DNA of 21,373 nucleotides from a virus. Positions 1 through 21,373 of this stretch are shown piece by piece; the stretch's first letter is position 1, and each line of letters opens with the position of its first letter. The stretch is taken from IMG/VR virus record IMGVR_UViG_3300031951_001405, positions 1 through 21,373 of that record, one strand, 5' to 3'. The notes below the pieces were generated by a model. The model searched no databases. It saw nothing but the letters and a program-made list of their open reading frames with translations, and was not told the DNA's origin. The position numbers and the translations under genes were made by a program.

Positions 1-96
1 GATCAAGCTATTCTCGATTACAAACCTCGTTTTCGTTTTCTGTGGAGGCTTTGGATAAAAGTTTGGGTTTATTTCAATCGTCCTAAAGAACCATGA
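1..96 (+). CDS. 3' end of an unknown protein (partial)
   Basis: An open frame runs from the first base of the window to a TGA at 94-96 and encodes the last 31 residues of a protein whose start lies outside. The tail is rich in aromatic and basic residues (FLWRLWIKVWVYF), which could be an amphipathic or membrane-associated C-terminus. The stop codon overlaps the start of an ATAAATA promoter-like motif for the next gene. I do not recognise the family. Because it is cut by the window edge, reality of the gene rests only on the open frame and its snug fit against the next gene. Confidence 0.5.
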   Translation, partial: DQAILDYKPRFRFLWRLWIKVWVYFNRPKEP

Positions 97-102
97 TAAA
101 TA
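95..102 (+). promoter_or_regulatory. Late-type promoter motif GATAAATA
   Basis: GATAAATA lies 9 bases before the ATG at 112 and resembles the T4 late promoter consensus TATAAATA. No -35 box is visible. The 15 bases ATAAATATATTTTAT (96-110) recur exactly at 9016-9030 before another small gene. If the start point is about 6 bases after the motif, the leader is about 4 bases. Confidence 0.5.
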
Positions 103-111
103 TATTTTATT

Positions 112-447
112 ATGGCAATTGATTTTAAACTCTTATGTGAAGAAATTCTTTTAGAAGAAGTATTAAACTCTCTTTTATTAAGAATTAGTACACTTGCATT
201 TAATGCCAAAAAAGATTACAACGAATATAAAAACCAACCCAATGCTGATAAACGTTTCCTTTTTAATGCTCTTAAAGCAGAAATAAATGATTTAAGGAAA
301 GAATTAAAAACAGGATTAGCCAAATTTAAAATAGACGTTAGTGACCCACAAAAATTTGATAATTGGGTTACAGATAAAGCACGGCAATTTGAAAATTTAA
401 AATATATTTTATACAGTTACATTAAAGAAGCTAAACACATTTCATGA
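112..447 (+). CDS. Small protein with capsid-targeting-like N-terminus
   Basis: This 111-residue, mostly helical, Lys- and Glu-rich protein matches no family I know. Its N-terminus reads FKLLCEEILLEE (residues 5-16). The 42-residue protein at 1497-1625 has FDTLCESILTEA and the protein at 1630-2049 has FDQLVNRLLSEK, so the pattern F-x-x-L-C/V-x-x-I/L-L-x-E is shared. In T4, short N-terminal helices ending in a (L/I)-x-E cleavage site direct internal proteins into the prohead and are removed by the gp21 protease. By analogy this may be an internal head protein. A late-type promoter sits 9 bases upstream and there is no Shine-Dalgarno. The stop overlaps the next start as ATGA. The family relation is inference. 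Confidence 0.75.
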   Translation: MAIDFKLLCEEILLEEVLNSLLLRISTLAFNAKKDYNEYKNQPNADKRFLFNALKAEINDLRKELKTGLAKFKIDVSDPQKFDNWVTDKARQFENLKYILYSYIKEAKHIS

Positions 448-686
448 TTTCTATATCTGAACCTAATCAGGTTGTTTATAAATTTACTAAAAAAATTTCC
501 GGGTCTTCTGTTGCTCCTGAACTTCCGGGTAAAATTTCTATTGAAATTAAAGAGGATTTAGATCTAGATGATCTTTTACAAACCTTTGAAAGCTTTTTAA
601 TCGCTTGTGGATTTGGATTAAGCGATAGTGAAAAATTAGCCATTGTATCTACTGAGTCAAGAGACGAAGAAGATTTTTCGGAATAA
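444..686 (+). CDS. Unknown small acidic protein
   Basis: This 80-residue protein of unknown function starts inside the previous gene (ATGA overlap at 444-447), so it is probably translated by coupling. The first half looks like beta strands (VVYKFTKKISG, KISIEIKEDL). The second half is helical and contains a hydrophobic stretch, FESFLIACGFGLSDSEKLAI. The C-terminus is strongly acidic (ESRDEEDFSE). No catalytic motif is visible. A reverse-strand open frame covers most of it, but the plus-strand frame fits the operon spacing and is preferred. Confidence 0.7.
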   Translation: MISISEPNQVVYKFTKKISGSSVAPELPGKISIEIKEDLDLDDLLQTFESFLIACGFGLSDSEKLAIVSTESRDEEDFSE

Positions 687-690
687 TTAA

Positions 691-1110
691 GTGATTTCAA
701 CGACAATACCTTTTCAAAAGCTTGAAGACGTTGCTTTGTCTCTTTTAGATAATCACAATGCTAATCGTTGTCGGCATTTTTCTTTTATTCTTTATAAGAA
801 TAGATTGATATCTACAGGTCTTAATGTTAATAAGACTCATCCCATGAACCTCAGAAATAAAAAAATTTCTAGAATTACTGGAGAGGATTATTCAGATCAA
901 AAACAAACTTGCTCAGAATTAAATGCTATTCTTAAATTAAAAAGATTAACTAATATTGATACTCGTAAATGCACTTTAGTTAATTTAAGATACGACCGTA
1001 ATGATAAAATTGCTTTAGCTAAACCTTGTTCTTCTTGCCAATCTCTTTTGAGATACCATAATTTTAAACAAGTAATTTGGTCTACAAATAATGGATACCA
1101 AACCTATTAA
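691..1110 (+). CDS. Cytidine-deaminase-superfamily protein, CxE type
   Basis: This 139-residue protein has the zinc-deaminase signature: C74-S-E76 (the C-x-E motif of cytidine deaminases, where Cys replaces the usual His ligand of dCMP deaminases) followed by P112-C113-S-S-C116. The glutamate is expected to shuttle protons and the three cysteines to bind zinc. The substrate cannot be told; a free nucleoside or nucleotide is most likely. The start is GTG, four bases after the previous stop, with no Shine-Dalgarno. Its last 20 bases overlap a second deaminase gene with the H-x-E variant, so the pair may act on different substrates or form a heteromer. The fold assignment is good and the exact reaction is open. 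Confidence 0.75.
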   Translation: MISTTIPFQKLEDVALSLLDNHNANRCRHFSFILYKNRLISTGLNVNKTHPMNLRNKKISRITGEDYSDQKQTCSELNAILKLKRLTNIDTRKCTLVNLRYDRNDKIALAKPCSSCQSLLRYHNFKQVIWSTNNGYQTY

Positions 1111-1516
1111 TATATCTTGGGAACAGTATGCTTTAATGCTTGCTGAAGTAGCTTCTTTAAAATCCAAAGACCCTTATGTACAAGTGGGTTGTTGTCTTCT
1201 TCGACACGATCATAGTGTAGCATCACTAGGGTTTAATGGATTTCCTTCTGGTATGTCAGAAGATTGGTCTAATAGAGATGAACGCAGAAGGTATGTTGTT
1301 CACTCAGAGGTCAATGCTTTGAGATATATAAAACCTAATGAATGCTATTTAGCAGCGGTGACTCTATTACCTTGTAATGATTGTTTACGTTCTTTAGCTT
1401 CTTACGGTATAAAGAAAATAGTTTACAAGGATGTTTATCAACACGATCCTTCTACTATTGATCTAGCCCAAGCTTTCGGTATAGAATTAATTCAGATTAC
1501 TTCTTGCGAAGTTTAG
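1091..1516 (+). CDS. dCMP-deaminase-like protein
   Basis: This 141-residue protein carries the deoxycytidylate deaminase layout: S-K-D-P-Y-V-Q-V-G near residue 30, GFNGFPSG at 47-54, H71-S-E73 as zinc ligand plus catalytic glutamate, and P94-C95-N-D-C98 as the other zinc ligands. dCMP deaminases make dUMP for thymidylate synthesis, and phages use them to balance nucleotide pools. The start overlaps the upstream deaminase gene by 20 bases. The 3' end overlaps the opposite-strand 42-residue gene by 20 bases. It is slightly shorter than T4 Cd. The call is confident at superfamily level and fairly confident for dCMP or a related pyrimidine nucleotide as substrate. Confidence 0.85.
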   Translation: MDTKPINISWEQYALMLAEVASLKSKDPYVQVGCCLLRHDHSVASLGFNGFPSGMSEDWSNRDERRRYVVHSEVNALRYIKPNECYLAAVTLLPCNDCLRSLASYGIKKIVYKDVYQHDPSTIDLAQAFGIELIQITSCEV

Positions 1517-1625
1517 CGAGCACAGCTCCAGCAACTTTTTTTCCTGCTCTAGCAGCTTTAGCGGAATAAGATTTCTTAGCCTCTGTGAGAATACTTTCAC
1601 ACAGAGTATCAAATCGGCTTTCCAT
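1497..1625 (-). CDS. Small basic protein, candidate internal head peptide
   Basis: This 42-residue gene lies 4 bases after the stop of the 139-residue gene upstream on the same strand, and its 3' end overlaps the deaminase gene on the other strand by 20 bases. The N-terminus FDTLCESILTEAKK closely matches the starts of the proteins at 112-447 and 1630-2049 and contains a T4-style (L/I)-x-E cleavage site (LTE before AKK). The rest is highly basic and alanine-rich (AARAGKKVAGAVLAKLRKK), as expected of a DNA-binding or capsid-internal peptide. The reading frame, spacing and composition support a real gene. The head-peptide role is inference. Confidence 0.65.
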   Translation of the reverse strand: MESRFDTLCESILTEAKKSYSAKAARAGKKVAGAVLAKLRKK

Positions 1626-1629
1626 AAAA

Positions 1630-2049
1630 TTAATCTTCTCCGAAACCTCTGCTGCTTTTAAAAGAAGGACTTACCAAGTCTTCTACGTCTGATGTACTAA
1701 AACGATCTCTTTGTGACATTTCATCTTCAGGTACTTCGAGAGCATTAACATCACCTTCGCCTTCTTGTTCAGCAACTTCCATTACACCTAAACCTAAAAG
1801 CTTATTAATATCACGGCTACCTAACCCGCTTTTTTGAAGTTGTTTTAAAAAGGCTTCACCGCTGTGAACCTCACCAGACATACCACTCAAGCGATCATAA
1901 GCAACACGCTCATCATCTGATAAGGTTCCTGAAGGAATTTCATCATATGATTTTAAATAATAATCTTTTTGAAGATTGAGTTTAACATCTCCTAATTCTT
2001 TTTCAGAAAGAAGGCGATTAACAAGTTGATCAAATTTTGGTGTATTCAT
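1630..2049 (-). CDS. Acidic protein with capsid-targeting-like N-terminus
   Basis: This 139-residue protein is of unknown family. The N-terminus FDQLVNRLLSEKE (residues 6-18) fits the F-x-x-L-x-x-x-(I/L)-L-x-E pattern shared with two neighbours and could be a prohead targeting and cleavage segment. The middle and C-terminus are acidic, low in hydrophobic content and probably partly disordered (EQEGEGDVNALEVPEDE), which would suit a scaffold or internal head component. A late-type CATAAATA motif lies 6 bases upstream of the ATG with no Shine-Dalgarno, so the transcript would be almost leaderless. The 42-residue basic gene follows 4 bases downstream. Role inferred from these features only. Confidence 0.75.
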   Translation of the reverse strand: MNTPKFDQLVNRLLSEKELGDVKLNLQKDYYLKSYDEIPSGTLSDDERVAYDRLSGMSGEVHSGEAFLKQLQKSGLGSRDINKLLGLGVMEVAEQEGEGDVNALEVPEDEMSQRDRFSTSDVEDLVSPSFKSSRGFGED

Positions 2050-2055
2050 TTTTTA

Positions 2056-2063
2056 TATTTATG
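2056..2063 (-). promoter_or_regulatory. Late-type promoter motif CATAAATA
   Basis: On the minus strand CATAAATA ends 6 bases before the ATG at 2049. It resembles the T4 late consensus TATAAATA with no -35 box. It overlaps the TAA stop of the upstream gene (2059-2061). A start point about 6 bases on would give a leader of roughly one base. Confidence 0.5.
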
Positions 2064-2445
2064 TTTGCTCGGGTATAAATGTTTGTATCTCTAAAATTTT
2101 ATTAAAATATTGAGAAGGGGTATTCTTTTTAATTTGATGTAAAACTAAATCTTTTAGGTCTTCATTATTACCGGTTAAAGATTTTAATCTATAATCAAAA
2201 TAAATTAAATTTTCTCCGGGATGATATTCCACTTTAAATGGAATAGGGACTTCGAAGGTTTCTTGATTTCCTTTAATTGTTAATAAAGAAATTTGTATAA
2301 AGAAATGACTCTTTTTAAAGATAATCAATCTACCTTTTCTAATAGTTTTAGTTCCTAAATTAAAAATAAGACTGCATTGAAGGTTTTTTGTAAAAAAATC
2401 TTCGGCAGGCATTTCATCTAAATAAGTGTTTGATACGTTAATCAT
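2059..2445 (-). CDS. Unknown phage protein
   Basis: This 128-residue protein is predicted to be mainly beta strand, with alternating hydrophobic residues (CSLIFNLGTKTIRKGRLIIF, HFFIQISLLTIKG). It begins by TAATG overlap with the stop of the gene upstream, so translation is probably coupled. I see no signal peptide, membrane segment or catalytic motif. It sits between an SH3/WYL-like gene and late-type genes, at the end of the run that starts with the DUF366-like gene. I cannot assign a function. Confidence 0.7.
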   Translation of the reverse strand: MINVSNTYLDEMPAEDFFTKNLQCSLIFNLGTKTIRKGRLIIFKKSHFFIQISLLTIKGNQETFEVPIPFKVEYHPGENLIYFDYRLKSLTGNNEDLKDLVLHQIKKNTPSQYFNKILEIQTFIPEQT

Positions 2446-2834
2446 TATTTGTCCATGAACATAGCTTTTTGTGTAGCCGACATTGGGTAAATTTTTTCAT
2501 TGAAATATTTCCAAAATTCTTTTGGGTCTGGTGATGTTTTAATAACAGAGACTACCTCCACATCATTACAATTAACCATTCTATAATTTTGCATGAATAT
2601 ATCGTAAACGGGAATTAAATTTTTTGTTCTAGGGTCATAAGGTAATCCCGGTCCTATTGGTGGATCGTAATTAAGAATCTCTCTTCCTAATTTAGACATT
2701 AATAAACCAGAATCATTAGTACAAAGCATTCGTCTGTAATCATTAAATCCTGGCTTATTAATTCTTCTACGAAACTTTAATTCAATGACGTTTTGAAGAA
2801 GCATTAAAGCTAATGCATCTCTTCCTAGTCTCAT
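2445..2834 (-). CDS. SH3-fold/WYL-like small phage protein
   Basis: This 129-residue protein resembles the small SH3-barrel phage proteins related to WYL_2/DUF2693. A beta segment VVELKF-type stretch (VIELKFRRR) is followed by R-R-M-L-C-T-N-D (34-41 region), a run ending NLIPVYDIFMQNYRMVN, and a terminal strand (DVEVVSVI). In that family the pattern is strand, R-x-M-x-C-T, then a W/Y-R-x-F-type strand. The exact role is unknown. It overlaps the GroES-like gene upstream by four bases (ATGA) and is followed by a TAATG-coupled gene. The family call is by pattern memory and moderate. Confidence 0.5.
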   Translation of the reverse strand: MRLGRDALALMLLQNVIELKFRRRINKPGFNDYRRMLCTNDSGLLMSKLGREILNYDPPIGPGLPYDPRTKNLIPVYDIFMQNYRMVNCNDVEVVSVIKTSPDPKEFWKYFNEKIYPMSATQKAMFMDK

Positions 2835-3196
2835 GCAACACTCTCTTTAACCTCACAGATACCGAAGATACGATTTTCAGAAAGGAAGATAACCATGCCT
2901 TCTTTTTGACGAATCGCTTGAAGTCCTCGATCTCCTGGGAAGATAACTTTAGAACCTTTCTTAACTTGTTTGCATGAAGGTCCTGCTAATACCACTTCTC
3001 CTACTCTCCATGCTCTAGTGTCAACTACACTTGTAGGGAGTACGATTCCGTTTCTCATAACTCCTCCTTCTGTAGCGTCGAGATACTTTACCATGATTAC
3101 ATCACCTAATAGTTCTGTAATTTCATAATCTTCGGGTAGTGGTAGGTCTTTATAGTCTTCTGGTACGATGCCGTTATTTTCTCTTGGTAGAATCAT
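2831..3196 (-). CDS. GroES/gp31-like co-chaperonin
   Basis: This 121-residue protein has the cpn10 layout: GDVIMVKYLDA opening strand near residue 30, a glycine-rich mobile-loop-like stretch (EGGVMRNGIVLPT), then WRVGEVVLAGPSCKQVKKG and SKVIFPGD. These correspond to the GroES pattern of 'VxVK', 'GGI.LP', 'GxVxAVGxG...VKxGDxVxF'. In T4 the equivalent gp31 replaces host GroES so that GroEL can fold the major capsid protein. The N-terminal 20 or so residues precede the fold. It overlaps the clamp-loader-like gene by ATGA. An alternative is another phage SH3-like protein. Confidence 0.55.
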   Translation of the reverse strand: MILPRENNGIVPEDYKDLPLPEDYEITELLGDVIMVKYLDATEGGVMRNGIVLPTSVVDTRAWRVGEVVLAGPSCKQVKKGSKVIFPGDRGLQAIRQKEGMVIFLSENRIFGICEVKESVA

Positions 3197-3561
3197 ATAT
3201 TTGATTTATCATTATTATTAGTAAAGTCAAGCATTTGTTTAATTTCTTTTTGAGAAAGTTCCATTGTCTTTGATAAAATGTTAATTCTAGAATCTTTTTC
3301 TTCTTCTTTTTCTTCTTTAACTTTTTTAATATAATTTATTTTTGACATATATTTTTGTTTGGGGAAACATCCAATTAAAAGTTTGTAATGAATGTTTTTA
3401 TCAATATTGCCTAAACAATTAACAGATTCATTAATTGCTATACAAGAAGAAGGAGATGCAAAAGATAACCATCGATTGATTAAGAAAGGAACATAATTGT
3501 CTAAAGGTAAATTTCCTTTCTTACTTGTTATAATGTCTTTGAGATGGTCAAAGATAGTCAT
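3193..3561 (-). CDS. Clamp-loader small subunit, gp62-like
   Basis: This 122-residue protein starts MTIFDHLKDII and contains Y-V-P-F-L-I-N-R-W-L-S-F (about 23-34), followed later by CFPKQKY. This matches the pattern of short phage clamp-loader A subunits (gp62 of T4-like cyanophages: 'PFLINRxLS' and 'xPKGxR'). With gp44 these load the sliding clamp onto primed DNA. It is shorter than T4 gp62 (187 residues) but close to the compact phage forms. A Lys/Glu-rich charged stretch (VKEEKEEEKDSR) separates the core from a terminal helix. Start and stop overlap both neighbours as ATGA. No gp44 is in the window. Confidence 0.65.
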   Translation of the reverse strand: MTIFDHLKDIITSKKGNLPLDNYVPFLINRWLSFASPSSCIAINESVNCLGNIDKNIHYKLLIGCFPKQKYMSKINYIKKVKEEKEEEKDSRINILSKTMELSQKEIKQMLDFTNNNDKSNI

Positions 3562-4145
3562 ACAACCACTTTGCGTAACGCCACATGAATATCTCTAGTC
3601 ATGTTTTGGAAAATCTCTTCTGCCTCTTGCATAAAGTGAATAGCTTCCAATTCATCCAATTCTGTAGAATAAGCAAAGGAAGGGGCTTTAGGACCTGCTT
3701 GCATATTAATACCTGTATGAATCAACACACAATTATTCTTTTGAGCAGCAATAGAGACAGAACACTTTTTAGGTTCTTCTCCATCTACAATCATGATGTC
3801 ATCACCATCAACATATCCAGATTTCTCTAGATAGCTTGAACAAAGCAATGAACCTAGTTGAGCATTAAACAGACGTTGAAAACAAATCCCTCCAAACAAA
3901 TCTACGAAAGGAATTTCAATAAGAAAGTTAATAGCCATATCAGAATAGATATAATCTTTATTGATAGAGTCTTCGAGATCTATAAGATTATCACTAACAT
4001 AACAAGGCGCAATGAAAGAAATAATATCTCCAGTGGCTGTTACCGACTTCTTTAGGAATTTGTAACCAAAAAGGTTATGTAAAACAGATCCATCATAATA
4101 ATCCACACCAGTTGCTTCTTTTAGTTGTTGTCTTGTAATAATCAT
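3558..4145 (-). CDS. DUF366-like protein
   Basis: This 195-residue protein follows the layout of the mainly archaeal DUF366 family (PF04017), about 185-190 residues, as I recall it: D-Y-Y-D-G-S near residue 15, T-G-D-I-I-S-F, a central I-D-L-E-D, S-D-M, then F-Q-R-L, G-D-D-I, and C-S-V-S-I-A-A...H-T-G-I-N near the C-terminus. The biochemical role of DUF366 is not known to me. Its placement one gene away from a queC/amidotransferase operon, on the same strand and interrupted only by a homing endonuclease gene, suggests a part in the same base-modification pathway. A TTGATT-16-CATAAT promoter lies just upstream. The family call rests on motif order and spacing. Confidence 0.65.
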   Translation of the reverse strand: MIITRQQLKEATGVDYYDGSVLHNLFGYKFLKKSVTATGDIISFIAPCYVSDNLIDLEDSINKDYIYSDMAINFLIEIPFVDLFGGICFQRLFNAQLGSLLCSSYLEKSGYVDGDDIMIVDGEEPKKCSVSIAAQKNNCVLIHTGINMQAGPKAPSFAYSTELDELEAIHFMQEAEEIFQNMTRDIHVALRKVVV

Positions 4146-4154
4146 ACGTTTTTC

Positions 4155-4182
4155 ATTATGGTATAAATTTTTACAAAATCAA
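4155..4182 (-). promoter_or_regulatory. Housekeeping-type promoter for the DUF366-like gene
   Basis: On the minus strand TTGATT (4177-4182) and CATAAT (4155-4160) are 16 bases apart, and the ATG follows 9 bases later. The same layout occurs before the queC operon and other enzyme genes in this window. The predicted leader is only about 2-3 bases. Confidence 0.45.
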
Positions 4183-4212
4183 CAAATTTTGTTATTGTGT
4201 TACCTTCATCCG

Positions 4213-4219
4213 ATAAATA
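4213..4219 (+). promoter_or_regulatory. Late-type promoter motif before GIY-YIG gene
   Basis: GATAAATA (4212-4219) ends 6 bases before the ATG at 4226, without a -35 box. It matches the late-type motif found before structural genes elsewhere in the window. Confidence 0.4.
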
Positions 4220-4225
4220 AATATA

Positions 4226-5116
4226 ATGAAACAGTATTACATTTATAAAATAACAAATAAACTAAACGGTATGCAATATATAGGATCTCATTGGGGTAAA
4301 TTAAATGACTCTTATTTAGGTTCGGGTTTGGCGATGAGAAAAGCAATAGAAAAATACGGTAAACATAATTTTAAAAAGGAAATAATTGAAATAGCAGATA
4401 ATAAAGATTTACTTTTAGAAAAAGAAAGATATTGGTTAGAAAAATTTAATTGTGCGATTAATCCAAAATTCTACAATTTAACAAATGTGGCTGGTGGTGG
4501 ATTTATGTCTGATGGCAAAACAAGTGAAGAAAAAAAAATTATTCGAGAAAAACAAGAAGTAGGTAGAAGTTTAAAGAGAAAACAAACAGCACAAAAAATG
4601 AAACAAACAAAACAAAATTGGACTGACGAACAAAAAAAAGCTAACAGTGAAGCGGTAAAAAAAGGTAAATTAAAAACACCTCAATGGAAAAGAAAAGAAA
4701 TAAATGAAAAAATGAGCGAATTACAAAAACATAATTGGCAAAATCTCACCGAACAAGAAAAATTAAAGCGTATCAAAAAATTAAAAGAAATGAGAAATAA
4801 ACAAGTTATAACAACTGAAAGAAAAACTAAAACTTCCGATACATTGAAGGACAATTGGAAAAAATTACCAGATGATTTAAAAGAGTTAAAAATTCAGCAT
4901 ATGGGTGACATTGTTAGAGGAAAAATGTGGTGTAATAATGGTGTTAAAAATTTCAGAAAAACACCGGAACAAATTAAAGAATTAAATCTTGAATTGGGTC
5001 AAATAACAATAACCCGGAAAGTGTGCAACAATGGTGTTAGAAATTTTTATAAAACATCAGAAGAAATTAAAAAATTAAATTTAATCCCTGGTAAAATTAA
5101 ATGTTATTTGCAATAA
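4226..5116 (+). CDS. GIY-YIG homing endonuclease
   Basis: This 296-residue protein opens with the GIY-YIG nuclease domain: Y5-I-Y7 ... Q17-Y-I-G20-S-H, a basic helix around S-G-L-A-M-R-K-A, and the E-K-E-R-Y-W segment with the expected catalytic glutamate, ending in T-N-V-A-G-G-G. A long lysine-rich linker follows. The C-terminus holds two copies of a repeat of about 25 residues, each starting C-N-N-G-V-K/R-N-F and ending L-G-Q or P-G-K. Such repeats occur in T4 Seg-type free-standing homing nucleases and probably bind DNA. It is the only plus-strand gene between 1517 and 7793, and its end overlaps the convergent glycosyltransferase gene by 13 bases. This points to invasion of a minus-strand operon. 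Confidence 0.9.
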   Translation: MKQYYIYKITNKLNGMQYIGSHWGKLNDSYLGSGLAMRKAIEKYGKHNFKKEIIEIADNKDLLLEKERYWLEKFNCAINPKFYNLTNVAGGGFMSDGKTSEEKKIIREKQEVGRSLKRKQTAQKMKQTKQNWTDEQKKANSEAVKKGKLKTPQWKRKEINEKMSELQKHNWQNLTEQEKLKRIKKLKEMRNKQVITTERKTKTSDTLKDNWKKLPDDLKELKIQHMGDIVRGKMWCNNGVKNFRKTPEQIKELNLELGQITITRKVCNNGVRNFYKTSEEIKKLNLIPGKIKCYLQ

Positions 5117-5784
5117 ATCTCCTTAAATTTTTTATTGGATTCTTCCCACTCTGAACTCAACATAGAATCTCCTAAACCATAATGAAGAACCTTAATAGGC
5201 AAAACCCCTACCTTAACTTTCTTCTCGTTGGCCCTTAAACAAAATGACATATCATAATGATGCCATTCAAATTGTTCGTCAAAGTAAAGATCATTATCTA
5301 CTAAGTCTTTAACCTTACAAGCTATAAACAACCCATCCACAATCAAAGCTCTAGATTGTGTAGGACCAAATACTGTAGTCCAAGCTTGTTTACTTTGGTT
5401 AACGTGAGCCACTTCACCTACAAAATCTTCTCTTCCGTTAGAGGCTAAATGCCAAGCCATCTTGTCTGCTTTTTTATTAAAAGATTTAGTTCCTGCTAAT
5501 CCTGTAATAGAATAAGGACTGAACATTAATTTCTCGTAAAGAAATATATCTTCTAGTACTACATCATCATGAACAAATAAAGCTATCTTGTCTAGGTTAT
5601 TTGGGTCTTTAAGAATTTCATTATAACACAAACCCAATCCTTTTTTATTATCTTTAAAGATATGAAAGTTAACATTAGAATTGCTTTCATATTGTTTTTT
5701 TAAACTTAAAGAAATTTGTTTCTGTTCAAATTCTTTATCTGTTTTGGCTTGAGTGCAAATAACAATTAATAATTTGTTAATCAT
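5104..5784 (-). CDS. Glycosyltransferase, GT2-like (StrF/PF13712 type)
   Basis: This 226-residue protein resembles the compact GT2-like family with a F-V-H-D-D-V motif. IALFVHDDVVLED (about 68-80) supplies the acidic metal and nucleotide-sugar site. G-L-A-G-T follows, then V-D-G-L-F-I-A, then F-D-E-Q-F-E-W-H-H-Y-D-M-S-F-C near residue 170 and V-L-H-Y-G-L-G-D-S, with a C-terminal W-E-E-S-N-K-K-F. It should transfer a sugar from a nucleotide donor; the acceptor is unknown. The gene overlaps the amidotransferase gene by ATGA, third in an operon with queC. One reading is that it glycosylates a modified base in phage DNA. A virion or host-surface target is the alternative. Confidence 0.75.
   Translation of the reverse strand: MINKLLIVICTQAKTDKEFEQKQISLSLKKQYESNSNVNFHIFKDNKKGLGLCYNEILKDPNNLDKIALFVHDDVVLEDIFLYEKLMFSPYSITGLAGTKSFNKKADKMAWHLASNGREDFVGEVAHVNQSKQAWTTVFGPTQSRALIVDGLFIACKVKDLVDNDLYFDEQFEWHHYDMSFCLRANEKKVKVGVLPIKVLHYGLGDSMLSSEWEESNKKFKEIYCK
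5111..5137. terminator. Weak hairpin at convergent gene ends
   Basis: CAATAAA (5111-5117) and TTTATTG (5131-5137) are perfect inverted repeats with a 13-base T- and A-rich loop. They lie exactly at the overlapping ends of the GIY-YIG and glycosyltransferase genes. The stem is nearly all A-T, so termination strength would be low. Confidence 0.25.
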
Positions 5785-6410
5785 AAAAGAAAATAAGGAT
5801 TGTTGTAAGGAAAGGTTCCTGTTTGTTTAAAGTTAGGACCATTAAATTCAAAGATAATTCCGTCTTCATCTACGTTGTGAGATCCTTTAAATGATACAGA
5901 ACTAAAAGAATCTTCGTCCATATGCAAAGAAGAACCAGCTTTAACTAAATAAAGCTTTTCTGTAGTATAAATCCAAGAAGTTAAAAGTCCTTTATACAGG
6001 GAATATGTTTTAGCTATATCTCCATTGTTAAGATGAAGATGGTAAGGGATAATAGAAGAGTCTACTTCAAATTCAGAATGATTAGAAAAGTCTGTAAAGT
6101 TTTGTATAATACCATTATGAGCTACAAAATTAAATCCGAAATTAAAAGGATGTGTAGTGGTATAATCAAAGCTTTGTTTTGAAGAATTGGTTGGAGCTCT
6201 TGAATGAAAAAGATAATAAATTCCAAACTCATCTAATCTTTTAAATTCTTCTTGGAGTGTTTCTAAATCAAAAGGAGCTTCTTGTTTAAGAACAGTAAAG
6301 TGATTCTTACTAAATCCTAAAAACCCAGAAGCAAAAGACCCTCTTTCTAAACCAGATTGATAAAGGTCAAATGCTTTTTCTAAAGAAGGAGATCCGCAAA
6401 TGTTACACAT
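5781..6410 (-). CDS. Class II glutamine amidotransferase
   Basis: This 209-residue Ntn-type amidotransferase has C2 right after the initiator Met (MCNICG) as nucleophile, H-S-R71-A-P-T for glutamine binding, H87-P-F, the oxyanion N99-G100 in FVAHNGIIQNF, and D117-S-S. This matches the standard order of GATase class II sites. It hydrolyses glutamine to ammonia for a partner enzyme. Its ATG overlaps the queC stop (TAATG), so the two are translationally coupled. In Crenarchaeota and some phages the same two domains are fused as Gat-QueC, linked to archaeosine-like amidation of a 7-deazaguanine. Here they are separate polypeptides. The partner is inferred from coupling. Confidence 0.85.
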   Translation of the reverse strand: MCNICGSPSLEKAFDLYQSGLERGSFASGFLGFSKNHFTVLKQEAPFDLETLQEEFKRLDEFGIYYLFHSRAPTNSSKQSFDYTTTHPFNFGFNFVAHNGIIQNFTDFSNHSEFEVDSSIIPYHLHLNNGDIAKTYSLYKGLLTSWIYTTEKLYLVKAGSSLHMDEDSFSSVSFKGSHNVDEDGIIFEFNGPNFKQTGTFPYNNPYFLL

Positions 6411-7141
6411 TAGTTAGATAATGATACACAATTATATTTTTGCCACGGTATTTCTTTAGAATAAAGTAGGGGATCAATAACCTTAGCTTCAAGGAATCCC
6501 ATAATACGAGCAGCACAAGCTGGACAAGTACCACAACTCTCTTCTAATCCTTCATAACAAGTCCAAGTATTTTCAAACTTAACACCCAATGAAATGCCAT
6601 ATTCAATAATTTCTTTCTTAGACATTTTAACTAATGGAGCCTCAATTTGTACTTTGTTAAGACGATTAAATGCCAAACAATCATTAAGACTATTTCTAAA
6701 TTGTGAAGTACCATCCCAATGACCACTAGTATCATCCACTAAAGCTGCTCCATAATAAACCTTAGAACATTTAGCTGCTTCAGCATAAGAAGCAGCAATA
6801 GACAATAGAATCATATTTCTATTAGGCACATGAGCTTTGTTTTGAGCTTCTCCAATAACCTCTTTCATTTGAGGCACATTAATGTCTTTGTTAGTTAAAG
6901 CAGACGTTGGCGCTAGAAGAGAAAGAAATTTTAAATCTACTACAATATGTTGTTTGATTATTGAATCTTCTCCGACACCAAAAGATGTAGTATATTCTAA
7001 AGCTTTATCAATTTCCTTTCGATGTCTTTGATTATAATCAAACGTCAAACAATAAACATTATCATATGATTTTAAACAATGATGAAGGACTACAGTAGAG
7101 TCCATTCCTGAACTAAAAACAACTACACAACTGGAATTCAT
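6410..7141 (-). CDS. queC: 7-cyano-7-deazaguanine synthase (QueC)
   Basis: QueC converts 7-carboxy-7-deazaguanine to preQ0 using ATP and ammonia. This 243-residue protein has the PP-loop near residue 10 (F9-S-S-G12-M-D14-S15), H-V-P-N-R-N-M near 104-110, a V-Y-Y-G-A-A-L-V-D-D segment, and the zinc site C195, C203, C206, C209 in a C-x7-C-x2-C-x2-C layout. The canonical SGGxDS reads SSGMDS, so the first Gly is Ser. It starts the operon queC / amidotransferase / glycosyltransferase, with a TTGATT-16-TAAAAT promoter 7 bases from the ATG. Phages use QueC to make preQ0-derived bases for their DNA. FolE, QueD, QueE and DpdA are not in this window. The enzyme family is clear. Confidence 0.92.
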   Translation of the reverse strand: MNSSCVVVFSSGMDSTVVLHHCLKSYDNVYCLTFDYNQRHRKEIDKALEYTTSFGVGEDSIIKQHIVVDLKFLSLLAPTSALTNKDINVPQMKEVIGEAQNKAHVPNRNMILLSIAASYAEAAKCSKVYYGAALVDDTSGHWDGTSQFRNSLNDCLAFNRLNKVQIEAPLVKMSKKEIIEYGISLGVKFENTWTCYEGLEESCGTCPACAARIMGFLEAKVIDPLLYSKEIPWQKYNCVSLSN

Positions 7142-7148
7142 GTAGTTT

Positions 7149-7176
7149 ATTTTATAATAAAAATAATCTTAATCAA
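7149..7176 (-). promoter_or_regulatory. Promoter of the queC operon
   Basis: On the minus strand TTGATT (7171-7176) is followed after 16 bases by TAAAAT (7149-7154), and the ATG of queC follows after 7 bases. The same hexamers and spacing precede the gene at 14240-14977. The start point should fall at or just before the ATG. Confidence 0.5.
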
Positions 7177-7177
7177 C

Positions 7178-7750
7178 CTACCAAACCGTAACAAAAGTAT
7201 TATCTGCTCTCAAACAACAGGAAGACCTATAAGGTAACTCGAGATAAGCAGAAGATAAGGTCACTGTATTTGACCTCCAGGCGGTACCATTTCTTACAAA
7301 GACTGTAGGAGAGCTACTAACGGTTACCATATGACTACTCTTGTTGGTTAAGGTATATGTTACACCTTTAGTTGTATTAGTAAAATTAGTAATAGTAACA
7401 GGATTATTAGCTGTTAATTCGATGTCTGATGTTGTTGTAGGTAAGGCTAATGAACTAACAGCTTGTTTAACTGAAGTATTAGGAATAAGAAAATAGTTAT
7501 AAGCTATAATATTATTTGTCTCAATAACATCAGATCTAATATCTACTACATTAACATTTGTAGCTTGAACATCAACTGTAACTAAGTTATCTGTAACTAA
7601 TTCAGGAGAATATATGACATTTTCTGCAGAAATATTAGAAGCTGTTAAGTTAACAGTATCTAAAGTAACATTAATAAATCCTTCAATACCTCCTAGAGCA
7701 CTAATAGGAGCTAAAAAGACTTGCGGCTGTGAAATATATTCTAATCCCAT
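7178..7750 (-). CDS. Repetitive beta-rich virion protein
   Basis: This 190-residue protein has many short beta strands and Asn/Val/Thr-rich repeats in its first half (NVTLDTVNLTASNIS, VTVDVQATNVNVVDIRS), with a beat of roughly six to ten residues. This suggests a beta-helix or stacked trimeric fibre. The second half (PVTITNFTNTTKGVTYTLTN) looks like a compact beta domain ending CCLRADNTFVTVW. Such proteins are usually tail-fibre, collar or head-decoration parts. A late-type TTAAATA motif precedes the ATG by 7 bases, which fits a structural gene. There is no catalytic motif. The fold is inferred from composition. Confidence 0.65.
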   Translation of the reverse strand: MGLEYISQPQVFLAPISALGGIEGFINVTLDTVNLTASNISAENVIYSPELVTDNLVTVDVQATNVNVVDIRSDVIETNNIIAYNYFLIPNTSVKQAVSSLALPTTTSDIELTANNPVTITNFTNTTKGVTYTLTNKSSHMVTVSSSPTVFVRNGTAWRSNTVTLSSAYLELPYRSSCCLRADNTFVTVW

Positions 7751-7757
7751 TTTGAAT

Positions 7758-7764
7758 TATTTAA
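7758..7764 (-). promoter_or_regulatory. Late-type promoter motif TTAAATA
   Basis: On the minus strand TTAAATA ends 7 bases before the ATG at 7750. It is one base from ATAAATA and has no -35 box. It lies back to back with the plus-strand motif at 7775-7781, so the two late-type genes diverge from a 42-base gap. Confidence 0.35.
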
Positions 7765-7774
7765 GGCAAAATGC

Positions 7775-7781
7775 ATAAATA
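7775..7781 (+). promoter_or_regulatory. Late-type promoter motif ATAAATA
   Basis: CATAAATA (7774-7781) lies 11 bases before the ATG at 7793 and has no -35 box. A start point about 6 bases downstream gives a leader of about 6 bases. Confidence 0.45.
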
Positions 7782-7792
7782 ATCTTATTAAT

Positions 7793-8176
7793 ATGGTATT
7801 TAAAGACTCCACCCTTTTACAAGAAGCTTACATTTCCGCTATACAAAAATCAGTAAATGTACCTTCTAATGGAATTAGACCTGCGGTTGATATGGTACCA
7901 AGTGTAACTACACCTGTTCCTGGTGAGGTCTCTACACAACCCGAAGACGGTTGTGGGTGTGGTTGTTCTTCTGAAGACAGTGAAGAAAATTACATGGCTA
8001 TGTCGAATTTGTTTTCCATTTTCAGTAACGCTAAAAAATTACATGCCTTTTTAATGTCAGGCGTAGAAATGGATGAATGGATGGTACAAAAGATTGCAGT
8101 ATGTGCAGATAATTTGGAAAGCGTCATGCGTTCAGCGAACTATGACGCCGCCAAGTCCGGGATAGGTTGCGATTAA
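7793..8176 (+). CDS. Unknown late-type protein with Cys cluster
   Basis: This 127-residue protein of unknown family has an N-terminus with T-L-L-Q-E-A (7-12), which contains a (L/I)-x-E step like a prohead cleavage site. A Pro/Val-rich linker follows. Then comes a small cluster D-G-C-G-C-G-C-S-S-E-D-S-E-E-N near residue 60, with three Cys in alternation and an acidic tail, possibly metal-binding or crosslinking. The rest is helical (MSNLFSIFSNAKKLHAFLMS). A late-type promoter motif lies 11 bases upstream. Its TAA shares two bases with the TTA of the opposite gene at 8173. Probably a virion or assembly protein. Confidence 0.65.
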   Translation: MVFKDSTLLQEAYISAIQKSVNVPSNGIRPAVDMVPSVTTPVPGEVSTQPEDGCGCGCSSEDSEENYMAMSNLFSIFSNAKKLHAFLMSGVEMDEWMVQKIAVCADNLESVMRSANYDAAKSGIGCD

Positions 8177-8379
8177 ACAACACTATCGTCAGCAGGAATA
8201 AAATAACGATTACCTGCTTTCACACATTGCACATACACTTCATGGAGCTGAGATGCTAGATTACGATCAACCTTCATCATCATTTCCATCAAAGAATAAG
8301 CATCGGAGGAAATGCCATGAACATCTTTGAGTGTTTCAGCAATGTATTGCTTGACTAGTTCTTGTGCTTCTTGATTCAT
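8173..8379 (-). CDS. Unknown small helical protein
   Basis: This 68-residue helical protein starts MNQEAQELVKQYIAETL and has no motif I recognise. It is the last gene of a three-gene minus-strand operon that starts with the P-loop kinase, 4 bases after the stop of the 56-residue gene. Its stop TTA (8173-8175) and the plus-strand stop TAA (8174-8176) overlap. The A/T-rich gap before its ATG has no Shine-Dalgarno. Confidence 0.65.
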   Translation of the reverse strand: MNQEAQELVKQYIAETLKDVHGISSDAYSLMEMMMKVDRNLASQLHEVYVQCVKAGNRYFIPADDSVV

Positions 8380-8383
8380 ATTT

Positions 8384-8554
8384 TTAACTATTATATATAT
8401 TTTCGATTTCTTGTTGGATTTCTTTTTCGGTTTTCATGCGATACTTATCGCCCATCTTTACTACTACTCCCTCAGCTAAAAGGTAATCCATTTCTTTTTG
8501 AATTATCTTTTCTTTTTCTGCTTCAGGTAGATCATTAAAATTAACCCATGCCAT
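8384..8554 (-). CDS. Small charged protein, unknown
   Basis: This 56-residue minus-strand protein reads from MAWVNFNDLPEAEKEKII to IENIYNS. It is helical, rich in Lys and Glu, and has V-V-V-K-M-G-D-K-Y in the middle, reminiscent of a small winged or beta-hairpin turn. It fits exactly between the kinase gene (4-base gap) and the 68-residue gene (4-base gap), which supports reality. Function unknown; possibly a regulator or partner of the kinase. Confidence 0.7.
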   Translation of the reverse strand: MAWVNFNDLPEAEKEKIIQKEMDYLLAEGVVVKMGDKYRMKTEKEIQQEIENIYNS

Positions 8555-8558
8555 ATTT

Positions 8559-8996
8559 TTATACTTCTTCTATTTTATATTGTTGATGTTTATTTTTCAT
8601 TTCTGAAATTTTCCAATCCGGAACGTTATGAACAGAGCCATAATAAGATAAGAGATGAGTCAAAGCAACGGTATATTTGTATTTTTTTGCTAATTCGAAA
8701 TAAGGTTTTGCTTCTTTTTTTGTCAAAGAAGTATTAGAAACAATTACATCTTCTCCACGAATCATGCTTTCCTCAGCAAATTTAATACAATTAGAGTGAC
8801 AATAACCCAGACGAGATGAATCAAAAGAGTAATTGCCTTTCGAATCGACCATCCACATATCAGCCTCGAAATGGTTTTTAATGTTTTTTTCTTCTTTAAT
8901 TTTTTTAGCTAGGGTACTTTTACCAGACCCAGCAACACCAGTAATGAAATAAAGAATAGGAGAATTAGGTTCTTTTATTTTAATTTCAGTAACCAT
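8559..8996 (-). CDS. P-loop kinase, polynucleotide-kinase-like
   Basis: With the ATG at 8996, this 145-residue protein has a Walker A of form G20-V-A-G-S-G25-K26-S27-T28. F-E-A-D46-M-W follows (the D is the likely phosphoacceptor-binding residue), then G-N-Y-S-F, H-S-N-C and V-I-V-S-N-T-S-L-T-K-K-E-A-K-P-Y. The order matches the N4BP2/PNK-like kinase family found in phages. Substrate could be an RNA or DNA 5' end or a nucleoside. It lacks a phosphatase domain as in T4 Pnkp. The start is uncertain: 8996 has a good Shine-Dalgarno (AAAGGA), while an ATG 7 codons upstream (9017) would fit a near-leaderless TAAAAT start. Downstream are two small genes. Confidence 0.75.
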   Translation of the reverse strand: MVTEIKIKEPNSPILYFITGVAGSGKSTLAKKIKEEKNIKNHFEADMWMVDSKGNYSFDSSRLGYCHSNCIKFAEESMIRGEDVIVSNTSLTKKEAKPYFELAKKYKYTVALTHLLSYYGSVHNVPDWKISEMKNKHQQYKIEEV

Positions 8997-9015
8997 ATTA
9001 TTATCCTTTAATAAC

Positions 9016-9022
9016 ATAAATA
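9016..9022 (+). promoter_or_regulatory. Late-type promoter motif ATAAATA
   Basis: CATAAATA (9015-9022) ends 8 bases before the ATG at 9031. It is part of the 15-base ATAAATATATTTTAT that also occurs exactly at 96-110. The reverse strand reads TATAAAAT toward the kinase gene, so the element may fire both ways. Confidence 0.45.
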
Positions 9023-9030
9023 TATTTTAT

Positions 9031-9231
9031 ATGCCAATGTTTACACCAATTTTATCAGTAGTTCCAGGACAATCTTTAAGCTATAATCCTTCTATGGCTG
9101 ATACCTTTTCCTGGGTTCCAATTGCTGGATCCGGTAGAGGTTTATTCGCCCAAGCGGTATATCCTATTAATGTACAAGAACAATTAACTACCATTACTAA
9201 TGTTCTTTGTGCTATTTTAGCAAAACCTTAA
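9031..9231 (+). CDS. Unknown small late-type protein
   Basis: This 66-residue protein, MPMFTPILSVVPGQSLSYNP..., is rich in Pro, Ser and hydrophobic residues and ends NVLCAILAKP. It has no recognisable motif. Start is just 8 bases after a late-type promoter motif with no Shine-Dalgarno, which suggests a late virion or assembly protein. The 3' end overlaps the minus-strand gene 9217-9753 by 15 bases within a palindrome. Confidence 0.6.
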   Translation: MPMFTPILSVVPGQSLSYNPSMADTFSWVPIAGSGRGLFAQAVYPINVQEQLTTITNVLCAILAKP

Positions 9232-9753
9232 AAGGTTTTCTCCTCCCTGAACAAACTCTTTAACTTCATCGTCAATAATATTTCCACCATTATGGACTAT
9301 TTTGACTACTTCTTTATAAATTTTAAAGGAGTGTTTTTCAAAAATACTATTAGCTTGTTCATATCCTAGAGCTTCATACCAACACTGAGCTTGAGGAAAT
9401 TGTGGAGCGGCATGGAAAATACATCCGTTATGGAAATTTCCTAACCAACAAAGAAGAAAAAGCCCCCCTTTAATATCCTTTTCCTTAATCATAAATTCCC
9501 AGAAGACCGCCCTCTCTTCAGGTGCTTTACCCGCATAACGGTTCAATTTAGTCAAATATTGACCATCCAAGAAGACAATAGAACGTCCCTTTGAGGTCAC
9601 ATAATTTTTTAAAACCTCTACGTTATTATCATCCATATAAGCCTTACGAATAGTAGGCCACTTAACTTTATTTTTCCTTCCAGCAAAGAAAGCTGAAGTA
9701 TTCAAAGGTTGGCGATTCATAGATACTTTTTTGTCTTTACGGTTATCAATCAT
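9217..9753 (-). CDS. Unknown phage protein
   Basis: This 178-residue protein contains a Y-L-T-K-L-N-R-Y segment, a FLLCWLGNFHNGCIFHAA stretch with several Cys and His, and V-Q-G-G-E-N-L-L near the end. No known motif is complete, but GNFHNGCIFHAAPQ looks like an active or metal-binding site. Starts are possible at 9753 or at a Met 12 codons later (MNRQPLN). No clear promoter or ribosome site marks either. It lies alone between convergent late-type genes and the phosphatase operon. Unassigned. Confidence 0.6.
   Translation of the reverse strand: MIDNRKDKKVSMNRQPLNTSAFFAGRKNKVKWPTIRKAYMDDNNVEVLKNYVTSKGRSIVFLDGQYLTKLNRYAGKAPEERAVFWEFMIKEKDIKGGLFLLCWLGNFHNGCIFHAAPQFPQAQCWYEALGYEQANSIFEKHSFKIYKEVVKIVHNGGNIIDDEVKEFVQGGENLLRFC
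9222..9239. terminator. Palindrome at convergent stops
   Basis: AAAACCTT (9222-9229), two A, then AAGGTTTT (9232-9239) form an 8-bp perfect inverted repeat ending in TTTT on either strand. It spans the stop of the plus gene (9231) and the end of the minus gene (9217), so it could act as a bidirectional terminator. The stem has only two G-C pairs. Confidence 0.4.
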
Positions 9754-9797
9754 GTAAAAGATATTCGATCAATTTTTAAAAACAATCACGAAAAAAA

Positions 9798-10358
9798 TCA
9801 GCAATGCCAACCACCAGTAGCACCTTTATATAATTCAACGCTTGATACTTTTTTCCATTCCTTTACAGGAGTAGCTAGATCTTGACCTAACCTTTCAGAA
9901 GCGAATCGAAGTATTCTTAAATTAGGCCAAGCCATAGGTCTAATACCAATTATAATATCCAAAGCTTCTTTAGGAGTTTTACCAGACATTACTAAAGCAA
10001 TAATACCAATAGCGGTAGACCGAGAAACACCAGCAAAACAATTAACACCGAGATTATAAATTTTTTCAGATTGAACAATAGGTTCTAAAAATGAAATAAT
10101 ATTATTGACGTGTTGTAATTGAGGACCCATCGTTTCAATATTTTTTATAATAAATGCATCTCGGTCTTCATCAGACCAATCATAAAAATATTGAGCAAAG
10201 TGTAGAACTCCTTTATTAGATAAAAGTTTTTTTACTCGATTTATTTTATGTCTGTCTTCCTCATCAATAGCGGTAATCCATACATTAAAATCATTATTAC
10301 CACCAAAGGCATAAGATTCTGCTTTTGCTAAATCGGTTATGATTACTTTATTAATCAT
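9798..10358 (-). CDS. Tyrosine/dual-specificity phosphatase-like protein
   Basis: This 186-residue protein has the Cys-based phosphatase signature N-C107-F-A-G-V-S-R113-S-T, that is C-x5-R, with Asn in place of the usual His just before Cys. W61-S-D-E-D probably provides the general acid. A C-terminal R-P-M-A-W-P-N-L-R-I-L segment also matches the predicted protein-tyrosine phosphatases of COG5350. It should remove phosphate from protein or small-molecule substrates; the target is unknown. The start overlaps the upstream AbrB-like gene by 8 bases. It is the last gene of the operon beginning with the RNA ligase. Phage phosphatases of this type are unusual. Confidence 0.8.
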   Translation of the reverse strand: MINKVIITDLAKAESYAFGGNNDFNVWITAIDEEDRHKINRVKKLLSNKGVLHFAQYFYDWSDEDRDAFIIKNIETMGPQLQHVNNIISFLEPIVQSEKIYNLGVNCFAGVSRSTAIGIIALVMSGKTPKEALDIIIGIRPMAWPNLRILRFASERLGQDLATPVKEWKKVSSVELYKGATGGWHC

Positions 10359-10626
10359 TCTTTTTTATATATGATTCTAAAATAGACGACAGAACTTCAT
10401 TAACTGAAATGTCTTTCTCACAAGACTCTTGAATTAAAAATTCCAAAACTCCTCTTTCCCATTCTCCCATATCTAAATCAATAGTAGTATATTTTTCTAA
10501 AAGAATACCGCTATCACATTCTTTAATAGAAAATTTATCCCCTGGATTAATTTTTAACTGTTGTAATTCTTCTTCTGTAAATTTAACACAGACATCTCCT
10601 GTTGGTTCTAATACTTTTTTAATCAT
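10351..10626 (-). CDS. AbrB/MazE-like small protein
   Basis: This 91-residue protein begins with a swapped-hairpin type stretch, V-K-F-T-E-E-E-L-Q-Q-L-K-I-N-P-G-D-K-F-S-I-K, typical of SpoVT/AbrB or MazE DNA-binding domains. Helices containing F-L-I-Q-E-S-C-E-K-D-I-S-V-N-E-V follow. It resembles a phage-conserved family, but its role is unknown. A transcription regulator or antitoxin-like protein are both possible. No toxin is adjacent; the phosphatase gene overlaps its 3' end. Start overlaps the upstream stop by ATGA. Confidence 0.5.
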   Translation of the reverse strand: MIKKVLEPTGDVCVKFTEEELQQLKINPGDKFSIKECDSGILLEKYTTIDLDMGEWERGVLEFLIQESCEKDISVNEVLSSILESYIKKND

Positions 10627-10838
10627 AGTGTTACTCCTTCATTGTTCATTATATCCCAAAGTTCTCCTCTTACCTTTTCATAAACATTATAGACCTCATC
10701 TGTAAGATCTTCATGTTTAAGTTTAGATCTTAAATGGTTATCAAATTCAAAGAGAACACTAAAGTACTTTAATGCATTCATTGTCATTTCATACTCTTCT
10801 CTTTCCTCTGGTAAATTAAAAGTTAATTTTGCTTTCAT
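10623..10838 (-). CDS. Conserved small phage protein (MKAKLTFNLPEE family)
   Basis: This 71-residue protein starts MKAKLTFNLPEEREEYEM and continues as helices (YFSVLFEFDNHLRSKL). I recall this as a common conserved hypothetical in phage genomes. Function is unknown. The start chosen is the ATG at 10838, which overlaps the previous stop as ATGA. The longer frame with 15 more residues has a less typical beginning. The 3' end overlaps the AbrB-like gene as ATGA. Confidence 0.75.
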   Translation of the reverse strand: MKAKLTFNLPEEREEYEMTMNALKYFSVLFEFDNHLRSKLKHEDLTDEVYNVYEKVRGELWDIMNNEGVTL

Positions 10839-11176
10839 ATTAATTGTTTCAACAAATCTAAATTGTTTCCAACACAATGACATGAATAAAAGTCTCTTGA
10901 ATCAATACTCGCTTCATAGTCATCATCTAATTTATCTATTAATTTTTTAAATTCTTTTTTGGTTTCAGATGAAAGTTTTTCTTTAATTAAATTTAAAAGA
11001 GGTTCAAATTCCTCATCACTCAAATGAAGAATTAATCTAGATCCATCATATTGAGATCCGTAGCTGAATCGTATGTCTAATTCTATATCAGGCCCACATT
11101 CATTAAATGGGATTCCTTTGAAATCAGAGTAGTAAACAGCTTCTTCTTTTTCTGCTGGTTTAGTTATTTTTTTCAT
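10835..11176 (-). CDS. Conserved phage protein, YSDFxG type
   Basis: This 113-residue protein has Y-Y-S-D-F-K-G near residue 15, L-D-I-R-F-S-Y-G-S-Q-Y-D-G-S-R-L-I-L, then a helix in L-N-L-I-K-E-K-L-S and a terminal S-C-H-C-V-G-N-N-L-D-L. It looks like a conserved hypothetical of large phages, with no known role. Start is TAATG-coupled to the upstream gene and its end overlaps the next as ATGA. Confidence 0.75.
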   Translation of the reverse strand: MKKITKPAEKEEAVYYSDFKGIPFNECGPDIELDIRFSYGSQYDGSRLILHLSDEEFEPLLNLIKEKLSSETKKEFKKLIDKLDDDYEASIDSRDFYSCHCVGNNLDLLKQLI

Positions 11177-11769
11177 TACAGAAAATATCTAATAACAATC
11201 ATATTAATCCAATGAAAGAAATTAGCAATTTTATTTGCAGCGTGACTAACTTTTTTCCAAAACCAAAACCATCCTAAATTCTTTTTTAATTTAAATTTAA
11301 AACTGTTTAATTCTTTATTATATTCTTCCCAAAATTTATCATTAGAAATTTTTCGAGATTTATATTTTTCAACCTTAGTTAATTTTATTTGATCAAGTTT
11401 ACCGTAAATGAAATAGGCTTCAAAGTCTACCCAGACATCTTCGGTGTCTGAAATGTTTTCTGTTGTGTAAAAAAGAATTTTACCGTGGTAGTCTATTTTT
11501 TTATTGTATTTATTTTTTTCGATGACGTCTTTAAATAAATTCCAAGACTTGAAGTCTTTTGATTTTTTTTCTTCTTCTGTGTAATAGATGTATTCTCTTT
11601 CTACCACTTCTTCAAACAATTCTCCGTCTTCCGAAATAAAATAATCAATCAAACAATTTTCTAAATCTTTTGTTTGAAAAATAATTTCATCCCATTTAAC
11701 AGGAAAACTTTTTAATTCTTCTGTAAGTGGTAGTTCTTTTTTACAAATAATATTATCATACATTCCCAT
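11176..11769 (-). CDS. Conserved phage protein MGMYDxI type, C-terminal membrane segment
   Basis: This 197-residue protein starts MGMYDNIICKKELPL and has F-Q-T-K-D-L-E-N-C-L-I-D-Y-F-I-S near residue 32, a pattern shared by a widespread phage orphan family. The C-terminal stretch (FFHWINMIVIRYFL) and an earlier N-L-G-W-F-W-F-W are hydrophobic and could insert in a membrane. Role unknown. Its start lies 14 bases inside the end of the RNA ligase gene, so translation is likely coupled. Confidence 0.7.
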   Translation of the reverse strand: MGMYDNIICKKELPLTEELKSFPVKWDEIIFQTKDLENCLIDYFISEDGELFEEVVEREYIYYTEEEKKSKDFKSWNLFKDVIEKNKYNKKIDYHGKILFYTTENISDTEDVWVDFEAYFIYGKLDQIKLTKVEKYKSRKISNDKFWEEYNKELNSFKFKLKKNLGWFWFWKKVSHAANKIANFFHWINMIVIRYFL

Positions 11770-12847
11770 AAGTTTGTTCCATTAATTTAATAAGTTGATT
11801 GTTGTCTAATTCTTTTCCGTCAAGTAAGCCAAAAACAAATGATGATCTATTACAGATCTTGTAAGTAGCTAAAATGTGTTGAGCTTGTTGTTTTCGATTT
11901 TCAAAACCTCGGATACTTGAAACAAAGTCTTTCATGTTTTCAATACTCTTTTTAACCTCTAATCCTACTTCACACACTTTCTCTATAGAAGGTTTCATTT
12001 GTTCTGCTAATTCGAAATCAAATTCTTTCTCAATAATTTTATAAAAATTATCATAAGAAGGCATTTGATGATCTACATAAAATTCTATTAAATTTTTATC
12101 TGAATTCAACTGAGACTTGATTCTATGAATCCACAAATACCAATCAGATTTAAGTTTAATTCTATTTTGATTTTTATTGTAACAAATTACAATACCTTCT
12201 TTACCTTTCCATCCTTTTACTAATTGATAGATTTTAGAAAGGTCGCAGATATTATCCATCTGATAAGATTGTGGAGTAGGAACACATCCAGTGTCTCTCC
12301 AAATGTTTAATAGATCTGAAGAAGATACCACACACATTCCATTTTTATTAATGGCTCCTAACAAATAAAATTCAATTTCTTTTGGTCGAATAACGATGAC
12401 ATTGTTAGGAGTAACAATTTCAAACAATAAAGATAGATGAGAATTTTCTTTTAAAAATTCAACCACCTTAGGATATTTTTGCGAGAGCAATTCAAAGTCT
12501 TTAGCATTTTCTTGAGAAGCATAAGAAAAGGTTCCGCGGGTTCTCATGCTAAACTGACCATTCACATAATCACAAATGACCAAAGACCCATCCAATTTAT
12601 CTTGAATGTTCCAATCTTTAAAATTTTCTGGATTAGGATAGCAACCAGGTTTCTCTTGATAATTAAAGAACTTAGGCCATCCAGAGCTTAAAACATTTCC
12701 TTCCTTATTTAAAATTAAAGAACGATAAAATAAATTATTTTCATTCCATTCAGCGTCAATTTTAGGGGTAATCAAATAGGCATCGGAACCACAAAAATTA
12801 CCTTCTAACAAATAAAATTGATCTTTATCTGGTAAATTAATTTTCAC
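11756..12847 (-). CDS. RNA ligase 1 family (Rnl1-like)
   Basis: This 363-residue protein has the RNA ligase motif series: upstream Y-R-S-L-I-L...W-P-K-F-F-N, motif I K84-L-D86-G87 with K84 as the AMP-accepting lysine, R-T-R-G-T-F near 102, L-F-E143-I-V-T-P, E217-G-I-V-I, and motif V R-I-K231-L-K233. It joins RNA 5'-phosphate and 3'-hydroxyl ends using ATP, as T4 Rnl1 does in tRNA repair after host anticodon-nuclease attack. The start is GTG (12845-12847), 10 bases after a strong TTGAAT-16-TATAAT promoter. It leads a coupled operon of six genes. It could also act on tRNA or 5' ends of other RNAs. Confidence 0.88.
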   Translation of the reverse strand: MKINLPDKDQFYLLEGNFCGSDAYLITPKIDAEWNENNLFYRSLILNKEGNVLSSGWPKFFNYQEKPGCYPNPENFKDWNIQDKLDGSLVICDYVNGQFSMRTRGTFSYASQENAKDFELLSQKYPKVVEFLKENSHLSLLFEIVTPNNVIVIRPKEIEFYLLGAINKNGMCVVSSSDLLNIWRDTGCVPTPQSYQMDNICDLSKIYQLVKGWKGKEGIVICYNKNQNRIKLKSDWYLWIHRIKSQLNSDKNLIEFYVDHQMPSYDNFYKIIEKEFDFELAEQMKPSIEKVCEVGLEVKKSIENMKDFVSSIRGFENRKQQAQHILATYKICNRSSFVFGLLDGKELDNNQLIKLMEQTYGNV

Positions 12848-12857
12848 AATACCTAGA

Positions 12858-12885
12858 ATTATACACCCTATAAATCAAAATTCAA
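12858..12885 (-). promoter_or_regulatory. Strong housekeeping-type promoter of RNA ligase operon
   Basis: On the minus strand TTGAAT (12880-12885) and a perfect TATAAT (12858-12863) are 16 bases apart. The GTG start follows 10 bases later, so the leader would be about 3-4 bases. Confidence 0.6.
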
Positions 12886-12895
12886 GTCTTATTTG

Positions 12896-12979
12896 TTATT
12901 TTAAAACGAACCAATAATAAAAAAGAGAACACAAAATAAATACCACAGTAGCTAGAATACATTTTGTTTTGTGTTTCAT
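12896..12979 (-). CDS. Tiny membrane peptide (27 residues)
   Basis: A minus-strand frame encodes 27 residues, MKHKTKCILATVVFILCSLF then YYWFVLK. It has a basic N-terminus and one hydrophobic helix of about 17 residues. It starts 8 bases after the stop of the metallophosphoesterase gene, with a late-type ATAAATA (12985-12991) ending 5 bases before its ATG. It lies in the otherwise empty 12848-12987 gap. Tiny membrane peptides are common in phages, but reality is not certain. No function can be given. Confidence 0.45.
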   Translation of the reverse strand: MKHKTKCILATVVFILCSLFYYWFVLK

Positions 12980-12987
12980 AAATTTAT

Positions 12988-13689
12988 TTATTTGTATTCG
13001 TAAAGTTCATTTATGTCTAAAAGTTTAGAGACACATCCGTTTACTCTTTCAGTCCAAGTAGAATGAAAATGACCGTAAAAGTGTTGTTCTGGAGAACAAA
13101 TTTTAAAAATTTCATCCATCACTGCTCGTTCATCTGTGAGGTCTTCTAACAAATAAGCATCTTCTCTCGCCCAACCATAAACCATTTCATTAAACTGTTG
13201 AGGAAAGCAGTAAGAGGGTGCCGTGTGTGTTATAAGAACATCTACCTTACAACATTTACTCTTATCAAACATAACCCCTTCACCTGCCCAATGTGAGATC
13301 CCTTCTCTTCTTCCAGTTCTATCAATCGATACTGCTCCTCCAATAAATTGAAAAAGTTTAGAATTATATTCATAAACAGAATAATCCTCTATCAATTCAA
13401 AATGTTTTAAATTGGTTCTATTTTCTTTTTGATAATAAAAAGGATCATCATGATTCCCTCTAATAGATTTAAAATAAATATTCTTTTCTTTAAATAAACC
13501 ATCTAATCGATTTATAGTTTTTAATTGTTTATTCTTAGGTTCAAATCCGATTCCACTGTCACCGACGCTAATCAAATAACAATTTTTTATTTTTTTTCTA
13601 TCAATAAGATAGAATAAGTTCGACCAATCTCCATGATGGTCTCCTAGAAAAATTATAGGCAATTCATTATTTAATTTTTGAGTAATCAT
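12988..13689 (-). CDS. Calcineurin-like metallophosphoesterase
   Basis: With the ATG at 13689 (TAATG overlap with the gene upstream), this 233-residue protein has the metallophosphoesterase motifs: G-D17-H-H19-G-D, V-G-D-S-G-I-G-F, G-N-H-D-D, an I-T-H-T-A-P stretch and G-H-F-H near residue 208. The two-metal site is complete. Substrates in the superfamily include phosphoproteins, cyclic nucleotides and nucleic acid ends. Which one is not shown here. A TTG start nine bases upstream would also be possible but is less likely. The upstream genes are orphans. It could serve nucleic-acid end repair with the RNA ligase, though this is inference. Confidence 0.85.
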   Translation of the reverse strand: MITQKLNNELPIIFLGDHHGDWSNLFYLIDRKKIKNCYLISVGDSGIGFEPKNKQLKTINRLDGLFKEKNIYFKSIRGNHDDPFYYQKENRTNLKHFELIEDYSVYEYNSKLFQFIGGAVSIDRTGRREGISHWAGEGVMFDKSKCCKVDVLITHTAPSYCFPQQFNEMVYGWAREDAYLLEDLTDERAVMDEIFKICSPEQHFYGHFHSTWTERVNGCVSKLLDINELYEYK

Positions 13690-14243
13690 TATGTCCAAAA
13701 ATCATCTCTTCGTTTAATAATTTCAATTAAAACTTTAGTATCTTTTTTTTCTATTTTATCTTTAAGTTCATTAACTTTTTTATACTTGACCTCGTAAGGA
13801 ATACCATCATCAATCATTTCAAACATTTTTCTACCATTTTCGTCTGTGATTGGTTTAAACATTTCACTAATAGACCTTGTTGGAGGATAGGCTTCTTCTA
13901 ATCTTTTTTCTAGAATGGGTCTTTCGACTGTAATATATCGATAAGCTTTAATCAACCACTCTTCAAATTCTTTATGGTGTTCAGTGGCTTTCCAATCAAC
14001 AACGCCGTTTTTGTATTCATCTTCATAAAAAGATTTTATAAATTCAAAATTTACTGTCTCAATTAAAGAGGTAATGTCACACCAATTTCTTGGAATAGCT
14101 TTACGGATTCTTTGATGTTGAGGTTTAAAAATAGGTTTTATGTAATCATAATAATACATAGACCACCTAAACGGAAGTATATCCCACAAGCTCCAAATTT
14201 TAGTTTTTTTAAAAAACCATTCTCTTAGTTCCATTGTTTTCAT
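13689..14243 (-). CDS. Conserved phage protein, unknown
   Basis: This 184-residue protein contains P-R-N-W-C-D-I-T-S-L-I-E-T-V-N-F-E-F-I near residues 51-69 followed by Y-E-D-E-Y and V-V-D-W. It is basic and aromatic at the N-terminus (FFKKTKIWSLWDIL) and ends in a charged helix. I recall similar orphans in phages but no function. It overlaps the upstream gene by ATGA and the metallophosphoesterase gene by one base. Confidence 0.7.
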   Translation of the reverse strand: MKTMELREWFFKKTKIWSLWDILPFRWSMYYYDYIKPIFKPQHQRIRKAIPRNWCDITSLIETVNFEFIKSFYEDEYKNGVVDWKATEHHKEFEEWLIKAYRYITVERPILEKRLEEAYPPTRSISEMFKPITDENGRKMFEMIDDGIPYEVKYKKVNELKDKIEKKDTKVLIEIIKRRDDFWT

Positions 14244-14977
14244 TTTATTTTATAAGGTTTTTCTACCACAAGATAATAAACAGATTCTTTTTGTCCTATT
14301 CTTTTATTACCACTAATAGAATTGTCTTTAGGAAGAGCTTTATTCGCAAACTTCCAAGCAACGTCATAGTCTTTAACAAAGATAGCTTCTTTAACTTTCT
14401 CCTGATACCTTTTAGGAATAAGAAACCACTTTTCGGGTATCCAATAGTTTTTAGTTTCTGGATTGATTATTTTGACATCCGGAATGTTAGATATATTAAG
14501 TACACCATCACCGTCCACACCCATATCTCGGTAACCATCGTTTCGTTCATAATGTAAAAATTGTTCAATTGCTTTTTTAATCTCCCAAGCAATAGTACCT
14601 CTTATCATTTCCTTGCACCCTACACCAAAAGAAGAATTAGGATGATCAAGATGAGGTCTGATTTTTTTATTCTTCCATTCTTCACTTTCTTTTACAATCT
14701 CCCCGCTTTCATTATACTCATTGCCGTATTGATCATAGAAACCACCATGACCATCATATTCTCTTTTTATGTTTGGAGGAAATGCAATAGATCTTATCAC
14801 GTTTTCCAGGTATTGGCCTTCTTCGTATTTAAAGCCTCTATCCCAAAAGACTTCATCCATAGCCATTTTAATTTGACCTGATTGAAGTCGAGAATAGGTT
14901 TCAAGAGCTGAAATAAGAACCAATAAATGTTGCCTCTCAAATTCAACTTGAATTCTTTTAGGTCTTTTATTTTTCAT
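14240..14977 (-). CDS. Conserved phage protein with YSRLQSGQI motif
   Basis: This 245-residue protein has L-E-T-Y-S-R-L-Q-S-G-Q-I near residues 25-37, a pattern seen in a conserved phage orphan family ('AlefYSRlhlGQl'). A G-V-G-C-K-E-M region and D-Y-D-V-A-W-K-F near the C-terminus may be part of the core. The N-terminus is basic. I cannot give a role. A TTGATT-16-TAAAAT promoter begins 8 bases before the ATG. Downstream genes overlap it by ATGA. Confidence 0.7.
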   Translation of the reverse strand: MKNKRPKRIQVEFERQHLLVLISALETYSRLQSGQIKMAMDEVFWDRGFKYEEGQYLENVIRSIAFPPNIKREYDGHGGFYDQYGNEYNESGEIVKESEEWKNKKIRPHLDHPNSSFGVGCKEMIRGTIAWEIKKAIEQFLHYERNDGYRDMGVDGDGVLNISNIPDVKIINPETKNYWIPEKWFLIPKRYQEKVKEAIFVKDYDVAWKFANKALPKDNSISGNKRIGQKESVYYLVVEKPYKIK

Positions 14978-14985
14978 TAAACGCT

Positions 14986-15013
14986 ATTTTATAAATAAAA
15001 ACTATAAAATCAA
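14986..15013 (-). promoter_or_regulatory. Housekeeping-type promoter
   Basis: On the minus strand TTGATT (15008-15013) and TAAAAT (14986-14991) are 16 bases apart. The ATG at 14977 follows after 8 bases. It is the same arrangement as the queC promoter. Confidence 0.45.
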
Positions 15014-15020
15014 GATATTA

Positions 15021-15128
15021 TTAACGAAAAATCGATTGGATTATGGTCATAGTACCATAATAAGTTGTATATAAACAACAAATAAGAAGAACAACCCAAC
15101 AAAATTTGTCAAAAAAATTACCGTTCAT
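15021..15128 (-). CDS. Tiny membrane peptide (35 residues)
   Basis: A minus-strand frame encodes 35 residues starting MNGNFFDKFCWVVLLICC and continuing LYTTYYGTMTII. A single hydrophobic segment with several Cys suggests membrane insertion. A TTGACA-17-TAAATT promoter ends 9 bases before its ATG. The frame contains an 8-bp inverted repeat (15040-15061), which could mean that the sequence also serves a regulatory role. The gene occupies most of the 207-base divergent gap 14978-15184. It is plausible but small. Confidence 0.45.
   Translation of the reverse strand: MNGNFFDKFCWVVLLICCLYTTYYGTMTIIQSIFR
15040..15061. repeat. 8-bp inverted repeat inside 35-residue frame
   Basis: ATTATGGT (15040-15047) and ACCATAAT (15054-15061) are perfect inverted arms with loop catagt. 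It lies inside the tiny membrane peptide frame. It could be an operator or an RNA hairpin. Confidence 0.4.
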
Positions 15129-15137
15129 ATAAATTTA

Positions 15138-15166
15138 AATTTAATTACATGAATTACTTTTGTCAA
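15138..15166 (-). promoter_or_regulatory. Promoter of the 35-residue peptide
   Basis: On the minus strand a perfect TTGACA (15161-15166) is 17 bases from TAAATT (15138-15143), and the ATG follows after 9 bases. The -35 box overlaps an 11-base palindrome GTCAACTTGAC at 15162-15172. Confidence 0.45.
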
Positions 15167-15178
15167 CTTGACTAAATA
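15162..15178 (+). promoter_or_regulatory. Late-type motif and palindrome before tail fibre
   Basis: CTAAATA (15172-15178) ends 6 bases before the ATG at 15185 and is a one-base variant of ATAAATA. It abuts the palindrome GTCAA-c-TTGAC (15162-15172), which could be an operator shared by the two divergent genes. Confidence 0.35.
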
Positions 15179-15184
15179 TCTTAT

Positions 15185-16192
15185 ATGTCCACAACTGTAT
15201 CCAATAACATGATCGCCTTTAATGGGGGTAGCTTTGCTTTTAGAAATAAAATCATTAACGGGGATATGTTAATTGCTCAAAGAGGTACCACTTTTAGTGT
15301 CGCTGTGAGTTCACAATATACGGTAGATCGTTGGAATGTTAGTTCTGAAATACCAGCGAGACCAGGTAGAGGAGATATTACTCAAAGTAATGATGTTCCT
15401 AATTTTGAATTTCAAAGTAGTTTAAGATTTACTACTACTACCATTTCTAATGCTAATACCCAATTTTTAGAAATTGAGCAATATATTGAAGGTTATGATG
15501 CTAGAGATTTAATCAACCAACCTATTATTGTCTCTTTCTGGGTTAAAAGTAATAAGACAGGAACTTACAGTGTGCATTTAAATAATGCAGGTAATGGAGT
15601 TACTCCGGATAGGTCTTACGTAGCAGAATATAATATCAATACCAACAATTGGGAAAAGAAAACCATATATGTTTCTCCGATAGATGCTTCACAGGGAGTT
15701 TGGAATTGGACTAATGGTAGAGGATTAAAGTTAGGATTTACATTAGCTGGAGCCTCTTCTAATGTAGCTCCTTTATTAAATTCTTGGGTTACTGGAGATT
15801 TTATAACATCATCTAATCAAACTAATCTTTTAGACACCACAGGGAATACTTTTCTTATTACCGGAGTTCAATTAGAAAAAGGCCCTACTCCGACTCCTTT
15901 TGAACACAGACCTTTTGGAACAGAATTAGCTTTGTGTCAAAGGTATTTTGAATATGGTGCACAATTTATCGACAACAATGTACCAGTTACTGATTCAAAT
16001 TGGAAGGTGCTTTATTCGTATAAAGTAACAAAAAGAACAGCAACGCCGATGATAACCAGAATAGCTGGACCGGCAGCTGCTTCTACCGGGTTTATGTCTA
16101 CGCAAAACTCTCATTGGTGCATCATAGCAGTAAACATACCGTCAGGCCTCAACGAGTATGGCATTACATTCAATGTAGACGCAGAACTCTAA
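15185..16192 (+). CDS. Tail fibre / receptor-binding protein
   Basis: This 335-residue protein carries F-R-N-K-I-I-N-G-D-M-L-I-A-Q-R-G at 19-34, then Y-T-V-D-R-W, a jelly-roll-like beta domain, and G-V-Q-L-E-K-G-P-T-P-T-P-F-E-H-R-P near residue 227. This layout is typical of phage tail-fibre or receptor-binding tip proteins with a carbohydrate-binding-type domain. The next segment, F-G-T-E-L-A-L-C-Q-R-Y-F, is also standard for the family. A short C-terminal domain follows, which may recognise the host surface. A late-type motif lies 6 bases upstream, in agreement with a structural gene. Its TAA overlaps the stop of the convergent metallophosphoesterase. Confidence 0.85.
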   Translation: MSTTVSNNMIAFNGGSFAFRNKIINGDMLIAQRGTTFSVAVSSQYTVDRWNVSSEIPARPGRGDITQSNDVPNFEFQSSLRFTTTTISNANTQFLEIEQYIEGYDARDLINQPIIVSFWVKSNKTGTYSVHLNNAGNGVTPDRSYVAEYNINTNNWEKKTIYVSPIDASQGVWNWTNGRGLKLGFTLAGASSNVAPLLNSWVTGDFITSSNQTNLLDTTGNTFLITGVQLEKGPTPTPFEHRPFGTELALCQRYFEYGAQFIDNNVPVTDSNWKVLYSYKVTKRTATPMITRIAGPAAASTGFMSTQNSHWCIIAVNIPSGLNEYGITFNVDAEL

Positions 16193-16854
16193 AAAGGATT
16201 TAAAGTATTTAACCCGTGATGATCATAGGTAATAATACTTTGATCAAAACTCTTTTTAATATCATTAAAAGAAATAGGTTCTGAACATTTTTCTACGGAC
16301 ACTTCTTTAATCCTAGAACGATATAATAGTTTACCTAACTCAGACTTTTCCAAAGTTCCGTGCACATGAGCATGCACCATATAAGAACCTTTACCTTGAC
16401 CATTCCAAGAGGCAATAGGATAGTGTGAAGCTACCACAGAATGGCCATTGATAAACATCTCCAAGTAATTAGGAGTCAAATAAATTTTCTGGTGGCCCCT
16501 ATCTATTACCCCTTCGGAGTCTGATTTGGATAAAAATTGTTTCCATCCTGCTGTGTGGTTTCCTGGTAGCCAATATACTTCTTTAAAGGGTACTCGATGA
16601 AAGAAAGAATCCATATATTCCTCAGCTTGATATCCAAAACAAGTATCGCCTAAAAGAAAAATAATAGACTCATCATTTAAAGACTTTCTCCAAGCCATTT
16701 CAATAGCTTCATTATGTTCTTGAACGGAATTAAAACCTCTCATTTTCCAAAGAGGATTCTCCCACTTAGGATCGTGATTTAAATGTAAACAACCCCAAAA
16801 GAAAATATTATTTTCTGGTTGTTTAAATTTTAAAGGAGTGAGATATTTCTTCAC
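16189..16854 (-). CDS. Metallophosphoesterase with altered motif I
   Basis: This 221-residue protein has F-F-W-G-C22-L-H24-L-N-H, L-L-G-D70, L-P-G-N-H100, V-A-S-H-Y-P and H-A-H-V-H-G at 161-166. These are metallophosphoesterase motifs I to V. In motif I the usual Asp of D-x-H is Cys22, so metal binding may differ. The start is GTG (16852-16854), overlapping the stop of a 44-residue membrane peptide upstream by two bases. Unlike the other metallophosphoesterase it has no close enzyme partner. The gene converges on the tail-fibre gene with a shared stop (CTAA). Substrate unknown. Confidence 0.82.
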   Translation of the reverse strand: MKKYLTPLKFKQPENNIFFWGCLHLNHDPKWENPLWKMRGFNSVQEHNEAIEMAWRKSLNDESIIFLLGDTCFGYQAEEYMDSFFHRVPFKEVYWLPGNHTAGWKQFLSKSDSEGVIDRGHQKIYLTPNYLEMFINGHSVVASHYPIASWNGQGKGSYMVHAHVHGTLEKSELGKLLYRSRIKEVSVEKCSEPISFNDIKKSFDQSIITYDHHGLNTLNPF

Positions 16855-16985
16855 TTAGTCAACGAAATGCTTAGTAAACTAATACCTACTACCAGTAAAG
16901 CGATCAGATACGTAGGAGCGTAGAACAAAGAAATGACCATAACCAACATGACAAACAATTTGCTAAGAGTGATAAAATTAAACAT
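16851..16985 (-). CDS. 44-residue membrane peptide
   Basis: A minus-strand frame encodes 44 residues, beginning MFNFITLSKLFVMLVMVISL and continuing FYAPTYLIALLVVGISLLSI, with two hydrophobic helices separated by a Y-A-P-T-Y turn. Its TGA overlaps the GTG of the metallophosphoesterase, so they form an operon. A TTGACT-16-TATTAT promoter ends 6 bases before the ATG. The two-helix hairpin shape is like small holins or membrane-active phage peptides, but there is no direct evidence of function. Confidence 0.65.
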   Translation of the reverse strand: MFNFITLSKLFVMLVMVISLFYAPTYLIALLVVGISLLSISLTK

Positions 16986-16991
16986 ACCTAT

Positions 16992-17019
16992 ATAATAAGA
17001 CTTCACAAATTAAAGTCAA
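16992..17019 (-). promoter_or_regulatory. Housekeeping-type promoter, leaderless layout
   Basis: On the minus strand TTGACT (17014-17019) and TATTAT (16992-16997) are 16 bases apart, and the ATG at 16985 follows after 6 bases. A start point 7 bases after the box would lie at the A of the ATG. Confidence 0.5.
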
Positions 17020-17043
17020 ATACTTTTTAATATAAAATAAGGG

Positions 17044-17094
17044 TTGACAATTTCGAATTAATTTCAGAAACTATAAAGGTAAAGTAAATCACAT
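17044..17094 (+). promoter_or_regulatory. Possible promoter region of lipoprotein gene
   Basis: A perfect TTGACA (17044-17049) is followed by TATAAA (17072-17077), but the spacing of 22 bases is too long for a standard promoter. AAAGG (17075-17079) lies about 15 bases from the ATG, longer than a usual Shine-Dalgarno spacing. The region is suggestive but not convincing. Confidence 0.25.
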
Positions 17095-17460
17095 ATGAAA
17101 AAAATACTAATGTTGATCTGTAGCGTGTTTATGGTAAGCTGTGCTTATACCACTCCTTATCCTTCTTCTCGAGTCGTAGCAGTCTATCAAACCGTGAATA
17201 GAGTTCCGGTGAATAGGTTGCCTATGATGACTGGTTATTATCGAGGACCATCACAAAGAGATCTTATACAACAAGAGTTGAATCAACGCCAGATTGATGC
17301 CGCTCAAATGAATGAAGTGGTTTCGGGAGTAATGGGTCCTAATTGTTATTCCGCGGGTTTGTTAAATTATCAAAATCAAGTTCGAGAAGTAAATGCTCGA
17401 ATGCAAAACCCTTGGCTGCAACATTTTTCAGATTCTAATTATTATGGGTACCGTTATTAA
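17095..17460 (+). CDS. Putative lipoprotein
   Basis: This 121-residue protein begins with a lipoprotein signal: MKKILMLICSVFMVSC, with basic start, hydrophobic core and lipobox M-V-S-C16. After cleavage the mature chain begins at Cys16 and should be anchored to the outer membrane of a Gram-negative host or to the outer leaflet of another. It is Gln/Asn- and Tyr-rich, with P-S-S-R-V-V-A-V and a Y-Y-G-Y-R-Y end. Phage lipoproteins often block superinfection or form o-spanins. The following small membrane protein gene suggests a cassette. Role not known. Confidence 0.75.
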   Translation: MKKILMLICSVFMVSCAYTTPYPSSRVVAVYQTVNRVPVNRLPMMTGYYRGPSQRDLIQQELNQRQIDAAQMNEVVSGVMGPNCYSAGLLNYQNQVREVNARMQNPWLQHFSDSNYYGYRY

Positions 17461-17470
17461 AAAAATTGTC

Positions 17471-17614
17471 ATGAATAATGTTTTTACCAAGAAACGAAAC
17501 TTCTCTAAACCTCATCTTATTAATGTGATTATGTTTTTGAGTGGTGTCATTGTTGGAGGAATTTTAATGATGGCTGCTTTGTGTATAGTCGGTATGATGT
17601 CTTATTGGCAATAA
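17471..17614 (+). CDS. Small single-pass membrane protein
   Basis: With the ATG at 17471, 47 residues are encoded. A charged N-terminus (MNNVFTKKRNFSKPH) is followed by one long hydrophobic helix, INVIMFLSGVIVGGILMMAA then LCIVGMM, and a 4-residue tail. A longer frame from 17393 overlaps the lipoprotein gene and is less likely. There is almost no soluble part after the helix, which argues against an inner spanin. A holin- or exclusion-type role is possible but unproven. The next gene starts one base after its stop. Confidence 0.6.
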   Translation: MNNVFTKKRNFSKPHLINVIMFLSGVIVGGILMMAALCIVGMMSYWQ

Positions 17615-17615
17615 T

Positions 17616-17813
17616 ATGAAAATCAATAAACCTTATAAAGTCGAACGCCGTATTGGGAATACCAATAAGTGGTATGATGTGATGTTGTCTCCTTTCAATA
17701 CACCAGAAGAGGTACACGAATATCTCAACAAATACAGTCGTTATTACCCCTCAGAAGATAGGTATTATAGAGTTACTAAAGATTCTGGTAAGTCTGTTAT
17801 TTTACATCTTTAA
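17616..17813 (+). CDS. Unknown small basic protein
   Basis: This 65-residue protein has Y-K-V-E-R-R-I-G-N-T-N-K-W-Y-D-V-M, T-P-E-E-V-H-E-Y-L-N-K-Y and Y-Y-R-V-T-K-D-S-G-K. It is strand-helix-strand in likely fold and is basic. No known family. ATG immediately after the previous stop (one-base gap) suggests an operon. No Shine-Dalgarno. Confidence 0.65.
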   Translation: MKINKPYKVERRIGNTNKWYDVMLSPFNTPEEVHEYLNKYSRYYPSEDRYYRVTKDSGKSVILHL

Positions 17814-17819
17814 ATGTAG

Positions 17820-17874
17820 TTTACATTGAAATAGTTACATATAAAATCCATAAGTATATATGTTATGGATTTTA
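17820..17874 (+). promoter_or_regulatory. Promoter with 12-bp inverted repeat
   Basis: TTTACA (17820-17825) and TAAAAT (17842-17847) are 16 bases apart. A perfect 12-bp inverted repeat, TAAAATCCATAA (17842-17853) and TTATGGATTTTA (17863-17874), covers the -10 box and a possible ATG at 17865. The layout suits an operator, or else an RNA hairpin over the start. Confidence 0.45.
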
Positions 17875-17960
17875 CTAAGGATTTAAAGGGTTTTGTAGCC
17901 GAGAACTCTAAAGTTGGAGGTACATTTTTTATTGGTTTAAATAATGTCTCTATTCCTTAA
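17865..17960 (+). CDS. Possible 31-residue peptide
   Basis: A frame of 31 residues, starting MDFTKDLKGFVAENSKVGG, is the only coding sign in the 185-base gap 17814-17998. The ATG lies in the right arm of a 12-bp inverted repeat. It ends IPLNN-like (LNNVSIP) with TAA at 17958-17960. Composition is ordinary and no family is known. It could be a real gene under hairpin or operator control, or the region could be purely regulatory. Confidence 0.3.
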   Translation: MDFTKDLKGFVAENSKVGGTFFIGLNNVSIP

Positions 17961-17993
17961 AATCTAGAAGAAATTAACCTTAACTAGAATTTT
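17959..17993. repeat. Hairpin before the 61-residue gene
   Basis: AAAATCTAG (17959-17967) and CTAGAATTTT (17984-17993) can pair with one bulged A. The hairpin ends 5 bases before the ATG at 17999 and may act as a terminator or a translation-control element. Confidence 0.35.
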
Positions 17994-17998
17994 TAAAT

Positions 17999-18184
17999 AT
18001 GGAATACAATACCAACCAAGAAACTTTAAAACTTATTCAAGAAAGTATAGACCATCTTAATGAAATCTATTGGCTTTTAGAAAAAGATACTAAATTTAAT
18101 GTAGATAAAAAGGTGTTAGATGATTTGGAAGATACGTGGTGTAAATTAGAACAAATTATTGTCGAATTTTATCATCGATTATAA
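17999..18184 (+). CDS. Unknown small helical protein
   Basis: This 61-residue, nearly all-helical, acidic protein reads T-L-K-L-I-Q-E-S-I-D-H-L-N-E-I-Y-W-L-L-E-K-D-T and ends IIVEFYHRL. It may form a coiled coil. No family recognised. TAGAAT lies 8 bases before the ATG with no -35. A hairpin lies just upstream, and another just after its stop (18195-18224). There is no Shine-Dalgarno. Confidence 0.6.
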   Translation: MEYNTNQETLKLIQESIDHLNEIYWLLEKDTKFNVDKKVLDDLEDTWCKLEQIIVEFYHRL

Positions 18185-18194
18185 AAAAAGCGTG

Positions 18195-18224
18195 AAGAAG
18201 TCTTAAAAAAGATTTAGACTTCTT
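18195..18224. repeat. 9-bp hairpin before the DksA-like gene
   Basis: AAGAAGTCT (18195-18203) and AGACTTCTT (18216-18224) are perfect arms around a 12-base A-rich loop. The right arm ends 3 bases before the ATG at 18228. It could hide the start, end the upstream transcript, or mark a processing site. Confidence 0.45.
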
Positions 18225-18227
18225 TAA

Positions 18228-18482
18228 ATGAATATCAAATATTGTAAGTGCTGTGCCTCTCTTATTGAGGAAGAACGCTTGGAAGTATTGCCAGATACTG
18301 TCTTTTGTTCGCCTTGTGCTCAAAAGATTCAGCCAGTCAAACCAAGAAAAGGCATTATGGTCTTTGATCACAAGACAGGAGGAACTTTGCAATCCATGTC
18401 TGCAGAGTACTACAATCAAAACAAGCGTTACTTTGTAGCCAATGGAGCTAGGTCTGTAGTTAAAAACTTCATGAGAGGATAA
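18228..18482 (+). CDS. DksA/TraR-type zinc-finger protein
   Basis: This 84-residue protein has the C4 zinc finger of the DksA/TraR family: C6-x-x-C9, then a helix with E-E-E-R-L-E-V-L-P-D, then C27-x-x-C30. This matches the 'CG.pI...RL..lP....C..C' pattern. DksA-type proteins enter the secondary channel of RNA polymerase. The rest (F-D-H-K-T-G-G-T-L-Q and a basic tail) has no coiled-coil arm, so it may be a stripped-down version. A perfect hairpin lies just before the start. It may adjust host transcription for the phage. Two opposite-strand or overlapping frames are shadows. Confidence 0.75.
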   Translation: MNIKYCKCCASLIEEERLEVLPDTVFCSPCAQKIQPVKPRKGIMVFDHKTGGTLQSMSAEYYNQNKRYFVANGARSVVKNFMRG

Positions 18483-18496
18483 ATTTAAAATATAAT

Positions 18497-18715
18497 ATGA
18501 AAGATATTGATTTAGACTTGCAGGATCGCTTCACCACACAATTTTGTTCTTACCAAAAACTCATAGGAGACTTTCAGGTTTTAATGAGTAAAAAAATGGA
18601 TCAATTTAATGAAGATCCTACCGAAGAAAAGGCTAAAGAATTAAATAAAATTTGTTTTATTTTAAGATCAGCCTATAATGAAATTGTTAATCGAAAAGAA
18701 TTAGGCATACAATAA
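18497..18715 (+). CDS. Unknown small helical protein
   Basis: This 72-residue acidic helical protein contains Y-Q-K-L-I-G-D-F-Q-V-L-M-S-K-K-M-D-Q-F-N-E-D-P-T-E-E-K. No motif recognised. It follows the zinc-finger gene by 14 bases. Its TAA overlaps the next ATG (TAATG), so translation is coupled. Confidence 0.65.
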   Translation: MKDIDLDLQDRFTTQFCSYQKLIGDFQVLMSKKMDQFNEDPTEEKAKELNKICFILRSAYNEIVNRKELGIQ

Positions 18716-18936
18716 TGAAAGTTAAAGAATTAATTCAAAAACTATCTGAACAAGACCCTGAAATGAAAGTGGTTGTACAAGGATATGAAGGAGGCTTTGA
18801 TGAAGTAGATTCTCTTCATCAAGTGCCTATGATTAAGAACAAACACAAACAAGACAAGTGGTGGGATGGAGAGTATTCAGAAGCAGTTTTAGATGATGCA
18901 GAAGACATTGCGTTGCTTTTACCCAGAAAGTCTTAA
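18715..18936 (+). CDS. Conserved small protein, MxVKELIxxL type
   Basis: This 73-residue protein starts MKVKELIQKLSEQDPEMKVV and has V-Q-G-Y-E-G-G-F-D-E-V near residue 21, then D-A-E-D-I-A-L-L-L-P. This matches a small family common in phages and bacterial mobile DNA ('VKELIxxLxxxDPexxVxxxGyeGG'). Function unknown. It is coupled by TAATG to the previous gene. Confidence 0.75.
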   Translation: MKVKELIQKLSEQDPEMKVVVQGYEGGFDEVDSLHQVPMIKNKHKQDKWWDGEYSEAVLDDAEDIALLLPRKS

Positions 18937-18939
18937 CGC

Positions 18940-19236
18940 GTGGATATCAAATATATGTATAAAGAAAATGGTTATATCAAAGATGGTGAGTGGTATACGT
19001 GCCACTTTAATCGTCTCAATAAAGAATGTAAAGATTTGGTCAATGATTTGGTAAATTCTTCTCATGTTTCTCACCGTTGGTCTGATGAACTAAAGCATCA
19101 GTATTTTACTAAAGCCGTTTTTATAGCTTTTGATTCTGGTCGTAAAAGACATGAAAATAAATGGGAGAAAATGTTTATTAGAATTAGAGATAAGGTTTTT
19201 GTTTTTTTGTTTCGATTAATTGGTTATATCCCTTGA
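18940..19236 (+). CDS. Unknown small basic protein
   Basis: This 98-residue protein contains W-Y-T-C-H-F-N-R-L-N-K-E-C, a Lys/Arg-rich region, and a C-terminal hydrophobic stretch (VFVFLFRLIGYIP) that could contact a membrane. The start is GTG at 18940, three bases after the previous stop. An ATG at 18955 would give 93 residues. No family recognised. Confidence 0.6.
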   Translation: MDIKYMYKENGYIKDGEWYTCHFNRLNKECKDLVNDLVNSSHVSHRWSDELKHQYFTKAVFIAFDSGRKRHENKWEKMFIRIRDKVFVFLFRLIGYIP

Positions 19237-19260
19237 TATTTTTAAATTCAAATTTATATT
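19233..19260 (+). promoter_or_regulatory. Housekeeping-type promoter for 160-residue gene
   Basis: TTGATA (19233-19238) and TATATT (19255-19260) are 16 bases apart. The ATG at 19267 follows after 6 bases. The -35 overlaps the preceding stop codon. Confidence 0.4.
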
Positions 19261-19266
19261 ATTTTT

Positions 19267-19749
19267 ATGAATTTAGAACTAGAAAAAAAATTAGTAGAAA
19301 AATACCCTAAAATCCTTAAAGATTATAAAGGTGATCCTAAGGTTACTTGTATGGCTTGGGGCATTGATACAGAGGAGGGTTGGTATAAACTTCTCGACGT
19401 ATGCATGGAGAAGCTACAATACTTTTGCGATCTTTGTTCAAAAGACGGAAGAGAAGTTCAAGTCGTTGCTAATCAAATTAAAGAAAAGTTTGGGTGTCTT
19501 CGTTTTTATATAACCGTTTATGGTGCAGATAAAGTTGAGGATCAAATTATTGATGACATTATTTCTGAAGCAGAAAGAATATCAGCCTATATATGTGAGG
19601 TAACTGGCGAGCATGGCAGTCTCTGTAATCGAGGAGGGTGGTTTAAAACTCTTTGTAGAAAAGAAGCAAGAAAACTTGGTTATGTAGCTTGCAATGAAGA
19701 GCTTGAAAATTATTGGAAAACAAAAGATGAACAAGAAGCCAACTCTTGA
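19267..19749 (+). CDS. Conserved phage/bacterial orphan with KEKFGxLRFY motif
   Basis: This 160-residue protein has Q-V-V-A-N-Q-I-K-E-K-F-G-C-L-R-F-Y in the middle and a C-terminal I-C-E-V-T-G-E-H-G-S-L-C-N-R-G-G-W-F-K-T-L-C. This is the arrangement of a widespread conserved hypothetical in phages ('VKEKFGgLRFY ... CE.CG.pG ... GGWxxTLC'). Cys residues near the end could bind zinc, though the first pair is degenerate (CEVTG instead of CxxCG). Role unknown. A housekeeping-type promoter ends 6 bases before the start. Its end overlaps the next gene by 23 bases. Confidence 0.75.
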   Translation: MNLELEKKLVEKYPKILKDYKGDPKVTCMAWGIDTEEGWYKLLDVCMEKLQYFCDLCSKDGREVQVVANQIKEKFGCLRFYITVYGADKVEDQIIDDIISEAERISAYICEVTGEHGSLCNRGGWFKTLCRKEARKLGYVACNEELENYWKTKDEQEANS

Positions 19750-19891
19750 AGATTTAGAAGACTACGCTTTCTATGAAAGTGGTCTCTCTGCACATGGTTG
19801 TCTAGAAAACCTAGATGAATATACTAAAAAAGCTATAACCAAATACGGAAGAATCCTTTTAAAAAAACAAAAAGAATATGAATCAGAATAA
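19727..19891 (+). CDS. Unknown small protein
   Basis: This 54-residue protein starts at the ATG 19727 (MNKKPTLEDLEDYAFYESG) inside the previous gene. A longer frame from 19694 overlaps more and is less likely. It has S-A-H-G-C-L-E-N-L-D-E-Y and a basic C-terminal helix. Its end overlaps the next start by 14 bases. No family recognised. Confidence 0.6.
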   Translation: MNKKPTLEDLEDYAFYESGLSAHGCLENLDEYTKKAITKYGRILLKKQKEYESE

Positions 19892-20072
19892 TAAACCAGA
19901 CTGGGTAATAATATCTATTGTAACGATTGTAGTAATTTCTCTTTTAGGAATGGGACTAGGAGATTATCTGTCTTATCTCTCTACTAAGGAAAAGAATGAA
20001 ACTATTCGAACAGCCATATCTAAAGATTGGTCTATGGAACACATTCAAGGTCTTTTGAATTCTAGAAAATAA
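19878..20072 (+). CDS. Small single-pass membrane protein
   Basis: This 64-residue protein has a membrane helix at about residues 9-30 (VIISIVTIVVISLLGMGLG) followed by a helical soluble tail with S-M-E-H-I-Q-G-L-L. It overlaps the previous gene by 14 bases. Orientation and role cannot be said. Confidence 0.65.
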   Translation: MNQNNKPDWVIISIVTIVVISLLGMGLGDYLSYLSTKEKNETIRTAISKDWSMEHIQGLLNSRK

Positions 20073-20075
20073 TAT

Positions 20076-20165
20076 ATGAATATTGAAGAATACCCAGAAA
20101 TAGAAACCAATTTTCCGGGAGGAATGGAACAAGGTTCTCCAGCTTCTGAAGAAGATTGTTTGTAA
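20076..20165 (+). CDS. Possible 29-residue acidic peptide
   Basis: A frame of 29 residues, starting MNIEEYPEIETNFPGG, begins 3 bases after the previous stop and ends at TAA (20163-20165), 11 bases before the next likely start. It is acidic, with G-G-M-E-Q-G-S-P-A-S-E-E-D. Spacing fits the operon. Too short to judge function. Confidence 0.4.
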   Translation: MNIEEYPEIETNFPGGMEQGSPASEEDCL

Positions 20166-20176
20166 TAAAAGAAATT

Positions 20177-20707
20177 ATGAATCTATTCCGTCTAGACAAT
20201 GATCCTGTTAAAGCTTGTGAGTATTATCAAGACCTTCATGTCAATAAGATTATTATTGAAGGTTCTCAATTGGTAGCTAATTGTTATCCTCTAGAAAGAC
20301 TTAAAGAAGAAGATTGCCCTCGAACCCAAAAAGGAACTCCACGAGTTTATGGTAACTACAATCATCCTCTGGCTAAGTGGGTTCGAGAGAATAAGAGTAA
20401 TTTTAATTGGACCATTGCTCACCTAGAAGGTCTTTTGAAAGAAAAAGAACATCGATTTGGTCCTAAGAAACATTTCACAGAAGACTTTGTTAAGTGGGCT
20501 AAACAGAACCCTCCAAGTCTTAAAGAAGAACCGGAGTCAGAGTATCCTCAATGCTTTAAGACCTTTGCGGAGTGTATTGTTCCTGGAGATCCGGTAAAAG
20601 GTTATCAGAACTATTACAATACCGCTAAGAGAGAATTTGCTTTTGGAAAGACTACCAAGAAAGCTACTTGGACTAATCGTTCCATTCCTTACTTCTGGAA
20701 AACATAA
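20177..20707 (+). CDS. Conserved phage protein, DNDPVKAxxYxxDxHVxK family
   Basis: With the ATG at 20177, this 176-residue protein begins MNLFRLDNDPVKACEYYQDL, followed by H-V-N-K-I-I-I-E-G-S-Q-L-V-A-N. This matches a phage family with 'D.dP..aA.yh.DKHVvKMIlE.aQ'. Later come Y-N-H-P-L-A-K-W-V-R and H-R-F-G. The function of the family is not known to me. Some members have been loosely described as DNA-repair proteins, which I cannot confirm. A longer frame from 20156 would overlap the small peptide upstream. It is followed by a 53-residue gene. Confidence 0.75.
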   Translation: MNLFRLDNDPVKACEYYQDLHVNKIIIEGSQLVANCYPLERLKEEDCPRTQKGTPRVYGNYNHPLAKWVRENKSNFNWTIAHLEGLLKEKEHRFGPKKHFTEDFVKWAKQNPPSLKEEPESEYPQCFKTFAECIVPGDPVKGYQNYYNTAKREFAFGKTTKKATWTNRSIPYFWKT

Positions 20708-20719
20708 GTAATTTAAGGT

Positions 20720-20881
20720 ATGAAAAAGATTCTCTATACAGAGGAAGAATTAGCTTTCTGTCTGGAGAATAAAAATTATAAGACTTTTTGGTCTTATTAC
20801 TTGATTTATAAAGCCAACATTAAAATATTTTTTAGGATGGCTAAAGCGAGTCTTTTAGGGTATCTTATCTATCATAAATAA
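20720..20881 (+). CDS. Unknown 53-residue basic protein
   Basis: A 53-residue frame starts MKKILYTEEELAFCLENKNY and continues with T-F-W-S-Y-Y-L-I-Y-K-A-N-I-K-I-F-F and a basic Lys/Arg-rich end. It fits between the genes on either side (12 and 5 bases). AAGG lies just before the ATG but is too close for a good Shine-Dalgarno. No family known. Confidence 0.55.
   Translation: MKKILYTEEELAFCLENKNYKTFWSYYLIYKANIKIFFRMAKASLLGYLIYHK
20874..20880 (+). promoter_or_regulatory. Late-type motif before 70-residue gene
   Basis: CATAAATA (20873-20880) ends 6 bases before the ATG at 20887. It overlaps the stop of the gene before it. It fits the late-type motif spacing, but it lies inside coding sequence. 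Confidence 0.3.
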
Positions 20882-20886
20882 AATAT

Positions 20887-21099
20887 ATGAATAAATTTAA
20901 TAAAGTTTACGAGTCTTTTAAACCTATGAGTTTAGCTCAATTAGACAATAAACAAGTTGAACAGCTGGATCGTTTAATAGATTATATTAAAAAGAATCTT
21001 CCAAAGTACGAAACTAAAGAAGAACAAAAAGCTATCTTTCAAACTCTTATTGGGGATTTAGAAGATACGATGTATATCTATCAAGACGGTTGGAAGTAA
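20887..21099 (+). CDS. Unknown small helical protein
   Basis: This 70-residue protein has F-K-P-M-S-L-A-Q-L-D-N-K-Q-V-E-Q-L-D-R-L-I-D-Y-I-K-K-N-L, likely a pair of helices, and a Q-T-L-I-G-D-L-E-D-T end. No motif known. A late-type ATAAATA lies 6 bases upstream. Its TAA directly abuts the TTA stop of the convergent gene. Confidence 0.65.
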   Translation: MNKFNKVYESFKPMSLAQLDNKQVEQLDRLIDYIKKNLPKYETKEEQKAIFQTLIGDLEDTMYIYQDGWK

Positions 21100-21373
21100 T
21101 TAAGCTTCTTTAAGATCGGTTAAACGATTAAAGATTTCTTTAAGTTTTTCAAATTGATCTAAAGATTCTTGAGACCAATGTTTATTAGGAAGAAGATCCC
21201 CTGCGGTGATTCTTTGAGAGTCTAGTTCTCTCATGGCTTGGTTTTCTTCGTCTCTATATCGACTATAGACGTTCATAGCTCCACTCTTATCAAAGTCTTG
21301 GTATTCTTGTTCAGCGAACGCTAAAGCTTTTTGTTTCTCTTCTTCGGAAAGGTCTTTATTGTATTTGATTCTA
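21100..21373 (-). CDS. 3' part of an unknown protein (partial)
   Basis: A minus-strand frame enters from the right edge and stops at 21100-21102, right next to the plus-strand stop at 21097-21099. The visible 90 residues are helical and charged, with L-S-E-E-E-K-Q-K-A-L-A-F-A-E-Q-E and S-R-Y-R-D-E-E-N-Q-A-M-R. No stop interrupts the frame. I do not recognise the family. Confidence 0.6.
   Translation of the reverse strand, partial: RIKYNKDLSEEEKQKALAFAEQEYQDFDKSGAMNVYSRYRDEENQAMRELDSQRITAGDLLPNKHWSQESLDQFEKLKEIFNRLTDLKEA

What the first reader, a model, noticed from the sequence alone, without database searches (positions are those of the whole stretch)
112..2049. Shared N-terminal motif F-x-x-L-C/V-x-x-I/L-L-x-E: candidate capsid-targeting and cleavage signal
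Three unrelated small proteins begin with FKLLCEEILLEE, FDTLCESILTEA and FDQLVNRLLSEK at the same distance from Met. T4 prohead protease cuts after (L/I)-x-E, and internal proteins carry N-terminal targeting helices. The 42-residue one is then strongly basic. Two of the three genes have late-type motifs directly upstream. A fourth, at 7793, contains LLQEA. This would mark them as packaged internal proteins.
Basis: partly seen in the sequence, partly recalled or inferred. Interest (0 to 1): 0.7.

Follow-up and report, generated by a model that had tools for sequence, protein, structure and literature searches.

The report
Head-targeting tags on T4-like phage proteins
Several unrelated small proteins of an uncultured T4-like phage start with the same short tag; comparison with relatives and with phage T4 suggests that the tag takes them into the forming virus head and is then cut off, so they probably travel inside the virus and may be injected into the host.

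Summary
Three non-homologous proteins begin with F-x-x-L-x-x-x-[IL]-L-x-E, with F at residue 5, 5 and 6 and E at 15, 15 and 16; a fourth begins with FKDSTLLQEA. In 1,543 genes (605 families) of the window and 18 related contigs such starts are strongly N-terminal: a CTS-type pattern gives 16.3 families against 1.6 expected (P 3e-11), [LI]xE[AS] 32.6 against 9.4. Four phages without the T4-type protease (581 genes) show no significant excess for these two patterns. Close relatives carry a T4-type prohead protease, gp22-like scaffold and gp23. Most tellingly, five related phages, and T4 itself (gp61.1, unannotated, matched in 1,386 phage records), encode a small protein made of such a tag joined to a copy of gp23's mature N-terminal arm, at gp23's own cut site. 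Best reading: capsid-targeting/cleavage signals, a variant of the T4 CTS with new consensus classes. Virion presence and cleavage are untested.

The parts
112..447 (+). 111-aa helical protein; N-terminal tag FKLLCEEILLEE at residues 5-16 (nt 124-159)
   Evidence: ORF; aligned orthologues keep invariant F5, L7, C9, E10, L13, L14, E15, E16; AF2 places the tag in helix 5-39, mean pLDDT 66
96..102 (+). late-type box ATAAATA, 9 nt before the start at 112
   Evidence: sequence; box enrichment for tagged families
1497..1625 (-). 42-aa protein: tag FDTLCESILTEA (residues 5-16), then a basic remainder AKKSYSAKAARAGKKVAGAVLAKLRKK (net +10)
   Evidence: ORF, charge and sites
1630..2049 (-). 139-aa acidic protein (net -13) with a possible winged-helix core; tag FDQLVNRLLSE at residues 6-16 (nt 2002-2034)
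   Evidence: ORF; orthologues in G001-G004 (180-182 aa, extra basic C-terminal tail after LEE|AKK) and G018 (299 aa, MTKNFDTLLESVLSRLDE); sub-threshold HTH hits in a relative
2055..2061 (-). late-type box ATAAATA, 5 nt before the start at 2049
   Evidence: sequence
7793..8176 (+). 127-aa protein with tag FKDSTLLQEAY (residues 3-13), class B form
   Evidence: first 16 residues invariant in the three aligned relatives; distant orthologues keep variants such as RDYNTLNELY and KDNYLLEKAY
7775..7781 (+). late-type box ATAAATA, 11 nt before the start at 7793
   Evidence: sequence
20887..21099 (+). 70-aa protein MNKFNKVYESFKPM, weaker candidate (V-x-E instead of L/I-x-E), with a late-type box at 20874-20880

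Best explanation
The shared N-terminus is a capsid-targeting sequence (CTS) of the T4 kind. A short amphipathic helix (F/D-x-x-L...) binds the prohead core, so that otherwise unrelated late proteins are captured inside the prohead. The prohead protease then cuts after an [LI]-x-E within or at the end of the helix, most often before A or S, and releases the mature protein into the DNA-filled head. The 112, 1497, 1630 and 7793 products would thus be internal head proteins, the 1497 product leaving a 27-residue basic peptide that could bind packaged DNA. Shown here: N-terminal recurrence and positional bias, conservation in orthologues, protease, scaffold and gp23 in close relatives, an [LIF]xE-type junction in gp23 (placed by alignment with T4), and such tags joined to the mature gp23 arm in small proteins. 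Inferred: packaging, cleavage, injection and function of the cargo.
For: N-terminal enrichment against interior sequence: CTS-type pattern 16.3 vs 1.6 expected; [LI]xE[AS] 32.6 vs 9.4; controls [LI]xD 0.73x and [LI]xK 1.05x. Four phages without the T4-type protease (SPO1, T5, crAss, lambda): 2 vs 1.0 and 7 vs 9.6. Positive control T4: N-terminal [LI]xE[AS] in 6 of 18 head genes vs 6 of 258 others, P 2e-5. Relatives carry Peptidase_S77, T4_CASP scaffold and gp23 with junctions such as WCLNE|ANTA and WCIGE|ANVAGG. Protease and scaffold orthologues keep LVE/LIE and ITE/LTE/LSE near their own N-termini, as T4 gp21 has LIE-9 (PMC9026906). Tag joined to the gp23 arm in five phages, own gp23 being the best hit in each genome, and in T4 gp61.1: score 69 against gp23, 0 of 2000 shuffles reach it. 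Orthologues of a class B family keep a second conserved site [LV]xE|API. Tagged families are enriched for late boxes, 22/50 vs 89/555, P 1e-5. Literature: CTS targeting depends on residues 4 and 7 and processing on 8 and 10 of the IPIII start; substrates are cut after L/I-x-E (PMC9026906).
Against: No virion proteomics. The window record itself contains no head gene. A weight matrix learned from the relatives did not rank the T4 internal proteins highly, so the class A/B tags are not the same sequence as the T4 CTS. KVP40 and S-PM2 show no [LI]xE[AS] excess. The 1630 orthologues lose the LLSE form. Patterns were partly chosen after seeing the data. A looser pattern ([FY]..[FYLI].{0,6}[LI].E) is also mildly enriched in the pooled negative controls (12 vs 6.1, mostly crAss).
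Confidence: 0.72

Rival explanations
1. The tag binds the prohead core or another head component and stays on; it is an assembly or localisation helix, not a cleaved propeptide.
For: Some orthologues lack a clear [LI]xE at the expected place (1630 family); targeting and cleavage are separable in the T4 CTS (PMC9026906).
Against: E-specific enrichment ([LI]xE up, [LI]xD down) and the placement of the tag where gp23 loses its propeptide argue for cutting.
Confidence: 0.13
2. A generic N-terminal amphipathic helix with another role (membrane, host target, chaperone or tail assembly), resembling a CTS by convergence; the proteins act in the cell and are not packaged.
For: Short amphipathic helices are common; several tagged proteins look enzymatic by eye (nucleotidyltransferase-like motifs); crAss also has some F..L..LxE starts.
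Against: Late boxes upstream, head-gene association of such starts in T4, the gp23-arm proteins and the negative controls.
Confidence: 0.11
3. Chance resemblance of a few hydrophobic, AT-rich N-termini.
For: Small ORFs, low-complexity composition, motif found by eye.
Against: Positional enrichment P 1e-7 to 1e-11 with interior controls; conservation in orthologues.
Confidence: 0.04

Closest known systems
Capsid targeting sequences of T4 internal proteins IPI, IPII, IPIII and Alt (Mullaney and Black 1996, as reviewed in PMC9026906)
   Same: 10-20 N-terminal residues shared by unrelated proteins; aromatic-x-x-hydrophobic core (Y4, F7 in MKTYQEFIAE); ends in [LI]-x-E before A. Some relatives have near-identical starts, such as MKTFKQYISE, MISFKQFFTE and MNFKEFTTILKEA.
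   Different: The window tags are class A (F-x-x-L-x-E-x-[IL]-L-x-E) or class B (D-x-x-L-[LI]-x-E-A-[YF]), often with two or three [LI]xE sites; they are carried by more families; packaging is unproven.
N-terminal propeptides of giant-phage head proteins (SPN3US, phiKZ; PMC5694885, PMC7411985)
   Same: Prohead protease of T4 type cuts after x-x-E; identical short N-termini on diverged paralogues (gp53/gp54).
   Different: Those motifs are AxE or S/A-x-E and several SPN3US propeptides exceed 100 residues; different phage group.
T4 gp61.1 (phrog_1823, unknown function)
   Same: CTS-like MKTFKEFIKE followed by a copy of the gp23 mature arm and a Lys-rich tail; the five environmental 78-85-aa proteins have the same design.
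   Different: No gp61.1-type protein was found in the window; no function or virion role was found in the papers searched.

Membership tests
T4-type capsid targeting sequence | Short N-terminal segment (10-20 aa) shared by otherwise unrelated proteins | tested here: met
   Three window proteins in separate families, about 50 of 605 families overall
T4-type capsid targeting sequence | Aromatic-x-x-hydrophobic core in the first residues | tested here: met
   F5-L8, F5-L8, F6-L9 in the three proteins; 7793 is a divergent form (F3/D5 with L8-L9)
T4-type capsid targeting sequence | [LI]-x-E cleavage consensus at its end | tested here: met
   LCE/LLE, LCE/LTE, LSE, LQE; E-specific N-terminal enrichment. 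Exact site ambiguous
T4-type capsid targeting sequence | T4-type prohead protease and core in the same phage | tested here: inconclusive
   Protease not found in the 21-kb fragment; present in close relatives G001 and G004
T4-type capsid targeting sequence | Protein present in virions with N-terminus removed | not testable with these tools
   needs virions and mass spectrometry
T4-type capsid targeting sequence | Tag sufficient to package a foreign protein | not testable with these tools
   needs a tag-reporter experiment
T4-type late genes | Late promoter box TATAAATA-type upstream | tested here: met
   Boxes before 112, 1630 and 7793; family-level enrichment P 1e-5

The most novel reading that the evidence does not exclude
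T4-like phages at large use a family of interchangeable N-terminal tags to load many cargo proteins, enzymes included, into the head. One widespread cargo is a copy of the mature capsid protein's N-terminal arm with a lysine-rich stretch (T4 gp61.1 and its environmental counterparts), which would line or regulate the inner capsid surface or the protease.
Probability: 0.45. Interest if true: 0.8.

Novelty: new variant of a known kind. Interest (0 to 1): 0.62.

Why it matters
If right, the N-terminus alone helps predict which unknown phage genes encode packaged, probably injected, proteins (roughly 1-15 candidates per contig studied here, before correction for chance matches). It gives a testable function class to T4 gp61.1, a small unannotated protein matched in 1,386 phage records, and offers new tags for loading proteins into T4-like heads.

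Tried and rejected
Protein-only searches of viral contigs with the 1630 and 112 proteins found nothing; the 7793 protein gave the entry to relatives. Profiles A1 and A2 found no homologue in the 46 gp23-related contigs. Uncapped motif EM only learned general composition; capped EM found class A and B motifs, but the matrix did not rank the T4 internal proteins highly. The idea that the 42-mer is the detached C-terminal tail of the relatives' 180-aa protein fits position, charge and an LxE|AKK junction, but sequence similarity does not beat shuffles (13-38% of shuffles reach it), so it is not claimed as homology. AF2 models have low confidence (mean pLDDT 66 and 54) and were not used for fold searches; PDB sequence searches gave nothing meaningful. 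PHROGs and Pfam give no function for the three proteins. tblastn of the G050 arm protein in annotated phages: no match.

Full report
What was checked. The window is a complete 21,373-base IMG/VR record, a fragment of a T4-like phage. No head gene was found in it. They are unrelated in sequence, and none has a known family.

Relatives. The 7793 protein led to four contigs whose genes around these loci follow a similar order. G001 and G004 carry the prohead protease (Peptidase_S77; phrog_207), and the G001 neighbours are a gp22-like scaffold (T4_CASP above cut-off) and gp23. The gp23 gene led to 80 loci, of which the larger contigs were read whole.

Conservation. The aligned members of the 112 family all keep F5, L7, C9, E10, L13, L14, E15 and E16. 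The 7793 family keeps its first 16 residues unchanged in the three aligned relatives. The 1630 family keeps MNTPKF, but the LLSE form only in the window. Its distant member in G018 has MTKNFDTLLESVLSRLDE.

Statistics. In 1,543 genes of 605 families, [LI]xE[AS] starting at residues 4-14 is 3.5 times its interior density, while [LI]xD and [LI]xK are not enriched. A CTS-like pattern, [FY]-polar-x-[FYL]-hydrophobic-(x)-E, is 10 times enriched (P 3e-11). In SPO1, T5, crAss and lambda, which have no Peptidase_S77 match, the same two patterns give 7 vs 9.6 and 2 vs 1.0, neither significant; a looser pattern is mildly enriched there (12 vs 6.1, mostly crAss). T4 and P-SSM2 are positive; KVP40 and S-PM2 are weak or negative. 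In T4 the [LI]xE[AS] rule picks head proteins: 6 of 18 head genes against 6 of 258 others, ipII, ipIII, gp22, gp24, gp67 and gp2 being among the hits. De novo motif search found a blend that I read as two N-terminal forms: class A (F-[DK]-x-L-x-E-x-[LY]-L) and class B (D-x-x-L-I-[FYA]-E-A-[YF]). A third, T4-like form (F-K-x-[FY]-[IL]-x-E) is also present.

The link to the capsid. By alignment with T4 (FLTE|AEIGG), the gp23 propeptide junction in this clade reads WCLNE|ANTA, WCIGE|ANVAGG or WCFE|ASNVAGG; the cut itself is inferred. Five genomes encode a 78-85-aa protein whose first residues are a tag and whose remainder copies the mature gp23 arm of the same genome, starting at or a few residues after that junction, with a lysine-rich stretch inserted. 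T4 has one too: gp61.1 is MKTFKEFIKE followed by a copy of gp23 residues 68-93 and a Lys-rich tail. gp23 is its best match in the T4 proteome (score 69; next 47) and none of 2,000 shuffles reaches that score. gp61.1 is matched in 1,386 phage records, mostly annotated as hypothetical protein, and phrog_1823 has no function. In T4 the first ten residues of IPIII are the experimentally defined targeting signal, with residues 4 and 7 acting in targeting and 8 and 10 in processing (PMC9026906). This makes a similar role for the related tags likely.

Other support. Protease orthologues begin with LLVE, FLVE or LIE, and most scaffold orthologues carry LTE, ITE or LSE near their start; T4 gp21 has LIE-9 (PMC9026906). 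A class B family keeps a second site [LV]xE|API at a variable distance. Tagged families are enriched for late boxes (22 of 50 vs 89 of 555).

Limits. The exact cut in the window proteins cannot be told, because 112 and 1497 each have two or more sites. The 42-mer has no orthologue, and its similarity to the relatives' basic tail is not significant. Gene calls are mechanical. Patterns were refined on the same data, so the control genomes and the gp61.1 result carry the most weight. Nothing here shows packaging directly.

Verdict.

Noticed in passing
T4 NC_000866 18966-19130 (L160); G028 33131, G038 3342 (L165), G040 67677, G043 60869 (L166), G050 64745: Small proteins made of a CTS-like tag plus a copy of gp23's mature N-terminal arm and a Lys-rich stretch; T4's is gp61.1, unannotated.
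   Followed up: partly
whole clade; window boxes at 96-102, 2055-2061, 7775-7781, 20874-20880: The late-type box [AT]TAAATA sits 4-7 nt before the start codon in 242 of 404 box-bearing genes (T4 0 of 31), and SD-like sequence precedes only 7% of genes (T4 50%). Late mRNAs are probably leaderless and the host probably SD-poor, like Bacteroidota.
   Followed up: partly
window 1497-2049 versus G001 25288-25830: In relatives the 1630 gene product has an extra C-terminal LEE|AKK-type site and a +13 basic tail; in the window this position is taken by the separate 42-aa gene in another frame.
   Followed up: partly
window 4226-5116: Homing-endonuclease-like gene with about 71% DNA identity over 163 bases to enterobacterial T4-like phages.
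   Followed up: no
window 3193-3561, 6410-7141, 3558-4145, 2831-3196: Clamp loader subunit (phrog_225), a QueC-like gene (by eye), a DUF366 protein and a Cpn10-like (gp31-type) protein.
   Followed up: no
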